A stretch of 64,000 nucleotides of DNA from Gammaproteobacteria bacterium. Lineage in GTDB: Bacteria > Pseudomonadota > Gammaproteobacteria > Pseudomonadales > Azotimanducaceae. This document shows positions 1 through 64,000 of this stretch, in pieces; positions within the stretch are counted from its first letter, which is position 1, and the number at the start of each line of letters is the position of its first letter. Under the pieces are notes generated by a model. It saw nothing but the letters and a program-made list of their open reading frames with translations, had not been told where the DNA came from and made no database searches. Location: the NCBI GenBank assembly GCA_002690865.1, contig NZGG01000037.1:1-64000 (forward strand), written 5' to 3'. The position numbers were made by a program, and so were the translations under genes.

Positions 1-1293
1 CATTATTAAAACGAGAACAATTGCTGGGATACCTAGGACGCCCGCTAAAATAAAAAAATCAAAATAGCCAGATTGATCCACTACAATTCCCGAAAACCCG
101 CTGACAAACTTACCAGGGAAGGTCATAATCGAACTGAATAAGGCATATTGAGTCGCTGTATAAGCTCGATTTGTTATACTTGATAGGTAAGCGACAAATG
201 CAGTAGCTGCAAACCCACCACTCAAATTGTCAGCGCTTATCACTACGGCCAAATACCTAATTTCAGGCTCTTGTAGAGATAAACCTGCAAAAAGCAAGTT
301 AGTCATCGACACCGAGATAGCACCGATTAATAATGGAACATAAATCCCATATTTCACGACGAGCAGGCCACAAAAAAACGATCCTGCGATAGTCATAAAA
401 AATCCAAATATTTTTACGACACTTGCTATTTCAGCAAGGCTATAGCCCATATCCAAGTAAAATGGGTTAGACATAACACCCATAGCGATATCACTCAATC
501 GGAAAACGGATATGAAAAGTAATATGAGCAATGCGAACTTGCCATTTCGGCTGAAAAAATCAACAAATGGACTGATAACTGCAGCTGCGAACCAACTAAA
601 AAAGCGGGGAGCGGCGATACTCGAAAGGATTTTTTTTTCAGAACTTAGATCGAAATTTGATTCTTCTCGTTTAGGTTCTGAAATGAGTGCAACCGTAAAC
701 ATACCTACAAGCAGGGAAATCGCCATGATTTGATAGGCAAAAACCCACCCAAAAAAATCTGCAAGATAAAGACAACCAGCTCCCGCAACGAGGAGGGCTA
801 TTCGATAGCCAAAAATATAACTTGCAGCCATAGCACCCTGATACTTATCGATAGCCGCTTCGATTCGATAAGCATCAATAGCTATATCCTGTGTGGCAGA
901 AGAAAAGGCTACAAATAAAGCGATTAAGGATAATAAAATAAGGTCAGCTGGCCCAACAAAAGAAATCAATAAAAGCCCACCGCTAATGCTAAATTGAGCT
1001 AGCAGCATCCAACTTCTCCTCTGACCCAGTCGCCGAGTCATATAGAGAATTGGTATTCTATCAACAACTGGGGCCCAAAGAACTTTTACTGAATACGTTA
1101 TCCCTACCCAAGCAAAAAACCCTATGGCACTCCGAGAGACCTCCGCATCTCGAAGCCATGCAGTTAATGTAGAAAAAACTAGGAGATATGGCAACCCAGC
1201 TGAGAAACCCAGAAATGCCATTGCTATGACCCGCCGATCACCATATATAGAAAACGCTTCCTTCCAAGTGAAACTTGACTTCAATCCCGTCAC
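1..1293 (-). CDS. ampG: AmpG-family muropeptide MFS permease (partial, C-terminus beyond window)
   Basis: Absent from the ORF track because no stop lies inside the window. Reverse-strand reading gives LKSSFTWKEAFSIYGDRRVIAMAFLGFSAGLPYLLVFSTLTAWLRDAEVSRSAIGFFAWVGITYSVKVLWAPVVDR, AmpG-like. Start (GTG ~1293 or a nearby TTG) is uncertain. Confidence 0.88.
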   Translation of the reverse strand, partial: MTGLKSSFTWKEAFSIYGDRRVIAMAFLGFSAGLPYLLVFSTLTAWLRDAEVSRSAIGFFAWVGITYSVKVLWAPVVDRIPILYMTRRLGQRRSWMLLAQFSISGGLLLISFVGPADLILLSLIALFVAFSSATQDIAIDAYRIEAAIDKYQGAMAASYIFGYRIALLVAGAGCLYLADFFGWVFAYQIMAISLLVGMFTVALISEPKREESNFDLSSEKKILSSIAAPRFFSWFAAAVISPFVDFFSRNGKFALLILLFISVFRLSDIAMGVMSNPFYLDMGYSLAEIASVVKIFGFFMTIAGSFFCGLLVVKYGIYVPLLIGAISVSMTNLLFAGLSLQEPEIRYLAVVISADNLSGGFAATAFVAYLSSITNRAYTATQYALFSSIMTFPGKFVSGFSGIVVDQSGYFDFFILAGVLGIPAIVLVLIM

Positions 1294-1301
1294 GAGGATT
1301 G

Positions 1302-1784
1302 CTAGTCCCTAAAGTTCTTAAATTGTAAAGGAGTATTTATATTAGCTTCCTTGAGTAGAACAATGACCTTCTGTAAATCATCTCGTTTTTTCCCCGAGAC
1401 CCGGACTTGGTCACCTTGAACAGCAATCTGCACTTTCAATTTTTCATTTTTGATCATCTTAACTATCCGTCGTGCCAAATCAGCATCAATACCTTCATGT
1501 ATCTCTATATTCTGGAAAAACCTTTTCCCGCTATGTTCTTTATCCTTCAAATTCATTACCTGAGGATCTATCTGACGTTTGGCGAGTTTGGTGCGAAGAA
1601 TATCTAACATTTGATCAATTTGGATTTCAGCATCAGCTGATAGCCGAATGTGGTCATCTCTATAATAGAAAGTAGCTTCAACACCTCGAAAATCAAAACG
1701 AGAGTCTACCTCTCTATTACATTGGTCTACGGCATTCATTATTTCCTGAGTATCAACTTCCGATACTATATCAAATGAAGGCAT
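1302..1784 (-). CDS. yajQ: YajQ family nucleotide-binding protein
   Basis: MPSFDIVSEVD...NREVDSRFDFRG is characteristic of YajQ. Confidence 0.95.
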   Translation of the reverse strand: MPSFDIVSEVDTQEIMNAVDQCNREVDSRFDFRGVEATFYYRDDHIRLSADAEIQIDQMLDILRTKLAKRQIDPQVMNLKDKEHSGKRFFQNIEIHEGIDADLARRIVKMIKNEKLKVQIAVQGDQVRVSGKKRDDLQKVIVLLKEANINTPLQFKNFRD

Positions 1785-2072
1785 AAATTCTCCTTAGCTG
1801 AAAGCCAAATGTTTAATTACTTGCAATCTCATTAGAGCTCATGGCTTTTCCCGATACAATCCATCACAAGCAGAAGACTAGATATTGCTTAATATAACAA
1901 GGTAAAAGGTGAAACGGCTACTAGCCTAAGGTAAATAGCTTGTATTTAGTTTCCAACAAATATGGGGAAAAGTGAGCTTAGGCAATGTATATTTGCAATA
2001 AGCAAATCAAAGAGTTGAGCCGTATTGAACGATAACGGTCTACAAAGTAATTGGAATTTATAAAGGACAAAG

Positions 2073-2648
2073 ATGGGTAATCGGCTTTCAAAAATATATA
2101 CAAAAACTGGAGACTTAGGAGATACAGGGCTAGGTGATGGATCACGTGTTCCTAAGATAGACCCTAGAGTGGAGGCCATGGGAACAGTAGATGAACTTAA
2201 TAGTGTGGTTGGCCTTTTAGTCGAAGAGCTATTGGGTATCGAAAACAGCGAATTAGGTTCTGTTGTCAAATTTCTTCGATACTCACAACATCGTATTTTT
2301 GATCTAGGAGGAGAACTCTCTATACCGGGTTACGAGATCATCAGTGAATTTCATGTTAATCAGATAGAGCAAGACTTAGACCGACTCAATAATAAATTAG
2401 AGCCGCTCAAAAATTTTATCCTTCCTGGAGGATCTCGCCTAATTGCTACGGCACACCTTGCAAGAGCAACCTGCCGCCGCGCAGAACGTACTGTCATAGC
2501 AATACCAGATAGGGCGTCTGCCCAAGAAAAGGCTATAAACTCAAACGCAATTTGCTATCTAAATCGTCTCTCCGACTATCTCTTTGTCGTAGCACGTACT
2601 TGCGCCCGAGTCACAGGGGTCATGGAAGTTCTATGGGAAAAAGGTTAA
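2073..2648 (+). CDS. PduO-type cob(I)alamin adenosyltransferase
   Basis: IYTKTGDLGDTGLGDGSRVPK... and ARATCRRAERTV...NRLSDYLFVVAR motifs. Confidence 0.93.
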   Translation: MGNRLSKIYTKTGDLGDTGLGDGSRVPKIDPRVEAMGTVDELNSVVGLLVEELLGIENSELGSVVKFLRYSQHRIFDLGGELSIPGYEIISEFHVNQIEQDLDRLNNKLEPLKNFILPGGSRLIATAHLARATCRRAERTVIAIPDRASAQEKAINSNAICYLNRLSDYLFVVARTCARVTGVMEVLWEKG

Positions 2649-2678
2649 TAATTTTTTTCATTTGTATTATCCCTACTT

Positions 2679-3530
2679 TCACAGAGAGATAATTCGACAT
2701 AATTCGTTTATACCTTGAAGCATCCGCATACTCGGTCGAGAAATCAATGCGGCATCAATAAACCTAATTTTAGCATGGTAGCCATCTAACTTTGTCCATT
2801 CCTCAACCCAAGGTGATTCTCTGCCTGAATTCCCATTAGATATTATAATAATATCAGGATTGGCTACTAAGATACTCTCTTTCGATACAATTGGTACCGG
2901 AACTTCAGATCCTCCAAATATATTACTTCCTCCGCAAGCAGATATTGCTTGTCCAATCAGATGGGTGTCATTCACGGTATACAATTGCTGATCTGATATT
3001 TGAAAAAAAACGTTTTTCTTCAGATCAGCTTTACTTTCACTTATAGAATGCAAGGTACTTAAGAATTTTTTCTCCAACAACAAACCTTGCTCTCTCTCCC
3101 CTACCAAGAGGCCTAATTGCTTAGCGGAACTCCCAATACCCTCTAGATCAGAGGTATGATTAACAAAAACAGGTATACCAAGTTCACGAAGCTTACCAAT
3201 AATGTTATTAACTCCACCAGTATGCCAAGCCACGACAATATCAGGATCAAGAAACAATATAGATTCCAAATTAATTACAAAGGCATCTCCGAGCACGGGA
3301 ATAGATCTAGCTGCATTTGGATAATCGGAGAAACGTACGGTACCAACAATTTTGTTTCCAACACCGATACTAAATAAAAGTTCGGTCAAATGCGGGGCCA
3401 AAGATACTATCTTCTCAGGCGGGACATCCAACTCGATTTTAACTCCAGTATCATCGACTACCGTGATTTGCGCTTGGACTTGATTGATTAGGCAGAAAAG
3501 CAAGCAGATTGGGAGAATTCTCGCCACCAA
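2679..3530 (-). CDS. BtuF-like cobalamin ABC-transporter substrate-binding protein
   Basis: Signal peptide plus IVSLAPHLTELLFSIGVGNKIVGTVRFSDYP...DPDIVVAWHTG; helical-backbone metal/cobalamin receptor. Confidence 0.82.
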   Translation of the reverse strand: MVARILPICLLFCLINQVQAQITVVDDTGVKIELDVPPEKIVSLAPHLTELLFSIGVGNKIVGTVRFSDYPNAARSIPVLGDAFVINLESILFLDPDIVVAWHTGGVNNIIGKLRELGIPVFVNHTSDLEGIGSSAKQLGLLVGEREQGLLLEKKFLSTLHSISESKADLKKNVFFQISDQQLYTVNDTHLIGQAISACGGSNIFGGSEVPVPIVSKESILVANPDIIIISNGNSGRESPWVEEWTKLDGYHAKIRFIDAALISRPSMRMLQGINELCRIISL

Positions 3531-3531
3531 C

Positions 3532-4266
3532 TCACCATCCCCAAATAGTTAAAATTGCAGCAAATGCCACCCAACCCCAAACTGTTTTTTCAAGCAACCA
3601 ATGCAGTAGAGGAACTTCTGATTCTTCTTTATCCTCTTCTTTTAAAAGAATCGCGGCTCTTGCAACGCTGTTCAAAAACTCCGCGTTAGAAATTTCGATA
3701 TCAATAAACGAATCAACCCAAACACTAAAACCGCTGCGAAATTCACCGAGTAACGCAAAAATAAAACCCGTCAGACGGATCGGAATCCACTCCATCCAGT
3801 AGAGTATTCGTTCGACACCAAAGCTTTCTATTCGACCATTTTCGCAGTATCCCAAATAGCGTTCGCTCAAGAAATAGAAAAATACTCCGATAGGGCCAAG
3901 CACTAGAAACCAAAATAGAGAAGGAAAGATACTTTGGAAAAAAAGGTAGGGCAGTTGATTAGTAACTGCATCATTCTGTTCTCCCCTGTATCCATCCAAA
4001 TCTAGGACATCGACAGAAAGGAGGAGTACAAAAATACAAAGAAGAAGGTATAAAAAACCAAACAACCAATCTCCGATAACCCAGCAAACTAAACACAGAA
4101 AGGTCGTCGGTACCACTACAGCAAACACAAACCTCAAACTGCTTGAGGTTACTATACCCAGCATAGTCGCGAACCACCCGTCTAAAGGCAATACGTTGTA
4201 AGCTAGGTTGCCCCCAAACCAATTTCGATGAACGAGCACAATCGCAAGTATGAGAAGAAAGTTCAT
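3532..4266 (-). CDS. ampE: AmpE-like regulatory membrane protein
   Basis: ERILYWMEWIPIRLTGFIFALLGEF resembles the AmpE WVPVRLAGVVYALIG segment; adjacent to ampD. Confidence 0.85.
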   Translation of the reverse strand: MNFLLILAIVLVHRNWFGGNLAYNVLPLDGWFATMLGIVTSSSLRFVFAVVVPTTFLCLVCWVIGDWLFGFLYLLLCIFVLLLSVDVLDLDGYRGEQNDAVTNQLPYLFFQSIFPSLFWFLVLGPIGVFFYFLSERYLGYCENGRIESFGVERILYWMEWIPIRLTGFIFALLGEFRSGFSVWVDSFIDIEISNAEFLNSVARAAILLKEEDKEESEVPLLHWLLEKTVWGWVAFAAILTIWGW

Positions 4267-4342
4267 AAGCTAAACCAGATTATGAGAAGATTTAGTTTAC
4301 CCTCTGACGAGTCAAAGAGGCAGACCTCTTAACTCAAATTCA

Positions 4343-4951
4343 TTAAATCAGTGCTCGAAAGTGAGGCCAAAGAAAAGAATCGCCTGGATCTGTCTTCCGT
4401 TCAGGCGCTACATCACTGTGCCCCACGATATTACAAATACTATAGGCTTGCTGAAGAAGCCGACAAATATGTGCCAAGACTTTATACTGACAGCTAGTAT
4501 AGGGCACGTGATCAGTGCCCTCTAATTCGATTCCTATGGAGAAATCGTTACAATTAGCTTGACCATGATACGAGGACTTTCCAGCGTGCCATGCACGATC
4601 AAGAAAGGATACATATTGTTCGACCTCCCCTTCACGATAAATTACTAAATGACTAGACACTTTTAAGCCGTCCAGGCTGCTAAAATCTGGGTGTTGTTTA
4701 CAATCTAGTGAGTTGCAGAACAACTGCTTTATATAGGGTCCTCCAAATTCACCGTCTGGCAAACTAATCCCATGTAGGACAATAAGACTAATTTCTTCTA
4801 CAGGTCTACTGTCCTTATTCTCTGAAGGAACTTGCGCAGCACCAACTAACATTCCATTCTCTATTCTCAAAACAACTCCGAGTTTTGCCGAATGCAATAA
4901 TAGAGCACAGAGAGTATCGCTACCACTGTATACTTCGTATAAATGATCCAA
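4343..4951 (-). CDS. ampD: 1,6-anhydro-N-acetylmuramyl-L-alanine amidase AmpD
   Basis: ISLPDGEFGGPYI...CNDFSIGIELEGTD...VGHSDVAPERKTDPGDSFLWPHF. Probable true start is internal (MLVGAAQ, ~4849). Confidence 0.95.
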   Translation of the reverse strand: MDHLYEVYSGSDTLCALLLHSAKLGVVLRIENGMLVGAAQVPSENKDSRPVEEISLIVLHGISLPDGEFGGPYIKQLFCNSLDCKQHPDFSSLDGLKVSSHLVIYREGEVEQYVSFLDRAWHAGKSSYHGQANCNDFSIGIELEGTDHVPYTSCQYKVLAHICRLLQQAYSICNIVGHSDVAPERKTDPGDSFLWPHFRALI

Positions 4952-5473
4952 CAGCTATTCATGATGAATACAAAAAAAACTGGCTCAGTAATGATATTTT
5001 TTTCCTGCGTCTTAAGTATGGTAGTTCTAACCTTATTTTTTAGCGAGCCCGAGAAAAATAAATACAATCCTAATCGTGACCCACAAAGTCGCGTTTCTGG
5101 AAATACAGTAGAAATCAGACTCGATCGAAATCGTTCTGGACATTATATGGTGGGTGGAACCATCAATGACTATCCGGTTACATTTTTGCTAGATACGGGC
5201 GCGACCGATGTAGTGGTACCTGCATCGATTGCAGATAAAATGCACCTAAAACCCGGTCGCTCAGGGAAAGCAATGACCGCAAACGGGCCAATAACCGTTT
5301 ATGAGACCAATATCGACCAACTAAGCATTGGAGCAATGAATATGTATAATATTCGTGCAAGCATCAACCCATCCATGCCATCATCAGATGTATTACTTGG
5401 AATGAGCGCCCTAGGGCGTTTAGAGTTTATTCAAGAAGATGACTCTTTGACTCTAAAACAGAAATCATTTTGA
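4943..5473 (+). CDS. Membrane-anchored retropepsin-like aspartic protease
   Basis: N-terminal TM segment, then FLLDTGATDVVVPASIA and SSDVLLGMSALGRLEF. Confidence 0.88.
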   Translation: MIQQLFMMNTKKTGSVMIFFSCVLSMVVLTLFFSEPEKNKYNPNRDPQSRVSGNTVEIRLDRNRSGHYMVGGTINDYPVTFLLDTGATDVVVPASIADKMHLKPGRSGKAMTANGPITVYETNIDQLSIGAMNMYNIRASINPSMPSSDVLLGMSALGRLEFIQEDDSLTLKQKSF

Positions 5474-5482
5474 CTATTTAAT

Positions 5483-6313
5483 ATGAATTACTATAAAAAT
5501 ATTGATGCAACCGTGGAAGCAGCGATAGCTGAAGATGTCGGTACAGGTGATCTTACTGCTTATTTAATAAATAAAGACTCTATTAGTTCAGCCCAGGTCA
5601 TTACTCGAGAGGAAGCTGTGATTTGCGGACGACCTTGGGTAGACAAAGTTTTTGAACTCATCGACATTGACATAAGGATTGACTGGCTTATAGATGAGGG
5701 GCAGGTAGTTAACGCAGGAGATATAATTTTTGAAATTGAAGGCTGCACACAAAAATTACTTACTGCAGAAAGGACGGCTCTGAATTTTTTGCAGACGCTC
5801 TCAGCCACTGCAACAAAAACTAACAAATTTTGTAATCTCATAGCTCACACTAATGCGAAATTATTGGATACTCGAAAGACTATTCCTGGCTTGCGTCTCG
5901 CGCAAAAGTATGCCGTAAAAAAAGGCGGAGGATATAACCATCGGGCTGGTCTCTATGATGCCTTTCTTATCAAAGAAAACCATATTACTGCCAGCGGATC
6001 GATAGCAGAAGCCGCTCGACTTGCCCGAAAAACGTCTCCCAATTCCCGACTAGAGATTGAAGTAGAAGACCTAGATCAGCTCAGTTTGGCTATGAAATGT
6101 AATCCGGACTGGGTTATGCTTGATAACTTCAGCATAGAAGATATTCGGATTGCAGTGAAGCACACTAATAAAGCTATCAAGCTTGAAGCGTCCGGAGGCA
6201 TCGAAACAAACGAACATTTAATTAGAATTGCTGAAACAGAAGTTGACTACATTTCTATGGGTGCGCTAACAAAACACTGTCAAGCAGTTGATTTTTCAAT
6301 GTTATTCAATTGA
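5483..6313 (+). CDS. nadC: Nicotinate-nucleotide pyrophosphorylase (carboxylating)
   Basis: AEDVGTGDLTA...LLDTRKTIPGLRLAQKYAVKKGGGYNHRAGLYDAFLIKENH. Confidence 0.97.
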   Translation: MNYYKNIDATVEAAIAEDVGTGDLTAYLINKDSISSAQVITREEAVICGRPWVDKVFELIDIDIRIDWLIDEGQVVNAGDIIFEIEGCTQKLLTAERTALNFLQTLSATATKTNKFCNLIAHTNAKLLDTRKTIPGLRLAQKYAVKKGGGYNHRAGLYDAFLIKENHITASGSIAEAARLARKTSPNSRLEIEVEDLDQLSLAMKCNPDWVMLDNFSIEDIRIAVKHTNKAIKLEASGGIETNEHLIRIAETEVDYISMGALTKHCQAVDFSMLFN

Positions 6314-6663
6314 GAGAGTACATTACTATGGATTACGAGCAATCTAGAGAAAGACACAATAATATGCGGATCACTGATAAGGGCGCTCCGAGACTAAAAG
6401 AGGTCGAGGATGTATCACAACAAATATCAAATCATTGGCTTATAAGATGGGGAACTAACATCGGTATTGGCCTTGTCATAGGGGGATATCTCCTTTTACT
6501 GGGGTTTGGTTTGGGCCATTACCTATTGGACGACAAAGAACCAATGTTTGGACAATTTGCGCTGATTGCTATTCTGTTAGGGGGTATAATAACCCTAGGA
6601 TTAGTTGTTTTTGAACGTTTGAGCATTTACAAGAAAGACCCCTATCGGGAGATACAAAAATGA
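6310..6663 (+). CDS. Small two-TM membrane protein, function unknown
   Basis: Two hydrophobic helices; start overlaps nadC and end overlaps the YbjQ-like ORF. Confidence 0.65.
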   Translation: MREYITMDYEQSRERHNNMRITDKGAPRLKEVEDVSQQISNHWLIRWGTNIGIGLVIGGYLLLLGFGLGHYLLDDKEPMFGQFALIAILLGGIITLGLVVFERLSIYKKDPYREIQK

Positions 6664-6986
6664 TGGTAACTACTTCAGAAAGTATTCATGGCAAAGAGAT
6701 AATAAAGTCGATTGGACTTGTGCGTGGAAACACAATAAGAGCTCGAAACATTGGAAGAGATATTATAGCAGCCCTTCGAACCCTGATAGGAGGAGAGATC
6801 ACAGAATATACGAAGCTCATGGCCGAAGCCCGAGAACAGGCGCTCGACCGAATGGAAAGTGAAGCGATCAGCTTGGGTGCAAATGCGATCGTAGGAGTTC
6901 GCTTTAGCACCTCAGTAGTGCTAGGAGGCTCCGCTGAGTTACTAGCATATGGAACCGGCGTCGTGGTCAAAGATACAGAGGTATAA
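6660..6986 (+). CDS. YbjQ/UPF0145 family protein
   Basis: GLVRGNTIRARNIGRDI...LGANAIVGVRFSTS is YbjQ-like. Confidence 0.9.
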   Translation: MMVTTSESIHGKEIIKSIGLVRGNTIRARNIGRDIIAALRTLIGGEITEYTKLMAEAREQALDRMESEAISLGANAIVGVRFSTSVVLGGSAELLAYGTGVVVKDTEV

Positions 6987-7154
6987 ACCATCAAGTCACT
7001 GCGACCTGTGACCTTACAAAACAGGTTTGCCAATAATGATATTTAGGCAGCTAGACAGAATCGATATATGCGGCATAGAGCCGAATGTCCTCTGACCTCA
7101 CATCTTCAAAATTAATACGCACAAGTATGGGAACGTCTATGGCCTCAACCGTAT

Positions 7155-7402
7155 GATGCTTACGTCAGGTAATTCGTAAGTTCAATGATGCTTTAGGCGA
7201 TGGCGTTTTTGATGTGGATGGTGAGGGTATGATCCAGAAATACCGTGAGTTCTGTGCAGCGAGGGAAGAGACTGACCGCTATTGCCTGGCGACGGATGAT
7301 TTTTTATCACACTGATGCGTGATCGATATGAGCTTGATTTCGAGCCCGTGGCAACCGAAGTGTGTCACTCCAGGGGCGTTATTAAGGCACGGTAAGGTAT
7401 TA
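7155..7402 (+). pseudogene. Unidentified coding-like remnant(s) beside tRNA-Thr
   Basis: Open frame CLRQVIRKFNDALGDGVFDVDGEGMIQKYREFCAAREETDRYCLATDDFLSH* followed by overlapping MRDRYELDFEPVATEVCHSRGVIKAR*; no family recognised. Confidence 0.35.
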
Positions 7403-7557
7403 GGTACCCGGCTATAGGACTTAGTAAGTACCGCGTTCATCGTGAACAGAAGATACGTTTTTTTCTTGGGTTGAGCAGGGGTTGAATTACCCCCAAGGAA
7501 AGAGGGTTTTTTTAGCAATAGTGATGGATAAAAAAGCTAACAATATCAATAAGAAAA

Positions 7558-7633
7558 TGGTGCCGGAAAGTGGACTCGAACCACCGACCAATAACTTACG
7601 AAGCTACTGCTCTACCAACTGAGCTATTCCGGC
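7558..7633 (-). tRNA. tRNA-Thr(CGT)
   Basis: Cloverleaf read by eye: GCCGGAA acceptor, GCTC..GAGC D-arm, loop TTCGTAA (anticodon CGT), GGTGG TTCGAGT CCACT T-arm, encoded CCA. Confidence 0.95.
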
Positions 7634-7709
7634 CCGGATAAGAAGATATTCCTCGATTTAAAGAGGCCAAATAAAAATATAGTTGTAATGAATACAAAAT
7701 ACTACTTTG

Positions 7710-8189
7710 TTATTCATCGGGGGTAATTTCCAATACTGATTCCTGGGCCTTTAATTCGTTATTTACGGGGTCAGCAGAGTTCCTTATTGTTTTCGAGGTT
7801 TCAGCCAAACCCCAATACTCCGGTCTTGAAATTGTAACGAAAGAGTTGTCGCCTTGAATGCCAACAACGCCAGTAACCGAGTTTGCCACTTCCTGATAAG
7901 CAGACCCTCCACCAGGAGCCAAACTAGATTCAGAATTGAGTACCGCAATCCAGCCAGCAGAATCTTTAGGTATGGTGCTAGTCAAACCCAGGGCTATTTG
8001 AGCATCACCTTTCACAAACGTTATTCGAGCCAATCTCAAGGCCTCTTCATAACTTGTATTTACCTTTGTCATATTTGCTTCTTTGACATAGTTCTGATAG
8101 GCCGGTAATGCAACAATAATAAGCACAGCGGTAAGTGTCACAGCAAGCATTCCCTCGATCAAGCCAAAGCCCTTTTGCATCCCTTCCAT
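7710..8189 (-). CDS. Type IV pilin-like protein
   Basis: Class III signal peptide KGFGLIEGMLAVTLTAVLIIVALPAYQNYV; next to pilD; no cysteine in the protein. Confidence 0.8.
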   Translation of the reverse strand: MEGMQKGFGLIEGMLAVTLTAVLIIVALPAYQNYVKEANMTKVNTSYEEALRLARITFVKGDAQIALGLTSTIPKDSAGWIAVLNSESSLAPGGGSAYQEVANSVTGVVGIQGDNSFVTISRPEYWGLAETSKTIRNSADPVNNELKAQESVLEITPDE

Positions 8190-8418
8190 AATACGAACTC
8201 CAATCGCTGGTTTATATCTGTTGGGAAAACTACCTCAATTTGATATGCAAAGCCACATTTTCAGTATTCGGCAGCACTTGTTAGATTAAAACCAAGCTAT
8301 TTACCAAAAATCTTGTCGTTTCCCGCAACATATATTCATTAATCATTCAATAAAATATCGATCATATTGATCACTTTTTAGTTCTAGATAGTAGATAATT
8401 CAGAATTCCAATTGACGT

Positions 8419-8438
8419 GTTCTTGCAGCTGCAAGAAC
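8419..8438. repeat. Perfect 20-bp palindrome GTTCTTGCAGCTGCAAGAAC upstream of pilD
   Basis: Sequence equals its own reverse complement; ends about 20 bp before the pilD ATG. Confidence 0.9.
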
Positions 8439-8458
8439 TTTAAAAACTAAGAACTAGA

Positions 8459-9334
8459 ATGATTGAAGATCTTTCTCTATTTCACGCACAGCACCCCATA
8501 ATAGTTACATCCGCAGCATTGATATTAGGGTTATGTATCGGCAGTTTTCTAAATGTCGTTATTCTGCGTTTGCCACTGATCCTTAGAAGACAGTGGGTCG
8601 CAGAGGCCCATAGAATTCTCAACCTTGAGCTTTCTTCGGAAAATAATTATGTGACGCTCACTCGCCCATATTCGCATTGTCCGACTTGCAAACAAGGCAT
8701 TCTTCCGTGGCATAACATTCCCATCTTAAGTTATGTCATGCTAAATGGAAAATGCGCAAGCTGCGGAGTAAAAATATCTTCCCGCTATCCAGTAGTAGAA
8801 TTAATCACTAGTCTGCTAACTGCTTTTACTATTAATGCGTTTGGAATTACATATTCAGGATTATTTGGATGCTTATTTACGTGGGCGTTGATTACGTTAT
8901 CGTTTATTGATCACGATACAAACCTTCTTCCTGACGACATAACTTTACCCTCCCTTTGGTTAGGGTTGTTTGCAAACTTTTTTGAACTCTTTGTCGATTT
9001 TCGGAGCGCTTTTATTGGCGCTATTTTAGGCTATGTTTTTCTATGGTTCATTCACCACACATATAAGTTAGTGATGAGAAAAGAAGGTATAGGTTATGGC
9101 GATTTCAAGCTCCTAGCATTAATTGGCGCCTGGCTTGGATGGCAACCGCTTTTTCTGATAGTTTTCCTAGCTTCCATAGTTGGTCTAATTTTCACGATAT
9201 CGCGTGTCTTACTGAGTAGAAACCAAATCCGCTCGATTGCATTTGGGCCGTATTTAGCATCAGCCGGATGGGTTATGATGATTTGGGGAGACGTGATTAT
9301 GGATTGGTACTTAATGCTAATTGGACTACGATAA
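8459..9334 (+). CDS. pilD: Prepilin peptidase/N-methyltransferase
   Basis: CIGSFLNVVILRLP, CPTCKQGILPWHNIPILSY...CASCG, GYGDFKLLALIGAWLG. Confidence 0.96.
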   Translation: MIEDLSLFHAQHPIIVTSAALILGLCIGSFLNVVILRLPLILRRQWVAEAHRILNLELSSENNYVTLTRPYSHCPTCKQGILPWHNIPILSYVMLNGKCASCGVKISSRYPVVELITSLLTAFTINAFGITYSGLFGCLFTWALITLSFIDHDTNLLPDDITLPSLWLGLFANFFELFVDFRSAFIGAILGYVFLWFIHHTYKLVMRKEGIGYGDFKLLALIGAWLGWQPLFLIVFLASIVGLIFTISRVLLSRNQIRSIAFGPYLASAGWVMMIWGDVIMDWYLMLIGLR

Positions 9335-9936
9335 TGTTTGTAGTCGGTATATCGGGAGGAATAGGCAGTGGTAAAACAATGGTTTCAAACCAATTTGCGA
9401 GACTTGGTGTAACTATAGCAGATGCAGATCTTGCAGCAAGACACATTATGAAACCAGGAAAATCAATACTAGAAAAAGTTGTTGATCGATATGGTCAGGA
9501 AGTACTTTTGAGTGATGGCACACTTAACCGAGCACAGCTAAGAAATATAATTTTTAGAGATTTAGAGGCGAGGAAGTGGCTCGAAAAACTCACGCATGGA
9601 CCTATTAATCTCGAACTTAAAAATATTATCGAAAAATCAACATCACCATACTCCGTACTTGTGCTATCTGCTGGCCTAGGACGTTCATCATTAATGGACA
9701 GAGTTCTGGTCGTAGACACTGCAATCGAACTTCAAATCAAACGGGTTATGATTAGAGACAATAATACACGAGAGCAAGTCCAGGCAATCATAAATGCACA
9801 GCCCACAAGACAGCAACGACTTGATATCGCCGACGACATACTTTTAAATAATGAGAGTCTAGAGTGTCTCCCTTCAGAGGTCCTCCGACTACACATGAAA
9901 TATATCAATCTAGCAACAAGCGATAGAAATGGCTGA
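9334..9936 (+). CDS. coaE: Dephospho-CoA kinase
   Basis: MFVVGISGGIGSGKTMVSNQFARLG...DADLAARHIM. Likely start 9334 (ATAATG overlap with pilD), not 9268. Confidence 0.94.
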   Translation: MFVVGISGGIGSGKTMVSNQFARLGVTIADADLAARHIMKPGKSILEKVVDRYGQEVLLSDGTLNRAQLRNIIFRDLEARKWLEKLTHGPINLELKNIIEKSTSPYSVLVLSAGLGRSSLMDRVLVVDTAIELQIKRVMIRDNNTREQVQAIINAQPTRQQRLDIADDILLNNESLECLPSEVLRLHMKYINLATSDRNG

Positions 9937-10120
9937 GCTAATTATTCAGTGCCCCGTCTGTAACAAGGCAGTCGCCTGGATTACTTCGAATAAAGATCGC
10001 CCATTTTGTTCAGATCGATGCAGACTCTTAGACCTCGGTGAGTGGGCTACAGGTAATCGAACTATACCTGCCGATTCGGAGCACGACGATGTAACAAGTA
10101 GTGAACTAAATAAAGATTAG
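9929..10120 (+). CDS. yacG: YacG zinc-binding DNA gyrase inhibitor
   Basis: CPVCNKAVAW...RPFCSDRCRLLDLGEWATG. Confidence 0.96.
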   Translation: MAELIIQCPVCNKAVAWITSNKDRPFCSDRCRLLDLGEWATGNRTIPADSEHDDVTSSELNKD

Positions 10121-10127
10121 AAAAGGT

Positions 10128-11354
10128 CTACGTACGATATTCAGCATTAATTTTAACGTACTCGTGCGATAGATCACTTGTCCAAACGGTATCACTAACG
10201 TCTCCACAATTAAGATTTACACGAATAACGATTTCTTTTTCAGCCATCACCTTCGCTCCGTCCGTCTCTCGGTAAGCTTGGGCCTTTGCTCCCCCAAGCA
10301 TCAAACAAATGTCTCCTAGGTATACGTCAACGAGAGATACATCTACATCCACATTAACCTTACCGATGGCCATTATGATGCGGCCCCAATTTGCATCACT
10401 AGCAAAAAAAGCTGTTTTCATTAAGGGGGAATTCGCAATTGAGTAGGCAACATCCAGACAAACTTGAGCGTTCGGAGCGCCTTCAACAGTTACAGTAACG
10501 AACTTTGTCGCACCTTCCGCATCACGGATTATTCCCTGTGCTAATTCCTGCATAAGACTGGTCAACTCGGAGATAAATACCTGTTGCGCTGCAAGATCTC
10601 TGAGATCGATAGGCGCTTTCCCTGTTGCGGTGAGCATACATGAATCATTGGTAGAGGTATCACTATCAACAGTAATTCTATTAAAAGAGCGGTTCACAAC
10701 TTTAACTAGGAGCTCCTGCAATAACTCCTCGGTACAGATCACATCAGTAGTGATATACGCTAGCATCGTTGCCATATTTGGTTGGATCATTCCTGACCCT
10801 TTTGCAATACCGGTGATAGTTACAGTCTCGTCGTCTACATTAAAACGCCGAGTTGCAATCTTTGGTCGGGTATCGGTCGTCATAATACCTTCGGCGGCAA
10901 GCAACCAATTCGATGCGTCGAGTTTTTCAAAAAGCTTACTTAACGAGCTGGTGATTTTTTTCACAGGTAGCCTCTCGCCAATAACCCCTGTAGAAAACGG
11001 TATAACTTCGTCATAGTCCACACCACTAATATCTGATAGCGCTTTACAACAAAGGAGAGCATCTTGAATACCAATTTCTCCGGTTGCGGCATTCGCATTA
11101 CCGCTATTTATTAAGAAATATCTGGCAGAGCGAACGCTAAGATGCTTCTTACCAACAACTACCGGTGCAGCGGCAAACAAATTCTTGGTAAATACTCCTG
11201 CTGTCGAACTACCCTCTTCAAACTCAATTAAAACAAGATCGAATATTGGAGCCAGATTACTATCTTTATATGTTTCTTTAATCCCTGCGGCCACGCTCGC
11301 AAGTCGAACGCCTCGCACAGGATAAAAGTCAAAGCACGCTTCTCCTACCGCCAC
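10128..11354 (-). CDS. argJ: Glutamate N-acetyltransferase / amino-acid acetyltransferase
   Basis: INSGNANAATG, IAKGSGMIQPNMATMLAYITTD, VDSDTSTNDSCML. Confidence 0.97.
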   Translation of the reverse strand: MAVGEACFDFYPVRGVRLASVAAGIKETYKDSNLAPIFDLVLIEFEEGSSTAGVFTKNLFAAAPVVVGKKHLSVRSARYFLINSGNANAATGEIGIQDALLCCKALSDISGVDYDEVIPFSTGVIGERLPVKKITSSLSKLFEKLDASNWLLAAEGIMTTDTRPKIATRRFNVDDETVTITGIAKGSGMIQPNMATMLAYITTDVICTEELLQELLVKVVNRSFNRITVDSDTSTNDSCMLTATGKAPIDLRDLAAQQVFISELTSLMQELAQGIIRDAEGATKFVTVTVEGAPNAQVCLDVAYSIANSPLMKTAFFASDANWGRIIMAIGKVNVDVDVSLVDVYLGDICLMLGGAKAQAYRETDGAKVMAEKEIVIRVNLNCGDVSDTVWTSDLSHEYVKINAEYRT

Positions 11355-11357
11355 AAT

Positions 11358-14099
11358 CTACTCCAGCCGTCCACAGCAGGCTTTATATTTTTTCCCTGAC
11401 CCACAAGGGCAAGACTCGTTACGACCGACTTTACGCTCTGATCTGACAAAGGGTGATGAACCAAGAACCAGTTTAGAGTCGAGCTTTTCAGCCTGCGTCT
11501 GCCTCCTCGCTGAACCAAGTTGACTACTAGATTCTTTTCGATAACTAAGCAGACTTTTTTGCTCTTTTTCACGTCTTCTTTGCTCTATATCATCTACATC
11601 CTCGCGCCCACGAAACTCTACCCTAGACAAGATCCTGATGACTTCAACCTGGATATTATTTAATAGCTCTTCGAAAAGATGGAAAGCCTCTCGCTTATAC
11701 TCCTGCTTAGGTTGCTTTTGAGCATATGCGCGAAGGTGAATTCCCTGCCTTAGATGATCCATCGCCGCAAGATGTTCCTTCCACATAGAATCTACAATAT
11801 CCAGCATGATTCGTTTTTCTACCAGTCTGATGTCAGGCCCTACAGCCAGCTCTTTTTTTGCATATTCTTGACGAGTTAGAGTAACCACTTTCTCTCTAAG
11901 AAGTTCCTCAGTCATAGCATCATCATTATCAAGCCATTTCTGAATCGGCACGCTAGTATTGTATTCAGCTATACATGCGCGTTCTAAACCAGCAATATCC
12001 CATTGCTCCTCGAGACTTTGAGGTGGCAAAAAAATATCTATAGTTTGATTTAGAACATCACCCCAAATTATGTCAACTGTCTCAGAGATATCATCAGACG
12101 CCATCAATCCGTTACGCTGTTCATAGATCATCTGACGCTGATCGTTAGCTACGTCATCATATTCGAGGAGCTGTTTACGGATATCGAAATTCCGCCCCTC
12201 CACTTTACGCTGGGCCTTTTCAATGGCGTTCGTCACCATACGGGCTTCAATAGCTTCCCCTTTTTTCATTCCCGCTGATTGCATCAAGCTTCGCATCTTA
12301 TCTGAAGCAAAAATGCGCATAAGATCATCCTCGAGTGATAAATAGAATCTTGAAAATCCTGGATCACCCTGTCTGCCTGACCTGCCTCGTAACTGATTAT
12401 CTATCCTTCTACTTTCATGTCTCTCTGTACCAATTACATGTAATCCACCTGCTTTAAGTACGCGATCTTGATCTTCCTGCCATCTAGACCGCCGCAATTT
12501 AAGCTTTGAGTCAGAATAATTTTCATTGCCCACTTCAGCTTCCCAATTGCCTCCAAGAATTATATCGGTGCCGCGACCGGCCATATTCGTCGCAATTGTC
12601 AGTGTTCCAGGTTTACCTGCCTGGGCAATTATTTCTGCTTCTTTCTGATGAAATTTGGCATTTAGTACACTATGTTTAATCTTCTTTTTATTTAATAATG
12701 CAGAAAGTCGTTCAGATGATTCAATCGATGCTGTGCCCACAAGAACAGGCGCGCCCTTATCAATTAGTATTGAAATATCATCTACAATCGCACTATATTT
12801 ATCCTCCTCAGTTAGATAAATGAGATCATTTCTATCATCCCGGATCATCGGCAAATTAGTAGGTACAACAACTACATCGAGTCCATATATTTGCTTAAAC
12901 TCGAACGCTTCGGTATCTGCTGTGCCAGTCATCCCTGAAAGTTTTGAATAAATACGAAAATAATTTTGGAAAGTTGTAGAAGCTAGCGTCTGACTCTCAT
13001 CAGATATAGGTAAAGTCTCTTTAGCCTCGATAGCTTGGTGAATTCCACCAGACCATCTTCTCCCTGGCATAGTCCTTCCAGTATGCTCGTCAACAATTAC
13101 TACTTCTCTGTTCTGTATGATGTAATGAATATCTCTATAGAACAAGGTGTGCGCTTTAAGTGCCGCCTGGACATGATGAAGCAGCATCAGATTCGAAGTT
13201 CCGTAAAGGCTATCTCGAGATTCAAGCAATCCATTCTTAATTAGAAAATCCTCAACTTTCACGTGTCCCGAATCGGTTAATTGCACATCGCGCTGTTTTT
13301 CGTCGACGAAGAAATCACCTGGAGGCTCGATTTCATTTAACACATCTTCTGGGGATTTTTCCTGGCGATCCAACTTAGGTACAATCGAGTTAATAGTTCT
13401 ATAAACCTCTGAAGAGTTTTCCACCCCACCCGTTATGATAAGAGGTGTCCTAGCTTCATCGATCAAGATAGAGTCAACCTCGTCCACAATGGCATAGTGA
13501 AGCTTCCCCTGCATCTTCTCTTCAAGCGAGAAGGCCATATTGTCTCGAAGATAATCAAAGCCAAACTCATTATTAGTCCCATATGTAATATCAGCTTTGT
13601 AGGCGTGCTTTTTCTCAGTTTGATCTTGGCCAGCGTAAACTACTCCTACTCGCATACCGAGGGCCTCATAGAGAGGGCTCATCCACTCAGCACCCCACTT
13701 TGCAAGATAATCATTTACTGTCACAAGATGTACATTATCTTTCAATGCATTGAGATATAGGGGAAGAGTTGCAACGAGCGTCTTACCTTCACCCGTTCGC
13801 ATTTCTGCTATTCGACCCTCGTGTAATGTGATACCTCCTATTAACTGGACATCAAAAATACGCATACCTAATGCACGCTTACCCGTTTCACGTACCGTAG
13901 CGAAAGCTTCAGGAAGTATTTGATCAAGCGTTTCACCTTGACCAAGCCTTTGTCCAAATATCCTCTTTTGATCCTTTAGTTGCGCATCAGAATATTCCTC
14001 CATAACTGCTTCAAGTTGGTTAACAAGAGCAACTATTTTCCGCATGCGTTTTAATTCGCGGTCATTTTTACTACCAAAGATCCTGCCGAGCACTTTCAT
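11358..14099 (-). CDS. secA: Preprotein translocase ATPase SecA
   Basis: [34 protein letters not shown]-terminal zinc motif [13 protein letters not shown]. Confidence 0.99.
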
Positions 14100-14160
14100 T
14101 ACCTGACTATTAGTGGATTACGGAATGCGAGTATAGACTCACGACAAACTGGGGAATATA

Positions 14161-15084
14161 TCAGCGACTGGCGCGATGAATATAAGAAGACGGGTCTACA
14201 GTTCTCCCGTTTTTGTACACTTCGAAGTGGACATGCGGTCCCGTAGATCTACCCGAACTTCCCATTAGGCCAACAACATGACCTTTTTTCACAATATCGC
14301 CCACATTCACAAGGTTCTTCTTATGATGGCCATAAAGCGTTGTGAAACCACTTCCATGATTAATTTCAACAACCTTGCCGAAACCACTTCGAGACCCAGA
14401 ATATACAACAACACCTGCTGCTACTGCTATAACATTGGAGCCTTCCTTTCCAGCAAAATCAACCCCCGTATGCCATGCACGCTTACCTGTAAATGGATCA
14501 TTTCGAGCCCCAAATCTAGAAGACATCCACCCTTTCTCTACCGGTCGACCTGCTATAAAAAGCTCATTCTGGATTTTTCGAGACACAAGTAAAGTTTCCA
14601 AAATAAAGAGTTGCTGTTCGCGACTATCTATCTCTTCACTCAACTGACCCAGGCGTTTTATATAGTCAGGAGGGGCACTATCCAAATCTTTCGCTTCCTT
14701 TAAAGGCCCTCCAAGTGCTGGAGGCTGAGAAAAATCAAACTCTCCCTCACCCAATTTTGCGACCGATATCAATCGATCCCCAAGGGCATCTAAACGAACA
14801 ATTCTTGCCTGTAAATTAGCAAGCCTAGTCGCTCCTGCTTCTAAACGGCTTTGAGCATCTGCCTTTGCTTCCGCCACCTCGTTTTGCTGAGCATAGAGAA
14901 CCTCTCTCCATTTTCCAACTAGTTGATCATTTAGTCCTGCTTCACCCAAACCATAGAAATAGGACGCTATTCCAATAAACAACGGAATACCCATGAGCCC
15001 TGTGATAATAAATCCTAGTGCCAGCCCATTAGCGCTGAAAGAACGATTTTTTCCTGAATGATTATCTACGATTATGAATTTCAT
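14161..15084 (-). CDS. M23 family metallopeptidase (LytM type)
   Basis: SRFGARNDPFTGKRAWHTGVDFAGKEG...GHVVGLMGSSGRSTGPHVHFEVYKNGR. Confidence 0.94.
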   Translation of the reverse strand: MKFIIVDNHSGKNRSFSANGLALGFIITGLMGIPLFIGIASYFYGLGEAGLNDQLVGKWREVLYAQQNEVAEAKADAQSRLEAGATRLANLQARIVRLDALGDRLISVAKLGEGEFDFSQPPALGGPLKEAKDLDSAPPDYIKRLGQLSEEIDSREQQLFILETLLVSRKIQNELFIAGRPVEKGWMSSRFGARNDPFTGKRAWHTGVDFAGKEGSNVIAVAAGVVVYSGSRSGFGKVVEINHGSGFTTLYGHHKKNLVNVGDIVKKGHVVGLMGSSGRSTGPHVHFEVYKNGRTVDPSSYIHRASR

Positions 15085-15152
15085 AGGTAAAAGTCAACTA
15101 ATATTTATTAAGTTTATCGGTTATCATCCATCAAATATAAGGAAGAAAGCAC

Positions 15153-15611
15153 ATGTCTGATCCATCATCAAAAACAACATTTAAGGTCAAACATTCACTC
15201 GAGATAATGAGGAAATCTGCCTTACTTAAAAACCTCCACTCAAAGGCTAAAAAATTATTATCTATCGAAGCCTTGATCCAACAAAATCTTTTTAAAAGCT
15301 TACGTGTTGCCGCCTTTAAGGGCAACACTCTGCACTTAATTGCTCCATCAAGCACCGTAGCTACTGGTATTAGATATAGACAGCAAACCATCATCAGTCT
15401 ACTTCGCAACGAATATCCAATCGAGAAGTTGAAGATTTCTGTTCGCCCCAGCGAACCTTCACCACCAGCCCGTTTAAAGCCTCCAATTAGGCCCTCCGCA
15501 GAAAACGCTAAACAAATAGCAATTACTGCCAAATATATCGAAAATGAAGGATTACGGAAAGCGCTAATTAAGCTATCAGAACGAGCCTCGGACCCTAAAG
15601 CTGCTCAATAG
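15153..15611 (+). CDS. DUF721/DciA-like protein
   Basis: [60 protein letters not shown] resembles DUF721; conserved position next to lpxC. Confidence 0.75.
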
Positions 15612-16521
15612 TCAACGGAAAAGAGTACGCCAAGGGTGCTTCTTCCTTAGAGTCAAAAGTGACCATCTCCCAACTTTCCGGCTGTTCCAAAATAGCCTTA
15701 CGCAAAGCGTGGTTCGCTGTATGACCAGATTTGAATCCAATGAATTCACCAATTAAACTGTGTCCCAGAAGATATAAATCACCAATTGCATCGAGAATCT
15801 TATGACGAACAAACTCGTCTTTATGCCTTAGCCCATCATCATTAAGCACCCTGAAATCGTCCACTACCACCGCATTATCCAAACTGCCTCCCTGCGCGAG
15901 ATTTTTTTCACGTAGATGGTCGAACTCCTGCATTAGACCAAAAGTTCTAGCGCGGCTGATATCCTTTACATATGAGGTGCTAGAAACATCAACCGTCGCG
16001 GTTTGCTCTTTAATTATTGGATTATCGTAGATAATCGTATGACTAATCCTAAACCCGTCATAAGGCTTTATTGCTACTGATTGTTCATAGGAAGCGCCGA
16101 AATCACCACTAACGGCAACTTCTTTACGAAACCTTATAAACTTTTTAAGAGCATTTTGCTCTTCAATACCAGCAGACTGAATTAAAAATACAAAAGTAGC
16201 AGAGCTACCATCCATGATCGGCATCTCAGGACCACTGATCTCCACCAAAATATTATCGATTGCAAGCCCACAAAGTGCCGACATCAAATGCTCAATCGTG
16301 GAGATTCTATGCCCATCTCTAACTATCGTCGTCGCTAGAGTAGTATCGCCAACGAACTCTGTAAGGGCGGGAATCTGGACAACTGGCTCAACATCTTCTC
16401 GCACAAAAACTACACCAGTGTCTACCGGTGCTGGTCTAAGAGTCAGGTAAACTTTTTCGCCCGTGTGCAAACCTACGCCAGTGGCGCGAATCACGTTCTT
16501 TAGAGTTCTCTGCCGGATCAT
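15595..16521 (-). CDS. lpxC: UDP-3-O-acyl-N-acetylglucosamine deacetylase
   Basis: [32 protein letters not shown]...[19 protein letters not shown]. Confidence 0.98.
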
Positions 16522-16653
16522 TCTTCTTCCTTTCTCCTCAGCACCCGGGGCGCTCGAATCCTAACAGATTTAAGGCTTTGGCTCTATGGCCAAGGATGTT
16601 CATTCAGACCCCAAAAATTAAGATAAGTTGCACTTCGATCTAAGATGTACCTA

Positions 16654-17808
16654 TCAATCAGCCTGGCGTCGCAAAAATGCCGGTATATCCAAGTATTCTA
16701 AGTCTTTGTTATTCGATATTTCATCCGAACCACCCTCTACTAGTGCATTTCGAGTTATTGTGGGTGTGTCATAACCATCATATTTAACTGTACCGTCTCC
16801 CGAAACTGATGGTTCTAAGCTCTTTTTGGTAATCTTCTTACTTTCAAATTGTTCTGAACTAAGACCAGTAGCTACGACAGTTACACGGAGTTGTTCCTCC
16901 ATTTCTGGATCTATAACTGTACCGATGACAATTGTGGCATTTTCGGAGGCAAAGTCCTCAACTGTTGCGCCTACCTCAGAAAATTCTCCGAGAGTAACGC
17001 TAGTACCAGCAGCTATATTAACCAAAATCCCGCGAGCGCCGTGAAAATCTATATCCTCCAGGAGAGGGCTACGAACAGCTGCTTCAGCTGCTTCCCGAGC
17101 TCTACTCTCTCCTGTTGCAATGCCACTGCCCATCATTGCCATGCCCATTTCACTCATCACAGTGCGTACGTCAGCAAAATCTACATTGATCATCCCCGGA
17201 CGGATAATTAGGTCTGCAATTCCCTGGACGGCACCAAGCACTACGTCATCTACAGCACCGAAAGCTTCCAATAAAGGTTTATCCTCACCCATTATCGCGA
17301 GAAGCTTTTGATTAGGAATAGTAATAAGAGAATCAACGTGTTTCGACAGTTCAGCTATGCCCGCTTGGGCTATTTTCATCCTTTTTTTACCCTCAAAAAC
17401 AAAGGGTTTTGTTACCACTGCTACAGTAAGAATTCCTAAATCACGCGCAATTTCTGCCACTATAGGTGCCGCACCTGTCCCTGTACCACCACCCATTCCT
17501 GCAGCAATGAACACCATATCTGCTCCTCTCAATACTTCAGCGATACGATCACGATCCTCCACTGCAGCATCTTTACCTCTTATGGGGTCAGCTCCAGCAC
17601 CCAGTCCTTTGGTTATCGCGTTGCCGAGCTGAAGTAATGTCTTTGCCGATAAGTTTTGCAGAGCCTGTGCATCAGTATTCGCACAAATAAAATCAACACC
17701 TTCAATGTTTTGAGAAACCATATGTTCGACGGCGTTACCGCCGCCCCCACCGACTCCAATTACCTTAATTACCGCGTTTTGTGCCTTATCATCGACCAGT
17801 TCGAACAT
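16654..17808 (-). CDS. ftsZ: Cell division protein FtsZ
   Basis: GGTGTGAAPIVAE tubulin signature; C-terminal LDIPAFLRRQAD. Confidence 0.99.
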   Translation of the reverse strand: MFELVDDKAQNAVIKVIGVGGGGGNAVEHMVSQNIEGVDFICANTDAQALQNLSAKTLLQLGNAITKGLGAGADPIRGKDAAVEDRDRIAEVLRGADMVFIAAGMGGGTGTGAAPIVAEIARDLGILTVAVVTKPFVFEGKKRMKIAQAGIAELSKHVDSLITIPNQKLLAIMGEDKPLLEAFGAVDDVVLGAVQGIADLIIRPGMINVDFADVRTVMSEMGMAMMGSGIATGESRAREAAEAAVRSPLLEDIDFHGARGILVNIAAGTSVTLGEFSEVGATVEDFASENATIVIGTVIDPEMEEQLRVTVVATGLSSEQFESKKITKKSLEPSVSGDGTVKYDGYDTPTITRNALVEGGSDEISNNKDLEYLDIPAFLRRQAD

Positions 17809-17875
17809 TTATCTTCCTCCTCAGGCAAAGATTTTCGAAGAATCTATAATTGCTATGATTTTATTTACGAATGCA

Positions 17876-19102
17876 TCAACCTATAAACCAACTTTTAAAT
17901 TTCTTAACAACGCTATCCATATCGCTCTGCACTTCCCCCGCCATATTCAGCTGTTTTTCAGCTGCATACTGCAATAATCCTACTGCAGTTGAATAAATCG
18001 GATTCCTCACAATATCTATTAAGCCAGATACCCCTCTCGGCTTTCCTATACTCACTGGCATATGAAAAATCTCTTCCGCGAGCTCTACTACCCCCTCCAT
18101 TTTCGATGTACCGCCAGTTAGGACAACCCCAGCCCCAACTAATCCCTCAAATCCGCTACGCCTCAACTCCGCCTGAATCAAAGTAAATAATTCATCGTAA
18201 CGAGGCTCAACTACCTCTGCTAGAGCCTGCCGAGAAAGGTCACGTGCGGAACGATCGCCTACACTGGGCACCTTTATGGTTTCATTCTCTCCTGCCAAAC
18301 TTGCCAAAGCGCAGGCATACTTTATTTTTATTTCCTCTGCATTAGGAGGTGGGGTTCTTAATGCCATAGCAATATCGTTTGTAACTTGGTCTCCTGCAAT
18401 TGGTATAACTGCTGTGTGTCTTATTGCTCCATCAGTAAAAACTGCAATATCAGTCGTGCCTCCTCCAATGTCGACCAAACAAACCCCGAGATCTTTTTCG
18501 TCTTCCGTCAGGACTGCATAGCTTGAAGCTAGCTGCTCAAGGATAATATCGTTAAGTTCTAAACCACAGCGCCTAATACATTTTTCTATATTCTGTGCCG
18601 CATTAACGGCACATGTGACAAGATGTACTTTCGCCTCTAGGCGAACACCAGACATGCCCAATGGGGTCTTTACATCCTCCTGATTATCTATGACATATTC
18701 CTGTGGAAGGATATGAAGAATCTTCTGATCCGCAGGGATGGCTACGGCCTGGGCTGCATCAATAACCCGATCTATATCTGGGGAGAATACTTCTCGATCC
18801 CTTATCGCTACAATTCCGTGCGAGTTAAGACTACGAATATGACTGCCTGCGATACCCGCAAAAACAGAATGAATCTGACAACCTGCCATAAGCTCTGCTT
18901 CCTCTACAGCACGTTGAATTGATTGCACTGTGGAATCGATATTAACAACAACTCCTTTCTTTAACCCTTTGGTTGACGGATGACTTCCTATCCCGACAAT
19001 TTCTACAACGCCTTCAGATGACAATTCAGCAACAATTGCCACTACTTTAGAAGTCCCTATATCCAGCCCGACAATCATTCGAGATTCAGTCGAAGTATTC
19101 AT
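17876..19102 (-). CDS. ftsA: Cell division protein FtsA
   Basis: MIVGLDIGTSKVVAIVAEL...[16 protein letters not shown]...VLTGGTSKMEG. Confidence 0.98.
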   Translation of the reverse strand: MNTSTESRMIVGLDIGTSKVVAIVAELSSEGVVEIVGIGSHPSTKGLKKGVVVNIDSTVQSIQRAVEEAELMAGCQIHSVFAGIAGSHIRSLNSHGIVAIRDREVFSPDIDRVIDAAQAVAIPADQKILHILPQEYVIDNQEDVKTPLGMSGVRLEAKVHLVTCAVNAAQNIEKCIRRCGLELNDIILEQLASSYAVLTEDEKDLGVCLVDIGGGTTDIAVFTDGAIRHTAVIPIAGDQVTNDIAMALRTPPPNAEEIKIKYACALASLAGENETIKVPSVGDRSARDLSRQALAEVVEPRYDELFTLIQAELRRSGFEGLVGAGVVLTGGTSKMEGVVELAEEIFHMPVSIGKPRGVSGLIDIVRNPIYSTAVGLLQYAAEKQLNMAGEVQSDMDSVVKKFKSWFIG

Positions 19103-19809
19103 AAGCTCACATCTCTCTGTAGTTTAGAGTTCTTTGCTATTTCTAATTTATTATTCCACTCAACAGCTACGCCATTGTTATATCGAGCATCGATGAGCTT
19201 AGGTGTACCAAGCGATTCATTTTCAATCTCATATAAAATATCAACCGTCCTTTGAAGTCTTTCACGAATATCTTCATTACCAAGAAAAATCTTTGTACCT
19301 GATGAATCATGGAATTCCCAAGCACCTCTATCATTAAGCTTAAGTAGTTTCATCACATTGCCTGATTTAAATAGCACACGATTGAATTGCTGATACACTT
19401 CCATCACTCGAGGAGCGCTTCCTTTAGGACCGTAAAGCTGTGGCAAATCCCCACCAACAAGATAATCGGCAATAAAAACCTCCCCACGATCATTTATGTA
19501 AGCATCATCATTCCAATAGGCTATTGCTTTTTCCAATCTGATATCCAACTCGAGGTTATTGGGCCACTTTCTTGCCACATAAACACTGTGGACTGAACTT
19601 ATTTCTTCTAGACGTATTTTTATATCAAGAAGATTATTTAAGTCGGCAACAGACTTTAGTTGATCGAAAATTTGCTCTAACTGTTTATCATTAAGGTCCT
19701 TTTTCAACGAGATCATTCGATTGTCTCCTTCAAAGGAATCGCTAAGGTAAATGTAGGCCAAACAAATAGGTAATAAAAAAACAACAAATAATAGATATTT
19801 GTAATTCAC
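19099..19809 (-). CDS. ftsQ: Cell division protein FtsQ
   Basis: N-terminal [31 protein letters not shown]; position between murC and ftsA. Confidence 0.88.
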
Positions 19810-21266
19810 GCTATTACTCTCCTATCTTCCCAACTCATAGTTAAATCGCTAGCAAGCTGGGCTGTTTCTCCCGCTCCTTGGGTCAAGAGCAGGTCCCCAG
19901 CCTGCAAGATATGCCCAAGATGCCTAGGGACATCTTTCATTTCTGCTACATGGTCAACCTGACTGTGTACCTTCAAATTATCGTATAGATCTTTACTTGC
20001 GGCGCCATCTATAAACTGCTCGCCCGCCGCATATACATCAACCAGTATCAAATAATCCACATCCGAGAGCACATTGATAAATTGGTCAAATAATTCAAAC
20101 GTCCGCGTATACCGATGAGGCTGATAAACCATAACCAATCGATTTTCTGGCCAACCTGCCCGGACTGCTTTCACCGTTTCCCTGACTTCTCTGGGGTGAT
20201 GCCCATAGTCATCGACCAAAAGAAAAGTCCCATTGCCAATTGAGAAGGTTCCATGCATCTCGAAACGACGCTCAACTCCCTGGAAACTTGCAAGCCCATC
20301 GACAATATCTCTATCAGTAACATTCTCATCTATCGCAATAGCGATAGATGCCAGAGCATTTAAGGCATTATGGCGGCCTGGCATTGCGAGTTCTATTTTG
20401 AGAGCTTTTTCTCTGTCCTTAGAACTGACAGAGAATGTTGCCATATTTGTGTATTGAACATAGTCGTAAGCTCGAACATCCGCATCTTTATCAAATCCAT
20501 AGGTAAGTACTGGTCGCTTTATATCAGGCAATATAGAACGAACACCAGGATCATCGATACAGGCTACTAAAAAACCGTAAAAAGGTAAGTTGTGAATAAA
20601 TGCCAAGAAAGCTAGTTTAAGCTTTTCAAAGCTGCCCTCATAATTATTTAAATGATCACGATCAATATTAGTTAAAATGACAACCATTGGCTGCAAATAT
20701 AAGAATGATGAATCGCTCTCATCTGCCTCAGCCACCAAATATCTGCTGGCACCAAGTTGCGCGTTAGATTCTGCGCTATTCAATAATCCACCAATTATAA
20801 AGGTCGGGTCGAGCCCCCCCTGAGAGAATATAGATACTATCAAACTCGTAGCAGTAGTCTTACCATGGGTTCCAGCTACGGCTATTCCATACCTATACCT
20901 CATCAGTTCGCCCAACATTTCAGCGCGCGGGATTACAGGAGTTCGCTGCTTGAGAGCTGCCGCTACTTCCACGTTATAAGGATCAATAGCCGTAGAAACC
21001 ACAACCACGTCTGCACCAGAAACATTTTTAGCAGAATGGCCGATGGAAACATCAACTCCTATTTTTTTTAGCCGCTCTGTGACCCCAGAGGTTACTAGAT
21101 CGGAACCAGAAATCGCATAGCCTTGATTATGCAAAACTTCTGCGATACCACACATTCCAGCACCTCCAATACCGACAAAATGGATATGTTTTATGCGACG
21201 CATCTCTACTGCATCCAAATAAGTTCTATCTTGCATGTCTCCTCCTCTTATGGTTTCTGCATTCAA
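19806..21266 (-). CDS. murC: UDP-N-acetylmuramate--L-alanine ligase
   Basis: [45 protein letters not shown]. True start probably MQDRTYL (~21236). Confidence 0.98.
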
Positions 21267-22383
21267 ATTCTACTCGAAGCAAAATACCAATTAGCAGACA
21301 GCTGACAATAAGACTATTCCCTCCATAACTCATAAGAGGCAGAGTCAGTCCTTTTGTTGGAAGAACGCCAAGGTTAACACCAAGATTTATAAAAGCCTGA
21401 ACACCAAGCATTAATCCTGTTCCGTATGCAACATAAGCATGAAAAGTTAATCCTTTGGTCATAGCAGTATTCCCTATCCAAAGAATACGAATAACCATCA
21501 AGCAAAATAGGGCAATTACGAGGCTAGCACCGACAAGGCCCAACTCTTCCGCAATAATAGAAAACAAGAAATCTGTATGGGCCTCTGGGAGAAAAAATAA
21601 TTTCTGAATGCTATTACCTAAACCAAGTCCAAAAAGATCACCCCTACCAAAGGCAATAAGTGCCTGAGTAAGTTGATATCCTGCTTCGTATTGATGTTCC
21701 CACGGGTTGGTAAATACAATAAGTCGTTGAAAGCGATAAGGCTCAAGAACTACGAGCAGTGTGCCTGCAGCAACACTTACAATGAGTAAAGGCGCAAAAT
21801 ACTTAATAGAAGCCCCAGCCAAGAAAAATACACCCATCACAGATGAGATAATAACTAAAGATGTTCCAAAATCTGGTTGTGCCATTAACAAGCAAACAGC
21901 AGTAACAAGCACAACCAAGGGGTTCAAGAAGCGAACAAGTTCATTAGTCCGATTTCTCTTGAGCACAGCAAAATACCCAGCAACATAAAGAATGATGAAT
22001 AATTTTAGAAATTCAGAACCTTGGATAGTCAAAAAGCCAAGCGGAATCCATCGCTGGCTTCCATTAACTTCTCGACCAACGCCGGGAATAAGCACCAAAA
22101 TAAGTAATGCAAATCCAACTAGTAATAACGGCAATCGAATTTTTTCCCAGAACTGTATAGGTAGACCTATTGCCATTAATCCGACAAAAATACTGATAAA
22201 GAGATATATCAAGTGCTTTAATAAAAGGTAAAAGGAACTCCCATAATACTTGGACGACAATTCCACTGATGCGGAGGCAACCATTACTAATCCGACCAAA
22301 AGAAGAACAAGAGCACTTGTGAATATTATAGGATCTAGCGGAAATTTATCTCCAACCGCCTTTTTCTTCGCCCTAGATATCAT
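21226..22383 (-). CDS. ftsW: SEDS-family peptidoglycan polymerase FtsW
   Basis: Polytopic; [18 protein letters not shown]...[22 protein letters not shown]. Confidence 0.97.
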
Positions 22384-23693
22384 GGTGAATACCTATAAAC
22401 CAGGGATTTAAAAGCATCACCTCGTGCGCGATAATCTTCAAACATATCGAAACTCGCACATGCTGGAGAAAACAAAACGATATCTCTAGGTTTAGCTGAT
22501 TTTTTAGCTAGTGTTACAGCCCTTGCAAGAGTTGTGCATCTCTCCAAATCACAGAACTCACCAAGTGTCTCGCTAATTTCTTCTCTAGCTTCACCAAAAG
22601 CTATAAGTTTCTTCACAAAAGCTTTCACTAGGGGACTAAGATCAGAAAAACCTGTCTCTTTTGATACACCCCCCAAAAGGAGAATGATATTTCGTCCTAC
22701 TGCAAAACTTCTGATTGCAGCTTCGCAAGAGGCAATATTAGTTGCCTTAGAGTCATTATAGAAAGTCACATCATTGATTTTTTTAACTAATTCGCAGCGA
22801 TGTGGCAAGCCTCTAAAGCTTTTCAAATCCTCCAACATAGAAGCCATTTCGAGTCCAACAGCAGTCCCTAGAGCCAAAGCCGCCATGCAATTCGAAACAT
22901 TATGTGCTCCCCCAAGAGGTAATTGTTCCTGAGAGATTAGTTTTGTTCTACCCTGATGAATAACACCATCGATTATCCCAAAATCTCCCAAAGACTTAGG
23001 CTTATCCTGTCCAAAGGAAATACTTGAGCTTTCCGTTGGGATCGAATAATCCCATTGAAGCTGACGATTAATAATTGCAGTCTCACAATTCTGATATACG
23101 TTACCTTTTACTTCATAATAATCATCCAAAGAATTATAACGATCGAGGTGGTCGGGAGATAAATTCAAGACTACTGAAGCTACTGTAGGCAGATTAGTAG
23201 CTAATTCAAGCTGGAAACTGGATACTTCAAGAATATATAATTTTGCTAACTCCGTAAGCACATCGAGACAAGGTTTGCCAATATTCCCACCAACAAAAAC
23301 ACCTGCGCTCTGACAGCTAGCCAAATGGCCAAGCATCGCCGTGACAGTACTCTTTCCGTTAGATCCAGTTATTGCGACCATGGGTGCGTTAGCTAATTGT
23401 CCAAACATTGCCACGTCCCCTGTGACAGGTATATCAAGTTTGCTAGCCTCAACAAGACAGGGATTGGATAAAGCAACTCCTGGACTAACAACTATTTCAC
23501 TAGCCCCAAGAATAATCTCTGAATTAGGCCTACAAAAAGAAACATCAGGATTAATTTTCCGTAATGATGCGAGGCGCTTCGGAGAGGGATTATCATCAAT
23601 GATAGTGTAATTAAGACCCTTACTCTCAAAAAATTGCGCGCAACTAAGACCAGTCGCGCCCAAACCAAAAATCAATTTATAATCCTGCAACAA
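22380..23693 (-). CDS. murD: UDP-N-acetylmuramoylalanine--D-glutamate ligase
   Basis: AITGSNGKSTVTAMLGHL, VLNLSPDHLDRY, NDSKATN, FSPACASFDMFEDYRARGDAF. Confidence 0.98.
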   Translation of the reverse strand: MLQDYKLIFGLGATGLSCAQFFESKGLNYTIIDDNPSPKRLASLRKINPDVSFCRPNSEIILGASEIVVSPGVALSNPCLVEASKLDIPVTGDVAMFGQLANAPMVAITGSNGKSTVTAMLGHLASCQSAGVFVGGNIGKPCLDVLTELAKLYILEVSSFQLELATNLPTVASVVLNLSPDHLDRYNSLDDYYEVKGNVYQNCETAIINRQLQWDYSIPTESSSISFGQDKPKSLGDFGIIDGVIHQGRTKLISQEQLPLGGAHNVSNCMAALALGTAVGLEMASMLEDLKSFRGLPHRCELVKKINDVTFYNDSKATNIASCEAAIRSFAVGRNIILLLGGVSKETGFSDLSPLVKAFVKKLIAFGEAREEISETLGEFCDLERCTTLARAVTLAKKSAKPRDIVLFSPACASFDMFEDYRARGDAFKSLVYRYSP

Positions 23694-23700
23694 AATCAGG

Positions 23701-25155
23701 CTACCCTTTAGACACAGTAGAGATATACCTCTCTACTGTGTCCAAATCATTGAAAAACTTTTTGTTTCCACGAACTTCTTGGTACAACTCGTGACCTTTA
23801 CCCGCAATCAAAATTACATCATTTTGATCTGCCTCACTAATAACTTTCTTTATTGCCATCTCTCTAGACAACTCAATAATATAAAATTCAGAATCCTTAA
23901 TCCCCTTTACAATATCGTTTGCTATTTCCTCCGGCTCTTCAAAACGAGGGTTATCGCTTGTAATGATGAGACGGTCTGCCAGTTCAAAAGCAATCTCTCC
24001 CATTTCTCTTCGCTTACCTTTATCCCGTCCGCCTCCACAACCAAAAACACACCATATCTTTCCAGGGAAATGTGATCGCAATCCAAGTAGAACGCTTCTT
24101 AGCGCGGCAGGTGTATGTGCATAATCAATAACAATGGATGGACAATCTGTCCTGCGAAGCACATGCATTCGACCGGGTAAAGTCCTAAGTTCTCCTAAGG
24201 CACTTGTTAACTCCTTAAAATCAAATCCCAAGGCACCGAGAACACCTGCAGCTGCTAACAAATTACTAACATTAAACTCACCCATTAAATTAGACTTTAG
24301 AGTGGCCTTACCCCATGGACTGTCAATTGTGAACGACATACCAGATTCATTAAGGTCTATGGAGCTTGCAACAACATCTGATTTAGTCGTAAAGCCATAG
24401 AAAATCTTCTCAGCACAGACATTCTTAGATATATCTTCACAGTGAATATCATCAGCATTGAGGACAGCTATTTCCAGCTCTGGCCACTGCATAAGCCGTC
24501 TTTTTGCATTCAGATAACTCGCCATCGATGGGTGATAATCAAGATGGTCTCGCGAGAGATTTGTATAAGCGGCAATTTTGATTTTGGTACCATCCAAACG
24601 CATCTGGCTTAGCCCATGAGATGATGCTTCTAAAGCAGCCATAGTACATCCTTTACTCAAAAGCGAAGCAAGATTAGACTGAAGAGTGATTGCATCCGGA
24701 GTCGTTAATCCCTCTATTTTTTCAATATCGAGTGCACTCGGAAAGCCCACTCCTAAGGTGCCCACTACACCACATTGAGTTCCAAGATTATTTGCTGTGG
24801 TTGCCACAAAGTTAGCAACTGACGTCTTACCATTAGTTCCAGTCACGGCGAAAACAGTCAGCTTTTTTGATGGATCCCCAAAAAACCGACTAGCTATCTG
24901 TCCTCTCTGATTTTTCAGATCATCAACCATAATAATTGGAATAGACCGAGAACTAGATGGGATGGGGCCGTCGCAAAGGATGGCTGCAGCACTTTGTTCA
25001 ACCTCACTTACATATTTTTTCCCATCATTTTTTTGACCACGTATCGCAATATATAGGCATCCGTTTGACACTTTACGAGAGTCATCAGTAATACCACGAA
25101 TGAACACATCCTCATCTAAGGTAATATTAGGAAGTAGTTCGCTTAGCATAGTCAT
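23701..25155 (-). CDS. murE: UDP-MurNAc-tripeptide synthetase (mDAP-adding)
   Basis: AVTGTNGKTSVANF, DHLDYH, meso-DAP specificity motif TSDNPRFEEP. Confidence 0.97.
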   Translation of the reverse strand: MTMLSELLPNITLDEDVFIRGITDDSRKVSNGCLYIAIRGQKNDGKKYVSEVEQSAAAILCDGPIPSSSRSIPIIMVDDLKNQRGQIASRFFGDPSKKLTVFAVTGTNGKTSVANFVATTANNLGTQCGVVGTLGVGFPSALDIEKIEGLTTPDAITLQSNLASLLSKGCTMAALEASSHGLSQMRLDGTKIKIAAYTNLSRDHLDYHPSMASYLNAKRRLMQWPELEIAVLNADDIHCEDISKNVCAEKIFYGFTTKSDVVASSIDLNESGMSFTIDSPWGKATLKSNLMGEFNVSNLLAAAGVLGALGFDFKELTSALGELRTLPGRMHVLRRTDCPSIVIDYAHTPAALRSVLLGLRSHFPGKIWCVFGCGGGRDKGKRREMGEIAFELADRLIITSDNPRFEEPEEIANDIVKGIKDSEFYIIELSREMAIKKVISEADQNDVILIAGKGHELYQEVRGNKKFFNDLDTVERYISTVSKG

Positions 25156-26801
25156 CTCGCAACCACCAGAGACTGTTTTGGCGGAATATTCAATACTCGC
25201 AGTGCACTGGACATTACCCGAGAAAAAACTGGTGCGGCTATCGCACCACCTCCATACTCTTTTGTGCTTGGCTCATTTATTAACACCACACCCACTAACA
25301 ATGGATTATCTACTGGCGTCATCCCTGCGAAAAATGCTAGATGCGCTGTATCCTCGTAACCAGCTCTCCCAATCTTACGAACTGTCCCCGTCTTTCCTGC
25401 AACATCATAAGCAGCAATAGCCGCTTTACTACCAGTCCCACTATCAACCACACTCTTCAACATTAGTTTTATCTCATTAGCGATAACTGGATCCAAAACT
25501 CGTTTTTCAGATACTCTTGGGTTTTTTAAGAGCGTAGCATCACGCTTTATTCCCCCCGACCCAATAGTTAGATATGCAGTTGCAAGTTGAAGTGGCGTTA
25601 CGGTCAACCCATAACCATAGGCAAAAGTCGCTCTTTCGATATCTGTCCATCTTCTGTGATCAGGAAGTGTACCTGTGCGCTCACCAGGAAAACCAAAACC
25701 AGTATCCTGACCAAACCCAATATTCTGGAATAGCTCTCTGACTGAGTGTTCATTGAGAGTAAGTGCAAGCTTACTGATTCCTACCTGACTCGATAGGGCA
25801 ACAATTTGAGAAAGATTAATGATCCCTCGATTAGAAGGATCACGCACGGTAAAGTCTCCGACTCTCACAAAACCAGGGTTCGTATCAATCTCGCTATCCA
25901 CGAGGTACCCTGCCTGAAGAGCGGCGGCTACAGTGAAGGGCTTTACAGTAGATCCCGGCTCAAATTGATCAGTAACTGCTCTATTTCGTAATGTTGCATG
26001 ATCAAGAATAAACCTATTATTAGGATTATAGGAGGGCTGATTAACCATGCTAAGAATCTGTCCAGTACGCACATCTAGAATAACGATCGAACCCGATGCG
26101 GCACTGTAATGTGCAATAGCTGATTTAAGTTCACGATATGCCAAAAACTGAAGACGCAGATCAATACTCAAATCTAAATTTCGTCCAGGGATGGCTTCCT
26201 CGACCGGCATCAAATCTCTAATAATTTCGCCATGCAAATTCTTCAACACCTTCTTTTTTCCAGAAGATCCGGCAAGCCACTGGTCAAAAGCAAGCTCAAG
26301 ACCTTCCTGACCCCGATCATCAATATCAGTAATCCCTACCACATGAGCAGATACCTCTCCCGCTGGATAGTAGCGGTGATACTCTTTTTCCCCAAACACG
26401 CCCTGTACACCCAAAGATATAGCCTTTTGGGCGTCTGGCGGCGGCATATGTCGTCTCAAGTACACAAAATCGCGATTTTGTGCTCGATCTATTTTTTTCC
26501 TAAATTCATCAAATGGAATGCCAAGATGCTCCGAGAGGCGAAGTAGTTGACCCTGATCAGCAATAATCTTTTTTGGGTTTGCCACTAAAGATATAACCGG
26601 CGAGCTTACCGCCATTGGTTTACCCCGCTTATCTCGGATCATTCCGCGGTGTGCATTAATTCTCTCCATGCGGATTGTGCGAGCATCGCCCTGATCCTGG
26701 AGGAAATCTTTCTCAATTAAATACAAGTATCCTAAACGAGCCTCCAAGCCAACAGCCGCGATAAAAACTGCAAATACGACTAGCCAAACGCGAATACCCA
26801 T
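25152..26801 (-). CDS. ftsI: Division-specific transpeptidase FtsI/PBP3
   Basis: FEPGSTVKPF SxxK motif, AGKTGTVRK KTG motif, TM anchor. Confidence 0.97.
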   Translation of the reverse strand: MGIRVWLVVFAVFIAAVGLEARLGYLYLIEKDFLQDQGDARTIRMERINAHRGMIRDKRGKPMAVSSPVISLVANPKKIIADQGQLLRLSEHLGIPFDEFRKKIDRAQNRDFVYLRRHMPPPDAQKAISLGVQGVFGEKEYHRYYPAGEVSAHVVGITDIDDRGQEGLELAFDQWLAGSSGKKKVLKNLHGEIIRDLMPVEEAIPGRNLDLSIDLRLQFLAYRELKSAIAHYSAASGSIVILDVRTGQILSMVNQPSYNPNNRFILDHATLRNRAVTDQFEPGSTVKPFTVAAALQAGYLVDSEIDTNPGFVRVGDFTVRDPSNRGIINLSQIVALSSQVGISKLALTLNEHSVRELFQNIGFGQDTGFGFPGERTGTLPDHRRWTDIERATFAYGYGLTVTPLQLATAYLTIGSGGIKRDATLLKNPRVSEKRVLDPVIANEIKLMLKSVVDSGTGSKAAIAAYDVAGKTGTVRKIGRAGYEDTAHLAFFAGMTPVDNPLLVGVVLINEPSTKEYGGGAIAAPVFSRVMSSALRVLNIPPKQSLVVAR

Positions 26802-27106
26802 TAATTTTTTCTCACCAGAATAACTTTGGTCACATCTGGAGGGATCATATTAAGCTCATCACGCGCGACCTGATGAAGTCTTCCGTTATTCGCCAAAGCG
26901 CTTTGCTCCAACAAAAGCTTTTCATGTTCGCTTTGGAGATTATCTTGCTCTTGCTGAAGCACTTGAATCTCACGGTACATGTTTCTAGTTTGATGAGATG
27001 CTGCAATTACACCTAAAGCTGAGGAGACTAAAAAGACTCCAGTAAAAACAATAAAAATACGTCGTCCGCACCATAACCAATGAAAAGTTTCTACCAAGGG
27101 ATTCAT
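26801..27106 (-). CDS. ftsL: Cell division protein FtsL
   Basis: Short single-TM coiled-coil protein between rsmH and ftsI. Confidence 0.9.
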   Translation of the reverse strand: MNPLVETFHWLWCGRRIFIVFTGVFLVSSALGVIAASHQTRNMYREIQVLQQEQDNLQSEHEKLLLEQSALANNGRLHQVARDELNMIPPDVTKVILVRKN

Positions 27107-28023
27107 ACGGTTTTCTCGGCAACTCGCATAATGGCACTACGAGCTCTATTATTACCAACTACTTCCGCGTTGCTCGGTCGGGTAGCCTTACCAATTGACT
27201 TTAGTCGTCTATCAACTTTGTCATCTGGAATTGGTAATCTTGCGGGCAAAGACCCAACTTCCATTTCTCGAATGAAATGCTTAACTATTCTATCTTCTAA
27301 AGAATGAAAGCTAATCACGACTAACCGTCCCCTAGAAGCCAGTAAATCTACAACGTCAGCTAGACATCCTTTTAACTCATCTAATTCATTATTAATGTGT
27401 ATACGAATAGCTTGGAAAGAACGAGTCGCGGGGTGTTTCCTGTATTCTCTCGAAGGTACTGCAGATTCTATTACCTGTACTAGTAATTTCGTCCTATCTA
27501 TTTTCTGAGCCGTACGAACTTCTATTATCTTTCGTGCTATCCGTCTTGCAAATCTCTCCTCCCCATAGGTACGCAATACTTGTACGATTTCTGCTTCTGA
27601 CGCTTTCTGTATCCAATCAGTGGCAGAAATACCCTGCGTGCTATTCATTCGCATATCGAGCGGACCATCTTTCGAGAAGCTAAACCCACGTGCAGCCGAA
27701 TTAATTTGTGGCGAAGAAACGCCAAGATCAAGCAGTATTCCATCCACTTTTTCCATATTGTACTTCTGAATATGTTTTGCGATCTGAACAAAAGAACCAT
27801 GTACAATTGTGACCCTTTGGTCCTGAGAAAATCGTCTTTTAGCGTCAAGTATTGCATCAGGATCTTTATCTATTACTAATAACCTGCCCTGAGCATCCAT
27901 TTTATCGGCTATAGCTTGACTGTGGCCGCCTCTGCCATAGGTACAATCCACGTATCTCCCTTTTGGCTTTATCAGAAGAGCATCAACGGCTTCTTGGATT
28001 AGTACAGTATTGTGAGCAAGCAC
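27103..28023 (-). CDS. rsmH: 16S rRNA m4C1402 methyltransferase
   Basis: YVDCTYGRGGHSQAI, GILLDLGVSSPQI, VISFHSLEDRIVK. Confidence 0.98.
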   Translation of the reverse strand: MLAHNTVLIQEAVDALLIKPKGRYVDCTYGRGGHSQAIADKMDAQGRLLVIDKDPDAILDAKRRFSQDQRVTIVHGSFVQIAKHIQKYNMEKVDGILLDLGVSSPQINSAARGFSFSKDGPLDMRMNSTQGISATDWIQKASEAEIVQVLRTYGEERFARRIARKIIEVRTAQKIDRTKLLVQVIESAVPSREYRKHPATRSFQAIRIHINNELDELKGCLADVVDLLASRGRLVVISFHSLEDRIVKHFIREMEVGSLPARLPIPDDKVDRRLKSIGKATRPSNAEVVGNNRARSAIMRVAEKTV

Positions 28024-28035
28024 CTAGGACCTCTG

Positions 28036-28500
28036 CTATAGCGATAAAGATTTGAGTTCATCTGAAATCTCCAAACCAGTCGGCTCGGATAGCCAAGCAT
28101 CTCTTCTTAAAAACCAATGCTCCTCATCCCAAAGCTCTAACTTTGTCCCTTGCCCAAGCAGTACGCCTCTTTTACCAATCTGCGCGTACTCTCTAAGGGG
28201 CGGTGTGAGTAATATACGTCCGCTATTATCCATCTGAATATCTGTAGCATGCCCAATTAGCAAGCGCTGAACACGTCGAGTAGCTGCTTCAAAGCTCGAC
28301 AAACTTTCCACCCTCCGCTGGATGTCCTCCCAGTCAGGACGAGGGTATATCAGAAGACAATGCTCTTCAGTATCTATAGTAACTACCATTTCACCTGCAC
28401 AATGCTGAGAAAGTCGCTCACGATAACGAACCGGGATAGCCAGTCGTCCCTTAGCGTCTAAATTGATATTATTTACTCCTCGAAACAATTTTCTCAGCAC
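28036..28500 (-). CDS. mraZ: Transcriptional regulator MraZ
   Basis: MLRKLFRGVNNINLDAKGRLAIPVRYR...NSGRILLTPPLREYA. Confidence 0.97.
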   Translation of the reverse strand: MLRKLFRGVNNINLDAKGRLAIPVRYRERLSQHCAGEMVVTIDTEEHCLLIYPRPDWEDIQRRVESLSSFEAATRRVQRLLIGHATDIQMDNSGRILLTPPLREYAQIGKRGVLLGQGTKLELWDEEHWFLRRDAWLSEPTGLEISDELKSLSL

Positions 28501-28622
28501 CTTGAAAAACGATTAGCTAAAATGTGCCTTTAGGGAAAGGACATGCCTGCGCCAAAGAAGTCTGCGATCAAAATGCCAGCTCTCTGTCACGGTGATACAC
28601 TACAAATCTGAGTGATAAAATT

Positions 28623-28647
28623 CCCACAAAACTACACAAATACCCAC
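28623..28647 (-). promoter_or_regulatory. Candidate MraZ operator (direct repeats at 10-bp period)
   Basis: Reverse strand GTGGG-TATTT-GTGTA-GTTTT-GTGGG; three GTGKR units spaced by 5 nt upstream of mraZ. Confidence 0.7.
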
Positions 28648-28661
28648 TTTTTCCAACCTGC

Positions 28662-28690
28662 ACGATAGAAAGGGGACAACTTCTTGTCAA
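28662..28690 (-). promoter_or_regulatory. Candidate sigma70 promoter for mraZ/dcw operon
   Basis: Reverse strand TTGACA-N17-TATCGT just upstream of the MraZ repeats. Confidence 0.6.
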
Positions 28691-28883
28691 GCAGTTAAAA
28701 AGAACGAATTGTTGTTGAAACACAAGAACTTAAGAATCATTTTAATGAGTTACTTTGAGTAGACTGGATAAGATATGGTAATACAATTAGATAATGATCA
28801 TACTTAAAGTAATCTATAAAGAAGTGCCCCCATCTAAGAAATGATAGACTATTTAGATATAAAGGAAAACTTTTTTATAATTA

Positions 28884-29214
28884 GAGTTGACTATAAGCCG
28901 GGTTCTGTCGTGGACAATCATTCATCTACGATTCATGTCACCATGAATCTTAAGCGACCTACCCGAATCTAACCGCGGACAACAGTATACAGATTCCTAT
29001 TTGGTCTTGCTCCAGGTGGGGTTTACACTGCCATTTGTGTTACCACAAACGCGGTGCGCTCTTACCACACCATTTCACCCTTACCTTCATAAAGGCGGTA
29101 TATTTTCTGTTGCACTTTCCGTAGGCTCGCGCCTCCCAGGCGTTACCTGGCACCTTATCCTATGGAGCCCGGACTTTCCTCCCCCCATAAGGGCAGCGAT
29201 TGTCTAGTCAACTC
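28884..29214 (-). ncRNA. rnpB: RNase P RNA (class A)
   Basis: Reverse strand contains GAGGAAAGTCCGGGCTCC, GGAGCAAGACCAAATAGG and ACAGAACCCGGCTTATAG; complementary GAGTTGAC/GTCAACTC ends. Confidence 0.96.
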
Positions 29215-29245
29215 TCAGCCATAGGTTAAAGTGAATCTCGGATTA

Positions 29246-30103
29246 TCACAATTTATTTTTAAGCTCTAATCCAAAAGCGTAGAGACTTTTCCTCGACTGA
29301 CCGACAAGGCGAGATGCCACATCGGCGGCCTTACTGAGGGGTAGCTCACGAATTAATTCCCGCATAATATGCTCTGCTCCAATATCAATTAACGGAGCTT
29401 TATTTTTTTCCCCCTCAACTACAATCACAAATTCCCCCCTACAAGGAATAGTATCATTTTCGAATGCCGCTAAAATCGACCCTAACGTACCATAACAAAC
29501 TTGCTCATGAAGCTTGGTTAGTTCTCGAGCAATTGTTAAACCCCTATTCTCACCCATTGTTAAACTCATTGCATCTAACAGAGAAATAATACGATGAGGA
29601 GCCTCGTATAAAACAACGCTATGCTCTTCTCTCGCCAAACGTTCTAATGTTTCTTGACGCTTCTTCCCTTTGCTCGGAAGAAAACCTTCGAACAAAAAAC
29701 TTGCCGTTGGTACCCCGGAAACACTAATAGCTGCACTGAGAGCACTTGGACCAGGTATTGGTATAACCCTAATACCAGCGCTAAAAGCTTGTTTTACCAG
29801 GTGATAACCTGGATCAGAAACTTGAGGGGTGCCTGCATCAGAGACTAAGGCAACATCCAATCCACCCTTTAAATCAGAAATAACAGCTTTTGAAACCAGC
29901 TCTTCATTATAGTCGTGGTAGGCCCGAGTGCGGGTATTTACTCCCAATTGCCTAAGCAACGTCTTTGTACGGCGAGTATCTTCTGCAGCAATATAATCGA
30001 CGATAGATAGTATTCTACCAGCACGCATCGTCATATCTTCTAAATTCCCTATTGGCGTTGCAACCACGTAGAGATCTCCAAATGATTCTAAACTTTTCCT
30101 CAC
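29246..30103 (-). CDS. rsmI: 16S rRNA 2'-O-ribose C1402 methyltransferase
   Basis: LYVVATPIGNLEDMTMRA...AAEDTRRTKTLL...VSDAGTPQVSDPGYHLV. Confidence 0.97.
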   Translation of the reverse strand: MRKSLESFGDLYVVATPIGNLEDMTMRAGRILSIVDYIAAEDTRRTKTLLRQLGVNTRTRAYHDYNEELVSKAVISDLKGGLDVALVSDAGTPQVSDPGYHLVKQAFSAGIRVIPIPGPSALSAAISVSGVPTASFLFEGFLPSKGKKRQETLERLAREEHSVVLYEAPHRIISLLDAMSLTMGENRGLTIARELTKLHEQVCYGTLGSILAAFENDTIPCRGEFVIVVEGEKNKAPLIDIGAEHIMRELIRELPLSKAADVASRLVGQSRKSLYAFGLELKNKL

Positions 30104-30202
30104 ATTTTCCCCTCAATTAACAGAAACATCTGCATCGTAAATTTTCTAAGAAGAGGCTTTCATATATGTGATAATACCCTAAACAGTAATTTATCGATCT
30201 AA

Positions 30203-31990
30203 ATGCTAATACGTTACTTTTTAATCGCTATGTTTCTACTATTGAACGGATGTGCAACATCAATTGATAGAGTAGGTACCACCGTGGGGAAATCTTACGT
30301 TCCCAAAAGAAATACTAATTCGTTTCCCATAAGTACTGATGAATCTTTCGATTTGTTTAATACAGAGACCCAGCTAGCCGAAGCCACGCGAGCACTTGAA
30401 CAAAATGATCTCGCGCGAGCAAAATTAATTCTTCAACTAACGCCCCCCCCACAGGGAACCTTGATAATCGAATATCTACTCCTATCAGCACAAACTGCTC
30501 TAGAGGAAAGACTGGCCATATCTGCCTTATCCTTTCTCGCAGACAAGCGAATACAGAAAAGTAAACTGGAGAGGGATCAGAAAATCAAATTCACTAAAAT
30601 TAAATCTGATGCTTATCTTTTAAATCGCAGTTTCATTGCTAGTGCTAAAGAACTGATAAGTATTGATAGGTTACTTCAAGGTAATGAGCGTACCGACAAC
30701 CATGAAAGAATTTATGAGTTACTTATGGAAGTCCCTTCGAGGAGCTTGGCAATCCATGCGGACAAAGAGATAGAAAGTTCCGTGCGTGGTTGGCTTTCGC
30801 TTGCTGCTCTTACGAAACAAAATGAAAATGATCCTCTACTGCAATTACAGGCACTTAATAAGTGGAGACTAGCCTGGTCTCATCATACTGCCGCTAAAAT
30901 TATGCCCCGCAGCCTTGAAATGCTATCAAAAATAGTAAGCGAACGTCCTAACAAGATAGCGCTTTTCTTGCCGTTTCAGGGAGCCCTAAGTCCCGTTGGT
31001 AAAGCTATTAGAGATGGTTTCATCGCTGGATATTTCTTACATCAAGATGATGCTACGGTAATTCTTAGTTATGACACCACTAATGCGAACATGACCGACT
31101 TAATGAACCGCGCAAAAAAAGAGGGCGTGCAACTTATTATTGGTCCATTAAATAAAGATAATGTAACCGAAGTAGCAGCTATGGACCTAGAAATTCCCAC
31201 TCTTGCACTAAATAGAACATCAGATAGGAGTCTTAATGCTAAGTTATATCAGTTCGGACTAGCTCCAGAGGACGAAATTACTCAGGTGATCAAACAAGTT
31301 CAAAACGAGGGATTAAAAGATGCACTCGTTATCTATCCAGATAGCGTCTGGGGTACACGCAATTTTTCAGTATTCGAGCAAGGATGGGTGTTAAGCGGGG
31401 GGAACATAGTTAATAGTGCAGCCTTCTCTAAACAAAGAGATTATTCCAAACTGATTAAGGCGTTACTAAATATCGACAAGAGCGAAGAACGGGCCAAGGA
31501 ACTTCGGCGAATTACTGGCCATAGTTTCGAATTCACACCGCGTCGCAGACAGGATATCGACTTCATACTTCTGCTTGCAAATCCCGGTCAAGCACGCGGG
31601 ATCAATCCAACACTTGAACACTTCTATGCTGAAGATATACCAGTATATGCTACTTCTCATATTTACGAATCTAGCACATCCTGGATAGATGCAATTGATC
31701 TAGATGGCATTCAATTCTGTGATATTCCTTGGAAACTCACTACGTTCGATAGCGTGCAACAAGAAATCCAGAGTACATGGATCGGAGCGCAGGGGCGACT
31801 TGCAGCATTTTACGCTATGGGGCTTGACGCTTACCGTTTATATCCGCGCCTACAACAACTCAAAGAACTACCAAATCAAAAGTTATTTGGTACTACTGGA
31901 GTTTTAACAATAAGTCAAAACAACGTCATAAAACGAGAACTTTTGTGGGCTCAATTCAAAGATGGCAAACCCATAAGAATAACTTTCTGA
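30203..31990 (+). CDS. lpoA: LpoA-like PBP activator lipoprotein (LppC family)
   Basis: Lipobox LLLNGCA; PNKIALFLPFQGALSPVGKAIRDGF; located next to rsmI. Confidence 0.92.
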   Translation: MLIRYFLIAMFLLLNGCATSIDRVGTTVGKSYVPKRNTNSFPISTDESFDLFNTETQLAEATRALEQNDLARAKLILQLTPPPQGTLIIEYLLLSAQTALEERLAISALSFLADKRIQKSKLERDQKIKFTKIKSDAYLLNRSFIASAKELISIDRLLQGNERTDNHERIYELLMEVPSRSLAIHADKEIESSVRGWLSLAALTKQNENDPLLQLQALNKWRLAWSHHTAAKIMPRSLEMLSKIVSERPNKIALFLPFQGALSPVGKAIRDGFIAGYFLHQDDATVILSYDTTNANMTDLMNRAKKEGVQLIIGPLNKDNVTEVAAMDLEIPTLALNRTSDRSLNAKLYQFGLAPEDEITQVIKQVQNEGLKDALVIYPDSVWGTRNFSVFEQGWVLSGGNIVNSAAFSKQRDYSKLIKALLNIDKSEERAKELRRITGHSFEFTPRRRQDIDFILLLANPGQARGINPTLEHFYAEDIPVYATSHIYESSTSWIDAIDLDGIQFCDIPWKLTTFDSVQQEIQSTWIGAQGRLAAFYAMGLDAYRLYPRLQQLKELPNQKLFGTTGVLTISQNNVIKRELLWAQFKDGKPIRITF

Positions 31991-31999
31991 GGAAAATTT

Positions 32000-32581
32000 A
32001 TGTCGCTTTTATTAAAGGAAAACCCGACAAAACATAGCTCCAAGTCGATTACTCACTTTTTTATGATACTACTGATTTCAGTCTGTGTAGGATGTATCAG
32101 TAACTTAATTGAATACGAAGATTCAACTTATTCAAGGCTAGATGATGAAAGGAACGAAAAGTTAGCCCTAAAGAATATTAAATCGGTACTCTCAAGCCTC
32201 CAAGGCACCAACATACATGTGAAGAGTTTCAAAGGAACTGTATTAATTACGGGACAAGTTATCTCCCAGGACTATATATCCCTCGCGACCAACGCGGTAG
32301 AAAGCATGCGTAATGTGGCGGCCGTACATAATGAGCTTGTAATTGCGGGCCCCACTTCAATCATCTCGCGCACAAACGATGCTTATCTTTCGAGTAAAAT
32401 TCAAGCAAAGTTAGCCTCGTCCAAAGATATAGAAGCAAAGAGAATAAGAGTCGTAACTGAGAATGGAGTAGCTTATCTAATGGGTCACGTCACCCAACAA
32501 GAAGCTGAGATCGTGGTAGATGAAACAAAGCAAGTCTATGGTATCCAAAAGATAATAAAGGTATTCGAGTATCTAAACTAA
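32000..32581 (+). CDS. dolP: BON-domain lipoprotein (DolP/YraP-like)
   Basis: Lipobox-like VCVGCIS; two BON repeats (VKSFKGTVLITGQV and IRVVTENGVAYLMGHV). Confidence 0.88.
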   Translation: MSLLLKENPTKHSSKSITHFFMILLISVCVGCISNLIEYEDSTYSRLDDERNEKLALKNIKSVLSSLQGTNIHVKSFKGTVLITGQVISQDYISLATNAVESMRNVAAVHNELVIAGPTSIISRTNDAYLSSKIQAKLASSKDIEAKRIRVVTENGVAYLMGHVTQQEAEIVVDETKQVYGIQKIIKVFEYLN

Positions 32582-32591
32582 ATACATATTT

Positions 32592-32963
32592 TCACTTTAT
32601 TACTTTCAACTTAGGTCGATTTGGAGGCTTTGGTTCTGGATTATCTTCATGCTCTCTGGGGAACCACATACCCTCACCGTTTTCCCTTGCAATAATCCCA
32701 AGAACAGCTGAGATAGGGGCATAAATTTGCATAGCGATGCCCTGAAATTTCCCATTGAACGAGAGAAAGTCTGGTTCTATTTGCAAATCTCGAATCGCTG
32801 AAGGACTAATATTCAGTACTATTTGACCATCCTTAATATGCCCTTCGGGTAAAACGGCCCCATCCACTAAGGCATCAAGCACCAAGTAAGGCGTACAGCC
32901 ATTGTCTAAAATCCACTGATGGAGGCCACGCAACAAATAAGGCACACTCGATGTCATAGGCAT
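32592..32963 (-). CDS. sspB: ClpXP specificity-enhancing factor SspB
   Basis: SVPYLLRGLHQWILDNGCTPYLVLDA; C-terminal ClpX-binding tail PPNRPKLKVIK. Confidence 0.95.
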   Translation of the reverse strand: MPMTSSVPYLLRGLHQWILDNGCTPYLVLDALVDGAVLPEGHIKDGQIVLNISPSAIRDLQIEPDFLSFNGKFQGIAMQIYAPISAVLGIIARENGEGMWFPREHEDNPEPKPPNRPKLKVIK

Positions 32964-32986
32964 AATAAACTTAACCCATGTTACTT

Positions 32987-33619
32987 TTAATCACGCATAT
33001 CCAATTCAGCCTCAGACAGGCTGGCTTGGAAAGACTCACGATTAAAAATGTTATCCATATAATCTAAGATTGGCTTCCCATGCTTCGGGGGTAACTCGAT
33101 ACCAAGTTCAGGGAGTCGCCACAAAATAGGACCAACGCAACAATCCACTAAAGTGAATTCTTCATTCATAAAAAACGGTGTCTCGGTGAAGATTGGAGCA
33201 ATAGCTATTAGACTCTCACGAAGCTCCTTGCGAGATTTATCTATTATGGAATCCTTAGAACGCCTAGCTGAAATTATATCAACATAACCGCACCAATCAC
33301 GCTGTATTCTGTACATAAAAAGCCTACTTTGGGCTCGCGCAACGGGGTAAACGGGCAGCAAAGGAGGATGAGGAAACCGTTCATCCAAGTATTCCATAAT
33401 AACTCCTGACTCATAAAGAACAAGATCACGGTCTACAAGCGTAGGTAAACTATTGTATGGATTCAAGGAAGCAAGATCCTCTGGTATGTTTGCCTGATCA
33501 ACGTCTATGATCTCTACAGCGACACCTTTTTCAGCAAGGACTAATCTCACGCGCTGACTATAGTGATCATTTCCATCGGAATAAAAAATCATCGACGAGT
33601 GTTTAGAAACTACGCCCAT
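32987..33619 (-). CDS. sspA: Stringent starvation protein A
   Basis: GST-like; [48 protein letters not shown]. Confidence 0.96.
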
Positions 33620-33653
33620 TAAGTAACCTCTCTGGTATTTAAGCAGTAATACG

Positions 33654-34430
33654 TTAGTGGAATTCTTTTGTATACTCCCTGCCTAGGAGATACGCAGGGA
33701 CAAAAAAGAATGCTAAAAATAATAACACCCAAAACCCCAACTTTTCGCGTTCATCACGCGTGGGCTCCGCAACATAATAAAGAAAGTTTGTAAGATCGTA
33801 CACTAGCTGATCATACTCAACGGGGCTAAGCTTTCCTTTTCCGTCAACCTCGAGCATATAACGGCCGTCAACTACTCCATCCTCGTTGCATGGTTGTTGA
33901 GTGCTTCCGTCTGCTTCTAATTTCGTCTTGCAGACTTTCCTTGGTAATCCCTGTAAATCCAGCAAAGCATGAGGCATCCCAACATTTTCATAAAGCAAAT
34001 TATTGACGCCTAAAGGCCTAGAAGGATCATGATAAAAACTTTTTAAGTAGGTATATAAATAATCAGGTGTGCCTTTGAGTGACGTGTATAAAGTTAAGTC
34101 TGGTGGAGCAGCCCCAAACCATTCCTTTGCACTTGATTCCGACATAGAATTCTCGATTAGTGATCCGATTCTGGTGTCCGGATCGAAAATAAGATGCTCC
34201 AGCATCAATTCCTTTGGAATACTAAGATCCTTCGCAGTTCGTTCATATCTTTGGTACTGCAATGAGTGACATCCAAGACAATAGTTCATATACGTCCTCG
34301 CCCCTCTTTGCAATGACGCCTTATTATCGAAGTCTGGATTCATATGCTGCAACGGAATAGTAGTTACCGACCCTGCTCCCAATACTGTCAGCGAGGCAAA
34401 CACCAGCAGTACAGCACTAAGTTCCCTCAT
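33654..34430 (-). CDS. petC: Ubiquinol-cytochrome c reductase, cytochrome c1
   Basis: Haem-binding [15 protein letters not shown]-terminal TM; petABC order. Confidence 0.96.
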
Positions 34431-35677
34431 CCCATTGTCACCCTGTCAGGTACAGGTTTGGTTATCTCAACACTGGTATACCAGGGCATCAAGAGAAAAT
34501 AACCAAAATATACACCGGTGCATATCTGCGCTATCAGTGTCTTGAATGGTGTGGGATGGACTGTCCCCAAATATCCAAGTATAAAGAAGGCGATAATAAA
34601 TAAACCTAGAAACACTTTACTAGGTGTCCCTTTATATCTCATGGATCGGACAGGCGACTTATCCAGCCAGGGTAAAACAAAAGGTATAGCAATAGCTCCG
34701 GCCATTACTACAAGGCCCCAAAACTTGGCATCAAGCCCAAATAACGGGAATGTTGCAGCTCTCAGCATAGAATAGAATGGAGTATAGTACCAAACGGGCG
34801 CAATCAACTCGGGGGTCTTTAACGGGTCTGCGGGTTCATAGTTAGGATGTTCAATAAGATATCCCCCCCCGTCAGGAAAGAAGAACAGTACCGAGCAAAA
34901 AATAAATAGAAAAACTACGATTGCAGAGAGATCATGGCCGATCGTATGGTAAGGGTGGAAAGGAACGGAGTCCAATGGCCTTCCTTCTTCGTCCAAATGC
35001 TTCTTAACATCAATTCCATCAGGATTATTCGAACCCACCTCGTGAAGTGCTAGAATGTGAAGAACTACAAGCACCAGCAGGACTAGAGGCACTAACACCA
35101 CATGCAGGGCGAAGAACCGGTTCAGCGTCACGCCCGACATATTGAAGTCGCCACGGACCCATATGGCCAGGTCTTCACCCACAAACGGGATAGCTCCTGC
35201 TAAAGATACAATGACTTGCGCCCCCCAAAATGACATGTTGCCCCATGGTAGAAGATACCCAAAAAATCCCTCCGCCATCAATGCAACATATATTAACATT
35301 CCGAGTATCCAAATTAGCTCCCTGGGTTTCTGATAAGAGCCATACATCAATCCTCTGAACATATGTAAATATACCACCACGAAAAATGCAGATGCGCCAG
35401 TCGAATGCATATATCTAAGCAACCAACCATAATCGACATCGCGCATTATATATTCTACCGATGCAAATGCTGATTCGCCCGTAGGAACATAGCTCATAGT
35501 CAGCCATATGCCTGTCAAAAGTTGATTGACAAGTACCACGAAACTTAGAACCCCAAACAAGTACCAGATATTCAGATTTTTGGGTGCATAATATTTGGAC
35601 ATATGCTTTTCATAGGTTTCTGTAACAGGCAAACGTGCATCAATCCATTCCATCAAATTTCGTAACGCAGTCATCAT
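34427..35677 (-). CDS. petB: Ubiquinol-cytochrome c reductase, cytochrome b
   Basis: YYAPKNLNIWYLFGVLSFVVLVNQLLTGIWL, GSNNPDG, FHPYHTIGHDL. Confidence 0.98.
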   Translation of the reverse strand: MMTALRNLMEWIDARLPVTETYEKHMSKYYAPKNLNIWYLFGVLSFVVLVNQLLTGIWLTMSYVPTGESAFASVEYIMRDVDYGWLLRYMHSTGASAFFVVVYLHMFRGLMYGSYQKPRELIWILGMLIYVALMAEGFFGYLLPWGNMSFWGAQVIVSLAGAIPFVGEDLAIWVRGDFNMSGVTLNRFFALHVVLVPLVLLVLVVLHILALHEVGSNNPDGIDVKKHLDEEGRPLDSVPFHPYHTIGHDLSAIVVFLFIFCSVLFFFPDGGGYLIEHPNYEPADPLKTPELIAPVWYYTPFYSMLRAATFPLFGLDAKFWGLVVMAGAIAIPFVLPWLDKSPVRSMRYKGTPSKVFLGLFIIAFFILGYLGTVHPTPFKTLIAQICTGVYFGYFLLMPWYTSVEITKPVPDRVTMG

Positions 35678-36273
35678 ACTTTTCCCTCATCTTCACCAAT
35701 GACAACAACAGAATCCGATTCGAAAAAATGTGGAGGTACTTCCATATTCGATGGGGCAGGAACCCCAGCATACACTCGTCCCGCCAAATCAAACTTTGAC
35801 CCATGGCAGGGGCAATAGAAACCACCAAGCCATTCTGGATCAAAGGTTTCGGGTTGCACGGCGGGCCGAAACTTAGGCGAGCAACTCAGGTGAGTACAAA
35901 GCCCCACTAACACAATCACGTCGCGTTTTATAGACCTTGTATCGTTTTTTGCATATTCTGGCTGCTGTTGACGTTCGGAATTTGGGTCGGCGAGCCTCGC
36001 ATTTTGAGAATTGAGTTTCTTTAACATCTCCTCAGATCTCTTTATGACAAATATAGGCTTATCTCGCCACGCAGGGATAGGACCCAAGATTTCGCCCGCC
36101 TCTAGCTTGGACACATCAACCTTAATTGGTGCTCCTGCCGCCAAGGCACGGGCACTCGGATTCCATGAGCTAAGAAAAGGTACAGCTAGGCCGACTACAC
36201 CTGCTGACCCGACGACTATATTTGCTCCAATCAGAAATTTTCGACGCGAAGTGTTTGCGCCATCCTTGCTCAC
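35674..36273 (-). CDS. petA: Ubiquinol-cytochrome c reductase, Rieske Fe-S subunit
   Basis: CTHLSCSP and FYCPCHGSKFDLAGRV cluster motifs; SRRKFL Tat-like N-terminus. Confidence 0.98.
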   Translation of the reverse strand: MSKDGANTSRRKFLIGANIVVGSAGVVGLAVPFLSSWNPSARALAAGAPIKVDVSKLEAGEILGPIPAWRDKPIFVIKRSEEMLKKLNSQNARLADPNSERQQQPEYAKNDTRSIKRDVIVLVGLCTHLSCSPKFRPAVQPETFDPEWLGGFYCPCHGSKFDLAGRVYAGVPAPSNMEVPPHFFESDSVVVIGEDEGKV

Positions 36274-36418
36274 TACTTAATCCCTCTTTTTCTTGAAAAT
36301 GCTTGGCAACTAAGCCACGCTATTTTAGTTCAATGATACCACAGTACGAGAACAATGGTGCTTCGGTTTACACTAAAATTTACAATTCCGCGCGTTGCGG
36401 CACAACCGCTACTGAACG

Positions 36419-36808
36419 TTATCGTTTCGAAAATTGAGGGCGCTTTCTTGCTTTGCGTAGGCCTACTTTCTTGCGCTCTACAACACGTGAATCTCTGCTT
36501 ACAAAGCCTGCTTTTCTAAGGGGAGAACGCAAACTTTCATCATAGTTCATTAACGCTCTCGTAATACCATGGCGTATAGCACCTGCTTGCCCGAAGCTGC
36601 CTCCTCCACGAACTGAGATCTTTAAATCGAATTTATCGTTTACATCTAGAAGGTCAAGAGGTTGGCGCACAATCATCCGAGCAGTCTCTCGCCCAAAGTA
36701 TTCGTCCAACGGACGATTATTTACCAGGATTTTCCCCTCGCCATCTGAGTTGAGAAAGACTCGTGCTTTGGAGGATTTCCTCCGGCCCGTACCGTAGTAT
36801 TGAGTCAT
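36419..36808 (-). CDS. rpsI: 30S ribosomal protein S9
   Basis: [17 protein letters not shown]...[18 protein letters not shown]. Confidence 0.99.
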
Positions 36809-36810
36809 GC

Positions 36811-37239
36811 CTATATCTCGAGGGGTTGCGGTTGTTGTGCCGAATGAGGATGCTCTCCTCCTGCATAAACCTTCAGTTTGTTAATCATAGATCTACTTAA
36901 TTTGTTTTTAGGCATCATACCTTTCACGGCCATCTCAACAGCCTTCTCTGGCTTCTCCTGCATCAACTTCCCTAACGTGATCGCCTTAATACCTCCTGGG
37001 TATCCAGTATGGTGGTGATAAACCTTGTCGTTCAACTTATTTCCGGTGACACGCACCTTATCAGCATTCACTACGACTACGTAATCACCAGTATCTACAT
37101 TAGGGGTATACTCTGGCTTGTGTTTACCACGAATGTGATTTGCAACTTGCGTGCTCAAGCGGCCCAAGGTCTTATCAGTAGCATCAACCACGTACCAAGA
37201 CCGCCTTACATTCTCTTGCTTTGTACTGAGTGTTTTCAT
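36811..37239 (-). CDS. rplM: 50S ribosomal protein L13
   Basis: [52 protein letters not shown]. Confidence 0.99.
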
Positions 37240-37398
37240 AATTCCTAGTCGAATAAGCCCAAATAACCCGCAAACTATGCGTAAAGCATGCCTGCTACCC
37301 CGCCGGAGGAGGGCGAATATTACCCAAGCGACTAGTCTTTCGCAAGTGCTATATCTATATGAAAAATTCTTACGAAATCGCCAACTGCCAAACAGCTA

Positions 37399-38496
37399 CT
37401 ATGGCAGATGAGCGAGCTGAAGGTATTCTTGGGACTGCATTTCCCTTAGACGACTAAAAGTTCGATTAAATACTGACGAGAGAACGTCCCCACCATATAG
37501 TTGCTCTAATGGGACAGCTGCAGTAAGAATAAGTTTCACATTCCGATCATAAAACTCATCCACAAGACTAATAAATCGACGGGCTATACCGTCGTCAAGC
37601 AGCCGCGGAAGATTAGAAACCAGTACTGTGTGGAATAGCTTGGCTAATTCAATATAATCATTCTGACTTCTTGGACCATCGCAAAGCTCAAGAAACTCAA
37701 ACCACGCAATACCACCTGAGCACCGAATTACATTAATTGGCCGATTCTCAATATCCAGAGTGGTTTCAGTCTCAGCTGCTTCATTAGCAATCGTTGCAAA
37801 AAAAGAATTTAGGTGGGCATCGCAATCCCCATCTGTTGATAAATAATAAATTTCAGCGGTCTCTAATGCTCTCAACCGATGGTCTCGTTCTCCGATGAGA
37901 TTAAAAACAACGGTGTTGGTATAAATTAAATCAATCGCAGGGAGAAATCTTTGTCTTTGCAATCCATTCTCATACAAATTCCGAGGCTCTACATTAGATG
38001 TCGCTATCAAGACTACATTTCGTAAAAATAATTCTTCCAGCAGATTAGCTAGCAACATGGCATCTGTTATATCGCTTACGAAAAACTCGTCGAAACAAAG
38101 GACTCTTATCTCCCGGAAAAAAAAATCCGCTACTTTTTTTAAAGGATCGGCTTCACCCTGATATTCCTTCAAAAGCTGATGAATCAAACGCATAAAACGA
38201 TGAAAATGTAATCGTTTTTTCTCTTTAAAAGGCAAAGTTTCATAAAACACGTCCATCAAGAAAGTCTTACCGCGACCAACACCACCCCACAGATAGACCC
38301 CACGAACATTTTTTTTGGCCAACCCGGGAAATAGTTGGGGAAAGAAGCCCCTTGGTGACATGTTTCTGATGAGATCATCAAAAACACGCTGCAATTGATC
38401 TACAGCAAATTGCTGTGCAACATCATGCTCGATGCCACCGGATTTAACCACGTTACGATATCGCTGAGCGGGACCTTCTAGCATGGAGAAAGGCAA
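37399..38496 (-). CDS. zapE: Cell division ATPase ZapE (AFG1-like)
   Basis: GVYLWGGVGRGKTFLMDVFYE, RFMRLIHQLL, CFDEFFVSDITDAM. Confidence 0.96.
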   Translation of the reverse strand: MPFSMLEGPAQRYRNVVKSGGIEHDVAQQFAVDQLQRVFDDLIRNMSPRGFFPQLFPGLAKKNVRGVYLWGGVGRGKTFLMDVFYETLPFKEKKRLHFHRFMRLIHQLLKEYQGEADPLKKVADFFFREIRVLCFDEFFVSDITDAMLLANLLEELFLRNVVLIATSNVEPRNLYENGLQRQRFLPAIDLIYTNTVVFNLIGERDHRLRALETAEIYYLSTDGDCDAHLNSFFATIANEAAETETTLDIENRPINVIRCSGGIAWFEFLELCDGPRSQNDYIELAKLFHTVLVSNLPRLLDDGIARRFISLVDEFYDRNVKLILTAAVPLEQLYGGDVLSSVFNRTFSRLREMQSQEYLQLAHLP

Positions 38497-41322
<2,826 letters not shown>

Positions 41323-41528
41323 TTGAGACCCCTTAACAATTAATGAAAATCTCCTAGATCCAACGCTAAAACTTATTGATTAAGCTTCTAGGAACCATTT
41401 TGGTTAAATGCGTCGTCAACCTGATCCGAAGATAAACAGTTTGTAAATTACACGGTAAAATATTTTTCTTCGGACATCTAGGAACAAATGATTATACAAT
41501 ATAGTTGTAATCAGTTGACTTCGGATAA

Positions 41529-42122
41529 TTGATGACTAGCACCAGAATCATAATAAGTATCAGCATCATTTTGTTTGCATTAGCCTTAAATTTTTTTCTA
41601 GGTGATCCGATAAGTGAGTCTCTATTAGAGAACACGGCTAGAAATGATCCAGACCTTTATATGCTTAACGCAAAAATACAAAGGTACTCTGAATACGGAG
41701 TACTAGACTATGAGTTAAGCGCCGATAAGTTTACCCATTTCCCACTTACCAATCTCACTACGCTCGCGACCCCAAGTCTAATACTTCTTTCTAAAGGATC
41801 CACCCCGTGGAAAATAAATGCTGAACACGGTCGCCTAATGCCTAAATCCCCTTTCCGAGAGGAGGTTGTTGAGCTTTGGAACGATGTTTCTGCAGTTAAA
41901 CAAGAATCTAATGGGCAAGTTATACATATTACAACCGATAGCTTGGATGTTTTCCCAGACAAAAATTATGCCGAGACGAGCGAGAGAGTGTACATAATCA
42001 ATAATCGTGTAACAACAACCGCTGCTGGACTCAGAGCTGATTTCGAACTCAAAAAATTTGTATTTCTCTCAACAGATTCCTACCGCGTTAATACGATATA
42101 TATTTCAAGTGGCCACAGATAG
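41529..42122 (+). CDS. lptC: LPS export protein LptC
   Basis: TM anchor plus LNAKIQRYSEYGVLDYELSADKFTHFP; upstream of lptA/lptB. Confidence 0.9.
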   Translation: MMTSTRIIISISIILFALALNFFLGDPISESLLENTARNDPDLYMLNAKIQRYSEYGVLDYELSADKFTHFPLTNLTTLATPSLILLSKGSTPWKINAEHGRLMPKSPFREEVVELWNDVSAVKQESNGQVIHITTDSLDVFPDKNYAETSERVYIINNRVTTTAAGLRADFELKKFVFLSTDSYRVNTIYISSGHR

Positions 42123-42176
42123 CTTCAGAACTGTTTAGTTCCTATACTATCGATATTATTTCGGAAATACTAAAAC

Positions 42177-42680
42177 ATGAATCTAAGATTTTTTTCGCTC
42201 TACTTATCCCTTTTCCTGACAAATTACGTGTCAGCACTAGCTCCCGATCAACAAGAAGCGCTCCTCATAGAAGCTAATCATGGCGTAGTTAACGAAAAGT
42301 CTAGCTCCACCATCTACAGTGGTAATGTGTCTCTAATTCAAGGTTCTCTCCAAATTCTCGCAGATGAAGTACAGGTAAAAACTAACGAAAATGGGGATGT
42401 AGTTGAAGTTATTGCAACTTCACACCAGGCGTCGAATAAGCCAGCCAGCATCAAAAAACAATCTGAGAATAAGGGAGAGATACAGGCTACAGCCTGGCAA
42501 ATACAATATCGAGTCGAAAAACAACAAGTCCAATTATCTGGAAACGCTCACGTTCAACAAAACAACCACGAATTTTCCGGTGAACTTGTTTACTATGACA
42601 TAGAAAAAGGTATCGTCAATATTAATAGAGGGCAAAATAGTACTGGGAGAGTCAAGATTAAATACGACACGGCGAAATAA
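42177..42680 (+). CDS. lptA: LPS transport periplasmic protein LptA
   Basis: Signal peptide; [24 protein letters not shown]; OstA-like. Confidence 0.93.
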
Positions 42681-42682
42681 TA

Positions 42683-43408
42683 ATGCACATATTGCAGGCC
42701 AAAAACCTTGAAAAAAGCTATCGAGCCAAACAAGTAGTTCGCGATTTAAGTATTTGTGTTAGCAGCGGCCAAATTGCTGGGCTCTTGGGTCCAAATGGAG
42801 CAGGTAAAACTACTTGCTTCTATATGATCTCAGGGTCTTTACGTCAAGACAAGGGGACTATTATGCTTGACGAACTAGATATCACTGATGAACCAATGCA
42901 CAAACGGGCTCGTGCTGGCATAGGCTATCTTCCTCAGGAAGCCTCCATCTTTCGCAAACTCAGCGTCTCCGAAAATATCCTCGCAATACTAGAAACTCGC
43001 CGAGAGCTATCTGCTAAAGAACGAAATACAAAACTTGAAGCACTACTCAGCGAGTTTAATATCACATCTATCCGAGATAATAATGGCATGTCGTTATCGG
43101 GGGGCGAACGCAGACGCGTAGAAATTGCAAGAGCACTTGCGGCAGAACCTTATTTCATATTGCTTGATGAACCTTTCGCAGGCGTCGATCCTATCTCTGT
43201 CAATGACATTAAGCACATAATTAGACAAGTAACAAAACGAAACATTGGCGTCCTTATTACAGACCATAATGTTCGCGAAACACTCGATATCTGCGATAGA
43301 GCGTACATTGTAAACGAAGGCTGCATGATTTTTGAGGGGCCTCCTGAAGAGGTCCTGAAAAATAATCTTGTCAAGCAAATCTATCTTGGTGAAGATTTTC
43401 GGATGTAA
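42683..43408 (+). CDS. lptB: LPS export ABC ATPase LptB
   Basis: [46 protein letters not shown]. Confidence 0.98.
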
Positions 43409-43461
43409 TAAGAATTTACCAATAAAGTTAACTCAACATCGATGCTAAAATAATACTGGAA

Positions 43462-45021
43462 ATGGCGCTAAAACCAGCACTTACTTTAAAAATGGGTCAG
43501 CAGCTAAGGATGACCCCCCAACTGCAGCAAGCAATTCGTTTACTGCAGCTCTCCACCGCCGAATTAGAACTAGAGATACAACAAGCACTAGAAACTAATC
43601 CAATGTTGGAAGAACTGAGCTTAGAAGACGGCAACAACGGCGATGAACCAACAACGCTTGATAGTCCTCAAGGACTGGATGAGAAAACAGATGAGGCATC
43701 TTCACTAGTAAGCGATCAGAAACTTGATGGAGCGAGTGTTGATCATTCCTCAGACGCTGAAGTTGATGGTGAACCAATCCTCGATTCTGCTCAACAAATT
43801 GAAGAAAGTAAAATATCAGAGGATCTGCCAGTGGATAGCGTCTGGGAAGATGTCTTCGATGACGCTATCCCATCCACAAATTTTAGGAATGATGTTGAAA
43901 GTGATGATTCTTACTTAGAAGATAGTAGTAGCGAGGGAAACTCGATTCAAAAACACTTATTGGAGCAAATAAATTTACTGCGGCTATCTGATAAGGACAC
44001 ATTTATTGCTATCGCCATAATCGATGGATTAGATACTAATGGGATGCTAACAATTACAACTGAGGAGGTTTTAGCTAGCACACCACACGAATGGGAGGTG
44101 GAACAGGATGAAGTGGAAGCGGTCCTAAACTTAATGCAGCATCTAGATCCAATAGGAATTGCATCGCGAAATATTCAGGAATGTTTAACGATCCAACTAT
44201 TGAGTCTCCCAACTGATACGCCATGGAAAGAGCAAGCCACAGAAATAGTAGAACATTACATTAGGCATCTCGCAAACCGAGATTATGGGACAATCAGTAG
44301 AAAAACAAAGCTGACGGAGAGTGACCTCAAGGAAGTGATCGCTCTGATTGTTTCATTGAACCCGCGGCCAGGAAGTTATATTGAAGACAGTAAGATTGAA
44401 TATATTGAGCCTGATGTTTTTGTGTCAAAAAAAAATAATCGCTGGTCAGTAGAACTTAATCCCAAATCAGCGCCTAGGATAAGAGTGAACCCTGAATACG
44501 CTTCATTGATAAGTCCCAAAATGAAGACTAGCGACAATACCTATCTTAAAAACAATCTTCAAGATGCGAGATGGTTTATCAACTCTTTGCAACAGAGGAA
44601 CGACACACTCCTTCGAGTGGCCACTAAAATCGTGGAATTTCAACGGGGCTTTTTAGAATACGGTGAACAAGCTATGAAGCCGTTAGTCCTTCATGATATT
44701 GCAAATGCTGTGGATCTTCATGAATCAACTATTTCAAGAGTCACCACACAAAAATATATGCATACTCCTGCTGGGGTATTCGAATTAAAGTATTTTTTTT
44801 CCAGTCATGTAAGCACACATGCGGGAGGAGAGGTTTCTTCCACGGCTATCAGGGCCATCATTAAAAAATTGATTTCGGAAGAAAACCCAAAGAAGCCTCT
44901 TAGCGATAATAAAATATCAAGTTTGCTTGCTAAGCAGGATGTTAAGGTCGCTAGGCGAACAATCGCAAAATACAGGGAGTCGCTACTTATTCCTCCATCA
45001 AATGAACGCAAGCAACTCTAA
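43462..45021 (+). CDS. rpoN: RNA polymerase sigma-54 factor
   Basis: Region I QQLRMTPQLQQAIRLLQLSTAELELEIQQALETNPMLE; RpoN box ARRTIAKYRE. Confidence 0.98.
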   Translation: MALKPALTLKMGQQLRMTPQLQQAIRLLQLSTAELELEIQQALETNPMLEELSLEDGNNGDEPTTLDSPQGLDEKTDEASSLVSDQKLDGASVDHSSDAEVDGEPILDSAQQIEESKISEDLPVDSVWEDVFDDAIPSTNFRNDVESDDSYLEDSSSEGNSIQKHLLEQINLLRLSDKDTFIAIAIIDGLDTNGMLTITTEEVLASTPHEWEVEQDEVEAVLNLMQHLDPIGIASRNIQECLTIQLLSLPTDTPWKEQATEIVEHYIRHLANRDYGTISRKTKLTESDLKEVIALIVSLNPRPGSYIEDSKIEYIEPDVFVSKKNNRWSVELNPKSAPRIRVNPEYASLISPKMKTSDNTYLKNNLQDARWFINSLQQRNDTLLRVATKIVEFQRGFLEYGEQAMKPLVLHDIANAVDLHESTISRVTTQKYMHTPAGVFELKYFFSSHVSTHAGGEVSSTAIRAIIKKLISEENPKKPLSDNKISSLLAKQDVKVARRTIAKYRESLLIPPSNERKQL

Positions 45022-45154
45022 TAGTATAGTTATTGCCTCCAGCGGCTTTTGTTACTCAAAAGCATGGGCGTTCGAGCAGACTCTAGCAAAGCTACCTTGT
45101 CAGAATATATTATAGTAAATGGAGCCAAGCCGGGTTATTCAGGGCCAAGTATGA

Positions 45155-45580
45155 ACCGAGATAAGTAACGATTCGATTCCGATACCAGAAAAAACAATCG
45201 CAAATACAGAGGGTATGAGCAAAAAACGTACACTAGACAAACATTTTAGGATAGTAGCTGAAACTGGACCCGGGGCTACGCAGGAAAAATTCTATAACAA
45301 GTTAATTGCATATAAAATCGGACTTACCGCTATAGGTAAAGGTATCGCGACACTGTATTGCCGAGTTGACTGCTCAAAAACTTTTGATAGCCTCTTCAAG
45401 CTGGCGAAAACAAACGACGTTAACGCAACAGATGGAGTTTCTGTAAGAATAGTATTTGTTTTAATTGCAGCGCAAAATGGGGCTGCTAGCCGATCGCACC
45501 ATTGCCTTTACTCGCAAGCAAATTTGAATTTACGTCAAATGCTTTTCGAAACGAGCTCCTCTAGGCAAAAAATGACATAA
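45155..45580 (+). pseudogene. ptsN: PtsN (EIIA-Ntr)-like protein, catalytic His replaced by Tyr; probable pseudogene or repurposed
   Basis: SIPIPEKTIANTEGMSKKRTLDKHFRIVAE...KLIAYKIGLTAIGKGIATLYCR...ATDGVSVRIVFVLIAAQN aligns by eye to PtsN; IGKGIAIPH is IGKGIATLY here. Frame opens upstream of ATG 45215 without a standard start. Confidence 0.78.
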
Positions 45581-45708
45581 ACTTTACAAAACTATAGGAA
45601 TCTATTTTGATATGGAATATCAAGGTAATATAGCAAACTAGTAATAGAGAGAAGATGAACATAAGAAAAAATTATGTGGAAGCTACGTAACTAACTTGGA
45701 GTGCCATA

Positions 45709-46560
45709 TTGATTACGCTTATCATTATAAGCGGTAGATCAGGTTCAGGGAAAAGTACCGCTCTCCATGTTCTTGAGGATATGGGGTTCTACTGTATCGA
45801 CAACTTACCTATTACTCTACTAAAACCTTTGATAAAGCATCATCCTATACAGCCGCGAGTAGCAGTAAGTATCGATGCACGGAATATCCCCGAAGACTTG
45901 TCACATTTTCCTGAGATATTAGACACTTTTGATCCTTCATATGTAAAAGCAAAAGTTGTATATCTTGACTCTAGCAGCAGTACTCTATTAAAGAGATTTA
46001 GCGAAACGAGGCGCAAACACCCCTTAAGCGATGGAAATCGTGATTTACAGGAGGCATTGGAATTCGAATCCACATTACTCGAACCAATTTCGAATCTCTC
46101 TAATTTAGCAATTGACACGACTCTTCTTTCAATGCATGAACTGAGGGATATTATTAAATCTAGAGTCGCAAGCATTAACCATAAGTTTGCCTTACTTTTT
46201 CAATCATTCGCTTACAAAAATGGAGTTCCTATCGACGCAGATCTCGTATTCGATGTGAGATGTCTCACCAACCCTCACTGGAAACCAAATCTACGAAATC
46301 TTACTGGGCGCCACGCACCCGTTAAGAATTTTCTGCAAGAGCAATCTGAAGTAGTCTCCATGTATAACGATATACTTCATTACCTTGAATCTTGGTTACC
46401 TAAGTTCGAGGCCAACAATCGAAGCTATATGACAGTTGCTATCGGCTGCACCGGAGGGCAGCATCGATCAGTTTATATTGCAGAAAAACTTTATTACCAC
46501 TTCCAAGATAAATGGGAAAATGTACAGATCAGACACCGAGAACTATACAAAATCAAATGA
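45709..46560 (+). CDS. rapZ: RNase adapter / nucleotide-binding protein RapZ
   Basis: IISGRSGSGKSTALHVLEDMGFYCIDNLP...DVRCLTNPHW...VAIGCTGGQHRSVYIAEKL. TTG start. Confidence 0.97.
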   Translation: MITLIIISGRSGSGKSTALHVLEDMGFYCIDNLPITLLKPLIKHHPIQPRVAVSIDARNIPEDLSHFPEILDTFDPSYVKAKVVYLDSSSSTLLKRFSETRRKHPLSDGNRDLQEALEFESTLLEPISNLSNLAIDTTLLSMHELRDIIKSRVASINHKFALLFQSFAYKNGVPIDADLVFDVRCLTNPHWKPNLRNLTGRHAPVKNFLQEQSEVVSMYNDILHYLESWLPKFEANNRSYMTVAIGCTGGQHRSVYIAEKLYYHFQDKWENVQIRHRELYKIK

Positions 46561-46715
46561 CTCTTTGTAATACAGTTCTGAATAACAGAAATCGTCTACA
46601 TTCGTGTGCAAGCTGCGAGGCTGAGGTAGAGCTATTCGGGGAAGGGAATAATGAAGAAGTAGTAATCAACAAGTTAATCGAATTCATTAGACCAAAATTT
46701 GGTGAGGCCGAATGA
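46557..46715 (+). pseudogene. ptsO: PtsO (NPr)-like remnant with internal deletion, 52 codons
   Basis: MTLCNTVLNNRNRLHSCAS (HPr N-terminus-like) joined in frame to CEAEVELFGEGNNEEVVINKLIEFIRPKFGEAE (HPr C-terminus-like); conserved position after rapZ with ATGA overlap. Confidence 0.72.
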
Positions 46716-47224
46716 CTGAATGTAAATCCTTAGGTAATAGTAAAGAAGAAGCCATCCCAAATATCAGTAAATCTCAACAGAAGAAGGAGTTATCGGACCT
46801 AAGAGATATAGCTCAACAACTAATCAATTTACCAGAGAGAAAAATTCGCTTGCTAGGAGTAGAAGAAATCACTCATGCAGTCCTTGAGGCTAAAAAAATC
46901 ACCAAGACAAATGCCAAGAAACGTCAAGTCCAATACATCGCAAAGCTCATCCATAAAAGCGAACCACAATTGATCGAAGAATTTAAGGATCTTTTCAACC
47001 ATCGTAGCACCAAAAAAAGACAACAACGAATAGAGCGATGGAGACATGGCTTGCTCACCGACAAGGGTGAAACATTTTCAACAATCGTTACTAACCACCC
47101 AAATATAAACCGCCAATATCTGCAACAACTTGTCCGTAAGGCTGCTTTAGAGAAGCATTCAGAACAAATCGGGAGTACTTATAAAAAACTTTTTCAATTT
47201 CTTAAAGAAATAGATAGTCATTGA
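46712..47224 (+). CDS. darP: Ribosome biogenesis factor DarP (YjgA/DUF615)
   Basis: SKSQQKKELSDLRDIAQQLINLPE...AKKRQVQYIAKLIHK. Confidence 0.94.
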   Translation: MTECKSLGNSKEEAIPNISKSQQKKELSDLRDIAQQLINLPERKIRLLGVEEITHAVLEAKKITKTNAKKRQVQYIAKLIHKSEPQLIEEFKDLFNHRSTKKRQQRIERWRHGLLTDKGETFSTIVTNHPNINRQYLQQLVRKAALEKHSEQIGSTYKKLFQFLKEIDSH

Positions 47225-50200
47225 ATAGGACTAGTTCTTGTCCCAAGACTATTATTGAAGAGAGAATGCAGCTCAATTTTTGGAGACTCTATGGTTCCAC
47301 TAACAGTATATTTTGCGCTGCTCGCCTGATTTATTTGAGATTTGAGTATTTTTTGCGCTAATAAAACACCAAGTCCTGCGAGCGGTCCGGTTGCAATAGC
47401 ACTGTACGCTGCATACCAGGGTAGATTTCTGCTCACAAGTAAAGTAACGATCATATCATTATCGAGTTCTCGTGTATTAAGATCTACTGAGCCAGCAAGT
47501 TTAAAAGTACTACTCGAACCCTCAATAACTATTGGCTCGAGTATACTCATCTTCCCTTTTTTGTAATCCAAAGATCCTTGTATGCCATGGAAACTCCATC
47601 CTTTTGACACTACATCTGAGAAATCAAAACTTAGCCTCCTCCCAATTTGAGCAAAATCAAAAACCCCCAATAACTTCAATGCTGCTCCTGGATCAGCTTG
47701 GACAAAACGACCTTTGCCATTCAGTAGTTTAATCTGGCCTTCTGCCACAGCCATATCGATAGCTGCAGGACTACCATCCCACACAAGGGATGCCGAAAGA
47801 TTAAAGTTACTCCCTTCCACACTGGATGCGTAACCCCATTTTTCCAAAGCTATACCTAAATCTTCTATCCAGATATTACCCTCAAAAGAAGAAGCAGATT
47901 GCTTATCATAAGTCCAATCAATTCTAGAACCTTCTGTCAGAGAAACTCCCTTAACTCGACCTTTTAAGTCTATTAGGCTGAGCCCAGTTTCATCCGGTCT
48001 CAACTCGAATGACCAACGACCAAATTCCTCATCACCATAAAAGAGTTCCTTAATCGTAAACTTTGTACCTGCCAATTCCTGAGGTAATAAATTTCCTAAG
48101 GGATTAGTAGCTCCGCCAGCTCGCGGAAATCTAAGCCTATCTAAATTAACTACAACAGAAGCCTCACCATCATCAGGGATAATTATCTCACCTGAGAGAT
48201 CTTCGTTGACCAGAAAAGCACTCCATGCACCAGACAGTCTTTTGACGTTAGCTTTTATGCCAAAGAGTGGTAATGAATAGAGATTCAAACAATCAATATC
48301 TAATGAAATTAACTGGCTATTATCCCTAAACATAGACTTCAAAGACTGGTCTGAAATATTCTCCATGTCTAAAAAAAACTGATGCCAGTCTTCATAGTCA
48401 GCCTGCTCAAGAATACCAGTCACTACTAACGAATCATATGATACTTCACTATTTTCGGTTGGTCCGACATGAAGACGTCCACCAGTGACTAAAGCGTTAT
48501 CCGTTAAAAGAGAAGCACTCAGTTCGCCCAGACTAAAATTGAGTTTAGAACCCGTCTCTAAAAATTCTTCGCGGTAAAACAGAGTCCGCTCGGTTGTTTC
48601 ATTCTTTCCAAAGGGAGCGGGTAAATTAATTTCTATTCCACTGAGATTTGACGTAGCTTCCAAATAACTTCCTTCGGTATTGTTCCCAAAAGGGATGTGC
48701 AAAGACGCACTATATGTCGACTCCCCTTTAAATCTGCTTAATATAGGTTGTCCAGACCATTCGTAGAGATCAATTACATCGATCGTCCCTTCCATATCAA
48801 CTAGTACTTCCTCAGATTGATTTCTTAATTCTGTAGTAATACTGCCAAAGATCTCTTCACCAAAAAGATTACCTGTAAATCTTGAAGAGTTGAGCCCTGA
48901 GTACGACTCATAGCGAAAATTTCCGTTTATCTTCTCTATCGTTATATTTTGATCAGCGAAACTAAAATCATTATCAGCAAGGCTGATAGACACATCAGTA
49001 TAAATTTCATCGTCCTCCAAAGGCACAAGAGGGATCTCTAATTTCACTGTGCCCCAAAGTTTACCTGTACCCGACCAATGTTTGGATACATTCATTATTT
49101 TATCTGCAATCGGCGTCTCATTTAGAACACGAACCCCATCAAATAGAGAACCTTTAATATCTGCTGAAAGCACAAAATTTTTGGCCTCCTTTCCATAAGG
49201 AATTCTTATATTAACTTTCGCGTTTTCCAGATTAGAATCATGAATTTTTGCATTGCCATTGTTAGAAAATACACCGGCATTATTGATATAGAACAAAGCA
49301 TTTAAGTCTGAAAGCTCTGGCCATTCCGGATGATATCTAAGATCCACATCACGTAGTCGAAAGTAGCTTTCAAATATTTTGTTTATCTTCGGGGAATTTT
49401 TAGACAGAGCCCCGTGGAATAGGAGCCCACTCTCTTCCACCTCGCCTGCTATTACCGCAGCATCTAGCCAACTTAATAATCGAGGAGATAATGTATTAGG
49501 AAGATAACGATTGGACTCGAGCAGCTTACTTTCATGAACACTCATGAGTAATGCCCAAGTATGTTCCCCTTCATCTCTGGGAAGATTCAGCTTTACTTTT
49601 CCAAAAGCTTTGAGGCCTTCGTGTGAAAACTCAACCAATCCGCTACTAATTCTTAGAACTTCCGCATCATTTTGATATAACATCCGTCCTCTAACAGCAT
49701 CGAAAGGCCAAACCTCATTAAAATGAGATTTAAAATTCAGATAAAAATCCTCGTTATCGATATCTACAAAACCTCTATCAGAATTCATAGAAATCAAACC
49801 ACTTAGATTCCTCATCTTAGGAAAACCAAGGTAAGAACCAAACTCTGCACTATCCAATAAACTGACCAGCTGATACTCTGACTTAGGTTTTTCTGCATCT
49901 AAATAAACGAAAGTCTCCCTTAGTGAACCAGCGGGAGATATTGATTCTATTGCTTTTAGGATTTTTTTAGAGGCCACTCTGGACCCAAGATTAAGTAGTG
50001 ATGATGATAATTGGCCAAGATCCAACACTGGTATCATGAAACCAACTTGACTTAAATTAGAGGACAAAGCTCCGTGCAAGTCTTTAATAATAAACACTTT
50101 ATCATCTACTTCAATATTTATCTCATTCCCAGAAATCTTGAATTGATCCTCCGATACTTTAAGATCTAGCGCGAAATCTCCCGCTACTGCAAGTTTTTCT

Positions 50201-51042
50201 GCGTCACTACCTAAGAGCGAAGCTTCAATATCAATACTACTAACGATGCCTTTATCTTCTCGATTGAGAGAAATCCAAAATTGACTATCGATCGAGATAT
50301 TTGCAAATCGACGGTTTATCTCGGTTAGATAACTTGCATGCTCTAAACCAGTACCAGTAATATCCACATAAAAATCTCCCTCGAAATCCTTCTTTTTTTG
50401 GCTTCCACTGTAATTACCTAGTAAGGTTATAGAGGCTTTAAATTTTGTATCCTTACTTCGGATCTGAAGAGGTGCTGAAACTCTCCTTACCCCGTTATTC
50501 GCTGATTGAAGAATTAGATCTTGAGTTGAAAGAATATAATCATTTCGGATGCCTTTTAGTTTAACTTCTAGTTGATCAATCCAAGCGGTACTTAAGTAAG
50601 GAAGGGAACTCAAAAGCAACTCGGGATCAAAAAATTTTGAAGAATCCGGAAAGCCATCAATATTCCATTTTCCAGGAGACCTTTCCTCTAGAAAAATCTT
50701 TAGACCCCTCAAATCAATACTAGTAATAACCACAGTGCGCTCTATAAGGCTATTTAATATGCCAATCTGAAAAGTTACATGATCGAAAGAAGTTGATTCC
50801 CCCAAAAGAACACCATTAAGGACGATCTCTGGATCAAAGTAGTCCCAATGACCATTGATAGAAGCGATCTTTAGATCAACATCGAATCTCTCCTCGAGCC
50901 AATAGACAAGATCATCTCGATATACATCACTCAAACTTAAAACAATACGCCCTATACTTACGTATATAGCTGCTACAATTAGGAAGACTAAAATCCCAAA
51001 CTGGAGACTGCGAACCGTATATTTAAATAGCTCTCGACGCAT
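47218..51042 (-). CDS. yhdP: YhdP family AsmA-like protein
   Basis: 1274 aa, N-terminal TM, late GKGRFVQADPGAALKLLGVFDFAQIGRRLSFDFSDV block; position beside rng. Confidence 0.94.
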   Translation of the reverse strand: MRRELFKYTVRSLQFGILVFLIVAAIYVSIGRIVLSLSDVYRDDLVYWLEERFDVDLKIASINGHWDYFDPEIVLNGVLLGESTSFDHVTFQIGILNSLIERTVVITSIDLRGLKIFLEERSPGKWNIDGFPDSSKFFDPELLLSSLPYLSTAWIDQLEVKLKGIRNDYILSTQDLILQSANNGVRRVSAPLQIRSKDTKFKASITLLGNYSGSQKKKDFEGDFYVDITGTGLEHASYLTEINRRFANISIDSQFWISLNREDKGIVSSIDIEASLLGSDAEKLAVAGDFALDLKVSEDQFKISGNEINIEVDDKVFIIKDLHGALSSNLSQVGFMIPVLDLGQLSSSLLNLGSRVASKKILKAIESISPAGSLRETFVYLDAEKPKSEYQLVSLLDSAEFGSYLGFPKMRNLSGLISMNSDRGFVDIDNEDFYLNFKSHFNEVWPFDAVRGRMLYQNDAEVLRISSGLVEFSHEGLKAFGKVKLNLPRDEGEHTWALLMSVHESKLLESNRYLPNTLSPRLLSWLDAAVIAGEVEESGLLFHGALSKNSPKINKIFESYFRLRDVDLRYHPEWPELSDLNALFYINNAGVFSNNGNAKIHDSNLENAKVNIRIPYGKEAKNFVLSADIKGSLFDGVRVLNETPIADKIMNVSKHWSGTGKLWGTVKLEIPLVPLEDDEIYTDVSISLADNDFSFADQNITIEKINGNFRYESYSGLNSSRFTGNLFGEEIFGSITTELRNQSEEVLVDMEGTIDVIDLYEWSGQPILSRFKGESTYSASLHIPFGNNTEGSYLEATSNLSGIEINLPAPFGKNETTERTLFYREEFLETGSKLNFSLGELSASLLTDNALVTGGRLHVGPTENSEVSYDSLVVTGILEQADYEDWHQFFLDMENISDQSLKSMFRDNSQLISLDIDCLNLYSLPLFGIKANVKRLSGAWSAFLVNEDLSGEIIIPDDGEASVVVNLDRLRFPRAGGATNPLGNLLPQELAGTKFTIKELFYGDEEFGRWSFELRPDETGLSLIDLKGRVKGVSLTEGSRIDWTYDKQSASSFEGNIWIEDLGIALEKWGYASSVEGSNFNLSASLVWDGSPAAIDMAVAEGQIKLLNGKGRFVQADPGAALKLLGVFDFAQIGRRLSFDFSDVVSKGWSFHGIQGSLDYKKGKMSILEPIVIEGSSSTFKLAGSVDLNTRELDNDMIVTLLVSRNLPWYAAYSAIATGPLAGLGVLLAQKILKSQINQASSAKYTVSGTIESPKIELHSLFNNSLGTRTSPIQ

Positions 51043-51053
51043 ATGTTTCCTCG

Positions 51054-52526
51054 CTAAATAGATATCCCAATAACGTCAAATTGCTCTTGGTTATAGCTGG
51101 CTTCTCCACGTAACCGTATCTCTATGCCTAAAGCTTTTGATAAAAGATCAATCCGGTTAGGATCACTATTGATTAGCTCATCAACTATCAACTCTGATGC
51201 CGTAATCAAACACGCCTCTTTATATCGCCCAGCTCTGCGACGGATTTCATTTAATATTTCTAAACACACAGTATCGGCTGTTTTCACAAAACCGCGACCT
51301 CTGCAACACTCGCATGGCTCACACATAACACTGATAAGACTCGACCCATCACGTTTTCGTGTCAATTCAACAAGACCAAAATCCGAAATCTGGGAGAGAT
51401 TCCATTTCACTCTATCGGCTTGTTGACCTTTCTTTAAGATTCGAACCACCTGCTCTTTATAAGCTTCATTTTCCATATCAATGAAGTCAATAACTACGAC
51501 CCCACCTATATTTCTCAGCCTCAACTGCCAAGGTATTAAAGAAGCAGCTTCTAAATTCGTTATGAAAATTGTCTCTTCATGATCTTTACGTCCAACAAAT
51601 ACGCCAGTATTAACATCTATTGTCGTCATAGCCTCAGTCTGCTCAATAACTAAATAACCACCAGATTTAAGCGGTACACGTTGCTCTATAGCCGAGCTGA
51701 TTTGATCTTCTAACTTATGGAGATCAAAAAGCGGCTCTTCATCAACAGCAAGTTCTAATATTTTAGATTTAGAGGGAATAAATTCGGCGATGAAACCCTC
51801 AAGAGAATCCATAGTCTCTTGTCTATCTACGCGAATTCGCGTTGTCTGATCGCACACGGTATCGCGAACAACACGCAAAGGTAGAGGAAGGTCCTTATAT
51901 ATTTGAGAAGGGGAAATTGCTTTTTTACTTTTATCAAGAACTTTCGACCATCTATCTATAAGTAACTTAGCATCCTTGTGTATATCATATATATCGACAT
52001 TCTCTGCTGCGGTTCGCACAATGAACCCATCTTGGTTTTCCAAGATCAATAGGATCGCATCCTTCAATCTTTCACATTCTTTTTGGTCTTCAATCCGTTG
52101 GGAAATTACCACTTGGGAGGAGTAGGGCATATAAACCAAATATCTCGAAGCTAAAGAAATATTAGATGTGACAGACTGAGACTTATTCCCGCTTGGTTCC
52201 TTGGTCACCTGTACCAATAGCTCTTGACCTTCATGCAAGAGCTCGAATATTGGTCGCCTAGTATATTTCAAATTTTCCTTAGTAAATATGACTGAGGCAG
52301 AGTTTAATACGTCTTTGGTATGAATGAACGCGTCTCTCTCATTACCAATATCTATGAAGGCGCCACCCATTCCCGGCAAAACTCTCGTCACTTTACCCTT
52401 ATAAATGTTTCCAATAGTTCCGGGGTTATGGGTGCGTTCGATAAAGATATCGCGTAATAGCCCTCGCTCTGCAATAGCGATACGACACCCGCTTTGTGTT
52501 GCATTTATAAAAATTTCTTCCTCCAC
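51054..52526 (-). CDS. rng: Ribonuclease G
   Basis: GNIYKGKVTRVLPGMGGAFIDIG, SGGYLVIEQTEAMTTIDVNTG, GGVVVIDFIDM. Confidence 0.97.
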   Translation of the reverse strand: MEEEIFINATQSGCRIAIAERGLLRDIFIERTHNPGTIGNIYKGKVTRVLPGMGGAFIDIGNERDAFIHTKDVLNSASVIFTKENLKYTRRPIFELLHEGQELLVQVTKEPSGNKSQSVTSNISLASRYLVYMPYSSQVVISQRIEDQKECERLKDAILLILENQDGFIVRTAAENVDIYDIHKDAKLLIDRWSKVLDKSKKAISPSQIYKDLPLPLRVVRDTVCDQTTRIRVDRQETMDSLEGFIAEFIPSKSKILELAVDEEPLFDLHKLEDQISSAIEQRVPLKSGGYLVIEQTEAMTTIDVNTGVFVGRKDHEETIFITNLEAASLIPWQLRLRNIGGVVVIDFIDMENEAYKEQVVRILKKGQQADRVKWNLSQISDFGLVELTRKRDGSSLISVMCEPCECCRGRGFVKTADTVCLEILNEIRRRAGRYKEACLITASELIVDELINSDPNRIDLLSKALGIEIRLRGEASYNQEQFDVIGISI

Positions 52527-52544
52527 CTTTACTATACTCCCTCT

Positions 52545-53120
52545 CTAAGTAAAACAGTCTATCCCTAGCTGCTTTAGAACATCTGCAGTTTCCATGAGTG
52601 GAAGTCCAACAACGTTGCTGTAACTTCCCTCTATCGCGCTTACAAAAACAGCGCCTTTACCCTGGATCCCATAGGAACCTGCCTTATCTCTTGGTTCCCC
52701 AGTCATCCAGTAGGCTTCTATCTCATCATCACTTAGTCCTCGAAATTTAACTTTGGTTTCTACTGAAAAGAATTTTTCATGGCTTTTCTTTGTCAAAACG
52801 ACTCCTGTTAAAACTTTATGCGTTCGTCCGGATAAAATCTTTAGCATACTTAAACCATCTTCTTTACTTTTTGGTTTGCCCAGAACTTTACTTTCACAAA
52901 TCACAACCGTATCTGCTGATAAAATCACGTGATCATCATCTAATTTATTGCGAATCTCAGAGTTTTTTTCCCGCGCCATACGCTCAATAAAATCAGTCGC
53001 ACTTTCTAACGGATTTAGAATTTCATTCACGTGAGGTTTAACAATGGAAAAAGAAAGTCCAAGTTGGAGAAGAAGATCAGCTCTCCGCGGGGAGGAAGAT
53101 GCGAGAACAAGTTTAATCAT
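52545..53120 (-). CDS. Maf/YhdE nucleotide pyrophosphatase
   Basis: LASSSPRRADLLLQLGLSF...LSADTVV...KAGSYGIQGKGA. Confidence 0.97.
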   Translation of the reverse strand: MIKLVLASSSPRRADLLLQLGLSFSIVKPHVNEILNPLESATDFIERMAREKNSEIRNKLDDDHVILSADTVVICESKVLGKPKSKEDGLSMLKILSGRTHKVLTGVVLTKKSHEKFFSVETKVKFRGLSDDEIEAYWMTGEPRDKAGSYGIQGKGAVFVSAIEGSYSNVVGLPLMETADVLKQLGIDCFT

Positions 53121-53201
53121 GCGATCAAAACACCTACACGATAAAAGATTCTATACCTCCTGAGATTAACCCAGCGAATATTTATGGAATACCAGAGCCG
53201 C

Positions 53202-53687
53202 TCAGATAACGTTAAATCGCCTTCGCACTGACCTAAGACTCATAAATATCCACGGCCACATCAAAGAACTTATAACAGAAGGCAGGAAATACCAGCTTGT
53301 CCATTCGACCACCCCCGTAATTCGAACTGCCCAAAAATTTAGAATTTGACTTAGAAGAATAATCACAAAGACAAACAGACTTTGTTGCCAGATAGACATC
53401 ATCCGCAAACGCTGGTATAAAGTATATGAGATATAGGCAACCAACATGTAAATAAGTGCGTGCTGTCCCAACAAACTTCCTAGTAATACATCAGTTAACA
53501 TACCGATAATCCACGCGATCCTCATCCCAATTCTCTTGGGCAAAGCAATAACCCAATAAATAAGCACTAGAGTAATCCATTCTGGCCTCACATAAGCTAC
53601 TTCTATAGGTGCTGATTGTGGCAAACTCACGACTGACAAAATCATGGCCAAGAGAAACGTTGACGCAATAATTAGCTGGCTAGACAT
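53202..53687 (-). CDS. mreD: Rod shape-determining protein MreD
   Basis: Polytopic 161-aa protein; RPEWITLVLIYWVIALPKRIG...GMLTDVLLGSLLGQHAL. Confidence 0.94.
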   Translation of the reverse strand: MSSQLIIASTFLLAMILSVVSLPQSAPIEVAYVRPEWITLVLIYWVIALPKRIGMRIAWIIGMLTDVLLGSLLGQHALIYMLVAYISYTLYQRLRMMSIWQQSLFVFVIILLSQILNFWAVRITGVVEWTSWYFLPSVISSLMWPWIFMSLRSVRRRFNVI

Positions 53688-53694
53688 TCATATA

Positions 53695-54483
53695 TCAATC
53701 AAGATTTTTATCATAAAATTTCTCCGACGGGCTGTACTGATTGTCTTCTGTAAAAACCAACAGAACATACCGACCGCGATCAAGCAAAGCACTTGGAACG
53801 GCAGTAACGAACGCAAAAGGGTTCCCCAATTGACTCTCAAATTTATTCACAATGGCCACGGGGTATCCGGCAGGGAATCTACCACCCAAGCCTGAGCTTA
53901 TTAATAAATCTCCTGCAAGGATATCTGCGGAGTTTTGCACAAACATCAAATTCAAGTGGCTCGTCGCTCCGCTACCCTGGGCAACTAACCTTAGATTACT
54001 ACGCGCCACCTGAACAGGCACAGAGTGCGAAGGATCACTTATTAGTAATACTCTGGAAGTATATCTGCTCACGCTGATCACTTGACCCATTAAACCTTGT
54101 GCATCAAGGATTGACTGTCCTATAAACGTCCCATTGACAGCGCCCTTGTCGATTATAACCTCGTGAGTTTTGGGATCAGGATCGATACCAATTAATTCAG
54201 CAACAACCACATTGTCCTGTGATTTCTCAGCCGAACCGAGAAGGATCCTAAGCCTATTATTTTCTGCAGTTAATGCCCGCATCTTTTGAGTTTGTGCTCT
54301 CAGTAAGAGATGAGTTTGATCTAGTCGAGTTATTTCCTGAATAAGAGCTTTCCTAGTGGAAGTTGCAACCGAAAGATATTCCAATGTTTTTGCGGGAAAG
54401 TCTGCGGCCACTATTACAGGGGTAACGACCGTTGTCAGACTGGCTCTTACTAATTCTAGCCAACTAGTCCAATGATCAACCAA
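53695..54483 (-). CDS. mreC: Rod shape-determining protein MreC
   Basis: VIDKGAVNGTFIGQSILDAQGLMGQVISV...SGLGGRFPAGYPVA. Confidence 0.95.
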   Translation of the reverse strand: MVDHWTSWLELVRASLTTVVTPVIVAADFPAKTLEYLSVATSTRKALIQEITRLDQTHLLLRAQTQKMRALTAENNRLRILLGSAEKSQDNVVVAELIGIDPDPKTHEVIIDKGAVNGTFIGQSILDAQGLMGQVISVSRYTSRVLLISDPSHSVPVQVARSNLRLVAQGSGATSHLNLMFVQNSADILAGDLLISSGLGGRFPAGYPVAIVNKFESQLGNPFAFVTAVPSALLDRGRYVLLVFTEDNQYSPSEKFYDKNLD

Positions 54484-54590
54484 GAATAGACACAGAGATA
54501 AAACAGCTAACGTAAGAACACTGGAATTGATTTTAGGTTCTTCTAAAAATAAGGATTTAATCGCTGCATCCCCATGGACAAATATTTATA

Positions 54591-55727
<1,137 letters not shown>

Positions 55728-55875
55728 CTAAGGTAAGTGTATCATTTCACGAATTTTGCATACAACCTAAGTTTATAGTAGGGGCTTAACTCTAAAAATA
55801 GTAACTAGATGCCATTTGCAGATTCATGCAAACCTCATTACGATTCTAAGTAATAAATCAAAGAGGAGATAGAGA

Positions 55876-56163
55876 TTGAAAATAGAGGATTACATCGTCG
55901 AAAATATCGCCGAATTAACCCAATTAAAGTTCTCGCCAGGGGAATTATCCTCAATTGGCAATAAAATGTCAGAAATCCTTGAACTAGTTGAAGATATGCA
56001 GACAGTTGATACAACTGGGGTGGAACCAATGTCTAATCCGCTAGATGCGACCCAAATACTGCGCCCTGATATCGCAACATCAGAAAACCGTAGAGATGTA
56101 TATCAACGCTCTGCTCCGGAAACTCGTGATGGCCTATACCTTGTACCCAAAGTAATAGACTAA
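55876..56163 (+). CDS. gatC: Asp-tRNA(Asn)/Glu-tRNA(Gln) amidotransferase subunit C
   Basis: [12 protein letters not shown]...[14 protein letters not shown]; gatCAB order; TTG start. Confidence 0.95.
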
Positions 56164-57632
56164 TGATGCATAATGAAAGTATTACAGAGCAGCTCCATGC
56201 GCTTAAAATCGGCAAATATAGCTCGAAAGAATTGACCGAAAACTATCTTTACCGTATTAAAAAGTTAAAAGATCTTAACTGTTATATAAGCGTACTAGAA
56301 GAATCTGCTTTACGAGCGGCAACTGACGCTGACCAAGCGAGGGCTAAAGGGAAAGCAGGGCTTTTAAGCGGAATACCAATCGCTCACAAAGATATATTTT
56401 GCACAAAAAATGTATCCACCACAGCTGGTAGTAAAATGCTTCACAACTATATCGCTCCTTTTGATGCAACAGTAGTTGCTAAAATTGCTGCCGCCGGGGC
56501 AGTCACTATAGGCAAAACGAACATGGATGAATTTGCTATGGGTTCAAGTAACGAAACTTCGTATTTTGGGCCAGTTAAAAACCCTTGGGATACAAGTAGA
56601 GTGCCTGGAGGATCTTCCGGAGGTTCAGCGGCAGCAGTAGCGGCTGGACTTTGCTCTGCAGCGACGGGAACTGATACTGGGGGATCCATTCGTCAACCGG
56701 CCGCCCATTGCGGTATCACCGGGCTCAAGCCCACTTACGGAAGGATTTCGCGCTGGGGGATGATCGCCTTTGCTTCAAGTCTTGATCAAGCTGGACCAAT
56801 GACGAGGACTGCGGAGGATGCGGCACTAATGCTAGCCTTAATGGCTGGGAATGACCCCAAGGATTCAACCTGTATAGGCGATGACGTTCCCACTTATTTA
56901 GAATACTTAAATAGCTCTCTTGATGGTTCCTGCATTGGTATTTGCGAAGATTTTTTCACCGACGGGCTCGAAGCAAAATCTGAGCAAGTAATACAAGAAG
57001 CAATTAAAATCTTCGAACATCTTGGTGCAAAAATTAAATCAATAAAATTACCTCATATTAGATATTCTGTTCCAGCATATTACGTAATTGCTCCAGCGGA
57101 AGCCTCTACAAACCTTTCTCGTTACGATGGGGTTCGCTTTGGCCACCGGTGTAAAGACCCCGAAAATCTAAATGATCTATTTAAGCGCTCACGTAGTGAA
57201 GGTTTTGGCAATGAAGTTAAAAGGCGAATAATGGTGGGAGCCTTCACCTTGTCGGCGGGTTACTATGATGCGTATTACAGACAAGCACAACAAATTCGGC
57301 GCTTAATCAAAAATGACTTTCAGCAAGCTTTTAAAGAGGTGGATTTCTTGATTGGACCCACAGCTCCCCAGACCGCTTTCCAACTGGGGGAGAAAACAGA
57401 TAGTCAAATAGAAATGTATCTGCAGGATATTTATACCATCGCCGGAAACCTCGCTGGACTGCCAGCCATGTCAATCCCCGTCGGGTTTTCCTCTAAACTT
57501 CCAGTTGGTCTGCAGTTGATTGGTAACTATTTGCAGGAAGGAACTATCCTTTCAGCGGCTCATCAGTATCAAAAGAGAACCGACTGGCATAAATGTGTAC
57601 CTGTGTTAGCAATCAATAAGGTTCAACCATGA
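56163..57632 (+). CDS. gatA: Aspartyl/glutamyl-tRNA amidotransferase subunit A
   Basis: Amidase signature [31 protein letters not shown]. Confidence 0.98.
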
Positions 57633-59062
57633 ACTGGGAGGCAATTATTGGGTTGGAGATCCACGTACAGTTACATACGAACTCTAAAATCTTTTCTGGG
57701 GCCAGCACAGCGTTTGGAGCGGAACCCAACACACAAGCGAGCGCAGTAGATTTAGGTTTGCCTGGGGTTTTACCTGTAGTCAACGAAGCAGTATATCCCA
57801 AAGCAGTTGCATTCGGACTAAGTATTGGAGCAGACATCTCTCGACTTTCTGTCTTTGATCGGAAGAATTATTTTTATCCCGATTTACCTAAAGGCTACCA
57901 AATAACCCAGATGGATAAACCAATTGTCTTAGGTGGATCCGTACAAATCTCGTTGGATGGTGGAACATTAAAAGAAATTCGCATCACTCGAGCTCACCTA
58001 GAAGAAGATGCTGGAAAATCATTACATGATGAGTTTCCTAGTAACACTGGTATAGATCTAAATCGCGCAGGTATACCACTCTTAGAAATAGTTTCTGAGC
58101 CAGACATGAGGACCGCCAAAGAAGCAGTGGCGTATGCACGCTATATTCATCAGTTGGTTACCTACCTTGGCGTTTCTGACGGGAACATGTCTGAAGGATC
58201 GTTACGTTGCGACGCCAATGTCTCTATACGGCCAATGGGCGGCACCAAAATGGGGACTCGGACCGAAACTAAGAATGTGAACTCCTTCAAATTTCTAGAA
58301 AATGCTATAAATTTTGAAATTACTAGACAAAGGGATGTTTTGGAATCTGGTGGACATATTATCCAGGAAACAAGGCTATATGATCCTGATCGTGACGAAA
58401 CACGATCAATGCGAAGCAAAGAAACTGCGATGGATTATCGTTACTTCCCGGAGCCAGATTTATTGCCCATCGCAATCGACGATGAGTATATCTTAGATAT
58501 AAAAAGCAAAATGCCGGAACTGCCGAGAGAAAAATCAGAACGATTTGAATCTGATTACGAAATAAGTAAAGCAGACGCAGATATTTTAGTGTCCGATCCC
58601 GCAATCGCAGACTATTTCGAAGCGGTCACAAAAATTTGTAGCGATGGGAAGCTAGTGGCAAATTGGGTTCGTGTGGAACTCCTCGGAAAAATTAATAAAG
58701 ACTCTATAGAAAACAAAGCTATCCCCGTGAGTGCAGAAGAACTTGGTAAACTACTAAATAGAATTAAGGATCAGACAATAAGCGGAAAGATAGCCAAGGA
58801 CATACTGAATATCTTATGGTCATCCCCAATGGTAAACGTGGATGATTACATCAATGAAAATGAGTTAAAACAAGTGTCCAATACCAGTTCACTGGAACCT
58901 CTAATTGAGGAAGTGCTCAAACAAAATCCTAAACAAGTAGAACAGTTTCGTCAGGGAAAAACAAAAGTTGTTGGATATTTTGTCGGACAGATCATGGAAA
59001 AAACATCAGGTAAAGCTAATCCTCAGCAAGTAAATCAATTAGTCTTAAAAAAACTAACTTAG
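57629..59062 (+). CDS. gatB: Aspartyl/glutamyl-tRNA amidotransferase subunit B
   Basis: [24 protein letters not shown]...[14 protein letters not shown]. Confidence 0.98.
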
Positions 59063-59796
59063 AAATCGCTCAAAAATCGCTCAATCCTAGAAGCATTTTT
59101 ACCGAAATCTCTTATACCTATCCGCGAAGCAGACCGAATATCCACTTTGGTTCCAATACCATGCTGGCTCAATCTCACTACAACATCATCTTTAAAACCA
59201 AACCAAAATGTAGTGTCAGTCGCCTCGATAATTCCCTTATCTTCATCAACAGCAATAATTTCTAAACCATGTCGACGTAACAGCATATCTGATCGCGACA
59301 AAGCTGATTCAAAATCTAAAAAAGAAATCAAGGTCTTTAAATCAGGATAAGCTTTATGCTGCATCTCAACTCGCTCTTCCTCGCTGACAGCATAAGTGCC
59401 CTGAGAAAAATCGTTATCCGCGTCTGTCTGTCTGGACGAAAGTGTATTGAAAATTGGAGGATCAATTGTATCCGTTGATACATCATGGATAGGTGGCGAG
59501 GTATACCCTTTTACAACCTGAGGACTTATGAATATCAGCGGCAAAAGGCTTATTATTAAACTTAGTAACAGAAGTTTCGTATCTAGATAAAGATCATGTT
59601 TGATTGCGATAAATAACATCATCATAGAAGAAAAAGACACTAGGATACTGCCAACAAGACCCACCATCAGACCGATTATCGATGGTATTAATGACAAAAA
59701 TCCAAATTTATAACTTAGAGGACTAGAGACAAGCACGAACACAAAGGTACCTGCAGCAGCCAATAGTGTCCGACTTGATATTTTGCTTTCTTTCAT
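59059..59796 (-). CDS. DUF1499-like protein with N-terminal TM segments
   Basis: [14 protein letters not shown]...[20 protein letters not shown]...[26 protein letters not shown]. Confidence 0.85.
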
Positions 59797-59837
59797 CGCT
59801 CACCTTTGAGTTAATAGAAGTTTTTTGAGAAGCTACT

Positions 59838-60809
59838 TTGTCATATTTACCTATTTTGATTAACCTCGCAACATGCGAAGAACTTCAGAAGATCAAAGGA
59901 ATCGGACCAAAACGTGCAGCTCGAATTATAAGCTATAGAAATGAGATATCAGAGATTTCAGCGCCAACAGAGCTTATAGCAGCATCCGGCCTAAGTCCCT
60001 TACAGGTAAAGGAACTATCAAAGCAAATAGATTGGTCCCCCTCCCAAGAACTTGTAAATTATAGTAGTAGTACAGTTATTTTCACGTTGCTTTCGAGCAT
60101 CGTTACAATCATCTTCAGCTTCAGCCACATTATGATTAGCCCCACTACAAATACTCAATATGTTCTCAACCTAGCAATAATACTAGTTATTTTTTCTGCA
60201 TGCGGCAACGTCATTGAGCTCTTCCGAGGCCGCAAGATGCCATTTTGGGGACTTTTGGCACTGCTTCTTTTAATGACTGGAATTTTCACTCTTAGTATTC
60301 TTGTTCTACTTCCCTCAACTCATGAACTATCTCCAAATATTATATCAAGCCTCAAAACTGCACTTGTTTTACTTGTACTTTTAAATTTCATCGTCTATCT
60401 AAATATTGGTCCATCTCTCTATTTACGATATCAACTCGCCAAAGGAGCCAGCATTCGCACCTTAAGGATTGCGGAAACGTTATACGGGTATACTTATATT
60501 TTTCTGGCGTTTATATCATTTTATATTTTGATATTCCTAAATTCTGAGCTTTGGTACGAGGAATTATTTTCTTTATGGATAAGCTTCACACTAGTACTCA
60601 ACGGCTTCGAAATGTTAAAGGGAACAAGCCCTTTCCTGTTTAATCTTTCTTCTATGGAAGCGAACAGGATGCGTTTTCTTCTCAGGCAAGAAACGCCTTA
60701 TGAAAGGCCGTTCCCAAAGCCTGATCGAACAACGATAATCGGAAATTTCTATATAGTTTTGGGTGGTGTGATCCTGATCGCTACTTTCGCAACATTACTT
60801 CTAATTTAG
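59838..60809 (+). CDS. N-terminal ComEA-like helix-hairpin-helix fused to polytopic membrane domain
   Basis: INLATCEELQKIKGIGPKRAARIISYRNEISEISAPTELIAASGLSPLQVKEL followed by several hydrophobic segments. Confidence 0.7.
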   Translation: MSYLPILINLATCEELQKIKGIGPKRAARIISYRNEISEISAPTELIAASGLSPLQVKELSKQIDWSPSQELVNYSSSTVIFTLLSSIVTIIFSFSHIMISPTTNTQYVLNLAIILVIFSACGNVIELFRGRKMPFWGLLALLLLMTGIFTLSILVLLPSTHELSPNIISSLKTALVLLVLLNFIVYLNIGPSLYLRYQLAKGASIRTLRIAETLYGYTYIFLAFISFYILIFLNSELWYEELFSLWISFTLVLNGFEMLKGTSPFLFNLSSMEANRMRFLLRQETPYERPFPKPDRTTIIGNFYIVLGGVILIATFATLLLI

Positions 60810-61777
60810 GTGACTACCTTTATGTGCCAGGGCTCATAACGAACCCCAAGCAAATTATGCTTAGGATACCGCATATCTACATAACCGAGATCAACAAGCT
60901 TCTTGAACTCATCTGTCGAAGCAAAGTCTTCCGTGAAATTTTTCGCCCCAAAACCTACCTTACCAACATCAAAATCACCAATGCCATGATAAGAGTGCCC
61001 AGGTGGCGCTAAACTTCTGGATGCTCGCGATAGGTTACCCTTAGACTGGATCGTTTTCGCAAGGAAAAGATGTGTTTGTTTCACTACACTGCGGATACCA
61101 GAAGTCAGAAATACTTTATCCCCTAAGTCTTTTTTCACCTGTGAGTATAGGGCCTCTGCTTCACCACGATAAAGGAAATGACCTGTACGAGGAATCTTCT
61201 TTACCTCTTTTTCCGCAATCTTAAATGTGAGGTTCGTAATAACTTTATCACCGTAGAATCCGTAACCACGAGGATTTTTCGCAAACAATTCCTCCAAAAA
61301 CTCCTTCTCTACGTTAGGAAACTCGCCGACACTAGAATATCGTTTTCCTAATTTGAGTGCATGGTCAAAACCAAGCACATTGAAATTACCGTGTCCTACC
61401 ACATTTTGAACCCTATCCATACGTCTAAAAACACTACCTAACAAAGCATTTTGATTAGGAGTTAAATATACATCCTCGTGATGGGAATTCTCAAAATTTT
61501 CCATCTTCTGGAGATACTTCTTAAGATGATTCGAGTCCGCCAAGATTGGTTTCGTTTGCTGCTCAAAGGCACGTAAAAATGCCACTTTATCTGGCGCAGC
61601 AGTACTCATATGCTGTATGGATTGTGCTAGTTCAAGCGCAGTGGTATCAATGTCCTCATAAGTGTTGGCCAAGACCATCGGTAAAGATTTAGGGATATGT
61701 GATTGCACCGTCATATGGCCACCAATCGCTGCCACGCTAGACGCCGAAAAAATCTTCAAAAGATCTCGTCTTTTCAC
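60806..61777 (-). CDS. VanY/M15B-like D,D-carboxypeptidase with Tat-type signal
   Basis: Tat-like MKRRDLLKIF; PPGHSYHGIGDFDVG and VRYEPWHIKVV metal-site motifs. Confidence 0.75.
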   Translation of the reverse strand: MKRRDLLKIFSASSVAAIGGHMTVQSHIPKSLPMVLANTYEDIDTTALELAQSIQHMSTAAPDKVAFLRAFEQQTKPILADSNHLKKYLQKMENFENSHHEDVYLTPNQNALLGSVFRRMDRVQNVVGHGNFNVLGFDHALKLGKRYSSVGEFPNVEKEFLEELFAKNPRGYGFYGDKVITNLTFKIAEKEVKKIPRTGHFLYRGEAEALYSQVKKDLGDKVFLTSGIRSVVKQTHLFLAKTIQSKGNLSRASRSLAPPGHSYHGIGDFDVGKVGFGAKNFTEDFASTDEFKKLVDLGYVDMRYPKHNLLGVRYEPWHIKVVT

Positions 61778-62162
61778 TTCTAATATCCTAAGGAATTCTT
61801 CAATTATGTTACCGCCTAATTCAACGAAATACTACTCTAAGTAATATCCTAATCTGCACAAGTTTTCCCCTATAATTACGTTCTTTCGATAGCTTCTCTA
61901 ATTCGTCCGCATCGCCACGTATCACGAAGACTTCGGATATAAAATTAAACAAACTTATACAAAAGATACCCAAAAGGAACAACTGTATAGGATTATCAAT
62001 AAGTCGACACCACTACTCTGATTTCAGGCTCTTTTCTCCACAAATATCGCATTTGGGGAATGAAAGATTTCTGTTTGTATTTTAGACAATGCAGAAAAAA
62101 TGTATGTCACTGTTCAATATTAAGACTATTTTCTCGCTTGAGAGAATTAAGTTTTGAAGTTA

Positions 62163-62939
62163 TTACTCTTGTATATTAAGACGAACTAACTCTCTCAAAC
62201 CTATAAGAATTAAATCTGGAACAACTTTATCGAAAAGATTCTCACGGTTAAATAATTGGGCGAAACCACCAGTGCCTATAACTACGGGGTGTTCAGTCGA
62301 AAATTCCTCTTCAGAAATTCTTTTAATCAATTCCCGTACCATACCAACATTTGACCAGTAGAGACCAGCCTGGATACTTTCTATAGTCGATCTTCCAATA
62401 GCTGTTTCTGGCGGGGTAATCTCTACAGAAGGTAATTGGGCAGTATTTTCCTCCAGGGCTCTCATAGAGAGATTCAATCCTGGGATAATATTGCCTCCAA
62501 GGAACTCTTTTTTATAGCTGATAGCACATATTGTAGTCGCGGTCCCGAAGTCCGCTACTATAATATTTCGTTCCGGATATAATTTTAGGGCTCCAACAGC
62601 ATCTGCTATCCGATCTGCACCAACCTCTCGCGGATCACGATAAAGAATTTTTAGTCCTGTTTTCGTGCCCGGCCTAAGTATAAGTGGCTCAATACTAAAG
62701 TACTTCTGGCAAGTGGCACGCAAGGAATAGAGCAAATCAGGGACAACGCAACAAATTGCAACCCTATTAATACTCTCTGGGTCAATATCATTCTCTCGTA
62801 GCACGGTACGAAAGAATACACCCAGTTCATCTGACGAACTACGCAACTGCGATGTACGACGGAAGGTTAACTCTAAGTTTTCGCTATCAAATACTCCTCC
62901 GAAAATCTGAGAATTTCCTACATCCAGGCAAAGTATCAC
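62163..62939 (-). CDS. coaX: Type III pantothenate kinase
   Basis: MILCLDVGNSQIFGGVF...REVGADRIADAVGAL...VADFGTATTICAIS...GGNIIPGLNLSMRAL. Confidence 0.97.
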   Translation of the reverse strand: MILCLDVGNSQIFGGVFDSENLELTFRRTSQLRSSSDELGVFFRTVLRENDIDPESINRVAICCVVPDLLYSLRATCQKYFSIEPLILRPGTKTGLKILYRDPREVGADRIADAVGALKLYPERNIIVADFGTATTICAISYKKEFLGGNIIPGLNLSMRALEENTAQLPSVEITPPETAIGRSTIESIQAGLYWSNVGMVRELIKRISEEEFSTEHPVVIGTGGFAQLFNRENLFDKVVPDLILIGLRELVRLNIQE

Positions 62940-63703
62940 GTCATTAGCTCAACATTATCTATAAGTCGAATAGATGGATCGGTACCGATTTTAGCTGCAA
63001 TAAAGCGCCGACCAAATTTTGTTTGAACATACTCAACATCAAAACCTTCTTTTGTTAACTTTAATCTCACCTCATCATCACTGCTTTTACTACTTATCAA
63101 CTCATAGATCAGAGGCGCTTTTATCCGTTGACAACTACTAAGATTCAAATTGCGTGAGCTTAAGGCTAATCCATCGGGGTCCCTTACAATTGGACATGGA
63201 ATGATTTCTACATCGAGGAAAAATGCTTCTACCATATCTTTTATAAGCGAATATTGTTGATAGTCTTTCTCACCAAAATAAGCTCTATTGGGCCGTACGA
63301 TATTCAGCAATTTCATTACAACAGTCAATACGCCAACAAAATGTCCAGATCTATATGCACCGCACATCTCATATGAGAAGTCTTTCTCTGTAATTTCGTA
63401 ACGGAAACTATCCGGATACATCTGCGTAAGCTTCGGAAGAAGAAGCGCGTCAACCCCAAGAAATTCAAGTTTCTCACTATCCTTCAAAAGAGTTTCTGGA
63501 TAAGCCTCAAGATCTTCATTGCTATCAAACTGGGTTGGATTGACATAAATACTTACAACTGTATTTTTATTTTCTCTTAGACTTCGCTTTACCAACGATT
63601 CATGACCGTCATGTAACGCGCCCATAGTGGGTACGAACCCCAGAGGACCATCTAAGGATTGTCTTTTATTCATAAAGTCAGTAATCGAATCGAAAACTCT
63701 CAT
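62936..63703 (-). CDS. panC: Pantothenate synthetase
   Basis: LGFVPTMGALHDGHESLVKRS...VSIYVNPTQFD...YFGEKDYQQYSLIKDMV. Confidence 0.98.
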   Translation of the reverse strand: MRVFDSITDFMNKRQSLDGPLGFVPTMGALHDGHESLVKRSLRENKNTVVSIYVNPTQFDSNEDLEAYPETLLKDSEKLEFLGVDALLLPKLTQMYPDSFRYEITEKDFSYEMCGAYRSGHFVGVLTVVMKLLNIVRPNRAYFGEKDYQQYSLIKDMVEAFFLDVEIIPCPIVRDPDGLALSSRNLNLSSCQRIKAPLIYELISSKSSDDEVRLKLTKEGFDVEYVQTKFGRRFIAAKIGTDPSIRLIDNVELMT

Positions 63704-64000
63704 CCATAAGTTTCCGTAAGAGCTGGAAAAGATTTACTTCTCACATCATCGTGAAAACTATTCAAAGCATGAGTTATTAACTCACTACTATTCGCATATT
63801 TCCGCAGAAATTTTGGAGAAAAATCTGGATCAACGCCGAGCATATCATGCAATACTAAAACCTGACCATCGGTATGAGGGCCTGCACCGATACCAATTGT
63901 CGGCACAGAAACACTCTTAGATATGCAATCCCCGAGTTTATTTGGGATACATTCAAGTACAATACCAAAACAGCCTGCCTGCTCTAGTTGATTAGCATCA
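63700..64000 (-). CDS. panB: 3-methyl-2-oxobutanoate hydroxymethyltransferase (partial, N-terminus beyond window)
   Basis: Reverse frame is open to the window end: DANQLEQAGCFGIVLECIPNKLGDCISKSVSVPTIGIGAGPHTDGQVLVLHDMLG. Confidence 0.95.
   Translation of the reverse strand, partial: DANQLEQAGCFGIVLECIPNKLGDCISKSVSVPTIGIGAGPHTDGQVLVLHDMLGVDPDFSPKFLRKYANSSELITHALNSFHDDVRSKSFPALTETYG

Follow-up and report, generated by a model that had tools for sequence, protein, structure and literature searches.

A probable ptsN pseudogene in the rpoN operon of a gammaproteobacterium that lacks ptsP and carries a broken npr

We analysed a 64-kb stretch of a gammaproteobacterial genome (the window; its genome is G000), in which the region between rpoN and rapZ is of interest here. 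The operon order rpoN-(hpf)-ptsN-rapZ-npr can be recognized in the window (Table 1): rpoN and rapZ are intact, remnants of ptsN and npr persist, and hpf is deleted. Sequence homologous to ptsN extends from approximately 45151 to approximately 45600, and 45155-45580 covers most of this remnant. The first-pass annotation had named the open reading frame between rpoN and rapZ a PtsN (EIIA-Ntr) homologue and had proposed a profile search against PF00359 and TIGR01419, which bears out the assignment. The remnant exceeded the cut-off of Pfam PTS_EIIA_2 (PF00359; 29.8 bits against 27, E = 6.8e-7, profile positions 7-107 of 144), and its best NCBIfam match was PtsN itself (TIGR01419) rather than an unrelated family, at 28.2 bits and thus far below the equivalog cut-off of 138.7. 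Against a local profile made from the PtsN sequences of 119 relatives, positions 45182-45487 scored 67.9 bits, whereas shuffled controls reached at most 7.5. The remnant resembles the PtsN of gammaproteobacterial rpoN operons in its position between rpoN and rapZ, its operon neighbours and approximately 105 residues of sequence, but differs in lacking the start, the active-site His and Pro, the RE motif and the C-terminal reading frame.

Table 1. Features of the rpoN-npr region of the window. TMED1 is the nearest relative (G005).
Feature	Position	Strand	Evidence or remark
rpoN (sigma-54), intact	43462..45021	+	NCBIfam PRK05932, 665 bits; 84% identity to TMED1
Gap at the position of hpf (hibernation-promoting factor)	45022..45150	+	Gene deleted in the window; carried by G002, G003 and G006
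Apparent ancestral ptsN start (ATG AAC ...)	45151..45168	+	Runs into TAA 45166-45168; nucleotide alignment with G005, G003 and G001
ptsN, probable pseudogene body	45182..45487	+	EIIA-Ntr sequence in one frame; local PtsN profile, alignment, PF00359 match
121-aa open frame from the only ATG	45215..45580	+	By-product of decay, unlikely to be a gene
Active-site segment, ...AIGKGIATLYCR...	45325..45364	+	GIAIPHCR in intact congeners
ptsN, probable pseudogene 3' part	45502..45600	+	Different frame; TAG at 45562-45564 and 45595-45597; Smith-Waterman
rapZ, intact	45709..46560	+	NCBIfam RapZ, 346 bits; 81% identity to TMED1
npr/ptsO pseudogene, C-terminal third of NPr (EAEVELFGEGNNEEVVINKLIEFIRPKFGEAE)	46608..46715	+	Start and most of the body gone

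Compared with intact orthologues at the same locus, the window's ptsN carries disabling lesions: where PtsN has an open frame with a start across the whole domain, the remnant has frame breaks at its 5' and 3' ends and in-frame TAA and TAG codons. In the nucleotide alignment, the distance from ATG 45151 to the PExT motif differs in length from that in TMED1, and because of this change the ancestral frame reads into the TAA at 45166. The earlier observation that homology continues upstream of the sole ATG into a frame lacking a standard start is upheld, as no in-frame ATG, GTG or TTG precedes 45215, and ATG 45215 aligns to an internal Ser/Thr codon in relatives. The active-site motif GIAIPH reads GIATLY, as first noted, so that Pro-His is lost and Tyr occupies the phospho-His column; the RE pair of the LiaRExxG motif is also damaged in the alignment, with one codon missing and the other substituted. 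A second frameshift lies at approximately 45464-45502, beyond which C-terminal homology moves to another frame, and the 121-aa frame accordingly ends in approximately 37 residues unrelated to PtsN. The displaced 3' part (LPLLASKFEF..RNELL*AKND) aligned to the C-termini of congeners G003 and G001 (LAMLARKFES..RNGLLEAKD) with a Smith-Waterman score above those of all 2,000 shuffles. Between the two breaks, a core of approximately 93 codons stays open, with no stop inside. Judged from sequence, either frame lesion alone would be disabling, and the His-to-Tyr change would be one substitution among many.

A PF00359 match was present in 52 of 58 related genomes, and the phospho-His column held His at 121 of 123 retrieved loci, a partly redundant set in which the two Tyr exceptions are copies of the window itself. 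The locus comparison proposed in the first-pass annotation recovered full-length ptsN with GIA(I/L)PHCR at the same position in congeners G001, G002, G003 and G006, and the Tyr form in no relative. Intact ptsN at this locus had been named in advance as grounds for refuting the original reading; such relatives exist, yet they indicate that the window holds a decayed orthologue, not an error. The nearest relative, 'Gammaproteobacteria bacterium TMED1', is 81-86% identical to the window's genome in lptB, rpoN and rapZ, whereas its ptsN matches the remnant at only 48% identity over 106 aa. This nearest orthologue differs from the window's in being a full-length open frame of 159 codons in which the His is still present, within an eroded motif (GKRISKPHCW); the two genomes are alike in lacking ptsP and hpf and in having a broken npr. 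Congener G004 shows neither ptsN nor rapZ, which we did not count as evidence of loss because its contig stops right after rpoN and makes this genome uninformative. In our partial literature search, no PtsN that naturally lacks the His was reported. As a separate observation, intact GVAIPH-bearing PtsN occurs in G040 and G008, where the searches gave no EI and, for G040, no HPr either; these may be orphan PtsN proteins or an effect of incomplete assembly.

We searched for the phosphoryl donors of PtsN across the window's genome and its relatives. The EI N-terminal domain (PF05524) was found in neither G000 nor TMED1 and was present in 29 of 34 relatives. A direct protein search with a congener's PtsP returned only a weak 55-residue match, and a whole-enzyme EI model gave only swivel-domain and weak partial matches in both genomes. 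The model's matches in G000 were not counted as EI because the PF05524 and direct PtsP searches both found none; they are mostly confined to the PEP-utilizer swivel domain of other open reading frames, and the weakest (E = 4e-4) reaches into the N-terminal part, at positions 8-120. The search for ptsP suggested at the outset thus shows EI-Ntr to be absent from G000 and TMED1 by domain model, whole-enzyme model and direct comparison. In eight G000 open reading frames of approximately 600-970 aa, similarity to the EI model is confined to the swivel domain; many such matches also occur in G005, G001 and G008, and the set looks like a large paralogous family.

In G003, ptsP lies directly behind rppH; the equivalent slot in G000 comprises approximately 80 bases before the next gene, and in TMED1 it is occupied by a scar that is 44% identical to residues 1-61 of PtsP. 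The ptsP deletion behind rppH (L161, 2594-2776; L160) has left a short scar in TMED1 and almost nothing in the window's genome. HPr/NPr (PF00381) was found nowhere in G000, and the npr remnant downstream of rapZ scored 15.6 bits against a local NPr profile (model positions 55-89 of 89; best shuffle 8.2). The npr of TMED1 is interrupted by a TAA. EI-Ntr (PtsP) together with NPr (PtsO) in one genome, by which we recognized a PTS-Ntr phosphorelay, is thus absent from G000 at a completeness of 99%.

The dN/dS comparison proposed in the first-pass annotation revealed relaxed selection on the window's ptsN. Synonymous sites were near saturation and a codon model with free branch lengths gave impossible omegas in the rapZ control, so this model was dropped and branch lengths for the ptsN core were anchored on rpoN and rapZ. 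Anchored omega for ptsN was 0.48 on the window branch and 0.26 on the TMED1 branch, against a background of 0.086. The corresponding values were 0.12, 0.09 and 0.065 for rapZ and 0.02, 0.01 and 0.035 for rpoN. Forcing the window's ptsN to the background omega cost 2*dlnL of approximately 42, and fixing it at 1 cost 10.6, so that selection is relaxed yet not fully neutral across the whole branch. The absence of a stop in the 93-codon core, together with an omega below 1, indicates that constraint on ptsN persisted along part of the branch, in better agreement with a recent or incomplete loss than with an old one; on the simplest reading, selection acted for part of the time, and simple mixing gives an estimate of approximately 40% of the branch without constraint.

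These sequence comparisons make it highly probable that what remains here of ptsN, a standard gene of the rpoN operon, is a pseudogene, on which selection would have relaxed after the phosphoryl-donor chain was lost through deletion of ptsP and breakage of npr/ptsO. The first-pass annotation had left two options, a pseudogene or a protein that works in an unphosphorylatable state. Strong support for the former comes from the 5', active-site and 3' lesions, the loss of ptsP and npr, and the relaxed selection; the latter finds no support, as the frame has no start of its own, approximately one quarter of the C-terminal domain lies out of frame and no relative is His-less. In the proposed path, an ancestor would have lost the donor chain; PtsN without phosphoryl input would then have lost its regulatory value, and frameshifts, stops and active-site substitutions, of which His-to-Tyr is just one, would have built up as selection relaxed. 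TMED1 would represent an intermediate state, in which ptsP is gone, npr is interrupted by a stop and the still-open ptsN has an eroded motif. That ptsN decayed because the proteins passing phosphate to it were also lost is thus the apparent link; we infer that the donors were lost before ptsN decayed and that their loss brought the decay about, an order that rests on one sister genome. The best account is a probable step-by-step loss of PTS-Ntr in a marine lineage with small genomes (2.2-2.4 Mb; other members of the genus have 2.8-4.8 Mb), in which ptsN began to decay sooner, or decayed more quickly, in the window's species than in TMED1; the marine origin we infer from the sister's TMED name and its companions.

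A variant of this history, which we regard as improbable, is that PtsN outlived its phosphorelay in this two-genome lineage: unphosphorylated PtsN would have been kept for a while for a dephospho role and would have decayed later in the window's species, the open, His-bearing, motif-eroded ptsN of TMED1 being the still-visible stage of that retained protein. PtsN is known to act in unphosphorylated form on K+ transport and other targets (PMC11808508; PMC13104625), which makes an unphosphorylatable PtsN conceivable in principle. Very unlikely, in turn, is a functional PtsN-like protein in the window itself, acting in the dephospho state on TrkA, KdpD or YcgO. The unphosphorylated protein is the active form for several Escherichia coli targets (PMC11808508; PMC13104625), 140 codons of the core read without a stop and whole-branch omega is below 1; against this, omega is approximately fivefold the background, the Tyr form has no counterpart among relatives, and the N-terminal part has no standard start. 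Initiation at 45215 would drop the first approximately 22 residues, and with the last approximately 37 out of frame the fold would be without its C-terminal elements; with both the start and the C-terminus of the frame defective, such a protein is unlikely.

That ptsN is intact and merely looks broken through a sequencing or assembly error has scarcely any probability. The genome is in 46 contigs, which would allow for such an error, but the lesions are several and independent and are accompanied by many substitutions; the remnant has diverged from its sister far beyond rapZ, rpoN and lptB; npr is itself a remnant and ptsP is lost elsewhere in the genome. Neighbouring open reading frames are intact, and intact frames of at least 100 aa cover 88% of the window, so that frameshifts are not a general fault of this assembly. 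Error is thus unlikely given how many lesions there are, the parallel loss of partners and how intact the window otherwise is. Chance resemblance or membership of another family, for which the sub-equivalog NCBIfam score could be cited, is ruled out to a negligible probability by the profile score against shuffles, the Pfam match and the collinear position between rpoN and rapZ.

Read as a pseudogene, the window's ptsN would be a new instance of well-known, lineage-specific, stepwise gene loss, and neither a new mechanism nor a new kind of protein. Nearly all relatives keep this regulatory gene; the window's bacterium holds a broken remnant of it. Specialized bacteria have been described that lost part or all of the PTS phosphoryl chain (PMC2405797). 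There, as here, loss of EI and HPr accompanies lifestyle-related gene loss, in obligate parasites and other specialists, whereas the window's lineage is marine with small genomes, and its partial remnants make the steps visible. Acinetobacter is cited in PMC13104625 as lacking PtsN but having PtsP and PtsO. The locus would illustrate cleanly, and on a small scale, how a three-protein phosphorelay is dismantled in steps, with the donor deleted, the carrier truncated and the acceptor decaying, while sigma-54 and RapZ remain intact in the same operon. It also carries a caution: where partner genes have gone too, the lack of a catalytic residue in a single sequence is usually a sign of decay.

Elsewhere in the operon, the ribosomal S30AE domain of Hpf (PF02482) was found in neither G000 nor TMED1 and is present in most relatives; the hpf sequence of G001 also looks degraded, with no S30AE match. 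Five sigma-54 activators are retained in G000, and rpoN is therefore presumably still used.
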